The position numbers were made by a program, and so were the translations under genes. Positions 1 through 64,000 of a DNA stretch of 64,000 nt are shown here, piece by piece. Location: contig CP136052.1 of the NCBI GenBank assembly GCA_032620915.1, forward strand, positions 3,294,001 to 3,358,000, read 5' to 3'. The notes below the pieces were generated by a model, which saw nothing but the letters and a program-made list of their open reading frames with translations, searched no databases and was not told the DNA's origin. This DNA comes from Oscillospiraceae bacterium NTUH-002-81. Lineage in GTDB: Bacteria; Bacillota; Clostridia; Lachnospirales; Lachnospiraceae. Positions within the stretch are counted from its first letter, which is position 1; each line of letters starts with the position of its first letter.

Positions 1-1063
1 CAGACAGTACCGTGGCATTGATCTCTGAGAGCACCTCGCGGGCCTCCACATTCTTGCCCTCCTCCGACAGGCTCTGGGCATCCAGCAGCTTATCGTACAT
101 ATCCACACCGGCATTCTGGTCTTCCGCGCTCTGCCTGGCTTCATCCAGCTGCTTCTGTGCCTCGTCCAGCTGCTTCTGCAACTGCTCCGCCTGAGCCGTC
201 TTGGCCGAAATCTGATCTCCCATATCCACCGTTGTCTTGTTCAGTTCACTGCGGATGTTCTGGGTACGGGCCGGAATGACCAGGAACCACATGAGCGCCA
301 CTCCCACTGCCAGACCAATGAAAATATTGATCACCGTGTAGAAAGCAGAATGCTCCCGGTAACTGTCTGTGGGCTGGATGATCAGCTCGTTGCCGCTCTG
401 GTATGTGAGATTGTCGGAACGCTTCTTGCCGCCGCCCGGGCGGTTCTTCTCAATGGAGATGATCTCCTTCATGTAGTTCAGCGTCCGCGTATTGTTCGTA
501 TCCAGCAGCTGCGCCCGGCGCAGTGCCTTCTTCGCCTTGCCGTACTCTTCCCCCTTCATGTACAGAAGGGCCATGAGCTGATGGCCTTTCACCAGCTTGG
601 GGCTCATGGAAAGTACCTTTTTCAGCTGTATGATCGCCAGATCCTCGCTGCCCTGCTGACAGTACAGCAGCGCCTGGTTAAACTTCTTGATCGTCTGATC
701 CACCAGATCCAGCTTCGTATTGTTCGTCTGCACCTCGTTCAGGTACGAGTTCGCGATGTTCTTCTTCGGCTGATAGTTGGTGCTGATGACCCACTGGGCC
801 AGCGCCTGCACCGTCTCCCCGGTCTCATAGTAAATGAGTCCCAGAAGGTTCCGGGCATCGATATTCTTCTTGTTGAGCTTCAGGCTCTGCCGCAGACAGT
901 CTGCCGCACCGGTCATATCCCTTACTCTCGCCTTATAAAGACCCGCATTATAGTAACTGTTGGAAAGGTGCAGGATTCTTTTGTATAATCGCAAGTCCGT
1001 CCCGCAGTTCATGCACACGGCATCTTCTTCTGCGATGGGCTCGTTGCACATCAAACATCTCAT
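1..1063 (-). CDS. Zinc-ribbon/TPR membrane protein, 3' end cut by the window edge
   Basis: The minus-strand frame opens at ATG 1063, behind an AGGGG-type RBS, and stays open to base 1, giving about 354 residues with the C-terminus missing. The first 20 residues carry two CxxC pairs (RCLMC and VCMNC), a zinc-ribbon signature. Tetratricopeptide-like helices follow (about residues 25-200), then a Lys/Arg-rich linker, one hydrophobic segment (about 225-250) and a Gln/Ala/Glu-rich coiled coil running off the window. It lies 17 bases after the 48-residue gene and closes the visible valS-folC operon. This layout suggests a membrane-anchored scaffold protein, but no enzymatic role is evident. Family-level call only. 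Confidence 0.8.
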   Translation of the reverse strand, partial: MRCLMCNEPIAEEDAVCMNCGTDLRLYKRILHLSNSYYNAGLYKARVRDMTGAADCLRQSLKLNKKNIDARNLLGLIYYETGETVQALAQWVISTNYQPKKNIANSYLNEVQTNNTKLDLVDQTIKKFNQALLYCQQGSEDLAIIQLKKVLSMSPKLVKGHQLMALLYMKGEEYGKAKKALRRAQLLDTNNTRTLNYMKEIISIEKNRPGGGKKRSDNLTYQSGNELIIQPTDSYREHSAFYTVINIFIGLAVGVALMWFLVIPARTQNIRSELNKTTVDMGDQISAKTAQAEQLQKQLDEAQKQLDEARQSAEDQNAGVDMYDKLLDAQSLSEEGKNVEAREVLSEINATVLS

Positions 1064-1080
1064 GTTCCTGTCCCCTTATC

Positions 1081-1227
1081 CTATCTGCTGCGAATGCCCA
1101 TCTGTGACAAAATGTCTCTGAGCACATCAGTCAGATCTGTCAGATCCTCCTGTGCGATGGCATCTGCCATATCCTCGACCTCGAGGCTCGGCTGAAACTT
1201 CTTCAGTTCTTCTTCGTAATTAATCAT
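1081..1227 (-). CDS. Small conserved-looking acidic protein (48 aa)
   Basis: A 48-codon frame starts at ATG 1227, where ATGA overlaps the folC stop, and ends at TAG 1081-1083. It encodes a hydrophilic, acidic, helix-prone protein that begins MINYEEELKKF and ends MGIRSR. The 4-base ATGA overlap with folC, plus the next gene starting 17 bases on with its own RBS, argue for translational coupling and a real gene. No domain is recognised and no function is proposed. Confidence 0.6.
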   Translation of the reverse strand: MINYEEELKKFQPSLEVEDMADAIAQEDLTDLTDVLRDILSQMGIRSR

Positions 1228-2549
1228 AGCCCTTCCTCCTTCTGCCTGCCGTCCTGCAATGCCAGGCGTCTGATCTCGCCTGCCAGATACAGCGATCCGG
1301 CACAGAACAGCATTCCGTCGCCCTGTTTTGCCCGGGCAAGCCGAAATGCTTCCTCCACATCTTCACAGTACAGCACTTCCCGGTCTGTATACCACCCAAA
1401 CACGGACGCCAGATCCTTCGCTGCCACGGCGCGGGCCCCGCCCACACGCGTCACAATCGCTGTACGAAATTGTATTCTCTCACATATGGTCTGAATCATA
1501 TGTGTATAATTCTTCTCTTTTACAGCGGAAAATAACAGGGTGATGGCCCTGTCTTTCTGAAATTTCTCTGCTGTATTCGTAAATGCGGCAATGCCTGCCT
1601 CATTGTGTCCGCCGTCGATGAACACATCAGGAAGAATCTCTTCCATCCGTCCCGGCCACCGTGTCTTACGGATGCCTTCCAGCATGGCCTGTCTGTCCAT
1701 CTCCATGTTCTCTGTCCGGTACAGCACTTCTGCCGCCATCACAGCCAGCGAAGCATTGAACGCCTGATATCCGGCCAGACTGCTCACCGTGATATCATTG
1801 TATAAATAATAACCAGTATCCAGCGAAAAATCAATGACTTTATCGCTATTCATAAAAATTTCATACATGCCGGCCATCAATGGAAATACCGGCGCGTGAT
1901 GCTCCCGGGCCACTTCTTTTATGACCTGCAGCGCCTCTTCACACTGCCCGTCACAGATCACCGGCACGCCCTCCTTGATGATCCCCGCCTTCTCCCGGGC
2001 GATCTTTCCAATGGTGTCCCCCAGGATCTCCGTGTGATCCAGGCTGATGGAGGTAATGACCGTCAGATGCGGATGCTCCACCACATTGGTGGCATCCAGC
2101 CGCCCGCCAAGGCCTGTCTCCAGAATGCCGTAATCCACCTTTTCTTCTGCAAAAAGCACTGCCGCCATGGCAAACAGCCATTCAAAAAAGGTGGGATGAC
2201 AAAAGTCCGGTTCCGCCCGCAGCAGCTCTTCCACAGCTTCCTTTACTTTCACAAAACAGCTGGCAAACCGTTCCCGTCTCACATCCTGTCCCTGGATGCG
2301 GAACCGCTCCGTCATTTCTATGAGATGCGGCGACGTAAAAAGGCCGGTGCGCTTCCCCTGGGCCCGCAGGATGCCGTCCAGAAAAGCGCAAACGGAACCT
2401 TTGCCGTTGGTGCCCGCCACATGGATCACCGCAAACTGCTCCTGGGGATTGCCCAGATGGGCAAGAAGCAGCCGGAGATTCTCCGGCCGGTTCTTGCTTG
2501 TAAATTTTGGTACCTGCAGCAGATACGCTGCCGCCTCTGTATATTCCAT
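1224..2549 (-). CDS. folC: Bifunctional folylpolyglutamate / dihydrofolate synthase
   Basis: A 441-residue Mur-ligase-fold enzyme. It adds glutamate to (dihydro)folates with ATP, and in bifunctional forms also makes dihydrofolate from dihydropteroate. The P-loop GTNGKGS lies at about residues 46-52. The family motif SLDHTEILG and the following IAREKAGIIK segment are present, and the C-terminal domain has the conserved DGGHNEAG. Length is normal for FolC. The gene starts 17 bases after the LTA-synthase-like gene stop and overlaps the next small gene by ATGA, so it belongs to the valS operon. Cytoplasmic. Whether this copy has both activities cannot be read from sequence. Confidence 0.93.
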   Translation of the reverse strand: MEYTEAAAYLLQVPKFTSKNRPENLRLLLAHLGNPQEQFAVIHVAGTNGKGSVCAFLDGILRAQGKRTGLFTSPHLIEMTERFRIQGQDVRRERFASCFVKVKEAVEELLRAEPDFCHPTFFEWLFAMAAVLFAEEKVDYGILETGLGGRLDATNVVEHPHLTVITSISLDHTEILGDTIGKIAREKAGIIKEGVPVICDGQCEEALQVIKEVAREHHAPVFPLMAGMYEIFMNSDKVIDFSLDTGYYLYNDITVSSLAGYQAFNASLAVMAAEVLYRTENMEMDRQAMLEGIRKTRWPGRMEEILPDVFIDGGHNEAGIAAFTNTAEKFQKDRAITLLFSAVKEKNYTHMIQTICERIQFRTAIVTRVGGARAVAAKDLASVFGWYTDREVLYCEDVEEAFRLARAKQGDGMLFCAGSLYLAGEIRRLALQDGRQKEEGL

Positions 2550-2566
2550 ACAACTCTTTCTTTCTG

Positions 2567-4588
2567 TTACTGCATTTCCCAGGCTTTGGACTGCGCCAGC
2601 ACCAGACCGTTCTTGTCCACCTGCTTCACCACCAGGACGTCTCCTTTTTTCAGTTTCATGTCCCGCAGGATCAGCGCATTTTCATTATAAAGCTGCGTTT
2701 CCTGTTCCTTGTCGTTCACATACAGCTTGCTGTATTGGGTAAAGTTCCTTCCAAAAATGTACGTATAATTTCTGGAAGTGCTCTGCACACTGGTGATCCG
2801 CACATCCTCCACGCCGATCTTCAGATCCGTAGGCACATAGGGATTCTCCCCGCCGAAAGCATACTGCTTGCCATAAAGCATATCATACTGGAGCATTTCC
2901 ATGTCCTGCATGTAGTATTTTGTGCCCTGGCGCTTCTGATGATACGTCATCATGGTGCCCTCGTGGATGCCCAGACGGTTCGTCACCGCTGCCCCCATCT
3001 GGTAGGTGGCCAGATTTTTGTCCGTCTTCTCCAGCCCCATATTGTCCCAGATAAAATACTCTGTGCTGTACAGATGCCCATTCTTCATGTCCCGGGCCTC
3101 CAGTCCCATGGTGGGCAGATGATCGCCGTACATGACAAGCACGGTCTCCTCGTCCCGGTGGGACAGGGCAGTGATCAGCTCTTCCACAAACTGATCCATC
3201 TCATACAACTGGTTCACATAATATTCCCACTGGTTCCGTTTTTCCTCGGATTCGGCACCGGTGACTTTGATCACCGGATCGGTCAGCACCTGCTCCTCCG
3301 GATAAGCGCCGTGGCCCTGGACGGAAATGGTGTAAATATAATCCGGCTCCTCACCGGAATCCAGACACTCCAGAATATACCTTGTGAGAATGCTGTCATC
3401 CGCCCAGCCCGTCTCCGTCCGCTGGGTGCAGTACATAGATTCGATGGGCGTAAACGTATCAAAGCCCAGATTGGCAAACACTTCGTTGCGGCCGTAAAAT
3501 TCCGCCGTGTTATCATGGACGGCATGGGCCCGGTAGCCGATCTTCTTCAGCGCATAAGCCATACTCTCACAGGTTGTCTTCTTCAGTACCGTTTTATACG
3601 GGTATTCCCCAGGCCCAAAATAGTGGAGGTTCATGCCCACAATGGTCTCGAACTCGGTGTTGGCCGTCCCGGCGCCCACCACGGGCACCTCAAAGTAACC
3701 GGAGGAATACTCCTCCATATACCGGTGAAAATTTGGGATCGGATCCTGAGACAGCCGGATACAGTTCAGAAGCGTCGGATCAAAAAACGTCTCCAGCTGT
3801 ACAAAGATGATGTTGGGCCGTTTGCCGCCCTCTTCCTCCGTCAGCGTCTCCTGTGCATCCCGCTTCACGATCTTCCGGATGGTTTTCTCCGAATAATCGT
3901 GGGGCTGGCTCATCCCGGTATCAAACAAGCTGGTAGTAAAACAGTACGGAAATCCGTAATCCTGATAGGCATACGCCACATTGCTGAAAAATGTCGTCAC
4001 CACCCGTTTTTCAATGGCAGCATGCGTCACGATGGAAAATCCCCATATCACCAGTGCCGTCACCACCAGCTTCCGGCCAAACCGCTGCTTCTCATCCAGC
4101 CGGGGCATCCGCCGGAACAGCACAACAAGCGCAGCCACTGCCAGTACCAGTACCAGGATCATCAGCACCATCTGAAATCCCGTCAGATAGTGGCTGGCCA
4201 CCTCCAGTGCATCCTTAAAAAGCTTCAGATCCGGCCCCGTCAGCGGTGTCACCCGGTTGGCCAGGATCACCCCATTGGCAATGCCGCCTGCCAGCCAGAC
4301 AAAAGAAACCAGGATGGCCGCAAAGGCCTTTCGCTTTACCAGATAGACGAGCAGATAACAAATACTGATGAGCAGCGTATTGTACAGGAAGACCAGCGGC
4401 CTTCCTGTCAGATACGTCCATGCTTCCACTGTAGAATGCCGGGAAGCCGTCTCAATGATAAAATTGATGACCGCTGCCAGGCAAAAATACCTGATCCACT
4501 TCGTATGCTCCCGCACATCCTGCTTTGTCCATGTCTTCGGATTCCATTTTTCCATGTTCCAATCCGGCTTCCAGTTCATTTTCACCAT
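2567..4588 (-). CDS. LTA synthase family membrane sulfatase-fold protein
   Basis: 673 residues. About five hydrophobic segments (roughly residues 30-215) are followed by an extracellular alkaline-phosphatase/sulfatase-fold domain. Visible family motifs are NIIFVQLETFFD (nucleophile region), GAGTANTEFE, the VQGHG histidine segment and the metal-binding YGDHLP. LtaS-type enzymes move glycerol-phosphate from phosphatidylglycerol onto a glycolipid anchor or a polymer. The substrate here is unknown, and other phosphoglycerol transferases look alike. The extra ~70-residue C-terminal region is beta-rich. The start at 4588 is the first ATG, but it sits about 16 bases from AGGAGG, so initiation may differ. 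The gene begins 20 bases after valS. Confidence 0.85.
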   Translation of the reverse strand: MVKMNWKPDWNMEKWNPKTWTKQDVREHTKWIRYFCLAAVINFIIETASRHSTVEAWTYLTGRPLVFLYNTLLISICYLLVYLVKRKAFAAILVSFVWLAGGIANGVILANRVTPLTGPDLKLFKDALEVASHYLTGFQMVLMILVLVLAVAALVVLFRRMPRLDEKQRFGRKLVVTALVIWGFSIVTHAAIEKRVVTTFFSNVAYAYQDYGFPYCFTTSLFDTGMSQPHDYSEKTIRKIVKRDAQETLTEEEGGKRPNIIFVQLETFFDPTLLNCIRLSQDPIPNFHRYMEEYSSGYFEVPVVGAGTANTEFETIVGMNLHYFGPGEYPYKTVLKKTTCESMAYALKKIGYRAHAVHDNTAEFYGRNEVFANLGFDTFTPIESMYCTQRTETGWADDSILTRYILECLDSGEEPDYIYTISVQGHGAYPEEQVLTDPVIKVTGAESEEKRNQWEYYVNQLYEMDQFVEELITALSHRDEETVLVMYGDHLPTMGLEARDMKNGHLYSTEYFIWDNMGLEKTDKNLATYQMGAAVTNRLGIHEGTMMTYHQKRQGTKYYMQDMEMLQYDMLYGKQYAFGGENPYVPTDLKIGVEDVRITSVQSTSRNYTYIFGRNFTQYSKLYVNDKEQETQLYNENALILRDMKLKKGDVLVVKQVDKNGLVLAQSKAWEMQ

Positions 4589-4608
4589 TTTGGTTGTCTT
4601 ATGTCCTC

Positions 4609-7257
4609 CTATTTATGAAGCTGCTGCAGACGCTCGTTCACCTGCTCCATCATCTGTGTGTATTTCGCAAGCTTCTCGCGCTCCTCAGCCACCTTCTTCT
4701 CCGGTGCCTTGCTCATAAACTTCTCATTGTTCAGCATGCCGTTGACACGGGCAAGCTCTTTTTCCAGACGTTCCTTCTCCTTCTGCAGGCGCTCCAGCTC
4801 CTTGTCGATGTCCACCAGATCTGCAAACGGAATGTATACGACTGCATTGTGGATCACAGCGGAAACCGCATCGTCTGCGATACCGGTCTTGTCTTCCTGT
4901 ATCATGATAGCACTTGCATAGCCCAGAGCTGCGAAGAAAGTCTTACCATTTTCGAAAATTTTTCTTATTTTTTCAGAGTCGGAAACCACATATACGGCAG
5001 CCTTTCTGCTGGGCGGCACGTTCATCTGTGTGCGCACGTTACGGATGGCACGAACGGCCTCCTTGATGGTCTCGATGGCATTTTCCTCCTCCGGGAAATC
5101 CCAGTCCGGCGTAAATTTCGGCCAGTCGGAGATCATGATGGACTCCTCGTCCTCCTGGATGGTGCAGAAGATTTCCTCTGTGATAAACGGCATGTACGGG
5201 TGCAGCAGCTTCAATGCCTGAATGAGCACGGTGCGCAGCGTCCACAGAGCCGCATCTCTCGAGGTATCCTCCTGGTTGTACAGACGGGGTTTCACCATCT
5301 CGATGTACCAGTCGCAGAACTCCTCCCAGATGAAATCATAAATCTTCTGTACGGCGATGCCCAGCTCATACTTGTCCATGTTGGAGGTAACTTCCTCTGC
5401 CAGGCGGTTGCCCTTGGACAGGATCCACTTGTCCGCATCGGTGAGAGTTGCCAGATCCACCGGCGCCATGTGGGTATCCTTCATGTTCATCATAATAAAC
5501 CGGGACGCATTCCATACCTTGTTGGCAAAATTCCGGCTTGCCTCCACACGCTCCCAGTAGAAACGCATGTCGTTGCCCGGTGCATTGCCGGTGATCAGCG
5601 TCAGACGCAGGGCATCTGCGCCGTATTTGTCAATAACCTCCAGCGGGTCAATACCGTTGCCCAGAGATTTGCTCATCTTCCGTCCCTGGGAGTCACGCAC
5701 CAGGCCATGGATCAGAACGGTGTGGAACGGTGCTTTTCCGGTGTGTGCGTAGCCGGAGAATACCATACGGATGACCCAGAAGAAAATGATGTCATAGCCG
5801 GTTACCAGCACATCTGTGGGATAGAAGTAGTCCAGATCCTCTGTCTTTTCCGGCCATCCCAGCGTGGAGAAAGGCCACAGCGCGGAGCTGAACCAGGTGT
5901 CCAGCGTGTCGGGATCCTGGGTAAAATGAGTGCAACCGCACTTGGGGCAAACCTTGGGCATTTCTTTTGCCACCACGGTCTCGCCGCACTGGTCGCAGTA
6001 GTATGCCGGGATCCGGTGGCCCCACCAGAGCTGTCTGGAAATACACCAGTCGCGGATATTTTCCAGCCAGTGCAGATAAATTTTGTCAAAACGCTCGGGA
6101 ACAAATTTCAGCTCGCCGGTTTTCAGCGCATTGATGGCCGGTTTTGCCAGCTCCTCCATGGCAACGAACCACTGCTGTTTTGCCATGGGCTCTACCGTTG
6201 TCTTGCAGCGGTCATGGGTACCTACGTTGTGGCTGTGATCCTCTACCTTTACCAGAAGGCCCTGGGCATCCAGGTCAGCCACCATGGCTTTTCTCGCCTC
6301 GTAACGATCCATGCCTGCGTACTTGCCGCCCTTTTCGTTGATGGTGGCATCGTCGTTCAGCACGTTGATCAGCTCCAGATTGTGGCGCTTGCCCACCTCA
6401 AAGTCGTTGGGGTCATGGGCCGGGGTGATCTTTACCACGCCGGTACCGAACTCTTTGTCTACATAAGAATCGGCGATGATCGGAATCTCCCGGTTCACCA
6501 GCGGCAGGATCACCTTCTTGCCGATGAGATGCTGATACCGCTCGTCCTCCGGGTTGACAGCCAGCGCCGTATCACCCAGCAGGGTCTCCGGACGGGTCGT
6601 TGCCACAACAACCCCCTCGCCCTCAGCTCCGCCCACCAGCGGATACTTGATGTGCCAGAAATGGCCGGCCTGCTCCACATGCTCCACCTCGGCATCGGAA
6701 ATGGATGTATGGCACACCGGGCACCAGTTGATGATCCGGTTTCCTTTATAAATGTAACCCTTGTTGTACAGATTCACAAACACTTCCTCTACAGCCTTTG
6801 AGCAGCCCTCATCCATGGTAAACCGCTCTCTGTCCCAGTCTGCGGAGGAACCCATCTTCTTTAACTGGCTGACGATCCGTCCGCCGTACTCTTTCTTCCA
6901 GTCCCAGGCACGCTCCAGGAACTTCTCCCGGCCCAGATCTTCCTTCTCGATGCCTTCCTTTTTCAGTGCCTCGATGATCTTCACCTCTGTGGCGATGCTG
7001 GCGTGGTCTGTGCCCGGCTGCCAGAGTGCATTGAAGCCCTGCATTCTCTTGTAACGGATGAGGATGTCCTGCATGGTATTGTCCAGGGCATGTCCCATGT
7101 GCAGCTGGCCGGTGATGTTCGGCGGCGGCATCACGATGGTAAACGGCTTCTTGCTGCGGTCTACCTCCGCGTGAAAATACTTCTTATCCAGCCATTTCTG
7201 ATACAGACGGCCTTCAATCCCGTTGGGGTCATAGGTTTTTTCCAGATTCTTCTCCAT
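4609..7257 (-). CDS. valS: Valyl-tRNA synthetase
   Basis: 882 residues, the normal length for bacterial ValRS. It charges tRNA-Val in the cytoplasm. The class I signatures are both present: HMGH within [16 protein letters not shown] (about residues 46-61) and KMSKS followed by LGNG. The CP1 editing region contains the typical [11 protein letters not shown] zinc-binding-like CDQCGE...CPKCGC segment lies near residue 420. The C-terminus is the usual coiled coil rich in Glu/Lys. An AAAGGAG RBS precedes ATG 7257. Expression is controlled by a T-box leader with its own promoter. Four further genes follow closely on the same strand. Confidence 0.97.
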
Positions 7258-7554
7258 GATCGTTCTCCTTTTTTTAATAAATAAAAGAGCCCCTTACAGA
7301 CATGCATCTGTAAAGGGCGAATGAAACGCGGTACCACCTTTTTTCCATATCCGGCTGTCAAAACTGCCGCATATGCTCTCACGATCCGGTAACGGGGATC
7401 AGGCGGGACTGCCTACTGCTACATTCAGCAATCCAACTCCGAAGCTACCTTCTTTCCGCATTTCTTCAAGAAGCCTCACAGCCACGGACTTCTCTCTCTG
7501 GCAAGCATCGACGGAAATACTCCTCTTCTTCCATGTTTTTTTCATATCAGTACC
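7258..7554 (-). promoter_or_regulatory. T-box riboswitch leader of valS
   Basis: Reading the minus strand, this ~290-base leader ends with the hallmark T-box AAAGGTGGTACCGCG (plus-strand 7327-7342), then a terminator hairpin and valS. The upstream Stem I region holds an AGAGA-type bulge (CCAGAGAGAGAAGTC) and a GGAGTTGG element typical of Stem I. A GTA triplet inside GAAGGTAGCTTC, just before GGAGTTGG, is the likely specifier, which fits a valine codon. By the known mechanism, uncharged tRNA-Val would stabilise the antiterminator and turn on valS and the downstream genes. The exact specifier is inferred by position only. Confidence 0.92.
7281..7319 (-). terminator. T-box-controlled intrinsic terminator
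   Basis: On the minus strand GCCCTTTACAGATGCATGTCTGTAAGGGGC forms a hairpin followed by TCTTTTATTTATT, directly between the T-box sequence and the valS RBS. This is the attenuator expected of a T-box leader. Confidence 0.9.
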
Positions 7555-7583
7555 ATCTTATCTGCCGGATATTTTTTTGTCAA
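7555..7583 (-). promoter_or_regulatory. Promoter of the valS T-box operon
   Basis: TTGACA (minus strand, 7583-7578) and TAAGAT (7560-7555) are separated by exactly 17 bases. The -35 box overlaps the uvrC stop codon, so the valS operon has its own start even though uvrC lies directly upstream. Confidence 0.85.
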
Positions 7584-9466
7584 GAGGGATCCTGCTGTTT
7601 TTTCCCGTTCCCGTGAAAAAACTGGTAAACGCTGCGGGCGGCAGCCTCGTTCATGGAATCTACCTCCTGCAAAGCGTCCATATCCGCATCCCGGATGGCC
7701 TCCAGCGACTGAAAATGCTTCATCAGCGCCCGCCGTCTGGCAGGTCCGATGCCGGGGATGTCGTCCAGCACGGAATGTACCTGCTCCTTGCTGCGCAGGG
7801 ATCGATGGTACTCGATGGCAAACCGGTGGGCCTCGTCCTGGATCCGGGTGATCAGGCGGAAGCCCTCGGAATTCCGGTCGATGGGAATCTCCACATTATT
7901 ATAATACAGGCCGCGGGTACGGTGGTTGTCGTCCTTTACCATACCGCACACAGGGATAGCAAGATTCAGTTCCCGCAGCACCGACAGCGCGATATTCACC
8001 TGGCCCCGTCCGCCGTCCATCATGAGCAGATCAGGGAAACGGGTGAAGCTGCCGAACTCTGCGGATATGTTTTTCTTTTCCAGTTCTTTTTCTTCTTCCA
8101 TGCCATGCGTAAACCGACGCATCAGCACTTCCCGCATGCTGGCATAATCGTCCGGCCCCTGCACGGTGCGGATCTTAAATTTCCGGTAATCGCTGCGCTT
8201 AGGTCTGCCCTTCTCGAAAACGACCATGGAGCCCACGGACTCGAAGCCGTTGGTGTTGGAAATATCGAAAGCCTCCATCCGGGTGGCGTTCTGCAATCCC
8301 AGCCATCCTGCGATCTCCTTCATGGCTCCAATGGTACGGCCCTCCTCCCGGCGGATCCGTTCCCTGTCCTGGCTGAGTACCATTTCCGCATTCTTGGCAG
8401 CCAGTTCCACCAGTTTTTCCTTGGTTCCCTTTTTGGGCACCCGCAGATGTACCTTCTGCCCCCGGCGTCCGGACAGCCACTCTTCCATGACCTCCGCATC
8501 CTCCACTTCGCACTGCAGCATGAGTTCCCTGGGGATAAACGGCGTTCCGGCATAAAACTGCTTGATAAAGCTGCCCAGGATGGCGCTCCTGCTCTCACCC
8601 TCCACATGGTTCAGATAGAAATGATCCCGGCCGATGAGCCGTCCGTCCCTGACAAAGAACACCTGCACCACGGCATCATGCTCGTCCTTGGCCAGCGCCA
8701 GCACGTCCTTGTCCTCACCGTCGCTGTTGGTGATCTTCTGCTTCTGGGCCACTGCCCGGACGCTGGAAAGCAGTTCCCGGTATTCGATGGCCTTCTCAAA
8801 TTCCAGCGCATCCGACGCATCCTGCATTTTCTTCTCCAGCATTTGCAGCACCGGCTCATAGTTGCCGCTTAAGAAGCTGACCACCTGGTTCACCGACTCC
8901 CGGTATTCCTCCTTGCTCACATAGCCCTGACAGGGGGCCTGGCACTGGTGAATATGGTAATTGAGACAGGGCCGGTCCAGGCCGATATCCCGGGGCAGAT
9001 TCCGGTTACACGTCCGGATCTGGTACAGCTTGTGCAGCAGCTCTATCGTCTCCTTCACCGCCCCTGCACTCGTATACGGCCCGTAATACCGGGATTTGTC
9101 CTTCTTCATCCGCCGGGCAAACAGCACCCGGGGATAGGCTTCCTCCACCGTCACTTTAATAAACGGATAACTCTTGTCGTCCTTGAGCATGGTATTGTAT
9201 TTGGGACGGTGCTCTTTGATCAGGTTGCACTCCAGCACCAGCGCCTCCAGCTCGGAATCCGTGATGATATACTCAAACCGGGCAATCTGGGTCACCATCC
9301 GCTCAATCTTGGCGCCCTTGTTCCGGCTGGACTGAAAATACTGCCGCACCCGGTTTTTCAGGCTGATGGCCTTGCCCACGTAAATGATGGCATCCGATGC
9401 ATCGTGCATAATATAGACGCCCGGTTTCCCGGGCAGTTTTTTTAATTCCTCTTCTATATTGAACAT
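7580..9466 (-). CDS. uvrC: Excinuclease ABC subunit C
   Basis: 628 residues, the normal UvrC length. UvrC makes the dual incision around lesions marked by UvrAB. The N-terminal GIY-YIG nuclease is visible (GVYIM at about 16-20 and YVGKA at about 29-33). A central UVR motif (about 200-235, [16 protein letters not shown]) binds UvrB. The C-terminal half is the RNase-H-like endonuclease (for example DGGRGQVN), followed by a helix-hairpin-helix with [15 protein letters not shown]. The gene stands apart from its upstream neighbour by about 55 bases. Its stop overlaps the promoter of the next operon. Confidence 0.97.
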
Positions 9467-9522
9467 TATTTTTTATCCTTCCTGCATTCCGCGCCATTGT
9501 CTGTTCTTACGCATTCATTCCT

Positions 9523-10287
9523 TTATTTGGTATTTTTTCCAGTCAGATCTTTAACAACCTCGCCCGCAATGATCAGCCCTGCCACCGACGGCACGAAAGC
9601 GGTGCTTCCCGGAATGTCACGCCGCTCGGTGCATTTGTGTTTTGCGCCTGGCGGGCAGATACAGTTCGTTCTGCAGCTGATCCCCATGTCCTCCAGCGGC
9701 CGGGTGGGCTGTTCTTCGGAATATACCACCTTTAATTTCTTCACGCCCCGTTTTTTCAGCTCCCGGCGCATGACCTTGGCCAGCGGACACACCTTCGTCT
9801 TGTAAATATCCGCCACCCGGAAAGCGCTGGCATCCAGCTTATTGCCGGCTCCCATGCTGCTGATGATGGGCACGCCTGCCTCCTGGGCTTTCATCACAAG
9901 GGAAATCTTGGCTGTCACGGTATCCACCGCGTCCACCACATAGTCATAGTCCGCAAACGGAAAGGAATCCGCATTTTCCGGCAGGAAAAAGCACTTGTGC
10001 ACCTGTACCTCCACGTCCGGGTTGATGTCCTTCATCCGCTCCATCATCACATCTGTCTTATATTTTCCAACGGTGCTGCGAGTGGCAATAATCTGCCGGT
10101 TCAGATTTGTCAGGCACACTTTGTCGTCGTCAATGAGATCAAAAGCCCCCACGCCGCTGCGCACCAGCGCCTCGCACACATAACCGCCCACACCGCCGAT
10201 GCCAAACACGGCCACCCGGGAATGGGCCAGCTTCTCCATGGCCTCTTTTCCAAATAATAATTCCGTTCTCGAAAACTGCGTCAACAT
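9523..10287 (-). CDS. tcdA: E1-like ThiF-family protein, tRNA t6A dehydratase (TcdA/CsdL) type
   Basis: 254 residues with a Rossmann nucleotide-binding loop GIGGVGGYV at about 29-37, then DDDKVCLTNLNRQ, the classic E1/MoeB/ThiF adenylation signature. A C-terminal KRGVKKLKVVYSEEQP segment matches the TcdA/YgdL subgroup, which converts t6A37 of tRNA into cyclic ct6A using ATP. ThiF and MoeB relatives share the N-terminal half, but length and C-terminus favour TcdA. An AAGGAG RBS precedes ATG 10287, and a near-perfect promoter lies about 60 bases upstream. It appears monocistronic. Its product is cytoplasmic. Confidence 0.85.
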   Translation of the reverse strand: MLTQFSRTELLFGKEAMEKLAHSRVAVFGIGGVGGYVCEALVRSGVGAFDLIDDDKVCLTNLNRQIIATRSTVGKYKTDVMMERMKDINPDVEVQVHKCFFLPENADSFPFADYDYVVDAVDTVTAKISLVMKAQEAGVPIISSMGAGNKLDASAFRVADIYKTKVCPLAKVMRRELKKRGVKKLKVVYSEEQPTRPLEDMGISCRTNCICPPGAKHKCTERRDIPGSTAFVPSVAGLIIAGEVVKDLTGKNTK

Positions 10288-10344
10288 TTTTTCTGCTCCT
10301 TCTATGTGTCAATCATGGATTTTCCTGCTTATTCGATAGGTTTT

Positions 10345-10373
10345 ATTATAGGAAGAAACAGGTGTTCTGTCAA
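10345..10373 (-). promoter_or_regulatory. Consensus sigma-A-type promoter of tcdA
   Basis: Both boxes match the full consensus: TTGACA (10373-10368) and TATAAT (10350-10345) on the minus strand with a 17-base spacer, 58 bases upstream of the tcdA start. Confidence 0.9.
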
Positions 10374-10388
10374 CCGATACGACAAAGA

Positions 10389-10427
10389 GCACCGCAAAAT
10401 CTCTCTTTCAAGAAAATCCTGCGGTGC
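10389..10427 (-). terminator. Terminator after the M18 aminopeptidase gene
   Basis: Inverted repeat GCACCGCA/TGCGGTGC with a partly paired AT-rich interior lies 43 bases beyond the aminopeptidase stop and just before the tcdA promoter. The minus-strand 3' side reads TCTTTGTC, so the U-tract is modest. Confidence 0.6.
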
Positions 10428-10470
10428 CCCGTTTTATCAAATTCGATAGATTTAAAATCAAATGACAGAA

Positions 10471-11781
10471 TTACAGGAAGCTTACAGCCTCCGCCTCTTC
10501 GATCTGAATATTCGTCTCGTAGAACTTTTTCAGCCCACGGATGGCATAGTCAATATCTTTCACCCCGGCAGTCTCATAGCAGGAGTGCATGGCCAGCTGG
10601 GGCAGGCCGATATCCACGGCGTGGACGCTCACCTGGGTGTTGGAAAGATTGCCCAGGGTGGAACCGCCTGCGCTGTCACTGCGGTTGGCAAAGTTCTGCA
10701 CTGGCACGTCCGCCTGCTGGCAGAGCGCCGTGAACACGGCCCGGCTGAACGCATCCGTCGTGTATTTCTGGTTGGCGCTCTCCTTGATGACGATGCCCTT
10801 GTTCATCCACGCGCAGTTCACCGCATCGGTTTTCTCCGGATGGTTCGGGTGCACCGCATGAGCATTGTCACAGCTCACCAGGAAGGAAGCCGCCACGGCC
10901 CGATAATAATCCTCCAGAGATTTCCCCAGGCCCGCATGTATCCGGTGCAGCACATCCTGTAAAAACGTGGACATGGCGCCCTGTTTCGTGTTGGATCCCA
11001 CTTCCTCATTGTCGAAGCAGCAGTACACATTCACAGTTTTCTCGTTTTCTGCCTGTAAAAATGCCTCCAGGGACACGAAAGCACACTGCAGGTCATCCAG
11101 CTTGGGGCTTGAAATAAACTCGTCCCCGTAGCCCCAGATGGTGCCGGGCTGCCGGTTCACCAGGAACAGGTCTTTGCCCAGAATGTCCTCCTTCGCCACG
11201 CCCAGCTCAGACGCGATCATCTCGTCAAACGCACCTTTTTCCAGTGCGCCCGCAGAAAACAGCGGACACAGATCCACCTGCCGGTTGTACTTGTATCCGT
11301 TGTTGACCTCCCGGTTAAAATGGATGGCCACGTTGGGAATGAGCAGAAGATCCCGGTCGATATAGAGCAGACGGGACACCACCCGGCTGCCGTCTCTCAC
11401 CAGCACCCGGCCCGCCACGCTCAAAGGCCGGTCAAACCAGGTGTTGTCAATCATGCCGCCATAGGCCTCCACATCCAGCCGCAGGTACTCGCCCGGCCCG
11501 TTCAGCTCCGGTACGCTTTTCACCTTATACGTAGGGGAATCACTGTGAGACGCGCACATCTGGAAATGGTAGTTAGACAGCTCCCGGCCAACGCGAAACG
11601 CGATGATACTGGAATGGTTGCGGATCGTATAATAGCATCCGCCCTTTGCAAGCTCCCAGCCGGACGCCTCCGGCAGGTATACAAACCCTGCCGCATCCAG
11701 CTTTTCTTTGATGGTTTTCACCGAGTGAAACATACTCGGGCTCTTTTCTATAAATGTCAGTAATTCTCTTGCTGTCTTCAT
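10471..11781 (-). CDS. M18 family metallo-aminopeptidase
   Basis: 436 residues, typical for M18 (aspartyl aminopeptidase / ApeB type), a cytoplasmic dinuclear-zinc exopeptidase. Zinc ligands are visible in ASHSDSPTYK (His79, Asp81) and in the FDNEEVGS segment with the catalytic and bridging Glu pair. The C-terminal SVHAVDIGLPQLAMHS segment supplies another His. ATG 11781 shares its A with the TGA of the permease gene upstream (TGATG), so the two are translationally coupled. The pair suggests uptake of an amino acid or peptide-derived substrate together with peptide breakdown. Substrate preference (acidic versus broad) is not readable. Confidence 0.9.
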   Translation of the reverse strand: MKTARELLTFIEKSPSMFHSVKTIKEKLDAAGFVYLPEASGWELAKGGCYYTIRNHSSIIAFRVGRELSNYHFQMCASHSDSPTYKVKSVPELNGPGEYLRLDVEAYGGMIDNTWFDRPLSVAGRVLVRDGSRVVSRLLYIDRDLLLIPNVAIHFNREVNNGYKYNRQVDLCPLFSAGALEKGAFDEMIASELGVAKEDILGKDLFLVNRQPGTIWGYGDEFISSPKLDDLQCAFVSLEAFLQAENEKTVNVYCCFDNEEVGSNTKQGAMSTFLQDVLHRIHAGLGKSLEDYYRAVAASFLVSCDNAHAVHPNHPEKTDAVNCAWMNKGIVIKESANQKYTTDAFSRAVFTALCQQADVPVQNFANRSDSAGGSTLGNLSNTQVSVHAVDIGLPQLAMHSCYETAGVKDIDYAIRGLKKFYETNIQIEEAEAVSFL

Positions 11782-13205
11782 CAGGAAGCCTTCCCTTCTC
11801 TCTTTTTAATTGCCGGTAAAATCAGGCCCAGCGCTACCAGCACCACCGGTGTGATGACATTGAGCAGCGTGGTATACAGGTCGCCCTGCTTGTACATGCC
11901 CAGCAGACAGCAGGCCGCCGTCAGGAAAAAGCACCAGATGCCAAAGCCCAGCGCCACGCCGTTGTTTTTCACAAACTTGTACTCCCGTGAAAACTTCTCG
12001 TTGTGTTTTCGCAGCATGATATAGGCAAAAAACACCCACAGATAACGCATGGGCATGGTGACGGAGTTCAGCTGGGTCAGCTGCCGCAGCACCGTATCCG
12101 CATTGGGTACCAGCACCTGCGCCAGAATGATGGAGCCGGACAGGATGACCACCATCCAGATGCCGTTCACATACGCGCCGTATTTGTTCTTTTTCAGCAG
12201 CTTCGTCGGAATAAACTGACGGGCGTCCTCATTGTCCAGCAGCATCCTAAGCGGTGCGTCGATGCTGACCACCAGCGTGGAAAACTGGCCGATGGCATTG
12301 CAGGCCGCATAAATGATCATGAGCAGATTGCCCACGCCATAGTATTCACCCAGCCGCTCAAATGCCCAGTAGGCGCCGTTGGCATTGTAAGAGTCAAAGT
12401 TGTCTGCGATCACCGCCGGATCAAACATCATCCCCATGGCAATGGTACCGAAGACCGCACATACGATCACCATCCCTGCCGCAAAAATCATACTTCTTGG
12501 GAAGCCTTTGGCCGGATCCTCCACCTGATTGACATACGGAGAAATCTTCTCACAGCCGCCCACTGCAAATACGAGAATGGACAGACTGCCGAAATATTTC
12601 CAGTCAAAGACGGGGATCAGGTTCTTCAGGCTGAAATCCACTGACAGAAAACCGCCTCCGGGATTGATCACCGGCGCAGCAAACATGAGCAGGATGTACA
12701 GGATACTCATGACAAACATACTCGTGCCCGCAATGGTCGCAAACTTTTTCAGCGGATTTAATCCCCTGCTTGCCACCCAGCAGAAAAACAGCAGTACGCC
12801 GAACGTCGCCAGCTGTACCGCCCGGGTGTGAAAGGATGCATACTTCTCCGCATTCTGAAAAATCATCCAGCTCAGCGCCTTTAAGCCGCCGGAGCCCTTG
12901 GCTGCAATATACGTCACATGGCAGGCCCAGTACGTCCAGCCCGCATAATAGGCCGCCTTCGCCCCAGTTGTTTCATGGATCCAGGAGCTCACACCGCCGC
13001 CTGAATTTTTGAACGCGGATCCCAGTTCACCTACCATCAGCGCATACGGCACAAAGTACAGCGCAAACATGAGGATCCAGGAAAAAATCACCTGTGTTCC
13101 GTTGAAGTACATAAAGCCGTTCAGCACATTTCCAAAGCTCCATAATGTGGAAAAGCACATAAACGCAAGCATGTACCACTTGATCTGATTGTTTGAATTA
13201 CCCAT
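11781..13205 (-). CDS. APC-superfamily amino-acid permease
   Basis: 474 residues with about 12 hydrophobic segments. The N-terminal MCFSTLWSFGNVLNGF and the GGGVSSWI segment fit the glutamate:GABA antiporter-like branch of the APC family. ATG 13205 was chosen over an upstream in-frame start because AAGGAGA lies 9 bases before it. The gene is coupled to the M18 aminopeptidase through TGATG. It is the first host gene next to the integrative element, whose left end lies about 115 bases upstream, so its native promoter may have been displaced. Transported substrate unknown. Confidence 0.85.
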   Translation of the reverse strand: MGNSNNQIKWYMLAFMCFSTLWSFGNVLNGFMYFNGTQVIFSWILMFALYFVPYALMVGELGSAFKNSGGGVSSWIHETTGAKAAYYAGWTYWACHVTYIAAKGSGGLKALSWMIFQNAEKYASFHTRAVQLATFGVLLFFCWVASRGLNPLKKFATIAGTSMFVMSILYILLMFAAPVINPGGGFLSVDFSLKNLIPVFDWKYFGSLSILVFAVGGCEKISPYVNQVEDPAKGFPRSMIFAAGMVIVCAVFGTIAMGMMFDPAVIADNFDSYNANGAYWAFERLGEYYGVGNLLMIIYAACNAIGQFSTLVVSIDAPLRMLLDNEDARQFIPTKLLKKNKYGAYVNGIWMVVILSGSIILAQVLVPNADTVLRQLTQLNSVTMPMRYLWVFFAYIMLRKHNEKFSREYKFVKNNGVALGFGIWCFFLTAACCLLGMYKQGDLYTTLLNVITPVVLVALGLILPAIKKREGKAS

Positions 13206-13262
13206 TGAAAATTCTCTCCTTATCAAAATCTCATTCCTTTAGATAACTATAAAACAACGAAG

Positions 13263-13291
13263 CCCGTTAGCCCTTGTGGTTAGCGGGTTTT
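13263..13291 (+). terminator. Intrinsic-terminator-like hairpin at the left element junction
   Basis: Ten paired bases, CCCGTTAGCC and GGTTAGCGGG (two G-U pairs when read as plus-strand RNA), with loop CTTGT, are followed by TTTT. On the minus strand two pairs become A-C mismatches, so plus-strand function is more likely. It lies between the permease and the integrase end of the mobile element. Confidence 0.5.
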
Positions 13292-13320
13292 CGCTGTTCT
13301 GTACTTGTTGCAAAATCCGC

Positions 13321-13342
13321 TTCGGTCAAATCTCGGTCAAAT
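13321..13342. repeat. Left end-repeat of the element (att or integrase arm-site candidate)
   Basis: Two tandem copies of TCGGTCAAAT separated by one base, close to the integrase 3' end. The other element end carries TCGGGGCAAAT followed by TCGGTCAAAT in the same orientation. They could be the crossover core or arm-type integrase-binding sites. Confidence 0.5.
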
Positions 13343-13397
13343 AATTTTCTAAAGAAATGTTGCACCTTTTCTATTCTCTTTCTTATTCTTGTTCTGA

Positions 13398-14603
13398 TTA
13401 TATGATTTCCTTATACAAATTCTGTAATTTATCCATTTCCGATTTTGCTTTATCATCTGTGACGTGCGTATACAAATCCAGTGTGATTGCTATGGAATAA
13501 TGTCCGAGGAATCCTTGTACTACCTTTGCGTCAATCCCGGCTTCAAAACAACGCGTTGCAAAAGTATGACGAAGTGCATGTGGATAAAAATGCGGAATCG
13601 GTATAAACACTGTCTTGTTTTTCTCTGCCTGCTTTTTTCGTTCCTTATTGATAGATTTTTCTATCCAGTCTAACGTCACTTGAAAGGTGTGTTCTGTAAT
13701 CGGTTTTCCGTTCTTTCCAACAAACACAAGATTTTCAAATCCCTCTAATGGTTGCCATTCACTAGCTGACAACTGCATTTCTTTCAACTGAATCCACTGA
13801 CGTTTTAAAGCCTTATACACACTGTCCTGCATGGGAATCGTCCGTATACTGTTCTTTGTCTTTGGTGTCTGGTACTTGAATACATACTTCTTTGTTTCCT
13901 TATCTTTGATATACACCAACGTTTTATTTACAGAAATTTCCCGTTTCCGAAAATCTACATCATCCCATGTAAGCCCAAGCAGTTCTCCGCCACGCATTCC
14001 CGTTCCGAGTGCTACCTGTATGAGATTCTCGTGTATTCTCTCCTTTGCGTGTTCCAATACTTCCCGTTGTTCTTTCACAGTCAGTACCCGTATCTGTTTT
14101 GTCTTTGTTTTGGGAACTTCCACTCCTGCACATGGGTTGAATGTAAGAATCCTGTTATGCACTGCATATTTGAACATAGCATTGAGAATATTATACACAT
14201 CCCGTATAGTCTTTGTGCTGTAATCATCATCTGCCATATTCTGAAGCAGACGTTCCAAAATAATCGGATTAAAATCTGCCACACGTTGTTTTCCTATCTG
14301 CTTCTTTATGTAACGTCTGTAAAAATCATCATAACGTACTTGTGTACTCTCCTTGATAGTCCGCTTCTTATGGGTATTCAGCCAGATATCAAACCATGTA
14401 TCCAGAGTGATATTATCGCCCTTTCCTTTCAACCCATGCTTGACTTCATAGCGTAAATCTTCCATTTCTTGAACTAACTTTTTTAAGTCCGCATTATCTT
14501 TTGTATACGTTTCTCCTTTGTAATAAAACCGCCCTCTGTAAATTCCGCTTTTTCTCTGCATAATTCCCGGCGGTAATGGATTTCCTTTTAAGTCCTTGCC
14601 CAA
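13398..14603 (-). CDS. int: Tyrosine recombinase (Tn916-type integrase)
   Basis: 401 residues. An N-terminal arm-binding region (RGRFYYKGETY) and a SAM-like core-binding domain (about 65-160) precede the catalytic domain. Visible catalytic residues are Arg in GTGMRGGELLGL, the HALRHTFATR block (His-x-x-Arg), His in FLGHYSIA and Tyr in LDLYTHV. This full set supports an active enzyme that integrates and excises the element. The start is TTG 14603, 8 bases after AAAGGAG; the xis and rep genes also begin with TTG. It sits at the left end, beside the candidate attachment repeat. Confidence 0.95.
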   Translation of the reverse strand: MGKDLKGNPLPPGIMQRKSGIYRGRFYYKGETYTKDNADLKKLVQEMEDLRYEVKHGLKGKGDNITLDTWFDIWLNTHKKRTIKESTQVRYDDFYRRYIKKQIGKQRVADFNPIILERLLQNMADDDYSTKTIRDVYNILNAMFKYAVHNRILTFNPCAGVEVPKTKTKQIRVLTVKEQREVLEHAKERIHENLIQVALGTGMRGGELLGLTWDDVDFRKREISVNKTLVYIKDKETKKYVFKYQTPKTKNSIRTIPMQDSVYKALKRQWIQLKEMQLSASEWQPLEGFENLVFVGKNGKPITEHTFQVTLDWIEKSINKERKKQAEKNKTVFIPIPHFYPHALRHTFATRCFEAGIDAKVVQGFLGHYSIAITLDLYTHVTDDKAKSEMDKLQNLYKEII

Positions 14604-14670
14604 TCTGCACGCTCCTTTCCGTGCAAGGACTATCAGAACTGGTCTGACAGTATTATATGCTTATTTGTGT

Positions 14671-14904
14671 TTATACTGCAATTACTTCATATTTATTTTT
14701 CAGATTATGCCCTTCGTTTTTCTTCAAAAACTGGTCTAAAACCTCAGAGCGTATAAGAATCTTATTTCCAATCCTTATGACCGGAATCTTCTGCCATGTA
14801 ATCAGCTTTCGCAGATTATTTCTTCCAATTCCCGTATACTCTGACGCTTCATTCACTGTAAGGGCTTTCTTTGTCTGTATCGTTTTCTGTGTATGTTCTG
14901 TCAA
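14671..14904 (-). CDS. xis: Excisionase / helix-turn-helix DNA-binding protein
   Basis: 77 residues containing a MerR/Xis-like winged helix: TVNEASEYTGIGRNNLRKLI then IPVIRIGNKILIR. This matches small Tn916-type excisionases that bend DNA and direct the integrase to excision. Start TTG 14904 follows AAAGGAGAATC. The first 56 bases overlap the end of the rep gene. It lies directly upstream of int, the usual xis-int order. Confidence 0.85.
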   Translation of the reverse strand: MTEHTQKTIQTKKALTVNEASEYTGIGRNNLRKLITWQKIPVIRIGNKILIRSEVLDQFLKKNEGHNLKNKYEVIAV

Positions 14905-15910
14905 AGATTCTCCTTTCTTCTTCCCTCAAAAGGAAAGATTTTTTATAGTCCTCATATATGCGTTGTTGTTCTTCGTTCATCTGCCCCCGTTCTATTAGCT
15001 GGCGGATATAATCTCTGTTATCCAGTTTTCCGATTTTATCCATTAGCTTTAAAGAGGGCGAAACTGCTACGTTCAGCCACTGCCATGTTCGTTCCAGTGT
15101 CTTTTTCTCTGGATTCATGGTCAACTTTATCTTCCCTACATCCTGCATGAGTTCTTCCCACGGGGGATAAGTAGGATAAAGCCGTTTTCTTGTAACCGTG
15201 CTGTTTTCCGGCTTCTGTAAAAACCGCACTTTCTCGTTTAATACAGACAACGCAATCCGTGCCACATCCCTGTCTTTCAGAAGTTCTTCTACTAATCTGA
15301 CCGCTTTTTTGTGCCGGAATCGAAGTTCATATCTGTTCCAGTCCGGGTTGAGTTCTTTTCCGAACTTTTCTGCCTGTTCATATCCCTTTTCATAGAATGT
15401 AATCCGAAAATCACTGTGTTTACTGCCGAGATATAGTGTTTTTCCCTGCGCTTCTATTTCATCCTCTTTCAGTCTATCAGAACGATTCTCTGCTGTATCA
15501 CGCAACTGACTAGATATCAGCCCCTCGTTTTTCAGACGAATCAATTCCGGGATAGACAGATAAGGCTTTGTATCGTCGATTGCCAAGTCTATCCTCGGAA
15601 AATTCACCGGGTATCTGCAAACTCTTTCCAGAAAATCAAACCATGTTTCCTTATTCATCATAAGGAAATTTTCATAATTCCTGCACCCCGAACCACTCAT
15701 AAGAATCTGAAATCCCTCATACTGTGCATTTCCTGTCGGTTTCAGAATCTTGATATTGTCAAATCTTGCTATCAGTTCGTGTCCAGCAATTCCTTTTTCC
15801 TTACCATGCAGTTCCATAAAACTCAGTGGAATCCGCAAGATATCTTCTATGATTATGAACACGTCTACACCTTTGACAGTAATCTGACACCAGTCAATCA
15901 GTGCTGTCAA
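14849..15910 (-). CDS. Rep_trans / MobT-type replication initiator or relaxase
   Basis: 353 residues, starting (TTG 15910) with TALIDWCQITVK and containing the family segments NFPRIDLAIDD and LYLGSKHSDFRITFYEKG. This is the replication-initiator family of rolling-circle plasmids and of the Tn916 Orf20/ICEBs1 NicK (MobT) relaxases, which nick one strand at oriT and stay bound through a tyrosine. A nick-site-like palindrome lies just upstream (15930-15954), as in Tn916. No N-terminal helix-turn-helix extension is seen. It probably serves both mobilisation and replication of the excised circle. The RBS before the TTG is weak. Confidence 0.85.
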   Translation of the reverse strand: MTALIDWCQITVKGVDVFIIIEDILRIPLSFMELHGKEKGIAGHELIARFDNIKILKPTGNAQYEGFQILMSGSGCRNYENFLMMNKETWFDFLERVCRYPVNFPRIDLAIDDTKPYLSIPELIRLKNEGLISSQLRDTAENRSDRLKEDEIEAQGKTLYLGSKHSDFRITFYEKGYEQAEKFGKELNPDWNRYELRFRHKKAVRLVEELLKDRDVARIALSVLNEKVRFLQKPENSTVTRKRLYPTYPPWEELMQDVGKIKLTMNPEKKTLERTWQWLNVAVSPSLKLMDKIGKLDNRDYIRQLIERGQMNEEQQRIYEDYKKSFLLREEERRIFDRTYTENDTDKESPYSE

Positions 15911-15929
15911 ATCTTCTTTCTGACGAGTT

Positions 15930-15954
15930 ACCCCCCCCTGTTAGTATAGGGGGT
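15930..15954 (-). other. oriT / rolling-circle nick-site-like palindrome
   Basis: The minus strand reads ACCCCCTATACTAACAG followed by a run of G and T, an inverted C5/G8 stem around the core TATACTAACA. The CTAACAGGGGG core closely resembles nick sites used by ICEBs1/Tn916 relaxases, as I recall them. It lies 20 bases upstream of the Rep_trans/MobT gene, the expected place. Nicking is inferred, not shown. Confidence 0.65.
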
Positions 15955-16099
15955 TCTGAAATTTTCATTACCTCTGTTATCATCATCCCTGCCTTTCGTA
16001 GTATGCCGTGGCTTTCGCCACGTTCCCGGAACTTCTCTACTCCCTTTGCTCCTTTCACGCTGTACGGAGCAGTCCGCAGAGAATTTCCGGGAACAGTCT

Positions 16100-16432
16100 C
16101 TACACGTTTCCTTTTCCGGTAACAACACGGATACCCTTGCAGGAGATTCTGTCCACCAATACCGGGAAGTTTCCTCTCTGCACATAAGGGGCATATACCG
16201 CTTCTTCTAGTTCTACCACTGTGTAAGGCTCTACCTTTGGAAGTTCTGTTGCTTCCAGACGGATATCTACGCTGTTTCCAAGTTTCATGCTTCCGAGGTG
16301 AAGTTTCAATGCTTCCACTTCCTCGGTTTTCTTCCGGGTTTCCTTATCATACTTGTAGCAGTAGTCTGCTCCCATGTAACGGAGTTCCCCGAACGCTTCT
16401 CTGACCTGTTCTTTTGTCAATGTAATCTGCAT
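16100..16432 (-). CDS. Small conserved protein of the element (possibly DUF961-like)
   Basis: 110 residues starting at ATG 16432, with AAGGAG 9 bases upstream. It begins MQITLTKEQVREAFG and contains a beta-rich core with a YVQRGNF...VDRISCKG ending. The size and position (first gene of the rep-xis-int side) recall the DUF961 proteins near the start of Tn916-type elements, but the match is only architectural. It is followed by about 190 bases holding short hairpins and the oriT-like palindrome. Function unknown. Confidence 0.7.
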   Translation of the reverse strand: MQITLTKEQVREAFGELRYMGADYCYKYDKETRKKTEEVEALKLHLGSMKLGNSVDIRLEATELPKVEPYTVVELEEAVYAPYVQRGNFPVLVDRISCKGIRVVTGKGNV

Positions 16433-16531
16433 GCTACATTTCTCCTTTTTTGAAATCATGGTGAATGAGTGTCTGGTAAGTGTGACAAGTCCTTTTCATA
16501 TCCACGTCTATATTTATTTCATTACTTTTCT

Positions 16532-16667
16532 CCTTACCTCTTAACCTCATCATAGACCTGTTTTTTCTTCTTGTCAACAATTATTTTACTTTTTCCCTTA
16601 CTTTTTATTTTTGTATTTCAAACGCTTAACTATATCTTTTTATAACTTATTATAATTTTACCCTTAC
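16532..16667. promoter_or_regulatory. Divergent control region with three CCTTAC repeats
   Basis: The AT-rich region between the divergent small-protein gene and the repressor carries CCTTAC at 16532-16537, 16596-16601 and 16662-16667, spaced about 65 bases apart (centre to centre about six helical turns). The last two copies sit in CCCTTACNTTT. They are plausible operators for the adjacent XRE repressor. This is a pattern-based inference. Confidence 0.35.
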
Positions 16668-16692
16668 ATTTATCCTTATCTTGTGTTATGAT
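16664..16692 (+). promoter_or_regulatory. Promoter of the element's repressor gene
   Basis: TTACAT (16664-16669) and TATGAT (16687-16692) are separated by 17 bases, 24 bases before the ATG of the XRE gene. The -35 box overlaps the third CCTTAC repeat, which would allow autoregulation. Confidence 0.6.
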
Positions 16693-16715
16693 GAAAACAG
16701 AAACGAGGTGTGCAT

Positions 16716-17555
16716 ATGTTTGTGAATAAAGAAGCAGTAGGAAAACGAATTTTACAGATACGCAAGAAATACGGTTACAGTATGCAGAAGTTTGGGGAAA
16801 TCATAGATAATGCCCCGAAAGGCTCTGTAAACAGTTGGGAAAAGGGTGTGAATCTTCCCAATGAGAAACGCTTGAAGCAGATTGCCACGTTGGGCAATAT
16901 GACGCTGAATGAACTTCTGTATGGTTCATTTAAAGAATATGTAGATATGCTTATCACAGAAAAACTGGGGATTGAACTGCCGGAAGAATTTACCAGAACT
17001 TTCTATTCTCTTTTAGAGCAGAACGGATTTACCTACGGGGATGATATCGAGATTGTCCGGCTTGTAAACGGCTTTCTGACTTATCATAACCTTACAACAA
17101 AAGAAACCGCCATTTTCTATCAGCCAACTGCATACTCCGGCGATTATTTTGACGGTATCATACAAAAAGCGGATTCTTCCGTTCTGGTCTGCCGGGCATA
17201 TGCAGATAAGGCAAACAACACCTTACATATCATTCCGGCTTTTGAGAATGGACAGACTGAGGAAGTAGCAGACTTCTTTCATGCACTGAAAAGCATAACC
17301 GCTCCACACAACAACAATTATTTCACTTCCGGCTTTCTGACACTCGGACTGGCATTGAGAGATTCCAAAGTAATTATCTATGGAATTGATGAAAAACAGG
17401 GAACAGCACAGGTAATCCCTTACGAATATGATTGCGAATCAGACGCTTATATCCAGAATGAACATCTGTCATATACCAGACAGGATAGCTTTTTCCGAGA
17501 AGCCACGAAAGAAGCGGTCTATTGGAAAATGCAATCCGACAGAAGTAACCCATAA
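16716..17555 (+). CDS. XRE-family regulator of the element
   Basis: 279 residues from ATG 16716, with GAGGTG 5 bases upstream. The N-terminal ~65 residues form a Cro/cI helix-turn-helix (KRILQIRKKYGYSMQKFGE, then GSVNSWEKGVNLPN). The larger C-terminal part has no family I recognise; it lacks an obvious LexA Ser-Lys or ImmA zinc motif. It is the only plus-strand gene of the element and is divergent from the rep-xis-int side, the classical place for a phage- or ICE-type repressor. Controlling excision and transfer is inferred. Confidence 0.8.
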   Translation: MFVNKEAVGKRILQIRKKYGYSMQKFGEIIDNAPKGSVNSWEKGVNLPNEKRLKQIATLGNMTLNELLYGSFKEYVDMLITEKLGIELPEEFTRTFYSLLEQNGFTYGDDIEIVRLVNGFLTYHNLTTKETAIFYQPTAYSGDYFDGIIQKADSSVLVCRAYADKANNTLHIIPAFENGQTEEVADFFHALKSITAPHNNNYFTSGFLTLGLALRDSKVIIYGIDEKQGTAQVIPYEYDCESDAYIQNEHLSYTRQDSFFREATKEAVYWKMQSDRSNP

Positions 17556-17563
17556 GATAAACA

Positions 17564-17601
17564 AGAGGACTTGCAAGGTTTGTGACCTTTCAAGTCCTCT
17601 T
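17564..17601 (+). terminator. Hairpin after the repressor gene
   Basis: A 15-base stem, AGAGGACTTGCAAGG and CCTTTCAAGTCCTCT (one mismatch), with loop TTTGTGA, begins 9 bases after the repressor stop. A clear U-tract is lacking (TATGTATC follows), so it may act as a weak terminator or RNA-stability element. A second hairpin follows at 17635-17680. Confidence 0.5.
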
Positions 17602-17634
17602 ATGTATCATGATGGTATTGGCTGTGTCCGTTCC

Positions 17635-17680
17635 GTAAAGGACTGCCCTACGGCGTCTCGGCTTCGCCTTGTTCCTTTAC
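17635..17680. terminator. Second hairpin between convergent element genes
   Basis: GTAAAGGA pairs with TCCTTTAC, enclosing an inner GGCG/CGCC stem around TCTCGGCTT. It lies between the repressor and the convergent membrane-protein gene and is unusually GC-rich for this AT-rich element. A termination role is likely but there is no U-run. Confidence 0.35.
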
Positions 17681-17725
17681 CTCACTAATAATAATGTTCT
17701 GATAGCAGAACTCTTACTTATACTT

Positions 17726-18094
17726 TTATCTTACTATTCTTTCAATTTTTACCGTTTCACCATCAATATTATACTTAAAAAAATAAAATTTAATAACATT
17801 TCCTTCTGATACTTGTTCTAGATCACCTTTACACTTAGTACAATCTAAACTAACTTTTGTCGTATCAAAAAATAGACTACTTTCTTCCTTCTCATTTAGT
17901 TCTATTAAAAGTGTATCAAAAGTTTTCTCTACAACAACCCCACTCAAATGAAACCAATGAGAATTATCATCTCCACTAGAACGCAACTCCATATTTTGAC
18001 GATTCTCCTTAAAAACATTTCCTTTTACGCCAAGCACAATTAATACTATTGCAAGCAAAAGTATGATTAACAAAATCAATCGTTTCTTATCCAT
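17726..18094 (-). CDS. Small membrane-anchored protein, element cargo
   Basis: 122 residues starting at ATG 18094. A single N-terminal hydrophobic helix (about 5-25: RLILLIILLLAIVLIVLG) precedes a ~95-residue hydrophilic, beta-rich domain that includes a CTKC pair. It overlaps the end of the cysteine-peptidase gene by 8 bases (ATGGATAA), so translation is coupled. The domain is likely outside the membrane. It could be a partner or immunity/inhibitor protein for the peptidase, but nothing in the sequence proves that. No known family recognised. Very AT-rich. Confidence 0.65.
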   Translation of the reverse strand: MDKKRLILLIILLLAIVLIVLGVKGNVFKENRQNMELRSSGDDNSHWFHLSGVVVEKTFDTLLIELNEKEESSLFFDTTKVSLDCTKCKGDLEQVSEGNVIKFYFFKYNIDGETVKIERIVR

Positions 18095-19220
18095 TAAATG
18101 TAGTCCCCGATATGTCTGTCCAACTATCAAAATCAAAATTCAAATAACGTACTGTATCCCCCCATCCATCAAATACCATCAATGTATGTACTGTATTTCC
18201 AGAATTATATGCTCGCAAAGTTGCATATCCCTCTGCTGCCATTGAATGCCCCGCACGTTCTCCAGTATCACTGCTAATTATACCACAATGGACAACTGCT
18301 ATATCTCCTCTATCAATGCAATTAGTGAAAAAATTATAATTGGGACTATAGTCAGTATTTTGTGTTACAGAAACATTCTTTCCAGCACAAAAGTCCACAA
18401 ATCCAGGTCCAATATTGCCAATAGTTGTTGAACCATATGTTATTCCTCCACTCTCCGATGAAACTGTCGTTCCTGTTGAATCCCAAATATCCATATAATC
18501 ACCTGCAATATCTGTATAATCAACAGCATTATAATATGCACCACATGCTAATAATGCACTAACTGCACATGCATAATGTCCTGTTACACTTTCTATATAC
18601 GGCTCATTAAAGGAAATAAATTCTTGAAGATGATTTGTTGAAACAAGCGTGTAGTTTTCATAAACTTCATCAATATCTAGCAAAACCTCATCCCAAGTAG
18701 CTGGGTCTTTTCCCCTACTCTCATTCAAGGACAGTACTGTTTTTTCTAATGTTTCACCATAATTCGTTCTAATCTTTCCCAAATTATCAACAATACCATA
18801 TTCAAACGGAGCTATTTTATATATTTCAGAGGTATTTGCTTTTTCACTAAATACATTTGCTTCACTTTGATAAATCACCTCATATGGATTTGCTGAATTA
18901 TTACCAAATGAGTATTCTGATATCAAAGATTCACACGTAGTATCAAAAACTACATATCCATATGGTTTGTTTTCTAAATTGTAATTTACAATATATCCAA
19001 TAGCTTGACCTGTTGTATCATAAAATTTTCTCGGATTATTAGCAACAATATTGCTATTTTCTCCTATTCCCTTTGCAAAACGTTCTGCCATCTGTATCGC
19101 CAAATCATCCGTAACATTTACAACAGAAGTATTCTCCGATGCATGGACAGGAACTATTGACATAATAGTCAATATAAAGATTGTCAAAAGTGAAGCAAAT
19201 CGTTTAAAAATTTTTCTCAT
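18087..19220 (-). CDS. Secreted papain-like cysteine peptidase, element cargo
   Basis: 377 residues with a signal peptide (basic MRKIFKRF, hydrophobic core, cleavage near VHASE). The N-terminal ~200 residues resemble a propeptide. The C-terminal domain has a candidate catalytic Cys in HYACAVSALLACG, a candidate His in GHSMAAEGY and a VFDGWGD segment, in the order seen in C10/C39-like papain-fold peptidases. AAGGAGG precedes ATG 19220. AT content is much higher than in flanking genes, a sign of transfer. With the coupled membrane protein it forms a cargo pair. Substrate (host protein, peptide pheromone or competitor) unknown. Family call is moderate. Confidence 0.65.
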   Translation of the reverse strand: MRKIFKRFASLLTIFILTIMSIVPVHASENTSVVNVTDDLAIQMAERFAKGIGENSNIVANNPRKFYDTTGQAIGYIVNYNLENKPYGYVVFDTTCESLISEYSFGNNSANPYEVIYQSEANVFSEKANTSEIYKIAPFEYGIVDNLGKIRTNYGETLEKTVLSLNESRGKDPATWDEVLLDIDEVYENYTLVSTNHLQEFISFNEPYIESVTGHYACAVSALLACGAYYNAVDYTDIAGDYMDIWDSTGTTVSSESGGITYGSTTIGNIGPGFVDFCAGKNVSVTQNTDYSPNYNFFTNCIDRGDIAVVHCGIISSDTGERAGHSMAAEGYATLRAYNSGNTVHTLMVFDGWGDTVRYLNFDFDSWTDISGTTFNG

Positions 19221-19364
19221 AAATATCCTTCCTCCTTAGATTATATATTTACTTTAATATTATATCTTATTCCCTATTTTGTCTATATTTTTTTATGTTT
19301 ATTTCAAATATTTCATTCTATTTTATTTTTATCAAACTATTTTCAAACAAATCCAAACAAAGAA

Positions 19365-19388
19365 TCTCGGGGCAAATTTCGGTCAAAT
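19365..19388. repeat. Right end-repeat of the element (att or arm-site candidate)
   Basis: TCTCGGGGCAAAT followed by TTCGGTCAAAT, in the same orientation as the left-end pair at 13321-13342. CAAATTTCGGTCAAAT matches the left CAAATCTCGGTCAAAT in 15 of 16 positions. Between here and 19538 is AT-rich DNA with a weak AAAGCC/GGCTTT hairpin (about 19433-19454) and no gene. Confidence 0.45.
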
Positions 19389-19538
19389 CAGGATAAATAA
19401 ATATAACACTTTATATGTAAGTCAATTTTAAAAAAGCCTGTAATTCCGGGCTTTACAACACTTTGTAACACAATATAAACCAGTTCGATAATCCCTCCCT
19501 ACCCAGCTATCTTCTCATAATGTTAAAGTTTTGTCAAA

Positions 19539-19699
19539 CCAGTTCAGCACTACTTTACAGCGGGGAAGCTTTTATGCTGGCATAAAAAGCTGACCGATGG
19601 AAAGTAGTAGTTGAGCGCCATGTCATGAGCAAAAATGAGCTGCGTCAGCAGCGGAAAGCCCGGCCACGGGCGATTTTGCGAATGGCGCGGCTGAACTGG
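19539..19699 (+). repeat. Multi-hairpin repeat, family 1, copy 1
   Basis: A 161-base unit bounded by CCAGTTCAGC and its inverse GCTGAACTGG. Inside are a long AT-rich hairpin (ACTACTTT... with AAGTAGTAGT), GAGCGCC that can pair with GGCGC near the 3' end, a GCTGC/GCAGC hairpin, a GCCCG/CGGGC hairpin and the conserved GATTTTGCGAATGGCGCG. Copies at 29008-29164 and 54575-54732 keep the same helices with different bases. It holds no credible protein gene. Confidence 0.85.
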
Positions 19700-19726
19700 A
19701 TGACAGCCATATCACCACATCTGACC

Positions 19727-19824
19727 AAAATGAGCTGCGTCAGCAGCGGAAAGCCCGGCCACGGGCGATTTTGCGAATGGCGCGGCTGAACTGGAATTAA
19801 TTGGCGCGGCTGAACTGGAATTAA
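19727..19824 (+). repeat. Partial tandem duplications of the family-1 repeat 3' half
   Basis: AAAATGAGCTGCGTCAGCAGC through GGCGCGGCTGAACTGG repeats the 3' half of copy 1 without change (about 70 bases). It is followed by a further ~27-base duplication of GGCGCGGCTGAACTGGAATTAATTG. This points to local slippage or recombination. With copy 1, the repeats fill most of the 19.5-19.83 kb gap. Confidence 0.8.
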
Positions 19825-19893
19825 TTGCCTCGCCTTGTCATGAAACCTCGAAATCTGTCTACAAGAATATCCTTCCAAAGCACCGGGGAAACG

Positions 19894-19922
19894 TTGCAAA
19901 TCCCCCTGCCGTACAGTATAAT
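19894..19922 (+). promoter_or_regulatory. Promoter of the HD-GYP/GGDEF gene
   Basis: TTGCAA (19894-19899) and TATAAT (19917-19922) are 17 bases apart, 49 bases upstream of the ATG at 19971. It lies just past the repeat cluster, so the gene does not depend on the repeats for its promoter. Confidence 0.75.
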
Positions 19923-19970
19923 TAAGAAATACATTAACTGTAAAAAATCTCCAGAGAGGAATCCCCATAT

Positions 19971-22806
19971 ATGTCCATCACCAAAGACAATTTTCGCATC
20001 AGCAGAAAAAATACCACCCTTTTATATCTCATCATGGCCGCCATTTTGCTCGGTTTTCTCATGACACAGTTCCTTGTGCCCAGCGAACGGGGCATCACCG
20101 ATGACGAGACACACATCACCTATCCGGGGATTTTTTACTGGGAAAAGGAGGACGGCAGCCGGGAGAAGATCGCCGTGCCAGGCCGCTACGACGTGGCAGC
20201 CAAAGAGACCATGGTCATCAGCACTGTTTTACCCGCCGATTTTGACAAAACCGCTCTCGCCATCCGCGGCTCCCTGCAGGATGTGACCTTCTACGTGGGC
20301 GACGAGCTTCGGGAAGTCTATGACACCTCCGACACCCGTCTGTTCGGCAAGAATTCCGCCAGCCGCTATGTGTTCTGCCCGACCTCTGCCGCCGACGCCG
20401 GAAAGGAAGTCCGTATTCTGCTGCGCACCAATACCTCGCAGTATGCCGGGGTGGTAAATGCGGTCTACTGGGGAGACAAGGTGGATATCTGGCAGTACCT
20501 TTTCCGGTGCCACGCCTCTGAGACGATCATCGCCGCCTTCATTCTGTTTGCAGGCGTGGTGACGATCCTGTTCAGCATTGCCCTGGGCGTTGCATACAAG
20601 ACCAAATTCGACATGGAATATCTGGGCTGGTGTATGATCATGGGCGCCATCTGGATGCTGGGGGAATCCAAGCTGCGGCAGCTGTTTCTGCCCAACGCTT
20701 CCGCCATAGCATCCTTATGCTTTGTCATGATCCTGTTCTGCCCGGTGCCCATCCTTTTTTATGTGGATACGATCCTGTGCGGCAGATATCACCGACTTTA
20801 TCAGATCATTGGCTATATTGCCACCGGCAATCTTTTTGTCTGTTCTTTTTTACATATATTCGGCATTCTGGATTACATCCAGACGCTTCCTCTGGGACAT
20901 TTGATGCTGGTCGCCACCCTGGCAGTCGTTCTCATCACCACCATCCGGACGCTGCGGCACAGCACCGATAAAGCAGATCGGCTTGTGCTGGCCGGACTGA
21001 TCGTCATTTTTATCACGGTAGTCATCGAAACGATCGCTACCTATTATATGGTGACCATTTCCGGCATTTTCCTCGGCATCGGTCTGCTGATCCTGCTGTT
21101 TATCAATATCCTGCGCACCATCGCCCGGATCCGGAATCTGGAGCTGGAGCGCCGGCAGAAAGAAATGCACCGCCGCCGGGAACAGATGGAAAAATTATCC
21201 CTCCAGGTTCTGCGTACCCTGTCCACCACCATTGAGACGAAGGACGAATACACCCGCGGCCATTCCCACCGGGTGGGCGAATATGCTGCCCTCATCGCCC
21301 GGGAGCTGGGCTGGAGCCAGGAGGAGATCATCAACCTGAAAAATACCGCCGACCTGCACGACATCGGCAAAATCGGCGTGCCCGATACGATTTTGAACAA
21401 ACCGACCAAATTAACGGAGGACGAATATATCATCATCAAGGATCACACTGTCATCGGCGCGGAAATCCTGAAAAACATCACCCTCATTCCCCATGCGGCG
21501 GAGGTGGCCAGAAGCCATCACGAGCGCTACGACGGCACTGGCTATCCTGACGGCCTGAAGGGAGAGGATATTCCCCTCTATGCCCGGGTGATCGCCGTAG
21601 CTGACAGCTACGATGCCATGAGCTCCCGCCGGATTTACCGCAGCGCTCTCTCCCGCCAGGAAATCTGCGAGGAGATCCGCAGCAATCAGGGCAAACAGTT
21701 TGACCCCGTCATCGCAGAGGTGTTCCTGCGGCTTCTCACCGAAGACCGGCTGCAGGTGCAGGAGGCAGACAGCACCACCCCGGAAAATGCCGATCAGCCC
21801 AATATGGAATTTGAGATTGGAAAATTTGTCTCCGATATTATGCAAACGATGAAAGCCCAGGAAGACAGTGAGAATTTTGACTTTCTCACCGGCCTCCCCA
21901 TGCGCAACGCCGGGGAAAAGCTGGCGGCTCGGCTCATGGAGGAGCACGACGGCTGCCTGATCTTCATGGATATGGATAATCTGAAACAGATCAATGACAT
22001 TTACGGCCACAAAGCCGGTGACCGTGCGTTAAAAGTATTCGGCAGCATTCTGGCTTCGCAGAAAGCAGATGCCGCAGCCTGCCGTCTGGGCGGCGATGAG
22101 TTCCTGCTCTTCGTTCCCGATATTTCCAGAGACGCCAGCGCCCAGCTGGTAAAAAATATTTTTGCCCAGTTCCAGGCTGCCAAGGAGTCCGATCTGGAGA
22201 TCCGCGGCGCTGCCATGTCCGCCGGCCTGTGCGACCCACCGGGGCCAGGCCTTCGCCGACTGCTATGTGAAAGCCGACAAGGCGCTCTATTACGTGAAGC
22301 AAAACGGCAAAGAAAACTTTTTCTTCTATCAGCAAATGGAGCAGGAAAACCTGGCCCAGGGCGGCACCAGCAAGGATCTGGCGACTGTGGCAAAGGCGCT
22401 GCAGGAAAGTGGCACCTACAGCGGCGCCCTGGATCTGGATTACCGGGATTTTGCCAAGCTGTACGCCTACATGAACCAGCTCAGCCAGCGCTATGCGTAC
22501 CACTGCTATCTGGTGATGGTCACCATGAGCACCACGCCGGATGCGGTCATGTATATCGAAAACATTGAGCAGGCACTTTCCTGCATGGAACAGGCCATCC
22601 GCCGGAAGATCCGGGCTGTGGATATCTGCACCCGGAACAGCTCCATGCAGTACCTGATCATCTTATTTGAATCTGAGGAAAAACAGATTCCGCCCATCAT
22701 GGAGCGGATCTTTGCCCAGTATTACCGGCTGTACGGTAAGGGGAATTTCTACCCAAAATACGAATATCTGCCCATGATGCCGCCTGACGGGACTGACCAG
22801 CCATAA
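19971..22806 (+). CDS. Membrane HD-GYP + GGDEF signalling protein, interrupted by a frameshift
   Basis: The N-terminus has one transmembrane helix, an extracellular beta-rich sensor (about 45-165) and a seven-helix DISM-like membrane domain (about 180-385). An HD-GYP phosphodiesterase follows (GHSHR, LHDIGKIG, SHHERYDGTGYP; about 410-580), then a GGDEF domain with an intact RLGGDEF near residue 705. Frame 1 loses homology at about 22238 and stops at 22568. The rest of GGDEF (ADCYVKADKALYYVK) and a ~140-residue tail continue in the +1 frame to 22806. HD-GYP degrades and GGDEF makes cyclic di-GMP. The break may be a mutation or a sequencing error. The HD-GYP part is intact. Confidence 0.85.
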
Positions 22807-22810
22807 GCGC

Positions 22811-24490
22811 TCAGCTTTTCACAAATTGCCCCAGGCAGGTTTTCAGGTCATCCTCCGGGTTGCTGATGAGCCGCAGGTCGAAGGTATCCACCAGATACTG
22901 CAGCACATTGGGACTTAAAAATGCCGGCAGCGTAGGGCCCAGATAAATCCCTCTGATGCCCAGGTGCAGCAGCGCCAGCAGCACTGCCACTGCCTTCTGT
23001 TCATACCAGGACAGGATAAACGACAGCGGCAGCGCATTCACATCCGTTTCAAAGGCATCTGCCAGTGCGGTGGCGATCCGGACCGCGGAATATGCGTCAT
23101 TGCACTGGCCCACATCCAGCAGTCTCGGCAGTCCGGCCACTTCCCCGAATTCCATCTTGTTAAACCGGTATTTTCCACAGGCCAGCGTCAGGATCATACA
23201 ATCCTCCGGCACCATCCGGGCAAATTCTGTATAATAGTTCCGTCCGGGTCTGGCGCCGTCGCAGCCGCCGATGAGAAAAAAGTGCCGCAGTTTTCCGTTT
23301 TTCACCGCTTCCACGATCTGTCCCGTATACCCCAGCGCTGCCTCGTGTCCAAATCCCACCAGAATCTCTTTGGGCGCCTGATCCTCGGTGTATCCGCCGA
23401 GCGCCCGGGCCTGGGCGATGATCTCGCTGAAATCCTTTTCTCCGTTTTCTTTTTTCCCGATGTGCTTGACCCCATCCCAGCCCACCACATTGGTGCTGTA
23501 AATCCGATCCCTGTAGCTCTCCCGGGGCCGCATGAGACAGTTGGTTGTCATCAGGATACAGCCCGGCAGATCGTCAAATTCCTTCTGCTGGTTCTGCCAG
23601 GCGCCGCCGAAATTGCCCACCAGATGCGGATATTTTTTCAGTCCCTCATAGCCGTGGCCCGGCAGCAGCTCGCCGTGGGTGTACACGTTCACGCCCGTTC
23701 CTTCGGTCTGCTGCAGCAGCATTTCCAGATCTTTCAGGTCATGGCCGGATACAACGATAAACGGTCCCTTTCTCCGGTGCACCTCCACCCGGTGCGGCGA
23801 CGGGTTGCCGTAACAGGCCGTGTTGGCTTCATCCAGCGTTTTCATGATGGCCAGCGCCATTTCCCCGGTGCGCATCACCAGCCGGATCAGCTCCTCCACC
23901 GTTTTTTCATCATCTGTCAGCGCCGCCAGCGCTTCTATATAAAAAGCATCCACAGCTTCATCCCGATACCCCAGTTCCCGGGCCTGATGGCCGTAGGCGC
24001 TGATGCCCTTCAGTCCGTACAGCACCGTCTGCCGCAGCGAGCGGATATCCTCATCCAGCAGCCGGTCATACATGATGCCCGCCAGCGGCGCATCCTTCCA
24101 CATATCCGTTTCCGTCTCCGGGAGCGTGTAGGTCGTCTGGGGCACCGGTTTTTTTGCCTCTCCCGCCTGTTCCCGCAGCTTTTCCTTGATCCTCTGGGAT
24201 TCCCGCAGCAGCTCCACATGTACCTTTTCATCAAAATTCACATTCGTCAGTGTTGTAAACAGCCCGTTTTCGATGAAACGGATCACCGGCTCCTCCACCG
24301 CCTGGTGGGCGTCCAGTAATTGCTTTCCATAGACGCTGATCCCCTTTAGCTGAAACAGCAGAAGATCCTGCAAACCGGCAATCTGCGGTGTTTTTCCGCA
24401 GACGCCCTGCCTTGTACAGCCCTTGCCATTGGCCGTCTGCTCACATTGATAGCAAAACATTTCATAATCCAGATCCATATGATTTCCCAT
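22811..24490 (-). CDS. hcp: Hydroxylamine reductase / hybrid-cluster protein
   Basis: 559 residues from ATG 24490 (AAAGGA lies about 11 bases upstream; a longer in-frame extension looks non-coding). The N-terminal cysteine set CYQC...GCTRQGVCGK binds the cubane-type Fe-S cluster. The hybrid-cluster ligands are in the GHEAAL, GGCDGA, LTLACGKY and GQCNDAYSA segments. Hcp acts in anaerobes as an NO or hydroxylamine reductase and S-nitrosylase. It is cytoplasmic. It converges on the HD-GYP gene with a 4-base gap and stands alone on its strand. No Hcr reductase gene is adjacent. Confidence 0.93.
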   Translation of the reverse strand: MGNHMDLDYEMFCYQCEQTANGKGCTRQGVCGKTPQIAGLQDLLLFQLKGISVYGKQLLDAHQAVEEPVIRFIENGLFTTLTNVNFDEKVHVELLRESQRIKEKLREQAGEAKKPVPQTTYTLPETETDMWKDAPLAGIMYDRLLDEDIRSLRQTVLYGLKGISAYGHQARELGYRDEAVDAFYIEALAALTDDEKTVEELIRLVMRTGEMALAIMKTLDEANTACYGNPSPHRVEVHRRKGPFIVVSGHDLKDLEMLLQQTEGTGVNVYTHGELLPGHGYEGLKKYPHLVGNFGGAWQNQQKEFDDLPGCILMTTNCLMRPRESYRDRIYSTNVVGWDGVKHIGKKENGEKDFSEIIAQARALGGYTEDQAPKEILVGFGHEAALGYTGQIVEAVKNGKLRHFFLIGGCDGARPGRNYYTEFARMVPEDCMILTLACGKYRFNKMEFGEVAGLPRLLDVGQCNDAYSAVRIATALADAFETDVNALPLSFILSWYEQKAVAVLLALLHLGIRGIYLGPTLPAFLSPNVLQYLVDTFDLRLISNPEDDLKTCLGQFVKS

Positions 24491-24614
24491 GACGCATCCA
24501 TCCTTTTTCTGTATTCTGACAATCAGCCACAGAGGCTCCTTGTCCGCCTGCATTTGTTGTCTGATCATCATTTTGCAATATAGTTTCTGACAATGTCCGG
24601 AAAATATACGCACA

Positions 24615-24649
24615 GAAAAATGGCAGAGCCCGCAATTCTCGGCTCTGCC
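24615..24649 (-). terminator. Terminator after the MgsA-like gene
   Basis: Perfect 9-base stem GGCAGAGCC/GGCTCTGCC with a 10-base loop is followed on the minus strand by ATTTTTCTG. It separates the MgsA-like gene from hcp. Confidence 0.85.
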
Positions 24650-24681
24650 TATCGTCTGTTCTTCATATGGCTCACTTTCTG

Positions 24682-25077
24682 CTAATTATACAAAGATCTC
24701 CACTCCAGATCCCCATTGTCCAGGGCTTTGATCAACAATTCTGCCGTCGCCAGGTTGGTTGCTATCGGAATATTGTACTGATCACAAAGCGCCAGGATGT
24801 TGTTGACGCTGGGATCATTCCGATCCACCAGTTCCGTATTTTTGAAATAAATGACCATGTCCAGCTGATTCTGCTCGATGAGCGCCTCCAGCTGCTTCAC
24901 ACCACCCAGACTTCCAGCGATGCATTTGTGAATCTTCAGATTCGTAACCGACTCGATCAGATTACCTGTCGTGTTCGTTGCATACAGTTCATGTTTACTA
25001 AGAATACCCCTGTATGCAATGCAGAAATTCTGAATCAGCATACGTTTGGAAGTGCTGGAAATGAATCCTATTTTCAT
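24682..25077 (-). CDS. MGS-like domain protein, degenerate paralogue of methylglyoxal synthase
   Basis: 131 residues from ATG 25077 (GGGAAGGGAG RBS). The fold and phosphate-site residues (TNTTGN, GSLGG, IPIATNLATAE) match MgsA. Against the intact mgsA at 26755-27225, however, the catalytic and active-site positions are changed: Asp73 to Val60, Asp93 to Asn80, His100 to Asn87, Asp103 to Ser90, and the His-Asp of AHD to Ser-Thr. Methylglyoxal synthesis is therefore unlikely. MGS-like domains also serve as ligand-binding modules (as in CarB). A sensing or regulatory role is possible. It is monocistronic, with a strong promoter and a terminator. Confidence 0.8.
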   Translation of the reverse strand: MKIGFISSTSKRMLIQNFCIAYRGILSKHELYATNTTGNLIESVTNLKIHKCIAGSLGGVKQLEALIEQNQLDMVIYFKNTELVDRNDPSVNNILALCDQYNIPIATNLATAELLIKALDNGDLEWRSLYN

Positions 25078-25129
25078 AGAATTTTCTCCCTTCCCACACT
25101 TTATGTGCATTATTAACATTTTTCAATTC

Positions 25130-25159
25130 ATTATATCACAGTTTATTATTAAATGTCAC
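25130..25159 (-). promoter_or_regulatory. Promoter of the MGS-like gene
   Basis: GTGACA (25159-25154) and TATAAT (25135-25130, preceded by TGA, an extended -10) with an 18-base spacer on the minus strand. The rest of the gap up to 25407 is AT-rich and holds no gene that I can support. The aminotransferase promoter must lie there but is not clear. Confidence 0.7.
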
Positions 25160-25407
25160 TAGTAAATTCTCCTTTTTAGAAAAGTTTTACAGAAATACAA
25201 AGCCACAGTACTGGCATGGTTATTTTGAAATAAACTGGACATTTTCAAAGTGCCATTTTTTATTTATCATACTAGCATACAACGATATGGATGACAGCAC
25301 CTACTTCTGGTTCTTCATCTGCTTTTACCCAAACAGGAACAGACGCTGCCTTTTGGCATCGGAATCTCACTGTTTTATATGCGTATAAATAAATATAAAC
25401 AGAAAGG

Positions 25408-26547
25408 ATGAATGATTTTATGTATACACTCATGACCCCCGGCCCCACCATGGTGCGGGAAAATGTGCGCCAGGCCCGCAGCCTGGTTGTGGGCAACCCG
25501 GATATCGACCCTGATTTTTATGACTTTTACCGCGACACCTGCCGCCTCATGAGCGACCTGCTCCACACAAAAGATGAGACACTCATCCTTGGCGGCGAGG
25601 GCATCCTGGCTCTGGAAGCGGCCTGCGCCTCCCTGACAGAGCCCGGCGACCGGGTGCTTGTGCTGGACAACGGGGTCTTTGGCCGGGGCTTTGAGGACTT
25701 TGTCCGTCTGTACGGCGGCACACCCGTCCTCTACACCGTCCCCTCGGATCGTCCCATCGACCCGGAAGCTCTCAAGAAGTTTCTGGACAAAGACCACGAC
25801 TTCAAATATGCCACCGTTGTCCACTGCGAGACGCCCAGCGGTGTGCTCAATGACCTGCACGCCCTGTGCACCCTGCTGAAATCCTACGACATCATGACCG
25901 TTGCGGATTCCGTCTCCGCCATGTTCGCCGTGGATGTCAGCATGGAAAACGACCAGATCGATATCCTGTGCGGCGGTTCCCAGAAGGTACTCTCCGCCCC
26001 TCCCGGACTGTCCTTTGTCACCTTAAGCCCGCTGGCAAAAGAGACCATCCGGAACCGTAAGACACCGGTGGCCTCCTTCTACGCCAATTTGCAGCCGTTT
26101 TTCACCTATTATGAGGATCAGTGGTTCCCGTACACCATGCCCATCAGCGACATCACCGGTCTCCGCCAGGCTGCCGAAAACATCAAGGCAGAGCCCGGCA
26201 TCCAACAGCGCCACGCGACCCTGGCCAAAGCCACCCGCGCAGCCGTTCAGGCCGCAGGCCTTACGCTCTACCCGGTGTGCGCCTACTCTCCTACCGTAAC
26301 AGCTGTTGTCATCCCGCAGGAGACCACCTCCAAGGCTCTGCTCGGCGCCGTGCGGGAGCAGCACAACATCCTGCTGGCAGGCTCCTTCGGCTGCTTCTCC
26401 GGAAAACTGTTCCGCATCGGCCACATGGGCGAAAATGCCTACAAAGAGCCACTGCAGGCTTCCATGCAGGCACTGGACGATGTTCTGCCCCAACTTGGCG
26501 TGAAAGTGAAAGAGTCCATGGAAGAAACTTTCCTCGCAAACCTTTAA
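25408..26547 (+). CDS. Class V PLP-dependent aminotransferase (alanine-glyoxylate type)
   Basis: 379 residues. The start MTPGPT-type segment (LMTPGPTMV), VADSVSAMFAVDV and the PLP-lysine site GGSQKVLSAPPG are hallmarks of the class V family that includes serine/alanine-glyoxylate aminotransferases and PucG. PLP binds the Lys near residue 195, with the preceding Asp in ADSVS contacting the pyridine nitrogen. Two starts are possible, ATG 25408 and ATG 25420, both after GAAAGGA. The gene is alone, between an MGS-like gene and a bidirectional terminator. The true amino donor and acceptor cannot be read. Confidence 0.88.
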   Translation: MNDFMYTLMTPGPTMVRENVRQARSLVVGNPDIDPDFYDFYRDTCRLMSDLLHTKDETLILGGEGILALEAACASLTEPGDRVLVLDNGVFGRGFEDFVRLYGGTPVLYTVPSDRPIDPEALKKFLDKDHDFKYATVVHCETPSGVLNDLHALCTLLKSYDIMTVADSVSAMFAVDVSMENDQIDILCGGSQKVLSAPPGLSFVTLSPLAKETIRNRKTPVASFYANLQPFFTYYEDQWFPYTMPISDITGLRQAAENIKAEPGIQQRHATLAKATRAAVQAAGLTLYPVCAYSPTVTAVVIPQETTSKALLGAVREQHNILLAGSFGCFSGKLFRIGHMGENAYKEPLQASMQALDDVLPQLGVKVKESMEETFLANL

Positions 26548-26661
26548 AACACGCAAAATTCGCATGATCAACAGAATCACATTCACCGCTCGTCGCGTAT
26601 GCCAGCATGGTGACTCACTTGCGTTCATTAAGTGCTAACAGTAATACTTTTTTGAATACAG

Positions 26662-26706
26662 AAAACCGCAGGGATCGGGATTTCCGGCATCCCGCCTGCG
26701 GTTTTT
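26662..26706. terminator. Bidirectional terminator between aminotransferase and mgsA
   Basis: AAAACCGCAGG and CCTGCGGTTTTT pair around an inner GGGAT/ATCCC stem with loop TTCCGGC. The A-run on one side and T-run on the other serve the two convergent genes. The 26548-26640 stretch before it has short inverted motifs but no gene. Confidence 0.9.
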
Positions 26707-26754
26707 ATCTCTTATTTGCTTTGATGATATTTTGAGAAACTTTCTCATTTTAAA

Positions 26755-27225
26755 TCAGAGGGTTTCTGCCCGTTCTTCGATATTTCTTCGGAAATTGATG
26801 ACCTCATGATCGTATTCCTTGTCCATATACGGGGAAGTGATCATGAAATCAGCGGTGGCTTTCGTATTGGCGATGGGAATATCGTATACCTGCGCAATAC
26901 GAAGGAGCGCCTTTACGTCCGGGTCGTGAGGCGCTGCGGTCAGCGGGTCAGAAAGGAAGATCACCAGGTCGATCCGGCCCTCTACGATCTTGGCGCCGAT
27001 CTGCTGGTCGCCGCCCAGCGGGCCGCTGTTGTAGCCTTTGACACTTAAGCCGGTCTGGTCTGTGATCATGCGCGCGGTCGTCCCGGTTCCGCACAGATCA
27101 TGCTTTGCAAGAATGTCTTTGTTCGCCCGGCACCACTCGATGAGCTCGTGCTTTTTGCTGTCATGGGCAATGAGCGCAATGCTCTTCTTCACCGGGATTG
27201 TCAGGGTAATAAATGCCTCGTTCAT
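26755..27225 (-). CDS. mgsA: Methylglyoxal synthase
   Basis: 156 residues with all expected active-site residues: AHD (Asp22), GTGTT phosphate loop, GPLGGDQQ (catalytic Asp73), SDPL (Asp93) and PHDPDVKAL (His100, Asp103). It turns dihydroxyacetone phosphate into methylglyoxal and phosphate, a bypass of lower glycolysis. A good AAAAGGAGAG RBS precedes ATG 27225. It lies 72 bases downstream of a transaldolase-family gene on the same strand, so sugar-phosphate metabolism is a shared theme. A second, degenerate copy lies about 1.7 kb away. Confidence 0.95.
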   Translation of the reverse strand: MNEAFITLTIPVKKSIALIAHDSKKHELIEWCRANKDILAKHDLCGTGTTARMITDQTGLSVKGYNSGPLGGDQQIGAKIVEGRIDLVIFLSDPLTAAPHDPDVKALLRIAQVYDIPIANTKATADFMITSPYMDKEYDHEVINFRRNIEERAETL

Positions 27226-27297
27226 CTGTTTCTCTCCTTTTCTTCCGCATATCGAATCACAGGTTCCTTCGTTCCAGTATGTACGTTTTCCCGGAGA

Positions 27298-27951
27298 TTA
27301 GTCGCCGAATACGGCCCGGTAATCTGCCTGGAACTTCTCAATGCCCTGTGCGGTCAGCGGATGCTTGGTCATCTGCTCCAGAACCGCATACGGAACCGTC
27401 GCAATATCAGCGCCTGCCAGTGCACAGTCTGTCACATGGATGGGGTTGCGCACGCTTGCTGCGATGATCTCGGTCTCAATGCCATGGATATTGAAGATCT
27501 CTGCGATGTCGCTGACCAGATCGATGCCCGGCTGGGAAATATCATCCAGACGTCCCAGGAACGGGGATACATAGGTAGCGCCTGCTCTTGCAGCCAGTAA
27601 TGCCTGGTTGGCGGAAAAGATCAGTGTCACGTTGGTCTTGATGCCCTCTTTGGACAGCACCTTGACAGCCTTCAGGCCTTCTACGGTCATCGGGATCTTC
27701 ACTACCATATTCGGGTGGATCGCTGCGATCGCCCTGCCCTCTGCGATCATGCCTTCTGCATCTGTCGTGGTTGCCTTTACCTCGCCGCTGATGGGGCCGT
27801 CTACGATAGATGCGATCTCTGCGATCACCTCTTCAAACACGCGTCCTTCCTTTGCAATGAGAGAAGGGTTGGTGGTCACTCCGCAGATCACCCCCATATC
27901 ATTGGCTTTACGGATGTCCTCCACATTCGCTGTGTCGATAAAAAATCTCAT
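27298..27951 (-). CDS. Fructose-6-phosphate aldolase / small transaldolase (TalC/FSA family)
   Basis: 217 residues, the length of the short transaldolase family. ATG 27951 was chosen because GGAGG lies directly upstream, inside the longer frame. It begins [13 protein letters not shown]. Visible features are [13 protein letters not shown], the Schiff-base lysine segment MVVKIPMT (KIP) and [19 protein letters not shown] and TalC differ by only a few residues, so either aldol cleavage of fructose-6-phosphate or transaldolase activity is possible. Cytoplasmic. Probably cotranscribed with mgsA downstream. Confidence 0.92.
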
Positions 27952-28050
27952 GTTATTTTCCTCCATTTCCCATTTCCAGTATAAGTTTCATTCGTAACTT
28001 GATAGTTCCATCATACCATTCTGCTTCTCATTTGTAAAGAAAAACAAAGA

Positions 28051-28084
28051 AGGACCGGGATGCTTTTTCCAGCCGTCCGGTCCT
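28051..28084 (-). terminator. Terminator after the LuxR-type regulator
   Basis: On the minus strand AGGACCGG and CCGGTCCT pair around an A-rich loop, followed by TCTTTGTTTTTC, beginning 11 bases after the regulator stop. Confidence 0.75.
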
Positions 28085-28094
28085 GCCATTTTTA

Positions 28095-28859
28095 CTAATT
28101 TTCTTTTTCTTTTACGAGTTTAAACATCTGCACCCGGTTACGGATGCCCAGCTTTTTGTAAATATTGAGAATGTGTTTTTTCAGCGTGTTGTTGGTGATA
28201 CAGGCGTTCTGACAAATCACGTCCGCCTCCAGGCCGTCCACCAGACAGCGCAGGATCATTTCCTCCCGGCGTGTCAGTCCGTACAGCTCCACACATTCAT
28301 GGACGGTGTGTTTCGGATCGGAGTCCGGATGTTCACTCATATCCTGATACAACCGCAGCGCCAGATGATCCTGGAGCATTTCCAGCACAAACACGTCCTT
28401 GTAACTGAAATCCTCCTTGCCCTGCCTGCGGAACAGGGCCAGTGTCCCGACAGAACGTTTTTCAAAGGCCAGCGATGCATGCAGGGAATAATGCCAGCCA
28501 TTTGGCTGATAAAACTGCTTATAATACTCCGTCTCCTGCCGTTTCTTGTCTTCCATAATGTCCGTCTCCCGGTAAACCCGGCTCTTGCCGTCGAACATCA
28601 GCCCCTTCTGGTAATCCAGCTTCTCGTACAGCCCCACATAATCCTCCCCCAGCTTCTCTGAGAAATTATAACCGGCCATATTTTTCAGAATGCGGGGATC
28701 CTCACTGTCCGTCACAAAAAAATTGGCACTGTCAAAGTCGATGATGAGCAGCAGCTGCTTCAACAGATTCTCCCGCATTTCCTGGGAATCCTTCAGGTAG
28801 TTGATCTGATAAATAATATTGTTAAGAACCATCCAGTCATTTGTCTCTAAAAGTGCCAT
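28095..28859 (-). CDS. LuxR-family transcriptional regulator
   Basis: 254 residues from ATG 28859, chosen because AGGAG lies 11 bases upstream and the longer frame holds the promoter. A GAF-like sensor domain covers about residues 15-165. The C-terminal ~65 residues form a LuxR helix-turn-helix: LTRREEMILRCLVDGLEADV, then CITNNTLKKHILNIYKKLGI. It is alone on its strand and separated from azlCD by a repeat element, so it may regulate azlCD or act in trans. The ligand is unknown. Cytoplasmic. Confidence 0.85.
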   Translation of the reverse strand: MALLETNDWMVLNNIIYQINYLKDSQEMRENLLKQLLLIIDFDSANFFVTDSEDPRILKNMAGYNFSEKLGEDYVGLYEKLDYQKGLMFDGKSRVYRETDIMEDKKRQETEYYKQFYQPNGWHYSLHASLAFEKRSVGTLALFRRQGKEDFSYKDVFVLEMLQDHLALRLYQDMSEHPDSDPKHTVHECVELYGLTRREEMILRCLVDGLEADVICQNACITNNTLKKHILNIYKKLGIRNRVQMFKLVKEKEN

Positions 28860-28935
28860 GGGCAATACACTCCTCTCATAATGAAAAAAGTCCATGCCGG
28901 GGAACTGTATGCTCCTTCGCATGAACTTTTCATAT

Positions 28936-28964
28936 ATTCTAAAATACTTTCTTCCAAAAATCAA
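28936..28964 (-). promoter_or_regulatory. Promoter of the LuxR-type regulator
   Basis: TTGATT (28964-28959) and TAGAAT (28941-28936) with a 17-base spacer on the minus strand, about 75 bases upstream of the chosen ATG. Confidence 0.65.
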
Positions 28965-29007
28965 TACCTTTTTTTGAAAATCTTCTCCTTTTTTAGTATA
29001 ATGACTA

Positions 29008-29164
29008 CCAGTTCACTCGCATATTCTGTGGACAGATTTCGTGCTCGCATGAAAATCTGTCTGCGGAAATATGCGAAGGGAGCGCCTTTTCATGAGCAAA
29101 AGTGAGCTGCGAAGCAGCGGAGAGCATCTCTGATGCGGTTTTGCGAATGGCGCGGGTGAACTGG
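29008..29164 (+). repeat. Multi-hairpin repeat, family 1, copy 2
   Basis: 157 bases bounded by CCAGTTCAC and GTGAACTGG. Inner helices are CGCATATT/AATATGCG with a nested GACAGATTT/AAATCTGTC, GCGCC with GGCGC, GCTGC-GAA-GCAGC and GCATC-TCT-GATGC. It occupies the divergent space between the LuxR gene and azlC, ending 13 bases before the azlC -35 box. Confidence 0.85.
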
Positions 29165-29176
29165 TATTTGCTGTGG

Positions 29177-29205
29177 TTGCCATTCCTATTATTTTTTGAT
29201 AAAAT
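29177..29205 (+). promoter_or_regulatory. Promoter of azlCD
   Basis: TTGCCA (29177-29182) and TAAAAT (29200-29205) with a 17-base spacer, 20 bases before the azlC ATG, immediately after the repeat copy. Confidence 0.75.
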
Positions 29206-29224
29206 ACGGCAGGAGGTTTTTACC

Positions 29225-29929
29225 ATGAAGAAAAAATTACTGTCCTTTGCTTTCCTCACGACTTTGCCGGTCTTTTTCGGCTATCTGTTCCTGGGCATCG
29301 CCTTCGGGCTGCTCCTGGCTGACGCAGGCTACGGCGCCCCCTGGGCCCTTTTTATGAGTATTTTTGTCTATGCCGGTTCCGCCCAGTTCATGCTGGCAGG
29401 CCTTCTCGCAGGAGGCACTTCGATTCTGACTGTTTCCATTATGACATTGCTGATCAACAGCCGCCACATGTTTTACGGGTTGTCTTTTCTGGAAAAATTC
29501 CGCCAGATGGGGCGGCGGTATCCTTACATGGTATTTTCCCTGACCGATGAGACCTATTCCCTGATCTGCTCCCTGAAAGTACCGCCAGAGTATGCCGAAG
29601 ACGATGCCCTGTTCCTGATCTCCCTGCTGGATCATCTCTACTGGATCTTCGGATCCGTGCTGGGCGCCCTGCTGGGACAGATCGTCCCCTTCGACACCAC
29701 CGGCATCGACTTTGCCATGACCGCTCTGTTCATCGTCATTTTCACCGAACAGTGGCTGTCCTATCCTACCCATCTGCCCGCCATCCTCGGCTTCATCTGC
29801 GCTGTCATCAGCCTGGTGATCTTCGGGCCGTCCAACTTCATCCTGCCCGCACTGATCGTCACTGTGACATTGCTGTTTGTCTGCCGCAGGTACCTGGAAC
29901 CATTTACAAAGGAGGAAGAACAAGCATGA
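29225..29929 (+). CDS. azlC: AzlC-family branched-chain amino-acid exporter, large subunit
   Basis: 234 residues from ATG 29225, with AGGAGG 8 bases upstream; the longer frame before it is repeat DNA. About seven hydrophobic segments and the family segments AGSAQFMLAGLL and NSRHMFYGLSF are visible. AzlC works with the small AzlD protein to export branched-chain amino acids (family name LIV-E). The stop overlaps the azlD start (GCATGA), the standard azlCD coupling. Inner-membrane protein. Confidence 0.92.
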   Translation: MKKKLLSFAFLTTLPVFFGYLFLGIAFGLLLADAGYGAPWALFMSIFVYAGSAQFMLAGLLAGGTSILTVSIMTLLINSRHMFYGLSFLEKFRQMGRRYPYMVFSLTDETYSLICSLKVPPEYAEDDALFLISLLDHLYWIFGSVLGALLGQIVPFDTTGIDFAMTALFIVIFTEQWLSYPTHLPAILGFICAVISLVIFGPSNFILPALIVTVTLLFVCRRYLEPFTKEEEQA

Positions 29930-30261
29930 CCCCATTCGACACTCATGCAGCGCTAATCATCGCCGCTGCCGCTATCTGTACTGTTTTCACCCGGGCACTG
30001 CCCTTCCTCTTCTTCGGAGGCAGCCGCGGCATTCCCGGCCCCATCCGTTATCTGGGAAAAATCCTGCCCCCCGCCATCATGGCGGTGCTTGTCGTGTACT
30101 GCCTGAAAAATATTTCCCTTCTGCAGGCCCCTTTTGGCGCCCCGGAGCTGCTGGCCTCAGCTCTCACCGTCATCCTGCATGTATGGAAGCGGAACAACCT
30201 GCTGAGCATCGCCGGCGGAACGATCTGTTATATGCTGTTGGTACAGGTGGTATTTGCGTAA
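29926..30261 (+). CDS. azlD: AzlD-family small subunit of the branched-chain amino-acid exporter
   Basis: 111 residues with three to four hydrophobic helices and the AzlD-typical TRALPFLFFGG segment near the N-terminus. ATG 29926 overlaps the azlC stop by four bases (ATGA), with GGAGGAAG upstream inside azlC. It is the partner of AzlC in branched-chain amino-acid efflux. Nothing follows it on the operon except the separate tRNA transcription unit. Confidence 0.9.
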   Translation: MTPFDTHAALIIAAAAICTVFTRALPFLFFGGSRGIPGPIRYLGKILPPAIMAVLVVYCLKNISLLQAPFGAPELLASALTVILHVWKRNNLLSIAGGTICYMLLVQVVFA

Positions 30262-30312
30262 ATTTGAGGGGATTTTTTGGTGAATTTTTTTATGAAGTTC
30301 TTAAAATAACGC

Positions 30313-30341
30313 TTGCATTTTTTCTATATCCATGATAGAAT
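30313..30341 (+). promoter_or_regulatory. Promoter of the tRNA-Pro gene
   Basis: TTGCAT (30313-30318) and TAGAAT (30336-30341) with a 17-base spacer, 32 bases before the tRNA. Confidence 0.7.
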
Positions 30342-30373
30342 AGATTTGCTTTTGACGAGTAGTTATAAGCAAT

Positions 30374-30447
30374 CGATGCGTGGCTCAGCTTGGTAGAGCA
30401 CTACGTTAGGGACGTAGGGGTCGCAGGTTCAAATCCTGTCGCATCGA
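30374..30447 (+). tRNA. tRNA-Pro (anticodon AGG)
   Basis: A 74-base cloverleaf with perfect 7-base acceptor stem CGATGCG/CGCATCG, D-arm with GGTAGAGC, anticodon stem CTACG/CGTAG with loop TTAGGGA (anticodon AGG, proline) and T-arm GCAGGTTCAAATCCTGT. CCA is not encoded. T-rich sequence follows directly. A34 is unusual for bacterial proline tRNAs. Confidence 0.93.
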
Positions 30448-30489
30448 TTTTTTTATTGCCCGGATATCTGCCATTCCGGCATTCCTGTT

Positions 30490-31272
30490 TTATGTGCCAA
30501 GCGCCACATCCAGCATCATCATGATGCTGAAGCCTGCGGCAAAGAAGATGGCACCTCTGTTTTTATCTTTTTCCCGCGCCATTTCCGGGATCAGTTCTTC
30601 CACCACGACATAAAACATAGCACCTGCAGCAAAACTCAGCAGATAAGGCAATGCTGCTGCCATCATCTGCGCTGCCGCCATCGTCACCCCGGCACCAACA
30701 GGCTCTACCACGCCGGACAGGACGCCGCTGCCAAACGCTTTTCCTTTGCTCATTCCTTCTGCCCGAAGCGGAAGTGAAATGATCGCACCCTCCGGAAAAT
30801 TCTGAACAGCGATTCCCATGGATAAAGCCAGTGCCCCGGCCATGGTGATCTGTACATTTCCCGAAAGATACCCTGCATATGCCACACCAACCGCAATCCC
30901 TTCCGGAATATTATGAAGGGTTACTGCCAATACCATCATCCTTGTCCGCTGAGGCTGACTTTGGGAAATCATAGCCTCCCCACTTTTTACACACAGGCAC
31001 CTGACCATTTGATCAAGCAGCAGTAATGACAGAATGCCCGCCCAGAATCCAAGAAAAGCCGGCAGAAACGAAAATCTTCCCAGGGACATTGACTGCTCAA
31101 TGGCAGGAAGCAGCAGACTCCACACAGAGGCAGCAACCATCACACCGGCAGCAAATCCCTGCAGTGCGCACTGCACCATGTCATCCAGCGCCTTTTTCAT
31201 AAAGAACACACACGCCGCACCAAGCGTTGTACCAAAAAACGGAAGAAGTATTCCATAAAAGATCTGCAGCAT
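30490..31272 (-). CDS. ZIP-family divalent metal transporter
   Basis: 260 residues from ATG 31272, placed 11 bases after AAGGAGG; an upstream in-frame ATG overlaps that RBS. About eight hydrophobic helices. The metal-site helices are HNIPEGIAVG and NFPEGAIISLPLRAEG, with a GVVEPVGA segment, the pattern of ZupT/GufA-type ZIPs that import zinc, iron or manganese. It lacks a His-rich loop. It lies between the tRNA and the V-ATPase terminator and seems to be its own unit. Metal preference unknown. Confidence 0.9.
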   Translation of the reverse strand: MLQIFYGILLPFFGTTLGAACVFFMKKALDDMVQCALQGFAAGVMVAASVWSLLLPAIEQSMSLGRFSFLPAFLGFWAGILSLLLLDQMVRCLCVKSGEAMISQSQPQRTRMMVLAVTLHNIPEGIAVGVAYAGYLSGNVQITMAGALALSMGIAVQNFPEGAIISLPLRAEGMSKGKAFGSGVLSGVVEPVGAGVTMAAAQMMAAALPYLLSFAAGAMFYVVVEELIPEMAREKDKNRGAIFFAAGFSIMMMLDVALGT

Positions 31273-31343
31273 AGAGAGGGGAACCTCCTTCATGAATCAT
31301 ATCAGTTAAATATATGCAAAAGATACGCTGCAAGACACGCCGA

Positions 31344-31386
31344 AAAAGAGCCGATCGACCCTGCACCTGGGTCTTTCGGCTCTTTT
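31344..31386 (-). terminator. Terminator of the V-type ATPase operon
   Basis: AAAAGAGCCGA.TCGACCC and GGGTC.TTTCGGCTCTTTT form a long stem. On the minus strand the 3' side reads GGCTCTTTTTC, 60 bases after the atpD stop. Confidence 0.85.
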
Positions 31387-31446
31387 CTAAAAAGATATTC
31401 TTCCTGATTGCTTTTCTTTTTCGTTTCCGGGCAAAAATCCGCTCTC

Positions 31447-32142
31447 TTAACCCGCAAACGCTTCCAGAGACTCTTTGTCTCTTTCCCGCTTCTCCTCGAT
31501 TGCCTCTTTTACCATCATATCTTTTACCTTCATCAGACGGGTCTGGTTGCCTCGCTCGTCCTCATCCAGCTTCATAGAGATATAACGGATGGTCTCCTCA
31601 TACTGAGGGATTTTCACATACTCCAGCGCATTGACACGGCGGCGGGTCTTTTCGATCTCATCGGAAAGCATCCCGGCCTCCTTTTCCATAGCCGCCAGCT
31701 CCAGCATCTTCGGAAAGATTTCCGAGAGCTTCTCGATGGCGGTATCCAGTTCACCGGAGGTATTGGCGAAACCATAGGGGAAGACGTTTCCTTCCGCTCC
31801 TGCGCCGTTTTCGGTCTCGAAATCGAAAACAGGAACGTCCACACTCATGATGTTCTTACTGCCCACGGTCAGAGACACGCCCTGCTTGGGATACATGAGC
31901 GCCTCCTCCATCATGGCCGGTGTCATTACGGCACTGGCGATGGAGAAGCTTGCATATACCTCCATCAGCTGGGCTTCCACTTCCTCACGGAGCCGTTTGT
32001 TCTCACGGGCCAGCTCCAGGAAGCGCTTCATCAGCTCATCCCGCTTATCCTTCATCAGCTTGTGGCCGCGGACAGCGACCTTCATCTGTTTTTTCAGGTT
32101 GGTAAGCACCATTCGGGTGGGATTCACATTTAATCTTGCCAT
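31447..32142 (-). CDS. atpD: V-type ATPase subunit D (central stalk)
   Basis: 231 residues starting MARLNVNPTRM, with long N- and C-terminal alpha-helices (about 10-75 and 130-215) typical of the rotor shaft. It turns inside the A3B3 hexamer together with subunit F. Last gene of the operon, but separated from atpB by 331 bases that carry two tandem repeat units, whereas the other genes in the operon overlap or nearly touch. A strong terminator follows. Confidence 0.93.
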   Translation of the reverse strand: MARLNVNPTRMVLTNLKKQMKVAVRGHKLMKDKRDELMKRFLELARENKRLREEVEAQLMEVYASFSIASAVMTPAMMEEALMYPKQGVSLTVGSKNIMSVDVPVFDFETENGAGAEGNVFPYGFANTSGELDTAIEKLSEIFPKMLELAAMEKEAGMLSDEIEKTRRRVNALEYVKIPQYEETIRYISMKLDEDERGNQTRLMKVKDMMVKEAIEEKRERDKESLEAFAG

Positions 32143-32185
32143 CTTCTCACCTTCCTTACTATGACTGTTAATAATATATCCGGCC

Positions 32186-32450
32186 TTCTACGGCATGCGT
32201 CAGCTCACGCCCTCTTGCAGCCGTCGCTGCGGGCGTTCGCTGATGGCTGATCGCCATATAAAAAGCTTCGTCCATCCCACGCTCTGGATGCAAGCATCCT
32301 CACGCGAAATGACTTTACTTCATATGGCTTTCTACGGCATGCGTCAGCTCACACCCTCTTGCAGCCGTCGCTGCGGGCGTTCGCTGATGGCTGATCGCCA
32401 TATAAAAAGCTTCGTCCATCCCACGCTCTGGATGCAAGCATCCTCACGCG
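32186..32450. repeat. Tandem pair of ~121-base repeats (family 2) inside the V-ATPase operon
   Basis: Two units, 32186-32306 and 32330-32450 (period 144 bases), are identical except for one base (ACGCCC versus ACACCC). Each holds a GGATGC-TT-GCATCC hairpin (minus strand), a GCAGC/GCTGC hairpin and a GCATGC box. The whole 331-base gap between the atpB and atpD genes contains nothing else. Open frames across it are translations of the repeat. Confidence 0.9.
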
Positions 32451-32473
32451 TGATGGCCTTGCTTTTTGCATGC

Positions 32474-33850
32474 CTAGACAGGTTGGTCATAGTATTTATC
32501 CAGGTATTCGTCACGGATACGCTTGAGCTCTGCCCTGGGCATGTCACGCAGCAGCTTCCAGCCGATCTCCAGCGTTTCCTCGATGGGACGGTTGGTCTCG
32601 TAGCCCTGGGATACATATTCTTTCTCGAATGCGTCTGCAAATTTTGCATACATCTTATCCACATCACTGAGAGCTGCCTCACCCAGGATGGACATGAGCT
32701 CTTTACACTCTTTGCCTCGCGCATAAGCGGCAAACAGCTGGTTCATGGTGTCTGCGTGGTCTTCTCTTGTCTTGCCCTTACCGATACCTTTATCCTTCAG
32801 ACGGGACAGGGACGGCAGTACGTCGATGGGCGGCTTCACACCTTTACGGTACAGCTCACGGGAAAGAATGATCTGTCCCTCTGTGATGTATCCGGTCAGG
32901 TCAGGGATGGGATGGGTCTTGTCATCCTCAGGCATGGTCAGGATCGGGATCATGGTGATGGAACCGTCGATGCCTTTCTTTCTTCCGGCACGCTCATACA
33001 TGGTAGCCAGGTCGGTGTACAGGTAACCCGGGTATCCACGACGGCCGGGAACCTCTTTCCGGGCTGCGGAGATCTCACGCAGTGCTTCGGCGTAGTTGGT
33101 GATATCTGTCATGATGACCAGTACGTGCATGTGCTGCTCGAAAGCCAGATACTCGGCAGCGGTCAGCGCCATACGGGGGGTTGCGATACGCTCAACGGCC
33201 GGGTCGTTTGCCAGGTTCATGAACATGACGGTACGGTCGATGGCGCCGGTCCGACGGAAGTCGGAAATGAAGAAGTCTGCTTCCTCATAAGTAATACCGA
33301 TGGCTGCGAATACAACGGCAAAGTTACTGTCTGTATTCAGCACCTTTGCCTGACGGGCGATCTGTGCGGCCAGCTCTGCGTGGGGCAGACCGGATCCGGA
33401 GAAAATCGGAAGCTTCTGTCCACGAACCAGCGTGTTCAGTCCGTCGATGGCAGATACACCGGTCTGGATGAACTCGGACGGGTAGTCACGGGCTGCCGGG
33501 TTCATGGGCAGGCCGTTCATGTCAGCCATTTTGTCCGGGATGATCTCCGGGCCACCGTCAATGGGGTGTCCCATACCATCGAAGACACGGCCCAGCATAT
33601 CCGGGGATACGGCCAGTTCAATGCCGTGGCCCAGGAAACGAACCTTGCTCTCTGCCAGGTTGATACCGGCGGAGTTCTCAAACAGCTGTACCAGTACGTT
33701 GTTGCCGTTGATCTCCAGAACACGGCAGTGGCGGATGTCGCCGTTGGGGAGCTCGATCTCACCCAGCTCGTCGTATCCGACGCCTTCTACTCCTTTCACC
33801 AGCATCAGCGGGCCGGTAACTTCGGATATGGTCTTATATTCTTTCAACAT
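32474..33850 (-). CDS. atpB: V-type ATPase subunit B (non-catalytic)
   Basis: 458 residues. It begins [14 protein letters not shown] and contains the B-type segments [24 protein letters not shown] and [15 protein letters not shown] (degenerate P-loop without GKT), plus [24 protein letters not shown]. It alternates with subunit A in the A3B3 head. ATG 33850 overlaps the subunit A stop by one base, showing tight coupling. The repeat pair begins 24 bases past its stop. Confidence 0.96.
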
Positions 33851-35622
33851 TATTCCTCTGCCTCCTTCCCGATCAGCTCATGAAGGGAATCCTGTAAAAT
33901 CGTCTGGATCCGTTCAAACTCACCGTCAACCTTGTCTTCTGTCACATATTTGTAACGGCCGATCTCCTCGCGGACTTCCAGTGCGGAAATCTTGTTGAAG
34001 TCTGCGCCGTTTTTCAGTGCCTCCAGTCCCTCTTCGTAGAACAGAAGAACGGATTTCAGCATCTTGTACTGCTTGTTCATGGAGGTGTAAGTATCTACCT
34101 CATGGAAGGAGTTCTGATGCAGATAGTCCTCACGGATCATCTTACAGGTCTCCAGCTTCAGGCGGTCAGTTGCGGACAGTCCGTCCACGCCGACCAGCTG
34201 TACGATCTCGTTCAGCTCTGCCTCATCCTGCAGAAGGCTTAATGCCTGTGCACGAAGCTCCGGGAATTCCTTATTTACATGCTCTGCATACCACTTGTTC
34301 AGACGGTCGGAATACAGAGAGTAGCTGTTCAGCCAGTTGATGGCCGGGAAATGACGCTTGTATGCCAGAGAGGAATCCAGGCACCAGAATACCTTGACGA
34401 TACGAAGGGTTGCCTGGGATACCGGCTCGGATGTATCACCACCCGGAGGGGATACCGCACCGATGGCGGACAGGGCACCTTCTCTGCCCTCTTTGCCCAG
34501 GCTGATGACCTTACCTGCTCTCTCATAGAACTGTGCCAGACGGGAACCCAGGTATGCCGGGTAACCTTCCTCACCGGGCATCTCCTCCAGACGGCCGGAC
34601 ATCTCACGGAGAGCCTCGGCCCAACGAGAGGTGGAGTCTGCCATCAGGGCTACGGAATACCCCATGTCACGGAAATACTCTGCAATGGTGATACCTGTAT
34701 AAATAGAAGCCTCACGGGCTGCAACCGGCATATCGGAGGTGTTGGCGATGAGGACGGTTCTCTTCATCAGGCTCTCTCCGGTCTTGGGGTCTTTCAGCTC
34801 CGGGAACTCCATCAGTACGTCGGTCATCTCGTTACCACGCTCGCCGCAGCCGATGTAAACAACGATGTCTGCGTCAGCCCATTTTGCCAGCTGATGCTGG
34901 GTTACCGTCTTACCGGAGCCGAACGGTCCGGGGATGGCTGCCACACCGCCCTTGGCGATGGGGAACATGGTATCGATAACACGCTGTCCTGTGATCAGCG
35001 GTGTCTCGGGAACCAGCTTGGTCTTATACGGACGGCTCACACGAACCGGCCATTTCTGCATGAGCGTCAGCTTCTCTTCTGTGCCGTCGGGTTTTTCCAC
35101 CACGCACACGGTCTCCTCTACGGTGTAGGAACCGGAAGCAATGCTCTTGATCTTACCTCTCACACGGTAAGGCACCATGATCCGCTGCTCAACTACAGCA
35201 GTCTCCTGTACAGTACCGATGATATCTCCTGCCTCTACCTCGTCACCGACAGACGCCGTAGCCACGAACTCCCATTTTTTCTCACGATCCAGCGCCGGAA
35301 CGGAAATACCTCTTGTGATGTTCGGTCCGGATAATTCCATCATGCCCTTCAGCGGTCTCTGGATACCATCGTACATGGTCTCGATCAGTCCGGGTCCGAG
35401 TTCTACGGAAAGCGGTGCTCCCGTGGAATACACGCTGGATCCCGGTTTCAGACCTGCAGTCTCCTCATATACCTGTATGGATGCCATGCCGTCGCGCATC
35501 TCGATGATCTCTCCGATCAGGTTCTGCTCGCCGACACGAACCACATCAAACATATCCGCGTCCTGCATGCCTTCTGCAACAACAAGCGGGCCGGATATCT
35601 TAACAATCTTTCCCTGCGTCAT
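33850..35622 (-). CDS. atpA: V-type ATPase subunit A (catalytic)
   Basis: 590 residues. The Walker A loop [11 protein letters not shown] lies near residue 230, followed by [11 protein letters not shown] with the catalytic Glu, and later [15 protein letters not shown] (Walker B region). The non-homologous insert typical of A/V-type A subunits (about 110-200) is present. It hydrolyses or makes ATP in the A3B3 head, coupled to ion movement through the membrane ring. The gene starts right after subunit F. Confidence 0.97.
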
Positions 35623-35946
35623 CTACCTGTCACCTCCAAATAAAATATCTGCACCAACGGCCCGTTCCACAGACTTCTTTACATTGGCAATGCCGATGCC
35701 GAAGTTGCCGTCCACGCCGGGGATCGGGATGATGGCAGGGGTACGTTCACTGACATACCGGTCCATCTCCTCCTGCAGCTCCTGACAGAACCGCTCCGTG
35801 ATGTAGATAATCCCATATCCTTCTTTTGCAATCTGATGAAGCTTTGCTGCGGCCTCCTCTGCCGTATTGCAGGCAAACACATCGAGGCCGAACGCCTTGA
35901 ATCCCAGGATGCTCGTGGCATCCCCGATCACTCCTATTTTAGCCAT
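35623..35946 (-). CDS. atpF: V-type ATPase subunit F
   Basis: 107 residues, beginning MAKIGVIGDATSILGFKAFGLDVF, the standard N-terminus of V-type subunit F, a small Rossmann-like protein that binds subunit D in the central stalk. It overlaps the end of subunit C by 8 bases and abuts subunit A. Length normal. Confidence 0.93.
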   Translation of the reverse strand: MAKIGVIGDATSILGFKAFGLDVFACNTAEEAAAKLHQIAKEGYGIIYITERFCQELQEEMDRYVSERTPAIIPIPGVDGNFGIGIANVKKSVERAVGADILFGGDR

Positions 35947-36934
35947 ATGTTTCCCTCAACCTTTCCCGGATCAGATTCGGTGCAAGACCGGCCGCCTTGC
36001 CCGCCAGCACGATGCGGACGCATCGGATCTCCGCCTGCTTCGCCGCCATGTAGGCGATCAGCGGCTCGATACCGAAGGAAATGTATTTCGCGTCCTTCAC
36101 ATAATCCATCAGTGCATCATCACACAGCCGCTCAATGTCTGTGAAGCTGCCGGTCTCCTTCATGGAAGCCAGCCCTTCCTCAGCCGCTTTTTTCAGCGCT
36201 GTGCCTTCCAGCCTTGCGGCAAACTGCGCCACAGGCTCCTCATAACCTGACACAAATACTTTCTCGGAAATGTCGCCGCCGCTGATAAATACCGTTCCGA
36301 AGAAGCTCCAGGGCTGGCCCATCTTCCTGGCCCGCACAAACGTCTTCAGATTGATCGTATCGATCAGAAGCTTCACATATCCGATCACAAATGCATTGCC
36401 GGAGCGTTTTGCCGCCTCGCAGATGTCTGCGTAACACTCCCTGTCACAGATCAGATCCACACACTGGGGATCCTTCGTTCTGGCGTGGGTGTCCACCGAC
36501 TCCTCAATGGCTGCGCGCATGTGACGGGTCATCCCCATGTAATTGCGCTCCTTCACAAGAACGGCCATGGCAGCCGGATCGATCGTTCCGCCGCTCATGA
36601 GAATGCTCTTGGCATCCGTTCCCAGAAACTCCGCCTTCAGTAATGCCTTGATATTGTGATAATCAAAGGGATAGGAAAAGATCTTGAATGCTTCCTCTCC
36701 CGGTGCGATTTCTTTCATAAAATCGTAAAGCTTTGTGGTCTCCTGCTCCAGCAGGCGCTCATACGCCTCCGGCTGGGTGACCTCGCCCTCATTGCCATAC
36801 TGCGCTTCCGAAAGCACCTTCAGCGCATCTTCCATCGTCTTGGCTTCTGTCATGATTCCAAGCTTCTCTCTTCCAAGAAGATTGCGTTCCGCGCCGCGGA
36901 CTCTCGCGCAGGCAAATATAAAATCTGCTCCCAC
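35939..36934 (-). CDS. atpC: V-type ATPase subunit C (yeast d homologue)
   Basis: 331 residues, helical, of the NtpC/V-ATPase d family, which forms the funnel linking the central stalk to the membrane ring. Typical segments are YPFDYHNIKALLKAEFLG and DTINLKTFVRARKMG. The N-terminus (DFIFACARVRGAERNLL) is intact. An AAAAAGGAGGAA RBS precedes the start. Gene order E-C-F matches other A/V-type operons. Confidence 0.92.
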   Translation of the reverse strand: MGADFIFACARVRGAERNLLGREKLGIMTEAKTMEDALKVLSEAQYGNEGEVTQPEAYERLLEQETTKLYDFMKEIAPGEEAFKIFSYPFDYHNIKALLKAEFLGTDAKSILMSGGTIDPAAMAVLVKERNYMGMTRHMRAAIEESVDTHARTKDPQCVDLICDRECYADICEAAKRSGNAFVIGYVKLLIDTINLKTFVRARKMGQPWSFFGTVFISGGDISEKVFVSGYEEPVAQFAARLEGTALKKAAEEGLASMKETGSFTDIERLCDDALMDYVKDAKYISFGIEPLIAYMAAKQAEIRCVRIVLAGKAAGLAPNLIRERLRETYG

Positions 36935-36956
36935 AGCGATTCCTCCTTTTTAGGGA

Positions 36957-37526
36957 TCAGCCAAACAGAATTCCGGCTACCTCTCCGGTCATCTGCTTCT
37001 TCTCTGTCTCCAGAATTTTTTCCAACGAAGCATTCACATATACTTTTCCCTGTTTCAGGATGAATCCTCCTGCGATGTTCGCCTGTTCGGCGCCCACGGT
37101 CAGTTTGGAACCTGCCAGTGCCTTCTCCAGGCTGTCCTTCAGATTGGCGTAATCTCTCGCGTTCAGGGAGATCTCGCCGCCTTCCTCCTTGTACGGCTCC
37201 AGTGTCTTTACGATGAAATCAAGATAAACACTGCCGTCCAGTGCTGCGATCTTCTCGGCAGCCTCCTGGAAAGTCTCCTCCAGTGCCTCCTGCTTGGCAG
37301 CCAGGCGAAGCTTTCTCGCTTCCAGCTCGGCTACGGAGTTTCTTCTCTCCAGCAGCACCTTGGCATCCTCTGTGGCCTTTTCCGCCATCTTCGCCTCTGC
37401 AGCGGCAGCATCCTGGGCAGCCTTCTCAAGCATAGCGGCCTTCTGTGCCGCAGCTGCTTCCTGTGTCTTCTTCGCCTCGTCTTTTGCTTCCTGCAAAATC
37501 CGTGCGGTGATATTCTCTATGCCCAT
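36957..37526 (-). CDS. atpE: V-type ATPase subunit E (peripheral stalk)
   Basis: 189 residues. An Ala/Lys/Glu-rich N-terminal helix (about 5-105) is followed by a compact C-terminal domain, the layout of subunit E, which pairs with subunit G/H to form the peripheral stalks (stators). It begins MGIENITARILQEAKDEAKK. Its position between K and C fits the operon. Confidence 0.9.
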   Translation of the reverse strand: MGIENITARILQEAKDEAKKTQEAAAAQKAAMLEKAAQDAAAAEAKMAEKATEDAKVLLERRNSVAELEARKLRLAAKQEALEETFQEAAEKIAALDGSVYLDFIVKTLEPYKEEGGEISLNARDYANLKDSLEKALAGSKLTVGAEQANIAGGFILKQGKVYVNASLEKILETEKKQMTGEVAGILFG

Positions 37527-37544
37527 ACCTGCACCTGACCTTTC

Positions 37545-38015
<471 letters not shown>

Positions 38016-39992
38016 TTACTTTTCCTCCTTTACGATATTGACATATTTCGTATTCTTTTTAAAAGGTTTGAACGGAACACCTCCGCCCGTGTAAAACTTT
38101 CCGAAAAACTCTACATACTGCAGACGGCTGGCATGTACGAACGTGCCCAGCGCATTGATGGCGAAGTTGAATACATGGCCGATCACTGCAATGATGATAA
38201 ATCCGATAACTGCCACCACGCCATGTCCCAGCATGCCGCCCAGCGCATTGAATACCTGCGCGATAACTGCGGATGCAAGGCCCAGAGCCAGCAGACGGGA
38301 GTAGGAAAGTACATCTCCCAGATATCCGGTACAGCCGTACAGGTTCCACAGACCCAGCAGCTTGCCGACGCCCTTGCCCCGGAATACTGGAATGCCAACG
38401 ATACCAACCGCACCGATGATGGCCAGCCACTTGCCGATGCCTGCTGCGCCGTCAAACAGGCTGCCGCCGAACAGAAGCAGTACCACGCCGATGAGGAATG
38501 CATACCATACGAAAACACTCTCGATGGCATCCAGCACCTTGCCGTCCCGCAGAAGCAAGTAAGCGTTGACGCCCATACCGATGAGCAGGTGCACACCGCC
38601 GATGACGCAGGAGAAGATCAGCATCTTCATCGGGTCTGCCAGCGGGTCAAACCAGAGCGGCTTGATGGTGATCGCATGTCCGAAGAACGTCTCGGAGATC
38701 ACAGTGATAATGTTTCCGAAGAAACCGCCGAACAGTGCGCCCCAGATAAAGGTGGAGATTCCGCAGAAGGCAAGCATCTTGACCAGCTTGTATGCCAGCC
38801 CTTCCATCTTGATGCACTTCAGTGCCGCGAAACACACAACTGCCAGGATAATGCCATATCCCATATCGGCGAACATCATTCCAAAGAAAATAAAGTAAAA
38901 GATCGAGAAGATCGGCGTCGGATCGATCTCCGTGGAGCTCGGCAGAGAGTACAGATCCGTGACGGTCTCAAAGGGTGTCACCAGACTGTTGTTCTCCAGG
39001 AGCACCGGTGTCTCCTCATCCTTGGCAGGCTCGGTAAATTCATACCAGCAGCCCTTCTCTTCCAGAAGCTTCTGCACCTTGTCTTTTGATTTGGAAATGA
39101 CCCAGCACTCCAGATAAAAGCTTTCCTTTGTCCGCAGAAGGTTCTCCGAGGCTTTCGCCTTGTCCCTGGCCATAATCAGGGAGTCATAATAATATTGCAG
39201 CTCTTCCTTCAGGGAAGCTGCGGCGGTGAAGCGGGCCTCCACCTGCTTTTCTTTCTCGCCTGCCTGCGCAAGCTGCTCGTTGAGCCGTGTCAGGTTGTCT
39301 GACACCGTTCCTGTCATGTCCTTGAACAGCGTCTGGGTGAAACCGAAAGATTTGAACACATCCATCACGGCTTCTTCGTCTGCCTTCATATACATGACGC
39401 TTAAATACTGTTGTTCCTGATCTTTGGATATGACTGCCACATCCGTCGCATCAGAAACTTCTGTCACCTTGTTCTTGAGCTCCTGTACATCCGCCACCGC
39501 GGGGATGACACCGCACAGCACCCGGACTGATTCGCTTCCGCCGTATTCCAGCGGCAGATCGTAATCCACCCAAGGCATCAGCGCTGCCCTTGCAGAGGTC
39601 AGGACATTTTCCTGTGTCTTGCATGCATTCCACTCTTCGTAGAGTGCGTTCAGCTCCTCCACATCCTTACGGGCCTGACTGCCGTCGCCCAGCAGCCTGT
39701 CATAATCCATGCGGCTGATGACTTTCCGTTCCGGAAACAGTGGCTTCTTCCCGTTGTCGTAGCGGCCGATCATGTCCAGGATCGTTCCGACTTCGGCGAT
39801 CTGTCCGTCCAGAACAGATACCTCGTCCTCATTGCCATCCCGTCTTGTGATCTTCGTCCAGTCTTCTTCCTGAAGCTTCTGGCTCTGGTCACGCAGCTCC
39901 GTGACTCCCAGATCCATCAGGCGGTCGAACAGATCAGCTTTGTCGGTCTCCAGGCCGATGACAGAGAGCTTGCTCATTTTAACAATAGCCAC
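38016..39992 (-). CDS. atpI: V-type ATPase subunit I (membrane stator, a-subunit homologue)
   Basis: 658 residues from GTG 39992 (VAIVKMSKLSVIG), chosen because relatives start at this point and AGGAAAGG lies 12 bases upstream. The N-terminal half is a coiled-coil cytoplasmic arm. The C-terminal half (about 345-640) has seven to eight transmembrane helices and forms the ion half-channels against the K ring. It overlaps the preceding small subunit gene by about 14 bases, and K begins directly after its stop. Confidence 0.93.
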   Translation of the reverse strand: MAIVKMSKLSVIGLETDKADLFDRLMDLGVTELRDQSQKLQEEDWTKITRRDGNEDEVSVLDGQIAEVGTILDMIGRYDNGKKPLFPERKVISRMDYDRLLGDGSQARKDVEELNALYEEWNACKTQENVLTSARAALMPWVDYDLPLEYGGSESVRVLCGVIPAVADVQELKNKVTEVSDATDVAVISKDQEQQYLSVMYMKADEEAVMDVFKSFGFTQTLFKDMTGTVSDNLTRLNEQLAQAGEKEKQVEARFTAAASLKEELQYYYDSLIMARDKAKASENLLRTKESFYLECWVISKSKDKVQKLLEEKGCWYEFTEPAKDEETPVLLENNSLVTPFETVTDLYSLPSSTEIDPTPIFSIFYFIFFGMMFADMGYGIILAVVCFAALKCIKMEGLAYKLVKMLAFCGISTFIWGALFGGFFGNIITVISETFFGHAITIKPLWFDPLADPMKMLIFSCVIGGVHLLIGMGVNAYLLLRDGKVLDAIESVFVWYAFLIGVVLLLFGGSLFDGAAGIGKWLAIIGAVGIVGIPVFRGKGVGKLLGLWNLYGCTGYLGDVLSYSRLLALGLASAVIAQVFNALGGMLGHGVVAVIGFIIIAVIGHVFNFAINALGTFVHASRLQYVEFFGKFYTGGGVPFKPFKKNTKYVNIVKEEK

Positions 39993-40305
39993 CTGTACCC
40001 ACAACCTTTCCTATGATTCGTTTTACAGCCTCCTCTTTATGTCCCTGTGCCTGCGCTTTCATTCCGGCGCATTCTTCCTTCACAGCTTTCAGATGGGCGT
40101 CATACGCTTCCCGGGCCTCTTCCTCCGCTTTCGCAAGCGCCTGCCGGTAAGCTTCATCGGCTCTTACCCTGGCCGTCTCCAGAAGCGCCGCCGCTTCCTT
40201 CCTGCCCGCATCCAGCGTCTTCCTGGCTTCGGTCTGTGCGTCCTTGCGGATGGTCACGGCCTGTGCCTCGGCTTCGGAAACCATTTTCATATTCTCGATT
40301 GACAT
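39979..40305 (-). CDS. V-type ATPase subunit G/H (peripheral stalk coiled coil)
   Basis: 108 residues, almost entirely an Ala/Glu/Lys/Arg-rich helix, as in NtpF/AhaH stator subunits that pair with subunit E. First gene of the operon, behind AAAGGAGGGAT and a clear promoter. Sequence of such helices is poorly conserved, so the call rests on size, helix content and operon position. Confidence 0.85.
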   Translation of the reverse strand: MSIENMKMVSEAEAQAVTIRKDAQTEARKTLDAGRKEAAALLETARVRADEAYRQALAKAEEEAREAYDAHLKAVKEECAGMKAQAQGHKEEAVKRIIGKVVGTGGYC

Positions 40306-40372
40306 CTTATCCCTCCTTTCAGAGTTATTTCCTTAATATAACCAGAATACGAAATGTAATTCTATGCCTCTT

Positions 40373-40401
40373 ATCTTAACGAGTTTTTTATGATAATTCA
40401 A
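40373..40401 (-). promoter_or_regulatory. Promoter of the V-type ATPase operon
   Basis: TTGAAT (40401-40396) and TAAGAT (40378-40373), 17-base spacer, minus strand, about 68 bases before the first gene. The remaining AT-rich stretch 40402-40590 holds no gene I can support. Confidence 0.75.
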
Positions 40402-40594
40402 GAATAATTATATTATTAACATACATAATTCACGAATTGTCGTTTCTTATTTTTGTTGTTTCATATTCTGCATACAATAATCAATTTATTACCGTCGTTG
40501 TGCGCACAATTTTAGAAATTTGTGTCTTTAAATCCTTGTTTATTTATTATTTAACGATGTATTCGAAAAATATTGTGAAAAAAATAGCGTAAAA

Positions 40595-40634
40595 ATGCAG
40601 GTCACAACCAATTATCACCGGTCATGACCTGCAT
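40595..40634 (-). terminator. Terminator after upp (end of the lar operon)
   Basis: Perfect 10-base stem ATGCAGGTCA/TGACCTGCAT, with TTTTTACGC following on the minus strand. It begins 14 bases after the upp stop and probably ends the whole larB-upp transcript. Confidence 0.88.
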
Positions 40635-40647
40635 AAATGATATCATA

Positions 40648-41283
40648 TTATTTTGTGCCAAAAATTCGGTCACCTGCGTCTCCCAGTCCCGGACAGATGT
40701 ACGCGTGATCGTTCAGGCAGCGATCCACATGCCCGCAGTACAGCTGCACATCCGGGTGCGCCTTGCGGAACCGCTCGATGCCCTCCGGCGCCGCGATGAT
40801 GCACAGGAACTTGATGTTCTTTGCTCCCTGCTTTTTCACAAAATCCACGGCTGCCACAGCGGAACCGCCGGTGGCCAGCATGGGATCCAGCACCATCACC
40901 AGCCGGTCCTCAATGGATTCCGGCAGCTTGCAGTAATATTCGTGGGGTTCATGGGTCACCGGATCCCGGTACAGCCCCACATGTCCCACCTTCGCCGTGG
41001 GCACCAGCGTCAGAAGGCCGCTGACCATGCCAAGGCCTGCCCGCAGCACCGGCACCAGCGCCAGCTTCTTCCCTGCCACAAAGGGCGTCTCACACAGCTC
41101 GATGGGGGTTTCCACCGGCCGGTTCTCCAGCGGCAGATCCCGCAGCGCCTCATAGCCCATCATCGTGGCGATCTCCTCCACCAGCTTACGAAACTCATTG
41201 GTTCCCCGGTCCTTCTCCCGCAGCATGGATATCTTGTGCTGAATCAGCGGATGATCCATAACGATGACTTCTTTTTCTTCCAT
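40648..41283 (-). CDS. upp: Uracil phosphoribosyltransferase
   Basis: 211 residues. It converts uracil and PRPP to UMP (pyrimidine salvage). Visible signatures are PVLRAGLGM, the PRPP-binding [14 protein letters not shown] and the C-terminal uracil-binding [15 protein letters not shown] 41283 lies 11 bases after AAGGGAG. It begins only 19 bases after larE, so it is likely read through from the lar operon, an odd partner for a nickel-cofactor pathway. Confidence 0.96.
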
Positions 41284-41302
41284 AAATAATACAATCTCCC
41301 TT

Positions 41303-42154
41303 CTATTCCGCCTGTCCCTGGCTTTTCTGGGCCTCGCTCAGCACCAGATCCATGCTTCCGGAACGGAAGCCTTCCAGATCCAGCGTCACATAGCAAAATC
41401 CCAGCCCTTTGATATAGGATACCACATCTTCCGCCATTTCCAAAACAGTTTTCATGGCAGAACGCTCCACTTCGATACGGATCACATCGCCGTGGAGGCG
41501 GAGACGGACATTTTTCAGCCCTTTTTCTTTCAGATATTCCTCGCCCATGCCCACTTTTTCCAGAACGGCAAAATCCACCTTCGTGTTGTAGGGAAGCCGG
41601 GTGATGAGACAGGGCGCCGACGGCTTGGATGCTGCCTGCACGCCCAGCTCGGCTGCCAGCGCCCGCACCTCTGCCTTGGTCAGATGAAAAAGTGCCAGGG
41701 GGCTGTTGACATGGAGCTCCCGCACAGCCCGGATGCCCGGCCGGTATACGTGCAGGTCATCCTCGTTGGTGCCCTCCACCACACACCTGGCGCCCACTTT
41801 TTCAGCGATTGCCAGCAGGTTCGTAAACAGATATTTCTTACAGATGTAGCAGCGATCCGGCGGATTGTTCTGAATGCCCTCCTGGCTTCTCTCATCCACC
41901 TCCAGCACAATATGCTCTGCCCCCAGCTCGGCCGCCGCCTGTCTGGCATCCTCCAGTTCCCCGTGGGGATGCAGCTTGGTGGAAAAGGTCACCGCCCAGA
42001 TGGGTACGCCAGCTGCCTTCCCCGCATCACAGGCCATTTTCAGCAGAAGGCTGCTGTCCACACCTGCGGAAAACGCAATGCAGATGCCTTCCTTTACGTG
42101 ATCCGCCATCCACTGTTCCAGTGCTTTTTTCTTCTGTTTCAACGCTTCTGTCAT
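41303..42154 (-). CDS. larE: LarE, ATP-dependent sacrificial sulfur transferase of the nickel-pincer cofactor pathway
   Basis: 283 residues of the PP-loop ATP pyrophosphatase family ([13 protein letters not shown], about residues 27-39). LarE adenylates the carboxylates of the LarB product and gives up its own cysteine sulfur in the Lactobacillus plantarum enzyme. A candidate sacrificial Cys is Cys182 in [17 protein letters not shown] at 101-107 is also typical. Last lar gene, after the transporter. Sulfur source (sacrificial Cys or Fe-S variant) cannot be settled from sequence. Confidence 0.9.
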
Positions 42155-42191
42155 GTCTGATCCTCCTGGTGTATGTGATACAGTTCATCTC

Positions 42192-43073
42192 TTATTCCAG
42201 CACAAAATGTCCCGGGGAACATTCTTTCATCGTCTCGCCCAATGGCTGACCGGTATCGTAATACAATATTTTTTTCTTTCGTTCAAGAATCGGATCCGGT
42301 ATGGGAATGGCGGAAAGCAGCGCTTTCGTATACGGATGCACCGGATGCGTATAAAGTTCTTCTGTCCCGGCAAGCTCTACCAGCTTCCCCTTCAGCATCA
42401 CGCCTACACGGTCACTGATAAACCGGACAACCGATAAATCATGGGCAATAAACAGAAAAGAGAAGCCTTTTTCCCGCTGCAGGCGCTGAAACAGCGTGAT
42501 GATCTGTGCCTGTATGGAAATATCCAACGATGCAACCGGCTCATCTGCGACAATCAGCTTCGGATCCAGAATCAGACTTCTGGCAATGGCAACCCGCTGC
42601 CTTTGTCCGCCGGATAACTCCCCCGGCCGTTTGGACAGGAAATCCCTGTCCAGTCCCACATCCTTCATCAGCGCCTCTAAGCGCTGCCGGCTTTCCTGCA
42701 TATGTCCCCGCTTCCCCTGTATGAAAAGCGGTTCCAGAATGATCTGTTCCACTGTCATCCTCGGATTCAACGATGCTGCAGAATCCTGAAAGATCAGCTG
42801 CATTTCCCGCTGCAGCTTCTTTCGTGCTCCCGCAGGATACCGCCCTGTGATCGGTTCCCCTTCAAACAGCACCTCCCCTTCCGTCGGCTGATAGATGCCC
42901 GAAATCATCCGGGACACCGTAGACTTGCCACACCCGGTCTCTCCCACCAGGCCAAACACTTCCCCTCGTCGGATTCCGAAGGAAACGCCATCCACCGCCC
43001 GGATGGTCATTCGGTTGCTGATGCGAAAATACTGCTTCACATTTCGCAGTTCCATGATCATATCTGTGTCCAT
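42192..43073 (-). CDS. ABC transporter ATPase, DppF/NikE type
   Basis: 293 residues from ATG 43073 (AAAGGAG RBS, 6 bases). Walker A GETGCGKST, signature LSGGQRQRVAIAR, Walker B LIVADEPVASLD. The C-terminal PVHPYTKALLSAIP segment is typical of the oligopeptide/nickel branch. It overlaps the preceding ATPase gene by 16 bases. With the second ATPase, two permeases and the binding protein it forms a complete importer, and its place among lar genes makes nickel or a nickel chelate the likely cargo. Confidence 0.92.
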   Translation of the reverse strand: MDTDMIMELRNVKQYFRISNRMTIRAVDGVSFGIRRGEVFGLVGETGCGKSTVSRMISGIYQPTEGEVLFEGEPITGRYPAGARKKLQREMQLIFQDSAASLNPRMTVEQIILEPLFIQGKRGHMQESRQRLEALMKDVGLDRDFLSKRPGELSGGQRQRVAIARSLILDPKLIVADEPVASLDISIQAQIITLFQRLQREKGFSFLFIAHDLSVVRFISDRVGVMLKGKLVELAGTEELYTHPVHPYTKALLSAIPIPDPILERKKKILYYDTGQPLGETMKECSPGHFVLE

Positions 43074-44089
43074 TTTCCGCTCCTTTCCCGCAGCGCAACA
43101 GGCGGTGCGATCTGTGGTGCACGAGCATCCAGCAGCCACGATGCGGCATAATGCGTATCTGATATCCGGAACATGGGCGGCATCTGTTCATAGTCAATGG
43201 CCAGCGCATATTCATTTCGTACCGCAAAAGCATCCCCGGGCGGCGGATTCAGCAGAGACGGCGGTGTTCCGGGAATATACCTGAGCACACCATCTTCCAC
43301 CGCCAGAGACGGCAGGGAAGACAGCAGGCCCCACGTATACGGATGCCGGGGATCATAAAAAACATCCTCCGCCGTACCGGTCTCCACCACCTTCCCGGCA
43401 TACATAACAGCAACCCGATCTGCGATCCGGGCAACGCTGCCCAGATCATGCGTCACAAAAACAATGGCCACACCGGTTTTTTCCCGAAGTTCCAAAAGAA
43501 GATCCAGGATTTTAGCTTTTACCGTCACATCCAGTGCAGTGGTAGCTTCATCCGCAAACAACAGCTTTGCATTGGCTGCCAGCGCTGCCGCAATGACACA
43601 GCGCTGCCGCATTCCACCGGAAAAGAAATGGGGCTGCAGCGCAAAACGATCCGCAGCCTGTTCGATCCCTACCAGCTGCAGAAGCTCCAGCGCCCGTGCC
43701 TTTGCCTCTGCCTTCGATACCTTCTGATGCTTCAGAATCACTTCCATGATCTGTCTGCCGACAGGGACCGTAGGATTCAGCGTTTCCAGCGGATCCTGAA
43801 AAACCATAGACATCACATTTCCGCGGAGGTTTCGCATCTGTTTCTCTGTATAATGTGTGATATCCTCCCCGCAGACAGTCATCCTGCCGCGCCTGATGCG
43901 GGCAATCGGAGGCAAGAGATGCATCACAGAACGGCACATCACCGTCTTACCACATCCGGATTCTCCGACAATACAGAGGATCTCACCCGCATCAACATGA
44001 AGATCAACACCCCGGACGGCTTCGACTTCACCCTCCGGTGTATCAAAGCTGACCGCAAGATCCTCCAGTTCCAATACTTTTTCTGCCAA
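43058..44089 (-). CDS. ABC transporter ATPase, DppD/NikD type
   Basis: 343 residues. Walker A GESGCGKTV, Walker B LLFADEATTALD, a signature loop FSGGMRQRCVIA and the C-terminal DPRHPYTWGLLSSLP region with PGTPPSLLNPP. Most family members have a Cys-rich oligopeptide-binding Fe-S-like C-terminus, but here a single candidate site is seen. The gene starts 14 bases after the binding-protein gene. Partner of the DppF-type ATPase. Confidence 0.92.
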   Translation of the reverse strand: MAEKVLELEDLAVSFDTPEGEVEAVRGVDLHVDAGEILCIVGESGCGKTVMCRSVMHLLPPIARIRRGRMTVCGEDITHYTEKQMRNLRGNVMSMVFQDPLETLNPTVPVGRQIMEVILKHQKVSKAEAKARALELLQLVGIEQAADRFALQPHFFSGGMRQRCVIAAALAANAKLLFADEATTALDVTVKAKILDLLLELREKTGVAIVFVTHDLGSVARIADRVAVMYAGKVVETGTAEDVFYDPRHPYTWGLLSSLPSLAVEDGVLRYIPGTPPSLLNPPPGDAFAVRNEYALAIDYEQMPPMFRISDTHYAASWLLDARAPQIAPPVALRERSGKWTQI

Positions 44090-44103
44090 TCTTTACACCT
44101 CGA

Positions 44104-45705
44104 TTATCTGTTCAGCGTCCACTCCTCGATATTCCACATCACACCCACCGCATGATGACCGAGCACACGAGTCGTATCCAGACCGGTCAGCGCATTGGTT
44201 CCCACATAATTACCATCCAGATAAGCCACCAGCAGAACGCCCGGTTGCTCTGCATACACCTTCTCAAATTCCCCGTAAAGTGCCAGACGCTCATCCGGAT
44301 CCTCCGTGTGCCTTGCCTCTGTCAGCAGACGGTCTACCTCTGCATTGGAATAGTGCATCGTATTATCACTGCCATCGGTCACAAACTGGCCAAAAGCCAT
44401 ATCCGGATCAAACTGGGTTGCAAACCCGGCCAGGAATCCATCATATCCCGCATTCCAGTCAAATTTGGCCACAAGAACCACTTCCATCTCCACACCGGCC
44501 TGTTTCAGCATTGCAGACATCAGATTGGCGATATCTACCCGTTCCTCTTCAAAATCCCGAGTCTGAATCGTGAAATGGAACCGCTGCCCATTCCGGACAT
44601 AGATACCGTCTTCTCCCTTTTCCCAGCCAAGGGCTTTCATTTTCTCTGCAAACTGATCCAGATCATATGTATAAATATCCGCTTCCGGATTCGTACCCAG
44701 CGGATTCTTCTGAATAGGACTGTATGCAATACATCCCTGTCCGTTCAGGACACTGTTCACAATTGCCTCTTTATCCAAGGCATAGTTCAGCACCCCGATG
44801 GAATCCCCGTTATCCTTCCAGAAATCACTGGCCATGTTCATAGAAGCGCCGCGGTAATCCGCTGTCTTAAAGTCCCAGTTGGTATAACCGTCTTTCCCGC
44901 GGAACTTTTCTGCATAATTGGCATTCAGCCAGGCCAGATCCGCTTCTCCGGACTCCAGCATCGTTGCCTTGGTGCTTTCCACAGCGACTGTTTTGTAAAT
45001 CACCCGTTCAATATTGGGAACCTTTCCATAATAATCTTCGTTCCGTTCAAAGGTAATCATTCCGCCGGTCATATCCCAGTCAACGAATTTGAAACGACCG
45101 GTTCCTACAGGGTGCTGGTTGAAGGATGTGGTATTCATATCCTCTCCCTCCAGCAGATGCTGCGGAATAATCCCTATCGTAAAATAACCCGGCATGTTGG
45201 CGCAATATTTGTCCAGCGTGATCACAACCGTCTCATCATCCGGCGCTGTAATATCCGTAATGTCTTCATAATTACTTGTCACAGAGCTGGTCAGTGTCTC
45301 ATCCTCTGTCAGCACCTGGTATGTGAACACCACGTCCTTTGCGGTAAAAGCTTCCCCGTCATGCCATTTCACACCATTTTTCAGGTGAAAAGTATAAGTA
45401 CAGGTAGCCTCATCGTATTCACAGCTTTCTGCCAGATCCGGCACTGCTATGCCATTGCCGTCATATTTCATCAGACCGGAAAATACCAGCTCCACAATCT
45501 CATCGTGAGAACTGAGAACCGGATTGATCGTACTCTCATTCTCGCCGGCATAGACCAGCGTATCAGACAGATTCTCCGCCCCGGTTTCTGCTTTTATATC
45601 TGTTTTTGCCCCACTCGTCGAGTCACTCTGTCCCCCACAGGCACAAAGACCAAAGCTTACCGTTAATGCCAGCAGCAGTGCTGCCAAAGTTTTACCATTC
45701 TTCAT
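44104..45705 (-). CDS. ABC transporter substrate-binding lipoprotein (family 5)
   Basis: 533 residues from ATG 45705 (AGGAGAG, 8 bases). A signal peptide ends at a lipobox-like LCACGG, so Cys is lipid-anchored. The body has family-5 features, for example ESCEYDEATCTYTFHLKNG and VKWHDGEAFTAKDVVFTY. Family 5 binds oligopeptides, dipeptides or nickel chelates. Operon context with larBCE argues for nickel. It is the third gene of the transporter set. Confidence 0.92.
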   Translation of the reverse strand: MKNGKTLAALLLALTVSFGLCACGGQSDSTSGAKTDIKAETGAENLSDTLVYAGENESTINPVLSSHDEIVELVFSGLMKYDGNGIAVPDLAESCEYDEATCTYTFHLKNGVKWHDGEAFTAKDVVFTYQVLTEDETLTSSVTSNYEDITDITAPDDETVVITLDKYCANMPGYFTIGIIPQHLLEGEDMNTTSFNQHPVGTGRFKFVDWDMTGGMITFERNEDYYGKVPNIERVIYKTVAVESTKATMLESGEADLAWLNANYAEKFRGKDGYTNWDFKTADYRGASMNMASDFWKDNGDSIGVLNYALDKEAIVNSVLNGQGCIAYSPIQKNPLGTNPEADIYTYDLDQFAEKMKALGWEKGEDGIYVRNGQRFHFTIQTRDFEEERVDIANLMSAMLKQAGVEMEVVLVAKFDWNAGYDGFLAGFATQFDPDMAFGQFVTDGSDNTMHYSNAEVDRLLTEARHTEDPDERLALYGEFEKVYAEQPGVLLVAYLDGNYVGTNALTGLDTTRVLGHHAVGVMWNIEEWTLNR

Positions 45706-45740
45706 TTCTTTTTCTCTCCTCAAATTTACATATTTTTCCG

Positions 45741-46655
45741 TTACAGATTACTGTGCCTGCGATTCACTTCCTTCCGGAGATAGTTGCCCACATTCGTGAT
45801 GCACAGTAAAGTAACGACCAGAAACAGACCGGGAATCACAATCACCCACCAGGTATTCATGATCAACGCCCGGTTTGCCAGTGACAACATACTGCCCCAG
45901 GACAGCACATCCACAGGCAGTCCCAAGCCCAGAAAGCTTAACGTGGACTCCATCGTGATACAGGTGCTGATATTGGAAACAGCTGCAAACATTACCGCCG
46001 ACAGAAAATTCGGAAGCAGATGCCGTCTCATCACATACAGAAACCTGCCTCCGGTACATCTGGCATACAGTACATATTCACAGTTCCGGATCTGCCGGAC
46101 TTCACTGCGCACAATACGGGCCATGCCAAACCAGCCGGTGATCCCGATCACGAACGAAAGCACAACTACATTTTTGGTCGGAAATATCGCAGAAAGGATC
46201 AGCACCAGCAAAATACCGGGAATACTGCCTCCGGCCTCTGCAATCCGCATCATCACCGCATCAGCCCGATCCGGCAGCGTCCCGCTGATACATCCGTAAA
46301 GGGTGCCGGTCACAGCAATGATCGCCGCTCCCAGAATACCGATGGTCAGGGATGTGCGTCCTCCGTAAAACATAATAGAATAAAGATCCCTGCCCAGCGA
46401 ATCCGTTCCGAAATAAAATTCCGCATTCGGCGCTGTGTTTAAACTATCCAGATAAAATGCCGTTGGATCATGATTTGCAAATACTGGTGCAAACACACAG
46501 CCCAGAATGATCAGTCCCAAAAGAACCGCAGAGATCACCGGCTTTCCTTTCCATCTTTCTCTATATCCTCTTTTTTCTCCGGCAGCTGCTCCGGTCTCAT
46601 GTCCCGCACCGACAACCACAAACCGGTCATCCTTCGACTCCATTGTTTCTACCAT
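45741..46655 (-). CDS. ABC transporter permease, DppC/NikC type
   Basis: 304 residues with five to six hydrophobic helices. A cytoplasmic N-terminal tail precedes the first helix (VISAVLLGLIILG). The segment YFGTDSLGRDLYSIMFYGGRTSLTIG is diagnostic of DppC-type permeases. Its start overlaps the end of the DppB-type gene by 7 bases (ATGGTAG). Forms the inner-membrane channel with the DppB-type protein. Confidence 0.92.
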   Translation of the reverse strand: MVETMESKDDRFVVVGAGHETGAAAGEKRGYRERWKGKPVISAVLLGLIILGCVFAPVFANHDPTAFYLDSLNTAPNAEFYFGTDSLGRDLYSIMFYGGRTSLTIGILGAAIIAVTGTLYGCISGTLPDRADAVMMRIAEAGGSIPGILLVLILSAIFPTKNVVVLSFVIGITGWFGMARIVRSEVRQIRNCEYVLYARCTGGRFLYVMRRHLLPNFLSAVMFAAVSNISTCITMESTLSFLGLGLPVDVLSWGSMLSLANRALIMNTWWVIVIPGLFLVVTLLCITNVGNYLRKEVNRRHSNL

Positions 46656-47665
46656 TTTACAGACTCCATTTCCTTCATTCTCGGATCTATTTCTTCATTT
46701 ACAGTCTGTGCGATGAAGCTGCCGGCAAAAACGGCCATGCCGGTGAGCAGAACCGTAACCATGAGCAGGTTGTAATCATGGTATTTCGCACTCTCCACTG
46801 CCAGATTCCCGATTCCCGGATAATTAAATACCGCCTCCACCACAACGGTTCCGCCTGTCACATGGGGAATGGAAATCGCCATGATACTGACAATAGTCGG
46901 TGCAACATTACGCAGGCAATGCTTCCAGACAATCTCCCTTCCCGTACAGCCCTTTGCTTTTGCAAACAGCACATAATCCTTCCGCACTTCATCCAGCAGC
47001 TTATTGCGGATCATGTAGGCATAATACCAGAGATGACTGGTGATCATAACGATCAGCGGCAGGATCAGATGCTGCACCCGGTTGCCGATATTTCCTTTCA
47101 TCCCCACATCATAGGCGCCGCTGCTGGGAAGCCAGCCAAGATTCACACTGAAGATCAGAACCAGTACCACTCCCAGCCAAAAGCCCGGGATATAATAAGT
47201 CGCTGTCCCGATTTTACAAATTGCTTTATCTATGAACCGGTCTTCATATAAAACGCAGAAAACAGCCAGCACAACTGCCAGGGCAAACACCAGCACATAC
47301 GCCAGCAGGCCGAGCAGCAACGTATTCCCGATTAAAGGCCGAATCACATCCAGCACCGGCATTTTATACTTGAAGGACAACCCGAAATCTCCCTGAAATG
47401 CCTGTACAAGCCAGTGCGCATACTGTGTGCACAACCCGGCCTGCAGGCCAAGGCGTTCCCGCGCCGCCTCCTTCTCTGTCTCTGTCATCAGTTCCAGCGC
47501 ATCTCCGTAGAACGATTGCAGCGGATCCCCCGGAGCCAGCCTGGCAATAAAAAATACGGCAATGGACAGCAAAAACATGCACAGTACCAGAAGAAGCAGC
47601 CGTCTGATCAGGCGTATACCGGGGGCAGACGTTTCTTCAGCTATGGTACGGTTGGCTTTCCTCAA
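46649..47665 (-). CDS. ABC transporter permease, DppB/NikB type
   Basis: 338 residues. N-terminal helix LLLLVLCMFLLSIAVFFIARLAPGDPL is typical of DppB permeases, and the family helix bundle follows. The start is TTG 47665 (AAAGGATG upstream), overlapping the LarC stop (TTGA). The gene therefore follows larC in translational coupling. Function as above: membrane channel of a nickel- or peptide-type importer. Confidence 0.9.
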   Translation of the reverse strand: MRKANRTIAEETSAPGIRLIRRLLLLVLCMFLLSIAVFFIARLAPGDPLQSFYGDALELMTETEKEAARERLGLQAGLCTQYAHWLVQAFQGDFGLSFKYKMPVLDVIRPLIGNTLLLGLLAYVLVFALAVVLAVFCVLYEDRFIDKAICKIGTATYYIPGFWLGVVLVLIFSVNLGWLPSSGAYDVGMKGNIGNRVQHLILPLIVMITSHLWYYAYMIRNKLLDEVRKDYVLFAKAKGCTGREIVWKHCLRNVAPTIVSIMAISIPHVTGGTVVVEAVFNYPGIGNLAVESAKYHDYNLLMVTVLLTGMAVFAGSFIAQTVNEEIDPRMKEMESVKW

Positions 47666-47995
47666 TCTTCTTCATCCTTTCCCTTTATCTGTTCCATGGC
47701 CGTCTGCAACACGCCATGGTATACCATCTGAAAATCCTCCCCGGAACCTTTACAAAGCTTTTTGATACTCTCATATTCCGGATAGATCCGCATCTTTCCT
47801 TTCCTGGTACAGATCTTCACATCCGCCGGTCCATACGGGGAATTCACTGTTTCAATCCGGCGATCCAGCACCGCCCGCTCCACAGGCATCTTCCGGATAC
47901 CCACCGTTGTGGTATGTGCAAAGATCAGATCTTCCATCTCCTCAACCTTATCTTCCGTACAGATCACCCGCAGCAACACAGCCGGACGGTTTTTT
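47662..47995 (-). CDS. larC: LarC, C-terminal part (LarC2), read in the +1 frame
   Basis: The larC1 frame ends at a TAA near 47948. The +1 frame continues the family sequence from about 47991 (NRPAVLLRVICTEDK, then EEMEDLIFAHTTTVGIR) to the stop at 47662. In Lactobacillus plantarum LarC is also split into larC1 and larC2, joined by programmed ribosomal frameshifting. Here six consecutive A (minus strand 47995-47990) followed by CCG lie at the overlap. LarC is the CTP-dependent nickel insertase (cyclometallase). If frameshifted, the two parts form one protein of about 430 residues. Confidence 0.8.
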
Positions 47996-49012
47996 CTTCA
48001 TATAAACCGGTGTGTAGAACACATCTCTGGCTCCGGCCTCCAGCAGACACTCCATGGTGAAACCAAGCGCCTCCCCGGTACTGTCATCCACATTCGTCTC
48101 CAGTACCCAGATGTGGTTCTCGTCACAGGAGGACACTGGCGTCTCCTCTTCCAGCAGCATCGAGCGCAGAATATTTGCCCTGGGAAAATCCTTCTTGCCG
48201 GCACCAATGCCGATGCCCAGCACCCGGTACTGCTCAGGCAGTTCCTTTCGGGTACGCAGCGCTGCCGCAATGGCTGCTCCGGTGGGAGTCACCATCTCGC
48301 CCTGATTGTCTGTGATCTTCAGCGGCAGAGCGTTCATGGCAGAGATGTTCGCCACTGCGGGCACCGGTACCGGCAGAATCCCATGCTGACAGCGGGCATG
48401 TCCGGTTCCTTCATACAGCGGAGAAACCACTACTTCATCAATGCCCAGATTGTCAAAGCATACTGCGGTACTGATGATATCCACAATGGAATCCACTGCT
48501 CCCACCTCATGAAAGTGTACCTGTTCAATGGGCAGGCCATGCGCCTTTGCCTCCGCTTCTGCCACGATACGGAACATCTTCCTGGCCAGTTCCTTCGCCT
48601 TCCCGGAACCTTCCATCCGATCGATAATCGCATATACATCCGCAATATTCCGATGTTCATGTGCGTGAAGGTGCCCGTGGTCATGTCCATGATCGTGTCC
48701 GTGCCCATGCTCATGTCCGTGATCGTGATCGTGCTCGTGTCCGTGCCCATGCTCATGTCCGTGATCGTGCTCATGTCCGTGCTCGTGCTCATGATCAGGC
48801 ACACAGGCACTCTCGTCCAGGATCACATCAAAATCGCAGGCATCGATGCCGCACTTGCATGTTCTGCCAATCCGGATCTGATATCCATCCACATGTAAGC
48901 TTGCCAGTGCATCCTCCAGCACCTTCCGGTCTGCACCCAGATCCAGAAGAGATGCCACTGTCATATCTCCGCTGATACCGGAATAACACTCTAAATACAA
49001 TATTTTCTTCAT
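47948..49012 (-). CDS. larC: LarC, N-terminal part (LarC1), nickel insertion protein
   Basis: 354 residues in the zero frame. It begins MKKILYLECYSGISGDM, a family signature. A striking His-rich block (about residues 75-120) alternates His with Gly, Glu and Asp and probably binds nickel. LarC inserts nickel into the pyridinium-bis-thiocarboxylate precursor using CTP. The body runs to YTPVYMKK, then leaves homology at the A-run and ends after 17 unrelated residues. The remainder is encoded in the +1 frame. ATG 49012 overlaps the end of larB by 4 bases (ATGA). Confidence 0.9.
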   Translation of the reverse strand: MKKILYLECYSGISGDMTVASLLDLGADRKVLEDALASLHVDGYQIRIGRTCKCGIDACDFDVILDESACVPDHEHEHGHEHDHGHEHGHGHEHDHDHGHEHGHGHDHGHDHGHLHAHEHRNIADVYAIIDRMEGSGKAKELARKMFRIVAEAEAKAHGLPIEQVHFHEVGAVDSIVDIISTAVCFDNLGIDEVVVSPLYEGTGHARCQHGILPVPVPAVANISAMNALPLKITDNQGEMVTPTGAAIAAALRTRKELPEQYRVLGIGIGAGKKDFPRANILRSMLLEEETPVSSCDENHIWVLETNVDDSTGEALGFTMECLLEAGARDVFYTPVYMKKKPSGCVAAGDLYGR

Positions 49013-49758
49013 ACTTTTTTCACCGCCAGTCTGTTTATCTGCGTGGCCAGATAGCCTGCCCCGTATCCGTTGTCAATATTTACCACTGAAATGCCATTTG
49101 CACAGGAATTAATCATCGTCAGCAACGCCGAAAGCCCATGAAAGCTGGCGCCATACCCTACGGAGGTAGGCACGGCGATCACCGGGTTCTCCACCAGCCC
49201 TGCGATTACGGTTCCCAACGCCCCTTCCATACCGGCCACCGCTACCACGCAGTTGGCTTTCCGGATGCGTTCCCGCTGTGCCAGCAGCCTGTGGATACCC
49301 GCCACTCCCACGTCATAAATCCGCTCCACATGACTGCCGAAAAATTCTGCTGTCTGAGCCGCCTCTTCTGCCACCGGGATATCCGCCGTCCCACCGGTAC
49401 ATACCGCAATATTCCCCACATGCGCCTTCCCGGGCTTCTCCGCCTTCATGATCCGGCTGACGGGATCATAGACGATCTCCGGCACAAGTGCCTTCACCAG
49501 CTCATACTGTTCCCGACTGGCTCTCGTCCCCATCACTTCCCCATCCTCTTCATAAAACTTCTGAAAAATTTCCGCCAGATATTCATCCGGTTTCCCGGCA
49601 CAAAAGACCACTTCCCCGAACCCTGACCGGAGTTTCCGGTGATGATCCAGCTTGGCATATCCCAGGTCCTCATACGGCAGATTCTTCAGCAGTTCTTCTG
49701 CCTGTTCCACGGGCATCTGCCCTGCCTGCACCTGCTCCAGCATTGTTTTGATGTCCAT
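49009..49758 (-). CDS. larB: LarB, pyridinium-3,5-biscarboxylate mononucleotide synthase
   Basis: 249 residues from ATG 49758, with GGAGAGAGG 3-10 bases upstream; the longer frame runs through the leader RNA. N-terminal helices (about 1-70) precede a PurE-like Rossmann domain (CTGGTADIPVAEEA, AGMEGALGTVIAGL). The catalytic Cys (Cys221 in L. plantarum) corresponds to Cys219 in INSCANG. LarB carboxylates and hydrolyses nicotinic acid adenine dinucleotide in the first step of the nickel-pincer pathway. First gene of the operon. Confidence 0.94.
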   Translation of the reverse strand: MDIKTMLEQVQAGQMPVEQAEELLKNLPYEDLGYAKLDHHRKLRSGFGEVVFCAGKPDEYLAEIFQKFYEEDGEVMGTRASREQYELVKALVPEIVYDPVSRIMKAEKPGKAHVGNIAVCTGGTADIPVAEEAAQTAEFFGSHVERIYDVGVAGIHRLLAQRERIRKANCVVAVAGMEGALGTVIAGLVENPVIAVPTSVGYGASFHGLSALLTMINSCANGISVVNIDNGYGAGYLATQINRLAVKKV

Positions 49759-49962
49759 AAGCCTCTCTCCTGTTCTTCTTCCAAAACCAGTGCATGTTTT
49801 CCGGATCCGGACACCCAGAGCATCCCTCCGGATTAAAAAAGACCAGAAAAACAAAGCGTCCGATTCCGACGCCATGCCTTCCTGGTCAGTTATTCTCATC
49901 TGTCTTATCCTGATTCCGTTCACATACAAATGGTGCTGTCTTCCTGACAGCTGTTCATGCAT
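49759..49962 (-). promoter_or_regulatory. Structured leader of the lar/nickel operon
   Basis: About 200 bases of transcribed leader precede larB. In order on the minus strand: hairpin GCTGTC-AGGAA-GACAGC (49951-49935), helix CATTTGT/ACAGATG (49932-49897) enclosing GTGAACGGAATCAGGATAAG, then a terminator-like hairpin with six U (49887-49835), and about 70 bases up to the RBS. It matches none of the riboswitch classes I can recall, including the NiCo type. Premature termination controlled by a ligand or protein is inferred. Confidence 0.55.
49835..49887 (-). terminator. Attenuator-like hairpin in the lar leader
   Basis: GACCAG/CTGGTC outer stem and GCGTC/GACGC inner stem (minus strand), immediately followed by TTTTTT. 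It lies upstream of larB, so full termination here would shut off the operon. Confidence 0.75.
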
Positions 49963-49991
49963 ATTTTAGCACAACTCATACCGGCAAACAA
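49963..49991 (-). promoter_or_regulatory. Promoter of the lar/nickel operon
   Basis: TTGTTT (49991-49986) and TAAAAT (49968-49963) with a 17-base spacer, minus strand. It is divergent from a possible TAAAAT -10 box (50053-50058) of the plus-strand membrane-protein gene. Confidence 0.7.
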
Positions 49992-50091
49992 GCATTTTCT
50001 TTCCTATTAATCTAATGCGATGAAAAAGATGGCTAAACCGCCCGGAATAGTGTAAAATAGAACCAGTATACAAATGCGGTGGGAACTATTT

Positions 50092-52167
50092 ATGAAACAG
50101 ATCAAGCAGCTGCTTGCCGGACGACGGAAAAATATGTATATTCTGGCAATCCTTGTTATCCTCTGCCTGGCAGCAGAACTTCTTTTAGCCAACTGGAGGG
50201 ATTTTTCCATCAAAGATGCCCCCGTGACCGTTCTTCCGTCAGAAACACTGACTTCAGCAAAGGGAGCCACACTGCTTCCTGACGGGACCATTCAGATTGA
50301 CAGCGCCGGTGCCGAACTGGAATTCACCGGCCTGTCCACAGAAGCGCATACCATCACCATCCATACATCCGCACCGGAAGGGACGGTATCCATCGCCTCC
50401 TGCTTCCTGACGGATGATGCCAGCCAATATGACTACAAGCAGGCGTGCCTTCTGTACTTTCATCCGGCCGGCGGGCATTGTTTTTCCCGCGGGCCACTCA
50501 TCAGCAACGGGAATCTGCACGGAATCCTTCTGTCCTTTGACCGGATGCACGGGAATTTCACCATTGACCGCATCGTTCTGAACGAACGCAGAGGTTTCCA
50601 TTTTGACAAACTGCGGTTCTGTCTGCTGCTTCTTTTCGCCTGTTTCGTATGGGCCTGCCGTTCCCGGACACTGCGCACTCTTTTCTATGATCCTTCCAGC
50701 CGGAAGCACAGGCTTGTACTGACTGCAGGTGTTGCCCTGTGCCTGGCGGTGGTATGCTGGATCTACGGAGCCCTGGCTTCCTTTGGCAGTGCAGACCCCA
50801 TCTCCTATCCTCTGGAAGAACCGGTGGCCTCCTACGGTGCCTACGTCCAGCAGTTTGATGCCTTTCAGAAGGGGCAGCTGTTTCTGGATCTGGAACCGGA
50901 TCCCCGACTGAATACCCTGCATAACGTTTATGACTACAGCGAGCGGATCCACAGCTCTGACACTGCCGACTGGAAGCAGCCTTACTGGGACCGGGCCTTT
51001 TGCAACGGGCATTATTACTCCTATTTTGGTATCGGCCCGATTCTGACCGTATATTATCCGTATTATCTGCTCACCGGGGCACTGCCCGGGGATGCCTTTG
51101 TCAGCATGATATATTCTGCACTCTGTGCAGTCCTCCTGCTGGCAGTTCTGGAAGAACTCCGGAAGAAATTTCTGCCCCGTGTGCACCTGTTCCTGTATGT
51201 ATTTGGATATATTACATTATTTTTTGCCAGCCTGATCCCACTTGTCATGGTCAGCTCCAACTTCTACTACATTGCCGTCAATGGGGCAATGGCGTTTGCC
51301 CTGCTGTTTTTCCTGCTTTTCTTTCATGCATTTTCCATGAAACAGGGCATCCCACGCAGACTTTATGCCGCAGCAGCCGGCATAGCCTTTGTCCTGCTGG
51401 TACTCTGTCGGCCCAATGCAGCCATTGCGGTCATGTGCGCTGCTGCTCCCACTGCCCTTTTGTATCTGGCAGAGAAGGACACTGTCTGGAAACATAAGCT
51501 TCTCGATCTGACAGCCTTCATTATTCCGGTTGCCATCGGCGGTGCCCTGATCTGTGCATACAACATGGCAAGATTCGGAACACCCACGGAATTCGGCACC
51601 AGCTACCAGCTCACCGTCAGCGACATCACTTACAACACGCTGCGGGCAGACCCTTCCCGGCTGCTGGCCTTTGTTTATTATGATTTCCTGGAACCCCCGG
51701 ATGTCAGTCTGATCTTTCCTTTTATCAGTCTGCATAAAGAGGTGGTATCCACCTTAGGCAATTACATATACCACACTTACAACATGGGATTGTTCTGTAT
51801 CCCGCTGTTCCTCTGTCTGTTTCTGTTCTCACACCCGTCGATTGAACAAAAACAGCTTTCCAAGCGGCTGACTTATCTGTTCCTGCTGCTCGGATCCCTG
51901 CTGGTTGCGTTCCTTGATTTTTCCCTTGGAGGAATCTTCATCCGTTATCTGTGCGACATTACGCTTCCCCTGGGTATCCTGGCCCTGCTTCTGGCACTGG
52001 AATATGAAGCCCGGCTGGAGAAAGACCGCTGCATCCGCAGCATTCTTCCGGTTCTTTTTATCTGCAGTATCTTTATCGGCGCCATGCTCATTTTCGCCAA
52101 TGAGAACTGTATGCTGCTCAATGATGCACCGGAAAAGTATCTGCGCATCATGGATCTTTTCCGGTAA
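50092..52167 (+). CDS. Large polytopic membrane protein, possibly glycosyltransferase-like
   Basis: 691 residues from ATG 50092 (GGTGGG 7-8 bases upstream; an earlier in-frame ATG at 50074 is too near the likely transcription start). One N-terminal helix (about 13-33), a ~130-residue extracellular beta-rich domain (AELEFTGLSTEAHTI), then about ten to eleven transmembrane helices. The layout, with a large loop containing YDYSERIHSSDTADWKQ, resembles GT-C type enzymes such as family 39, but no signature is certain. It could modify cell-wall polymers. It diverges from the lar operon. Confidence 0.6.
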   Translation: MKQIKQLLAGRRKNMYILAILVILCLAAELLLANWRDFSIKDAPVTVLPSETLTSAKGATLLPDGTIQIDSAGAELEFTGLSTEAHTITIHTSAPEGTVSIASCFLTDDASQYDYKQACLLYFHPAGGHCFSRGPLISNGNLHGILLSFDRMHGNFTIDRIVLNERRGFHFDKLRFCLLLLFACFVWACRSRTLRTLFYDPSSRKHRLVLTAGVALCLAVVCWIYGALASFGSADPISYPLEEPVASYGAYVQQFDAFQKGQLFLDLEPDPRLNTLHNVYDYSERIHSSDTADWKQPYWDRAFCNGHYYSYFGIGPILTVYYPYYLLTGALPGDAFVSMIYSALCAVLLLAVLEELRKKFLPRVHLFLYVFGYITLFFASLIPLVMVSSNFYYIAVNGAMAFALLFFLLFFHAFSMKQGIPRRLYAAAAGIAFVLLVLCRPNAAIAVMCAAAPTALLYLAEKDTVWKHKLLDLTAFIIPVAIGGALICAYNMARFGTPTEFGTSYQLTVSDITYNTLRADPSRLLAFVYYDFLEPPDVSLIFPFISLHKEVVSTLGNYIYHTYNMGLFCIPLFLCLFLFSHPSIEQKQLSKRLTYLFLLLGSLLVAFLDFSLGGIFIRYLCDITLPLGILALLLALEYEARLEKDRCIRSILPVLFICSIFIGAMLIFANENCMLLNDAPEKYLRIMDLFR

Positions 52168-52197
52168 AAATGATCCTCTTAATGTCCTGTCTTCCCT

Positions 52198-53217
52198 TTA
52201 CCTGGAAAGCCCGATCCCGGCTCCCACCGTGTATACATCCCGCATGGCGTCTTTTACCAGCGTCTCCACCTGACGGTCATCCATCTTCTTCGCGCCGATC
52301 TGGGTCATGATGGCACTCATCACCAGATTGCTCAGTTCCGCGGAAAACCGCTTCAATGCCTGCCCCTCCACACTCTCATAGGAAATTCCCATCAATGTGC
52401 AGGCATATTCATCCATGCATGCAAACCCTCTGGGATCAAACAAACCGCTAGAAATGCCCCGGGCGGAAAAATCTCCCCAGTGGCGTTTCCACAGCTGGGC
52501 AATGCCTGCCCCGCCGTAAAAGCAGCATACCGCCGCCGCCTTCACCTCTTCCAGCGTGTACTTTTTCTGTCCTGTCAGCCGGACAATACATTCCGGGATA
52601 AAGCAGTCCGCAATGGCCGTCACGTCAGCAGCCACCGGCAGTCGATCCTGCACATAGCCCTTCTTCACGGCCAGGCGGATCATCTGCTTTAACAGGCGGT
52701 TCTTCTCCTCCTGCTTCTTCGCTTCCTTCGCCTCATCTGCCGCTGTCATCTGTAAAATCTCTTTTTTCAGCGTCTGGCACGGTTCGTAGTCGTACAGTGC
52801 CATGACTGTCTCCACCGCTTCCAGCGCTTCCTTGGGCCGATGCAGATTTTTCAGCGCCACAGCTCGTCCATACAGCGCTTCCCCAAACCGATCATCAATG
52901 AAAATGGCCTCCTCATAGGCCTCCAGCGCCCGTCCCAGGTCTCCCCGGAAGGCGGCCGCGTTGCCCAGTGCCAGCCAGGCGTCCGCATAGTCCGGCTCCC
53001 GGGACACCGCATCCTCATAAAGCTCTGCCGCCGAATCGTAGGCCTGCACCTGCATCATGAAATCGCCCTTTAGTTTTATGGAAAAACAACACTCTGCACA
53101 GTCCTGCGGGCACTTCTTTTTATTCTTATATTTACAGCGGATATGTTTTTTCTCATCCAGTCCAAGCCCGCTGTGTTTCGCCTTCGCAGGCTCCTTTTTT
53201 CTCAGAAATGAAAACAT
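52198..53217 (-). CDS. TPR-repeat protein with an N-terminal Cys cluster
   Basis: 339 residues. A basic N-terminus includes the cysteine cluster CKYKNKKKCPQDCAECC (about residues 28-44), possibly metal-binding. Three tetratricopeptide repeats follow (about 55-160, e.g. ADAWLALGNAAAFRGDLGRALEAYEEAI). The C-terminal ~150 residues are of unknown family and end with YTVGAGIGLSR. No signal peptide. It begins 56 bases after the AI-2E-family gene and likely follows it in one transcript. A protein-interaction role is inferred; nothing more specific is supported. Confidence 0.7.
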   Translation of the reverse strand: MFSFLRKKEPAKAKHSGLGLDEKKHIRCKYKNKKKCPQDCAECCFSIKLKGDFMMQVQAYDSAAELYEDAVSREPDYADAWLALGNAAAFRGDLGRALEAYEEAIFIDDRFGEALYGRAVALKNLHRPKEALEAVETVMALYDYEPCQTLKKEILQMTAADEAKEAKKQEEKNRLLKQMIRLAVKKGYVQDRLPVAADVTAIADCFIPECIVRLTGQKKYTLEEVKAAAVCCFYGGAGIAQLWKRHWGDFSARGISSGLFDPRGFACMDEYACTLMGISYESVEGQALKRFSAELSNLVMSAIMTQIGAKKMDDRQVETLVKDAMRDVYTVGAGIGLSR

Positions 53218-53273
53218 CTCTGCACGTCATCCCCACTCTCATCTTGTATATGTGTTCACCGGTGCCTGAACTG

Positions 53274-54470
53274 TCAGCGCAGCGCTTCCTCCTGTGCCTT
53301 GCTGATGCCCCGCAGCCGCAGAAAATAGCGGATACATTTTCCCACCAGGTCATAGATCACCGCAAACAGCGGCACACCCACGATCATGCCGACGATGCCC
53401 CACAGGCCGCCGAAAAATGTGATGGAAAACAGCACCCAGAAGCTGGACAGTCCCGTGGTGTTGCCCAGGATCTTTGGCCCCAGGATGTTGCCGTCAAACT
53501 GCTGCAGCGCAAAAATAAAGATCAGCAGATAGACCATTTTCAGCGGGCTCACCATGAGCATCAGCAGCGCCGCCGGCACCGCACCGATAAACGGCCCGAA
53601 AAACGGAATAATATTCGTCACGCCGATGATGGTGCTGATCAGCACGGCAAAAGGCCATTTGAAAATATTCATGAAAAAGAAGCAGATCAGGCCAATGATC
53701 AGTGAATCGATGAGCTTGCCGTTGATAAAGCCCTCGAACATGCCGTCCACAATGTGGATCTCTTCCCGGATCCGCTGAAACCATTTTTCTCCAAACACAC
53801 CCAGCAGAATCACCTTCACCTGGTACGCCAGCTTCTCCTTACAGCTCAGCAGGTAGACACTGACCACGATACCGATGAGAAAATTTTTCAATAACACAAT
53901 GATGCTCCATACCTGCACGGACACCTCCGCAATGATCGCCTGGATGTTGGGCATCAGCTTATTGCCCCGGGTCAGATTCGTCACATTCTCCTGGATCATG
54001 GCTGAAGCACTGTCAATGACCTGTTTTGCCGTATCGTTGTCTCTGGCAAACTGCTCCAGCCAGGCAGAAGCCCGGTTGATGTTCTCCGGCAATACCTGAA
54101 TAATCGTCGTGACACTGGAAATGATCTGCGGAAATACCAGCGCCACAAACATATAGATGATGCCCGTAAACAGGATCAATGCACCCACGATCCCGGCCCC
54201 CCGGGCCACCGTGCCCGCCCGCTTCATGCCAGGCGCATGCCTGTCCAGCAGCTTTTTCACCCTGTGTTCAATGAAATCGCAGAAAGGCCGCAGCAGATAC
54301 GCCAGCACAGCACCATACAGAAAAGGCTTCAGGATATCGACCACCCGCGTGATCACACTCTTGAATTCTCCAAATCGATAAAAAATAAAGAAAATAATGA
54401 TGACCGCTGCCAGGACCAAAATCTTAAACAGCGCCGGATACAGGTATTTTTCTCGGTTTTCCTCTTTCAT
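53274..54470 (-). CDS. AI-2E family (PerM-type) membrane transporter
   Basis: 398 residues from ATG 54470. About eight transmembrane helices in the PerM/TqsA arrangement: two to three near the N-terminus, a long loop (about 90-200), then FMNIFKWPFAVLISTIIGVTNIIPFFGPFIGA and LQQFDGNILGPKILG, which are diagnostic. Family members export autoinducer-2 or exchange ions; the actual substrate here cannot be read. The frame extends upstream but that part overlaps likely promoter DNA. AAAGGAAG is rather far (about 14 bases) from the chosen start. Confidence 0.85.
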   Translation of the reverse strand: MKEENREKYLYPALFKILVLAAVIIIFFIFYRFGEFKSVITRVVDILKPFLYGAVLAYLLRPFCDFIEHRVKKLLDRHAPGMKRAGTVARGAGIVGALILFTGIIYMFVALVFPQIISSVTTIIQVLPENINRASAWLEQFARDNDTAKQVIDSASAMIQENVTNLTRGNKLMPNIQAIIAEVSVQVWSIIVLLKNFLIGIVVSVYLLSCKEKLAYQVKVILLGVFGEKWFQRIREEIHIVDGMFEGFINGKLIDSLIIGLICFFFMNIFKWPFAVLISTIIGVTNIIPFFGPFIGAVPAALLMLMVSPLKMVYLLIFIFALQQFDGNILGPKILGNTTGLSSFWVLFSITFFGGLWGIVGMIVGVPLFAVIYDLVGKCIRYFLRLRGISKAQEEALR

Positions 54471-54574
54471 TGTCTTACAGGATCTTCCTTTCTTTGGGCT
54501 GCGCATCAGTTTCTGATAACAAGTATAACACATTCCCGGGAAAAACAACATCCATTGTCACAGAACATACATAA

Positions 54575-54732
54575 CCAGTTCACCCGCGCCATTCGCAAAA
54601 CCGCATCTTTGATGCTCTCCGCTGCGTCGCAGCTCATTTTTGCTCATTAGAAGGCGCTCCCTTTGTATATTCGCACAGCCAGATTTTCATGCAAGCATGA
54701 AATCTGACCATACGAATATACAAGTGAACTGG
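54575..54732 (-). repeat. Multi-hairpin repeat, family 1, copy 3
   Basis: 158 bases, minus orientation, bounded by CCAGTTCAC and GTGAACTGG. The variable hairpin is TTGTATATTCG/CGAATATACAA with a nested CAGATTTCATGC/GCATGAAAATCTG. Then come GAGCGCC, GCTGC-GAC-GCAGC, GCATC-AAA-GATGC and GATGCGGTTTTGCGAATGGCGCG. It fills much of the 306-base gap between the AI-2E-family gene and the TetR gene. Confidence 0.85.
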
Positions 54733-54776
54733 GACAAAAAGTGCCATGTATCTCCTGTGAAATACATGGCACGAAA

Positions 54777-55346
54777 TCAGACATCTTCATTGATGATATC
54801 ATAAATCGAATGCGTGATCAAAAATTCATATGCTTCTGTCAGCTCATCCACCGACACCTCGTTGTCGCCGCCGGCCAGCCAGGCCTCGATGGAAGTCGCA
54901 AGCCCCAACGCATAATACCGGCTTACATAGGTAACGTTGAGCACCCGGTTCTGGGGAACGTCCTTGATGCCCTTCTCGGTGATCTCCCGGCGGAACAGCT
55001 CCTCCAGCCGTCGCACCAGCACTTCCTCCAGACTGTTCTGTCCGCTGACCTGCAGCATCTTGGCATAGAATTTCCGGTTCTTATGGATACCCGTAAACAG
55101 GAACTTGATGGCTTCCTGCTGCATACCGTGTTGCAGAAGGCGATCCACCTCACTGACAATGTCCTCCGAAAATATCCACTCCACCAGGTCATATTTATCC
55201 TGAAAATGGTTGTAAAAGGTTGGTCGGATCAATCCCGCCTGATCGGTGATCATGCGGATCGTAATTTTATCAAACGGATGCTTCTCCAGAAGGCTCTGGA
55301 AGCTTTCAGCAATCAGCTTCTTTGTCAGATCTTTCTTTTGTTCCAT
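54777..55346 (-). CDS. TetR-family transcriptional regulator
   Basis: 189 residues. N-terminal helix-turn-helix: DLTKKLIAESFQSLLEKHPFDKITIRMITDQAGLIRPTFYNHFQDKYDLV (seen in parts; about residues 6-55). The C-terminal part is a ligand-binding helical domain of unknown effector. It starts 108 bases downstream of the radical SAM gene on the same strand. This suggests a functional pair in which the regulator may control the radical SAM gene. Cytoplasmic. Confidence 0.85.
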   Translation of the reverse strand: MEQKKDLTKKLIAESFQSLLEKHPFDKITIRMITDQAGLIRPTFYNHFQDKYDLVEWIFSEDIVSEVDRLLQHGMQQEAIKFLFTGIHKNRKFYAKMLQVSGQNSLEEVLVRRLEELFRREITEKGIKDVPQNRVLNVTYVSRYYALGLATSIEAWLAGGDNEVSVDELTEAYEFLITHSIYDIINEDV

Positions 55347-55454
55347 TCTTTTTCACCTTTGTCCAATCCTGATTTTTCCCAAACCATAAATCTCTCAAAT
55401 GGTACCATATTTTCAGGCAAAATGCAAAGGGCTTGCGTTATTTTTTTAATTATT

Positions 55455-56870
55455 TTACAGAATTTCCCAGCTTATTTTTTTCTTGTAATTCTCGTATTTC
55501 GGCTTCTTATGCTCCTTGGAATCCCACAGCTCTGCGGCCGGGCCTTCCCATTCCTTCGCATAGTTTTTACATTTTCCGCACAGATGCTCCACGCTCTCCG
55601 GGGACTGCAGGTCTGTGGACTTGGCTCCGGTCTCCTCCACCATCTTCTGCAGAAGCTCCGGATTCTCCAGCATCGGGCACGGTCTTAAGTGGTTGCCATT
55701 GAAGGGCTGGTTATCCCGGTATGCCATGAACAGCGGCTGCTTCAGTGCTTCCAGCAGTGTCACATCGTGGATGTTGGCGCTGGAATAATGGATGAATACA
55801 CAGGGCTCCACATCGCCGTTGGCGTTGATATGGAAATAGTTTCTGCCGCCTGCGATACAACCGCCCACGAACTCACCATCGTTCTGGAAGTCCATGGCAA
55901 AGATCTGCTTGCCGCCTGTGGCGCCTCTGATCTCCCGTACCCGATGGTACATATATTTTCTCTGCTCCATGGTAGGCAGCAGATCTACGGATGCGTCATT
56001 TCCTACCGGCATGTAGTGGAAATACCAGGTGAACCGGCAGCCCTTCTCGATGATCATATCCAGGAACTCATCGGAAGTAACGGTGGAAATATTTTTACTT
56101 GTATAGCAGATGGATGTACCGAAGATCAGGCCGTATTTTTTCAGCAGATCCATGGCCTTCATGACACGGTCAAACACGCCCTCGCCACGGCGCAAATCAT
56201 TGACTTCCTCAAAGCCCTCCAGGCTGATGGACAGGGACAGGTTGCCTACCCGCTGCATTTCCTTACAGAAATCCTCGTCTACCAGTGTGCCGTTGGTAAA
56301 TGCATGGAACTCGCAGTCGTTGTGTTTCTCGCACAGACGGATGATGTCTGCTTTGCGCACCAGCGGCTCGCCGCCGGTATACATGTAGAAGTAAACGCCC
56401 AGCTCCTTGCCCTGGGTGATGATGCTGTCCAGATCCTCAAAGCTTAAGTTCAGCTTGTGGCCGTACTCTGCTGCCCAGCAGCCGGTGCAGTGCAGATTGC
56501 AGGCGCTGGTGGGATCCATCAGGATCAGCCACGGAATGTTGCACTGGTGGATCTCACGCATTTTCCGGATGGTCTTGGTGCCATGGAAAGCAGCCTCGAA
56601 GCCTAAGTTCAGGGCGGTCATCTTTGCCACGTGGGGATTGATCTCGTCCAGACCTCTGTTGATGTACTGCATCCATTTGCTGTCCGGATCCTGGATCATC
56701 TTTCTGGCATTGTCATATACCTGATCTCCGAATGTGTCACCCAGGAACTTCTCCGAGATATCCACGATATCCAGCAGTCCTTTTTCTCTGTCTTTATAAA
56801 TATGTTTTAATGCCTGATCAATCGCTGTTGAAAATGCCGCTCTTGCAGCCTTATGTGTTAATGTTCCCAT
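55455..56870 (-). CDS. Radical SAM protein with SPASM-like C-terminus
   Basis: 471 residues from ATG 56870 (TGGAGG lies 9-14 bases upstream, inside the longer frame). The Fe-S cluster motif CNLHCTGC lies near residues 123-130, followed by GEPL and the SAM-binding strands. The C-terminal region has Cys residues (GGCIAGG, VEPCVFIHYSS, CPMLENPELL, LCGKCKNYAKE) like SPASM auxiliary clusters. An unusual N-terminal ~115 residues carry helices without the radical SAM motif. Neighbours are a TetR regulator and an MntP-like pump. Substrate unknown; SPASM proteins often modify peptides. Confidence 0.85.
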   Translation of the reverse strand: MGTLTHKAARAAFSTAIDQALKHIYKDREKGLLDIVDISEKFLGDTFGDQVYDNARKMIQDPDSKWMQYINRGLDEINPHVAKMTALNLGFEAAFHGTKTIRKMREIHQCNIPWLILMDPTSACNLHCTGCWAAEYGHKLNLSFEDLDSIITQGKELGVYFYMYTGGEPLVRKADIIRLCEKHNDCEFHAFTNGTLVDEDFCKEMQRVGNLSLSISLEGFEEVNDLRRGEGVFDRVMKAMDLLKKYGLIFGTSICYTSKNISTVTSDEFLDMIIEKGCRFTWYFHYMPVGNDASVDLLPTMEQRKYMYHRVREIRGATGGKQIFAMDFQNDGEFVGGCIAGGRNYFHINANGDVEPCVFIHYSSANIHDVTLLEALKQPLFMAYRDNQPFNGNHLRPCPMLENPELLQKMVEETGAKSTDLQSPESVEHLCGKCKNYAKEWEGPAAELWDSKEHKKPKYENYKKKISWEIL

Positions 56871-56901
56871 AACCGTATCCTCCATATCTCTTTAAAAATA
56901 T

Positions 56902-57477
56902 CTATTGTATCAGGTATCGGATGATGACATCAATACCTGCAATAATCAGTATGATTCCGCCAATGGCGTAGGCCTTCGTCCGCTGCTCATAACCCAGTCG
57001 GTATCCCACGAATGTCCCCGCCAGCGCAAAGATCAGGGTGACCAGTTCCAGGATCAGCCCCACGGCCAGGATCTCTGTACCCAGAAAACCAAACCCGATG
57101 CCTGCGAAAAATGCATCCAGACTGGTCATCATGGCGGCTGCCCAGGCTTTCTGATAGCTGATCTGTCCGCGCCGCTCCAGGAAGTCTTTCTTCCGCCAGC
57201 CCTTCGCAAACATATATACCCCTAACGCAAGAAAAATAATCACCGAAAACGCATCCCACATGTTCTGCATCTCCGACGTCCGGGTCTGCATCACCGGGAA
57301 TCTGGCGACCAGAAATCCAAGCCCCACAGCGATCAGCTGCCAGATACAGAAAATCAGGCCCATACAGACCAGTTTCTTTTTCTCTATTTTCTGCAGCGTA
57401 GCACCGACACAGACAGTTACCGCGAAGATGTCAAACGAAAGACCTATCGAAATGATCAGTATCTCGGCCAGATTCAT
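56902..57477 (-). CDS. mntP: MntP-like manganese efflux pump
   Basis: 191 residues from ATG 57477 (GGAAAGGGAG, good spacing). Six hydrophobic helices; the conserved segment ISIGLSFDIFAVTVCVGA near the N-terminus and a second SLDAFFAGIGFG segment repeat the same pattern, a two-fold repeat typical of MntP (YebN). The paired Asp residues may bind Mn2+. MntP exports manganese and is often controlled by a Mn2+ riboswitch, but none is evident upstream. The gene starts right after the ALDH terminator region and points toward the radical SAM gene. Confidence 0.82.
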   Translation of the reverse strand: MNLAEILIISIGLSFDIFAVTVCVGATLQKIEKKKLVCMGLIFCIWQLIAVGLGFLVARFPVMQTRTSEMQNMWDAFSVIIFLALGVYMFAKGWRKKDFLERRGQISYQKAWAAAMMTSLDAFFAGIGFGFLGTEILAVGLILELVTLIFALAGTFVGYRLGYEQRTKAYAIGGIILIIAGIDVIIRYLIQ

Positions 57478-57558
57478 TGTTTCACTCCCTTTCCGGAATC
57501 TCCTTTGTTCCTCTGTCTGCCTATACTGTAGCCTCCGTTCCCGAAAAAATCGACAGAC

Positions 57559-57627
57559 AAAAAAAACCGGGTGTAAAATCCAAAACGACAAATATGGCCA
57601 AATGTCGTTTTGAATTCTACATCCGGT
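57559..57627 (-). terminator. Strong long-stem terminator after the aldehyde dehydrogenase
   Basis: An almost perfect ~29-base stem (ACACCGGATGTAGAATTC... with ...GGATTTTACACCCGGT) around GGCCA is followed by eight T on the minus strand. It begins 12 bases beyond the dehydrogenase stop. Confidence 0.93.
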
Positions 57628-57638
57628 GTTGATTGTTG

Positions 57639-59015
57639 TTATCGTAAAAATAACCGTAACAGCGCCTGCTTCCACCATCGGTAAGGCTGATACCGCACGG
57701 GCAGATCCATCCAGGTGGATTTGTCCACGATGCTCTTCCGGTGACTGAACGTCTCGAAAGAATCCCTACCGTGGTAGCTTCCCATGCCGCTGTTTCCCAC
57801 GCCGCCGAAGCCCATGGCTGAGGTTGCCAGATGGATCACGGTGTCGTTGACACAGCCGCCGCCAAAGGGAACCTGCCGCAAAATCTTGGCCTCGGTCTTC
57901 CGATCTGCAGTGAACAGATAGAGCGCCAGCGGTTTTTCCCGTTCTTTTACAAAACGGAGGGCTTCCTCCAGCCGGTCAAAAGCCAGCACCGGAAGCACCG
58001 GACCAAAGATCTCCTCCTGCATCACAGGCGCTTCGGGAGAGACATCCCGCAAAACGGTGGGCGCGATCTGCAGCGTCTGCCGTCTGCCATAGCCGCCGAT
58101 GACCGCCAGCTCCCCGGCCAGCAGATGCATCACCCGATCATAGTGCCGCTCATTGACCATCCGGGGATAATGGGGATTTGCCAGCGGTTCCCGTCCCAGC
58201 TGCCGTTTTGTCTGGCGGCACAGCTCCTGCATAAACTTCTCCTGCACGGAGCGCTGTACCAGCACATAATCCGGCGCCACGCACGTCTGCCCACTGTTTA
58301 AAAATTTGCCGAAAACAATTCGTCTGGCCGCCAGGGACAGATCCGCCGTCTCATCCACGATACAGGGGCTCTTGCCGCCCAGCTCCAGCGTCACCGGCGT
58401 CAGATGTTTTGCCGCCTGCTCCATCACCAGCTTTCCCACCGATACACTGCCAGTGAAGAAAATATAGTCAAACCGCTGTTCCAGCAGAGCTGCACTGATC
58501 TTCCGGTCACCTTCCACCACAGTTACATAGCTTTTCGGATAAATCTCCTCCAGCAGAGAAGCGATGACCGCCGACGTCCGGGGCGCATCCTCCGAAGGTT
58601 TAAGCACACAGCAGTTGCCTGCCGCCAGAGCACCGATGAGGGGCTCCATCGTCAGCAGAAACGGATAATTCCAGGGTGCCATCACCAGCACCACGCCGTA
58701 CGGCTCCGGCACGGTGAAGCTTTTCCCGTGAAACTGGGCCAGCGGTGTGGGGACCTTTTTCTCCCTCGTCCAGCCATCCAGATGCCGCAGCACATAGGTC
58801 AGCTCACTTAACGTCAGCCCCACCTCAGTCATGTAGGATTCAAAAGGCGCTTTTCCCAGATCCGCCTGCAGCGCCCGGCTGATCTCCTGTTCCCGCCGAC
58901 GGATGGCCTGCCGCAGGCGAAGAAGCGCCGCCTTTCGAAAGCGGATATCCCGTGTCTTGCCTGTGTTGAAAAAATCGCGCTGTTTTTTCAGTAACTGTTC
59001 TATATTTTCCTGCAT
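57639..59015 (-). CDS. Aldehyde dehydrogenase, fused in frame to an upstream gene remnant
   Basis: The last 458 codons of the 1,103-codon minus-strand frame (57639-60950) encode a complete ALDH. ATG 59015 has GGAGGAAGCGGA directly before it, so it can start independently. Features: WNYPFLLTMEPLIGAL (about residues 107-122), catalytic Glu in TLELGGK (about 207), catalytic Cys in NSGQTCVAPD (about 243) and EEIFGPVLPV. It resembles class 3-type fatty/aromatic aldehyde dehydrogenases (YwdH/AlkH type) with a basic hydrophobic C-terminus that may touch the membrane. NAD(P)-dependent oxidation of an aldehyde to an acid. Confidence 0.9.
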   Translation of the reverse strand: MQENIEQLLKKQRDFFNTGKTRDIRFRKAALLRLRQAIRRREQEISRALQADLGKAPFESYMTEVGLTLSELTYVLRHLDGWTREKKVPTPLAQFHGKSFTVPEPYGVVLVMAPWNYPFLLTMEPLIGALAAGNCCVLKPSEDAPRTSAVIASLLEEIYPKSYVTVVEGDRKISAALLEQRFDYIFFTGSVSVGKLVMEQAAKHLTPVTLELGGKSPCIVDETADLSLAARRIVFGKFLNSGQTCVAPDYVLVQRSVQEKFMQELCRQTKRQLGREPLANPHYPRMVNERHYDRVMHLLAGELAVIGGYGRRQTLQIAPTVLRDVSPEAPVMQEEIFGPVLPVLAFDRLEEALRFVKEREKPLALYLFTADRKTEAKILRQVPFGGGCVNDTVIHLATSAMGFGGVGNSGMGSYHGRDSFETFSHRKSIVDKSTWMDLPVRYQPYRWWKQALLRLFLR

Positions 59016-60899
59016 TCCGCTTCCTCCATTACTCCGCGCAGAACCGGTATCCGGCGTCACATACATCTGATAGGGCATGACGCCGCCGGGCAAAAATGTC
59101 AGGGAATTGCCGGTCAGCGACTCATATTCCGTGTTGCAGGTGCCGCCGCCAAACACCGGTGTCTGCAGATAGCCCTTGATGGTATTTTCCTGCAGGCTGT
59201 GAATAAAGGTCAAAACATCCTCGCTGGGTGCAAAGTTGTTAAACACACTGTAGTCCGTCAGGCTCTCATTCATGATCATGATGATATTCTGCGGCACCGT
59301 CTTCACTGTAGAAGTCCCGTCCATGGACGCCGTACTCTGGTCAATGGAATCCCGGATGCGCTGCACCGATTTCTGCGAATAGCCGTCCGGGGCCTGCACA
59401 TTTTTCAGCCCCAGATAGGACATGCTGCTCAGCAGGAATCCCTGATTGGCATAATTTCCGCTGATGTCCCACTGATCGGTGCCGATGCCACGCCGCGCCT
59501 GAAAACCGCTTTCATAAAAAATCATGACAAAGCCAAACCCAATCAGCACCAGCAGGGCATCCTTGAAAATACGAAAACGAAAGGCCTGTCCTGTCGTCGC
59601 AGATAGCTGGCGTCGATGCGCACTGCTGCAAAGCCGGAATGCCAGAACAATAAACACCGCTGCCGCCAGCACTCCCGTCAGAAGCTGCTGTGTCCACTGC
59701 AGATCATACCCACCGGCCACGGTTGCCGCTGTCTTCGCTGCTTTCAGTTCCCAGGGAAGCACCGGCTTGCCCCGGAACTGGAGCACAAAATAATTCGCAG
59801 CCGCCAACGCCAGAAACACCAGGTTCACAATGGCTGCCGCCCAGGCCGCCCGGTCTGTCACCACATAAATGGCCGCATAAAACAGAAAATACCAGATGAT
59901 ATTGTAAAAACCATAGCTTTTGCTGACATTTTCCCAGTTGCCGCCGGCGTATTCCACCAGCCAGTAGGTAAATACCGGCCCCAGAAATAAAACTGCCGCC
60001 GACGCCAGCATGGACAGCTTCTGCCGGTTTTCCTCCACAAGAAACGGCTCTGTCAGAGTTCCACAGGCGCCATGACCGCCGACGCCGATCTTCCGCAAGA
60101 TTCCCTGAATAAAGGAGGCAGGCACTGCAAGCAGTCCCACCAGAACCAGCACCAGGAAAATGGCCCGGGCAAAGGCGCGGATGTTCATCCGCTCATAGTC
60201 AAAAACCACGGTGATGCCGTCTTCCAGCGTGCCGCCATCTCCCACCGCAGGCATCTCCAGCGCCGCGCTGCCGCTGCTGCTGCTGCGGAAATAAATCACG
60301 CCCTGTGCCTCACCCGGATCACCAGCAGACGCCGCATCTGCCTGCACATGGCTTCCGCCGTTGGCCGCCGTGCGTTCGTAGTTCAGCGTAACTGTGTAAG
60401 ATTTGCCCTTTTTCAGATCCTGATCCATGGGCACCCATACCTTGGCCACATCCTCGGCATAATCCGCCATGGCCACAGACTGGGTCACCAGCGTACCATT
60501 CTCATCATCCAGCCGCACCAGCAGCGTGCCGTCGGCAGACGCCGCCCCTTCGATCCAGAGAAACAGCTGATCCAGATGCTGCCCCTCTGACTGAAAGCTC
60601 TGAGACAGCTCATGGCCCTCCTGCAGCGGGATCGTCCCGTAATCAGCCGCCAGATTGATATTCGTTCCCCAGGGCTCCTCAAAAACATTTTTGTGGCTGA
60701 TCAGAAACGCCAGCAGCAAAATGCCGATCAGTGCACAGACGATCAGACGTCCCCTGTGGGCTTTCAGTTCTGCTTTTACCTCTGTTTTCCATCCGGTGGC
60801 TCCTGTACCCGTCTGCCTGGTTCCTGTTCTTCCTTCTGTTGCTGCTTCTGGCTGCCCATTTTCCGTTTTCTTGATGCTCTGCGCCAGCTCTGTACCCAT
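59016..60899 (-). pseudogene. Truncated LTA-synthase-like membrane protein, joined to the aldehyde dehydrogenase
   Basis: From ATG 60899 (GGCAGGAG RBS): one transmembrane helix (about 45-65), an extracellular beta-rich domain (about 75-215), some seven further helices (to about 485) and the start of an extracellular sulfatase-fold domain (IIMIMNESLTDYSVF, GGGTCNTEYESLTG). The domain stops about 85 residues in, before the later metal-binding His and Asp-His motifs (a complete copy at 2567-4588 has QGHG and YGDHLP). Without a stop, it reads into the ALDH. It is therefore either a deletion fusion or an assembly join. Catalytic function is improbable; the membrane part could still be made. Confidence 0.75.
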
Positions 60900-61003
60900 A
60901 TCTGCTCCTGCCTTTCTATGCTTTATCAGTTTTATGCTAAAATAAAACATTAAACAGGAAGATATGGGATTTTAAACTTTTTCTAAACTCTGTTTAGCAA
61001 GAC

Positions 61004-61042
61004 AACGCAATCCTGATCTGGCAAATTCCAGAAAGATTACGT
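61004..61042. terminator. Hairpin between GH13 gene and the LTA-like remnant
   Basis: AACGCAATC..ATCTGG and CCAGA..GATTACGTT pair imperfectly around CAAATT. The T6 run is on the plus-strand 3' side, while both flanking genes are minus, so the direction is unclear. It lies 20 bases after the GH13 stop. Confidence 0.4.
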
Positions 61043-61062
61043 TTTTTGCTTTCTACATCGGC

Positions 61063-62748
61063 TTACTGGCACTCTGCAATGATGACCTGATAACCGTCCA
61101 GCGTGATCACGCCTTCCGCCGCCTGCGCCTGCTCTTCCTCCGTGTATGCCCGGTTGGTCAGCAGAATCTCCTTCACCGGTGCCTCCAGCTGCAGCGTCCG
61201 GGGTTCCTCCCGGAAGTTTGCCAGCACCACCAGCCGCTGTCCCTCCCGCTCTCTTGCAAAAGCGATCAGGTCATGCTCCTCTTCAAACAACGCACGAAAT
61301 GCGCCGTAGACAACTGTCTCTCCGTATGTTTCCGATTTGCGCAGCGCAATGAGCTGCCTGTACCAGGAGCGGACAGAATTCGGATTGCCCATCTGCGCTT
61401 CGGCGTTGATGCGCGTATAGTTGGGATTCACTTTCAGCCATGGTGTCCCTGTGGTAAATCCTGCCTCTGTCCCGGCATTCCACTGGAACGGTGTCCGGCA
61501 GTTGTCCCGGCTGTAGCGCTGCACCGCCGCCATGGCCTGCTCCTCTGTGCATCCGGCCGCCAGGGCCACCCGATACTCGTCCCTGGAATTGAGGTCATCC
61601 ATTTCTTCAATATTTTTGAAGGCACAGTTTTCCATGCCAATTTCCTGCCCCTGATAAATAAAGGGCAGGCCTCGGAGCATCATCAGCACCGCTGCCAGCA
61701 TTTTCTTACTCTTCTCCGTGCAGCCGCCGTCCGGCAGATACCGGCTGACGCCCCGGGGCTCATCATGATTTTCAATGATATTTGCCATAAAACCCACGTT
61801 GGCTGTGATCCGCTGCACCCGGTACAAAATATCCCGATACTCATCCGGCGAAAGCTTCCGCCGGTCATACCAGCCCTTCTCGCTGCATCCGGCCGCCTCC
61901 GAACTGAAATCAAAAATCGTAGAAAAATAACCGTTCTCTCCGATATACCGGGGCAGATCCTCCTCCCGGTAGTTGAACAACTCGCCCACGGTAAACGCAT
62001 CCACCCGGTCGAAGGTTCTCTCCTTCATCTCCCGCAGAAATGCACCCGGCCCTTCCGCTGCCGCCAGCATCGTCGCACAGCTGCACAGGCCATCCGCCCG
62101 GTCCGCCGGAAAATCCTGGAACCGCAGATCCTTCTTTATATTAATGATGGCATCGATGCGAAAACCGGCCAGCCCCTTGTCCAGCCACCAGTTCATCATT
62201 TTGTAAATCTCTTCCCGCAGCTTCGGATTCTCCCAGTTCAGATCCGGCTGCTCCTTCGCAAACAGATGCAAATAATATTTGTTCGTTCCCGGAATCGGCT
62301 CCCAGGCACTGCCGCCAAAATAAGAGCGCCAGTTGCAGGGCGGCTGCCCGTTTTTTCCTTCTCGGATGTAGAAATACTGCCCATACTCCCCGTCCGAGTC
62401 TGCCAGCGCCTTTTGGAACCATTCATGTTCGTTGGAACAGTGGTTCACCACCAAATCCATCAGCACCGCCATGTCCCGCTTCTTCGCCTCCACCAGCAGC
62501 TCATCCATGTCCGCCATCGTGCCAAAGCACGGATCGATATTGTAATAATCTGAAATATCGTATCCCTGATCCACAAAGGGGGAACAGTATACCGGCGAAA
62601 TCCACACGATATCCACACCCAGATCCTTCAGATAATCCAGTTTGCTGATAATCCCCCGCAGATCACCGATGCCGTCCCCGTTCGTATCCAGAAAGCTCTT
62701 CGGGTATACCTGATAGGCCACCTTCCCATGCCACCATTTTCTTTCCAT
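61063..62748 (-). CDS. GH13 alpha-glucosidase (oligo-1,6-glucosidase type)
   Basis: 561 residues from ATG 62748 (AAGGAAGGAG before it; a longer frame lacks an RBS). TIM-barrel GH13 motifs in order: DGIGDLRGIISKLDYLK, DLVVNHCSNEH (region I, about 96-106), GFRIDAIIN with nucleophile Asp (about residue 197), FTVGELFN with the general acid Glu (about 252) and ENHDEPR (region IV). The QVYPKSF start is typical of GH13_31, which releases glucose from short alpha-1,6 (isomaltose-type) or alpha-1,4 sugars. No signal peptide, so it acts on imported oligosaccharides. Confidence 0.94.
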   Translation of the reverse strand: MERKWWHGKVAYQVYPKSFLDTNGDGIGDLRGIISKLDYLKDLGVDIVWISPVYCSPFVDQGYDISDYYNIDPCFGTMADMDELLVEAKKRDMAVLMDLVVNHCSNEHEWFQKALADSDGEYGQYFYIREGKNGQPPCNWRSYFGGSAWEPIPGTNKYYLHLFAKEQPDLNWENPKLREEIYKMMNWWLDKGLAGFRIDAIINIKKDLRFQDFPADRADGLCSCATMLAAAEGPGAFLREMKERTFDRVDAFTVGELFNYREEDLPRYIGENGYFSTIFDFSSEAAGCSEKGWYDRRKLSPDEYRDILYRVQRITANVGFMANIIENHDEPRGVSRYLPDGGCTEKSKKMLAAVLMMLRGLPFIYQGQEIGMENCAFKNIEEMDDLNSRDEYRVALAAGCTEEQAMAAVQRYSRDNCRTPFQWNAGTEAGFTTGTPWLKVNPNYTRINAEAQMGNPNSVRSWYRQLIALRKSETYGETVVYGAFRALFEEEHDLIAFAREREGQRLVVLANFREEPRTLQLEAPVKEILLTNRAYTEEEQAQAAEGVITLDGYQVIIAECQ

Positions 62749-62892
62749 ACCTTCTCCTTCCTTTCCCTTTTTCTTCAAAAATACGCAAAAAGTTCACATT
62801 TATTTAAAGGGAACATCACAGTTTCTTCATAATCTTCCTCTATGATAAATCATGTAAAAGAAATAACTTTTTCATAACATACCTCTCTCTTA

Positions 62893-62920
62893 CGGAGCCC
62901 TGCCGAAAGGCAGCGCTCCG
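62893..62920. terminator. Hairpin between PIN toxin and GH13 genes
   Basis: CGGAGC.CTGCC and GGCAG.GCTCCG pair around GAAA, with ATTTTTC on the plus-strand 3' side. It sits 32 bases past the PIN stop on the minus strand, where the U-tract would be lacking. A symmetric or plus-strand role is possible. The 62749-62952 gap otherwise shows no gene. Confidence 0.45.
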
Positions 62921-62952
62921 ATTTTTCTTTATTCCTCTTGTAACTAAAAGTT

Positions 62953-63360
62953 TTATTGAATAATCGCAAGCAACTCATTCGGTGTAACGATAAAAGGCTT
63001 TTGAGGAAAATGTTTCCCATTCCCTGTAACCAGATACGCATTATCCTCCTTCTTTGCCATAACGACTTCATAAAACACAAGATCCTTCGGGTCTGGAAGT
63101 CGCTCATTTGTAATAAGCCGCTCTGCAAATATCCCATTTGCTTTCATTACATTTAACAATAATTCAATAACACCATTATCAAATTTAAATTTTGGCCTGC
63201 GAAGCACCTGTGAATACTCCTCAAGAATTTCGTCATTGAAAACAGGAATAATCGTTCCATCAAAAACCGCCTCCAGCACTCGAACAGTTGCCGCATCTCT
63301 ATGCTTGGACAACAATGCCGATATCAAAACATTCGTATCAATGACAACCAAATAATTCAT
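62953..63360 (-). CDS. PIN-domain toxin (COG1569-like)
   Basis: 135 residues from ATG 63360 (GAGGAAGG, 7 bases), 11 bases after the RelB-type antitoxin stop. It begins MNYLVVIDTNVLISALLSKHRD, with the first catalytic Asp of the PIN nuclease fold (Asp8). Further acidic positions lie in FNDEILEEY (Glu) and LPDPKDLVFYEV (Asp). PIN toxins cleave tRNA or mRNA. Adjacent and coupled to a RelB/DinJ-type antitoxin, forming a type II toxin-antitoxin pair. Activity inferred from residues. Confidence 0.85.
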   Translation of the reverse strand: MNYLVVIDTNVLISALLSKHRDAATVRVLEAVFDGTIIPVFNDEILEEYSQVLRRPKFKFDNGVIELLLNVMKANGIFAERLITNERLPDPKDLVFYEVVMAKKEDNAYLVTGNGKHFPQKPFIVTPNELLAIIQ

Positions 63361-63371
63361 AGGCGCCTTCC

Positions 63372-63665
63372 TCACTCCTTACTGTCACGGGCCAATCGGA
63401 TTTCCTTATTAATCTCATCCAGCGACATATCCTGCAGATGATTATCTTTAGCTGCTAAACGTAATGCGTGAAATGCAGCACGTCCATCTTCTAAAGAATT
63501 TCTTATCGGCGCAGAAATTTCAAAAGGAATTTTCCTCTCCCGAACAACTGCACGGGCAAAAATATTAAAAGCGGTCGATGCATTCATCCCAAACTCTTTG
63601 CATAAATTATCAAACTGATTCTTTAAAGATTCATCCATCCGAACACTAAATGTAGTCTGTCCCAT
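63372..63665 (-). CDS. RelB/DinJ-family antitoxin
   Basis: 97 residues. The N-terminal ribbon-helix-helix (TTFSVRMDESLKNQF... GMNASTAFNIFARAVV) is the DinJ/RelB DNA-binding domain; the C-terminal tail is acidic/basic and would neutralise the toxin. It precedes the PIN gene by 11 bases, antitoxin first, as usual. RelB antitoxins normally pair with RelE-type toxins, so this is a mixed pair. ATG 63665, RBS AAAAGAGGG. It likely autoregulates. Confidence 0.85.
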   Translation of the reverse strand: MGQTTFSVRMDESLKNQFDNLCKEFGMNASTAFNIFARAVVRERKIPFEISAPIRNSLEDGRAAFHALRLAAKDNHLQDMSLDEINKEIRLARDSKE

Positions 63666-63862
63666 AAATCAATCCCTCTTTTCTCAAAATCAACAATAGT
63701 TATCTCTATATATTATACGAAAAAATTCATCAAAAAGTCAATAAATAGAACCTAAATAATCATATTTAGAACTTGTTGAGTTCGAATTATAGGATTTTAA
63801 TTAAAATAAGTTGTCAGAAAACATCAGCGTGACTAAAAGTTCTTCGAATTATCATTACGCAA

Positions 63863-63901
63863 AAAAGAGCCAAAATCCTTTTAAAAGAATTCTGACTCTC
63901 T
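63863..63901 (-). terminator. Terminator after tRNA-Pro(CGG)
   Basis: Minus-strand AGAGTCAGAATTCTTTTAAAAGGATTTTGGCTCTTTTTTGC: a stem pairing AGAGTCAGAAT with GATTTTGGCTCT (with wobble) and a T-run. The 63666-63862 stretch before it is AT-rich with no gene. Confidence 0.75.
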
Positions 63902-63906
63902 CAAAG

Positions 63907-63980
63907 TCGAAGTGACGTGATTCGAACACGCGACCTCTGCGTCCCGAACGCAGCGCTCTACCAAGCTGAGCCACACTTCG
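63907..63980 (-). tRNA. tRNA-Pro (anticodon CGG)
   Basis: 74-base cloverleaf on the minus strand. Acceptor stem CGAAGTG/CACTTCG, D-arm GGCTCAGCTTGGTAGAGC, anticodon stem CTGCG/CGCAG with loop TTCGGGA (anticodon CGG) and T-arm GCGTGTTCGAATCACGT. No encoded CCA. Shares its D-arm with tRNA-Pro(AGG) at 30.4 kb. Confidence 0.93.
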
Positions 63981-64000
63981 ATTTGGATCATCCGTTCAGA

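Follow-up and report, generated by a model that had tools for sequence, protein, structure and literature searches.

The closest described relative of the repeats analysed here is the Clostridiales-1 RNA (RF01699), which excerpts of its original report present as probably an RNA, neither cis-regulatory nor a riboswitch, found in Clostridiales and in the human gut (Weinberg et al. 2010, PMC2864571). A second comparison is with the bcr1-bcr18 repeats of the Bacillus cereus group, portrayed in parts of two reports as high-copy, intergenic and MITE-like, with about half of the copies transcribed and with a conserved secondary structure in bcr10 and bcr18 that is predicted to act as RNA (PMC3446304, PMC6542083). 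The family studied here has three full-length copies in the window, the whole 64,000-nt stretch of DNA that was analysed. It shares with RF01699 the closing stem, the long hairpin with its UGCUUGCA-type loop, the CGCC..CAUGAGCA..UGCGAAUG core and the order of the helices, but in the Rfam consensus the closing stem has another sequence than the terminal inverted repeat (TIR) of our elements. With the bcr repeats, which we liken by those partial published descriptions only, it has in common that it is high-copy, intergenic, MITE-like and structured; the mobility of the bcr repeats is tied there to TTTAT repeats, whereas here we find 8-bp duplications and an IS66-type candidate.

We think it likely that these repeats are MITEs for which an IS66-type transposase acts in trans, that selection maintains their interior fold, and that the window genome carries an orphaned old expansion of them. 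The initial annotation had left a choice between a MITE and an unannotated structured RNA; both sides apply, as a MITE with an RNA-like interior fold related to RF01699, and the either/or falls away. The kind of element is known. What appears to be new in the literature searched is the combination, together with the mobility reading of a Clostridiales-1-like motif, and searches of open-licence papers found no paper that links RF01699 to a transposon. The motif, whose Rfam relative is an orphan family dating from 2010, would thereby gain a mobility mechanism, made up of a mini-transposon, an 8-bp duplication and a candidate enzyme, which would explain the copy number and the patchiness of the RNA motif. 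The question that this poses is why a mini-transposon dependent only on its ends keeps five covarying helices.

Copies in the window and their fold

Copy 1 (19539..19699, + strand), copy 2 (29008..29164, + strand) and copy 3 (54575..54732, - strand) score 149.1, 170.4 and 174.9 bits, respectively, with a covariance model built from 38 copies. Sequence and folds both bear out the initial annotation, which had put three intergenic copies at these positions with a shared plan of helices. The element is about 155-165 bp long with no plausible gene inside; the open reading frames that run over the copies (107 aa across copy 1, a GTG start in copy 2 and 137 aa over copy 3) are in our judgement mechanical. 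The claim that no transposase is linked also stands, as none was apparent by eye among the listed ORFs around the three copies. Single-sequence folds of each copy with a few flanking bases reproduce the helix plan, with z values of -6.4, -7.3 and -7.8 for copies 1, 2 and 3, and in no case did any of 200 shuffles fold as well as the real copy.

In copy 2, the TIR-derived 5' arm of P1 (29008..29016, + strand, as for the helices that follow) pairs with 29156-29164; the corresponding stem of copy 1 is CCAGTTCAGC / GCTGAACTGG. The long variable hairpin P2 (29017..29078) carries two-sided changes in most of its pairs (helices 3 and 4) in other copies. P3 (29082..29153) is formed by GCGCC (29082-29086) with GGCGC (29149-29153) and, further inside, by GCAAAA (29096-29101) with TTTTGC (29139-29144), and it encloses the P4 hairpin (29106..29118; GCTGC/GCAGC) and the P5 hairpin (29124..29136). 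P5 is GCATC/GATGC here and GCCCG/CGGGC in copy 1, and five of its five pairs (helix 8) show a two-sided change. The inner P3 pairing joins GCAAAA, which lies in ATGAGCAAAA, to TTTTGC, which lies in TTTTGCGAAT, and one of its pairs changes from A-U to G-C on both sides in 5 of the 38 copies. These stretches had been described as conserved single-strand text; part of that text is paired.

Copy 1 is closely followed by two partial 3' copies, the fragments mentioned in the initial annotation. At 19727..19795 (+ strand), 69 nt repeat the 3' part of copy 1 with 100% identity, and at about 19803..19818 (+ strand) the last 16 nt of the element recur, followed by AATTAATT as after the first partial copy. 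Other features lie close to or within the copies. A promoter-like TTGAAA-17-TATAAT (11/12) occupies 28974-29002 and ends 6 nt before copy 2, so that transcription from it into the gene near 29225 would start where the element has its 5' end. Copy 3 follows a terminator-like hairpin of its own strand at a distance of 9 nt. All three copies have a terminator-like score on their antisense strand, given by the P4 hairpin and the TCATTTTTGC that comes after it (19639-19652, 29106-29118 and 54621-54633). At Rfam gathering thresholds, the same window holds a T-box leader (7310-7542) and tRNA genes (30374-30447 and 63907-63980).

At a lax threshold, at which the RF01699 figures for the window cover copies 1 and 2, both copies match this Rfam model over its full length (1-166), with boundaries exactly those of the element and with some non-standard pairs, at 24.2 and 33.4 bits. 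The model also matches, again over its full length, an element of genome G250 (L273, 35.6 bits) and one of Eubacterium ramulus (L140, 26.6 bits), these being 2 of 13 loci at E <= 0.05. Since all of the scores (24.2-35.6 bits) lie below the gathering score of 48, the family is, judged by model score, a relative of RF01699 and not a member by Rfam's rule.

Covariation across the family

The 3.62-Mb window genome (G000) holds 46 matches by BLAST and 99 by the covariance model at E <= 1e-3, a few of the weakest being the opposite strand of real copies. Carried into related genomes, as the initial annotation had proposed, the model search gave element matches in 7 of 41 genomes: 71 in the window genome under a stricter filter, 31 in G006, 5 in G015, 2 each in G016 and G001, and 1 each in G002 and G017. 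This model, built from the window genome, scores up to 117.6 bits on G006 copies, and the patchy copy number fits a mobile element.

The alignment (A1) comprises 38 of the 39 clear-ended copies, one with an insertion having been left out; they come from 45 pattern finds, of which one was false and others were truncated. A separate full-length set holds 63 copies, namely the model matches of at least 98 bits minus two, one internally deleted and one overlapping another. Pairing holds in 93.3% of the cells of the 38-copy alignment, and for 33 of the 53 pairs there is at least one copy in which both bases are changed. The alignment was made with MAFFT and is not structure-aware, the structure itself was derived from it, and its copies, all from a single genome, are not independent; on it the covariation score reaches 0.364, compared with 0.145 for shuffled and at most 0.066 for slid versions, and 0 of 500 shuffles reach the real score. 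The compensatory changes first noted in three copies are thus real and far beyond chance, and the possibility that more copies would show no covariation beyond chance did not materialize in the 38.

Two-sided changes are located in P1, P2, P5, one inner-P3 pair and one P4 cell, and there are none in the outer P3. Outside the TIR, covariation is found in helices 3, 4 and 8. G-T cells outnumber A-C cells in the interior helices (62 vs 39), which points weakly to the + strand as the one that folds. The earlier claim that covariation means selection on structure holds for the interior helices, which show selection on base pairing; it does not extend to the outer stem, whose covariation alone is no proof of RNA because that stem is a transposon terminal inverted repeat. 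Helix 1 counts as weak evidence, since TIR arms can co-vary without any RNA. A warning attaches to covariation-based RNA discovery, which can pick up transposons because covariation between two inverted repeats looks like that within a closing stem.

The strong interior covariation and the full-length similarity to RF01699 also speak for dispersed, true small-RNA genes of the Clostridiales-1 type, whose mobility would be incidental or come about via larger elements. So does the promoter-like site ending 6 nt before copy 2, and promoter-like sites lie sense-upstream of 7 of the 63 G000 copies, as compared with 2 antisense (shuffled mean 2.0, maximum 6). In G006 and in a Roseburia MAG, however, the promoter signal is close to what chance would give (2 of 26, mean 0.9, and 3 of 34, mean 1.0, respectively), and the flanks of the copies are unrelated to each other apart from a weak AT-rich target bias, so that no promoter travels with the element. 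The 8-bp duplications at the element's very ends and the mixed orientation of the neighbours count against such genes as well, and we regard them as improbable. A cis-regulatory RNA was rejected on the orientations of the neighbours of the 63 copies, which are (-,-) in 24, (-,+) in 17, (+,+) in 13 and (+,-) in 9 by crude ORF calls.

Terminal inverted repeats and target duplications

In relatives, the arms of the closing stem are the terminal inverted repeats of a transposon, with a canonical 13-mer, GTAACAGTTCAGC, at both ends. This 13-mer occurs in 68 of 299 family genomes, with up to 167 sites in one of them (G048), and the reversed pattern has 1 site overall. In G006, 8-bp direct repeats sit outside GTAACAGTTC...GAACTGTTAC: among 26 copies out of the 32 G006 model matches, 8 have a perfect 8-bp duplication, 10 one of at least 7/8 and 13 one of at least 6/8, against shuffled means of 0.30, 0.55 and 1.95. 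Across 74 distinct TIR-paired elements of relatives, a set picked from L077-L349 by TIR or model matches, in which a small number of loci are from G000 and one left end is paired with two right ends, 29 carry perfect 8-bp duplications and 39 carry duplications of at least 7/8; in 1000 shuffles the latter number averages 0.86, with a maximum of 5. The guess that the repeats could be a MITE was therefore right for the family, given the TIRs and the 8-bp duplications of its relatives.

TIR-bearing elements vary in content and in size, from 42 to 255 bp, and their various interiors include the window family's fold, seen with the window-derived model at, e.g., L077, L194 and L205-L208 of G006. Other interiors are also structured: four hand-picked elements with their ends removed give z values of -2.9, -4.5, -3.5 and -7.0, and two more hand-picked elements, with the paired ends included, give -8.7 and -7.4. 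Perfect duplications flank two 42-bp elements that hold little beyond the two ends (L259 and L263) and an 85-bp element that keeps P1 and P2 (L269). Because near-ends-only elements carry perfect duplications, we infer that the ends suffice for insertion and that an element can move without the inner fold in cis; alternatively, the 42-bp elements could have lost their interior after insertion. The same elements leave the suggested role of single-stranded DNA or a cruciform in mobility unsupported. If the ends suffice, the inner fold would be under some other selection. We hold it possible, if rather doubtful, that IS66-type ends are a dispersal platform, by which one transposase type spread several structured RNA passengers through Lachnospiraceae, the Clostridiales-1-like fold included, and that these passengers work as RNA wherever they landed. 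Their folds would then be kept by transcript or host selection and not by transposition, since elements of little but ends insert.

The duplication tests covered the copies with found ends (60 of 63 in G000, 34 of 37 in the Roseburia MAG, 16 of 18 others and 26 of 26 in G006), and they place the window genome apart from G006. The comparison of flanks that had been suggested thus gave 8-bp duplications in relatives, but 0, 1 and 1 of 60 window-genome copies have one at the expected place at 8/8, 7/8 and 6/8, and the empty site of copy 2, an orthologous locus of genome G003 that lacks the element, is too diverged to place the joint. The exact 13-mer TIR has 0 copies in the window genome, and a 12-mer TIR with one mismatch is found at 28 sites there, vs 15 for the reversed control. 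An exact 7-mer is shared somewhere across the element in 5 of 60 copies (shuffled mean 1.0, maximum 4), so a few decayed duplications may survive. The drifted ends still pair at positions -1 to -4, to which the flank pairing of G000 is confined (z of 5.4, 6.3, 3.6 and 2.9 in 39 copies). Such pairing is expected if the closing stem is still selected, and also if TIRs decay slowly. Insertion into palindromic targets was rejected, as G006 showed that the pairing flank bases belong to the TIR. PF03050 has no match in the window genome, which would be an old expansion, now without its enzyme.

No target duplications were found among the Roseburia MAG copies (0 of 34). The copies of this MAG (CANRSX, L127-L176) have TTTT at -9 to -12, AAA/TTT outer arms and no target duplication. 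Hairpins, intergenic scatter and a fixed upstream TTTT in several duplication-less families recall REP- or IS200/IS605-type hairpin elements, which would be moved by a Y1 transposase. The sole Y1_Tnp match in the window genome is partial (profile 54-87 of 121) and has no copy beside it, and the 8-bp duplications in relatives contradict an origin of this kind, which we judge extremely improbable; to our knowledge, Y1 enzymes do not make 8-bp duplications.

An extra direct copy lies within 60 nt downstream of the full copy in 23 of 144 cases (10 of 63 in G000, 7 of 37 in the Roseburia MAG, 5 of 18 in others and 1 of 26 in G006), and upstream in 1, the reciprocal of a full tandem pair. At L195, the spacer to the extra copy is exactly 8 bp. 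At L081 8378-9020 (G015), four element copies lie head to tail with almost no spacer and with ordinary genes on either side. Target-primed reverse transcription of a structured RNA, i.e., retrotransposition, might be read from the 10 of 63 G000 full copies that have a 5'-lacking extra copy just downstream and none upstream. Yet 5 of the 7 downstream extra copies of the Roseburia MAG keep the 5' part, partial copies that stand alone have lost one end or the other, and the duplications have a fixed length of 8 bp. Reverse transcription as a reading of the truncated neighbours is contradicted by these mixed truncation ends, and the chance that the family spread in this way is vanishingly small.

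Candidate transposase and distribution

As a rule, the ends of IS66-family elements begin with GTAA. The MITE-type ends also begin with GTAA and come with an 8-bp duplication, as in a complete classical IS66 element that we found in genome G018 (L212; GTAAGCG ends and an 8-bp duplication), and two Paracoccus IS66 elements are tabled with 8 in the same column in the part of a report that lists them (PMC3281130). Unlike IS66 insertion sequences, the repeats code for nothing, and the complete IS66 elements found here end in GTAAGCG and not in the MITE TIR.

The extended TIR GTAACAGTTCAGCCTTTTA, with at most 1 mismatch, is present in 13 of 397 genomes. At locus L332, it closes a stretch in which the coding sequence for an IS66-type transposase C-terminus stops 44 nt short of the MITE-type TIR (PF03050, 1.4e-5; NF033517, 5e-15, the match reaching position 385 of the 387 in the profile), and in a protein search with this IS66 fragment 399 of 400 candidates were relatives at E <= 1e-3. 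In G250, a repeat has the TIR at both ends (A and B), with six contigs ending and seven beginning about 53 nt inside; 6 of these ends and 4 of the starts were read. At end B, I-F-stop lies 44 nt from the TIR, matching L332. In two pairs of contig ends, an A and a B have the same 8-bp flank (CAATTGGG in one pair, CCAATATC in the other). From these contig edges, we read the repeat as a multi-copy IS66-type element whose interior is unassembled. A complete autonomous element with GTAACAGTTCAGCC at both ends was not recovered in the genomes searched. Assemblies of this kind often lose multi-copy IS elements. PF03050 has matches in 6 of 18 genomes and in 9 of 16 of a TIR-rich set, and its absence from the other 7 TIR-rich genomes is due either to loss or to assembly drop-out. 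Widely separated TIRs in G086 and G302 enclose long stretches that were rejected as autonomous candidates, having no matching duplication. At L291 577-2431 (G302), exact TIRs lie 1,855 bp apart around a 613-aa ORF with no matching 8-bp duplication.

Those 7 of 16 TIR-rich genomes in which PF03050 is without a match would suit a non-IS66 transposase serving the same MITE family, with the IS66 C-terminus beside the TIR as a chance neighbour; so would the surroundings of the L332 fragment, which are crowded with other IS remains, an IS1182-like gene included. Against a chance neighbour, the distance from stop to TIR is 44 nt in L332 and also, where readable, in the G250 repeat, and against a non-IS66 enzyme the complete IS66 element in G018 shows both GTAA ends and 8-bp duplications. 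We consider this alternative unlikely and keep to an IS66-type enzyme. An IS66-family transposase using the same ends would move the mini-transposons in trans, each insertion making the 8-bp target duplication that is shown in relatives. The window genome would then hold an old orphaned expansion, in which the ends have drifted, the duplications have decayed and the transposase is gone. The interior fold would be kept not for the sake of transposition but for action as RNA after insertion, perhaps by way of transcript stability or of making an insertion in transcripts tolerable.

Of the 50 loci returned by a pattern scan of GTDB contigs, one Roseburia MAG supplies 36. The titles of the 50 name Lachnospiraceae, Roseburia or Eubacterium ramulus, from which we take the family of the genomes studied to be Lachnospiraceae. 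The copies of G006 look young, since their mean pairwise identity is 0.85, compared with 0.80 in the Roseburia MAG and 0.73 in G000. A phage or plasmid link was rejected: a scan of viral_contigs with the long two-part element pattern gave 0 stretches, and a search with copy 2 found no match in plasmids. Part of copy 1 has matches in six fecal 'Bacteriophage sp.' records, which are unannotated. For the relative of the IS66 fragment named P0002, no relative was confirmed in viral_contigs, the 57 plasmid records all lie below 60% identity and 1 phage record reaches 28%. At two sites an element lies close to a structural RNA gene: in G016, a copy (L078 1223-1666) starts 84 nt past the second of two tRNA genes, and in G203 a TIR-bearing element (L271 494-667) lies 89 nt from the RNase P RNA gene.
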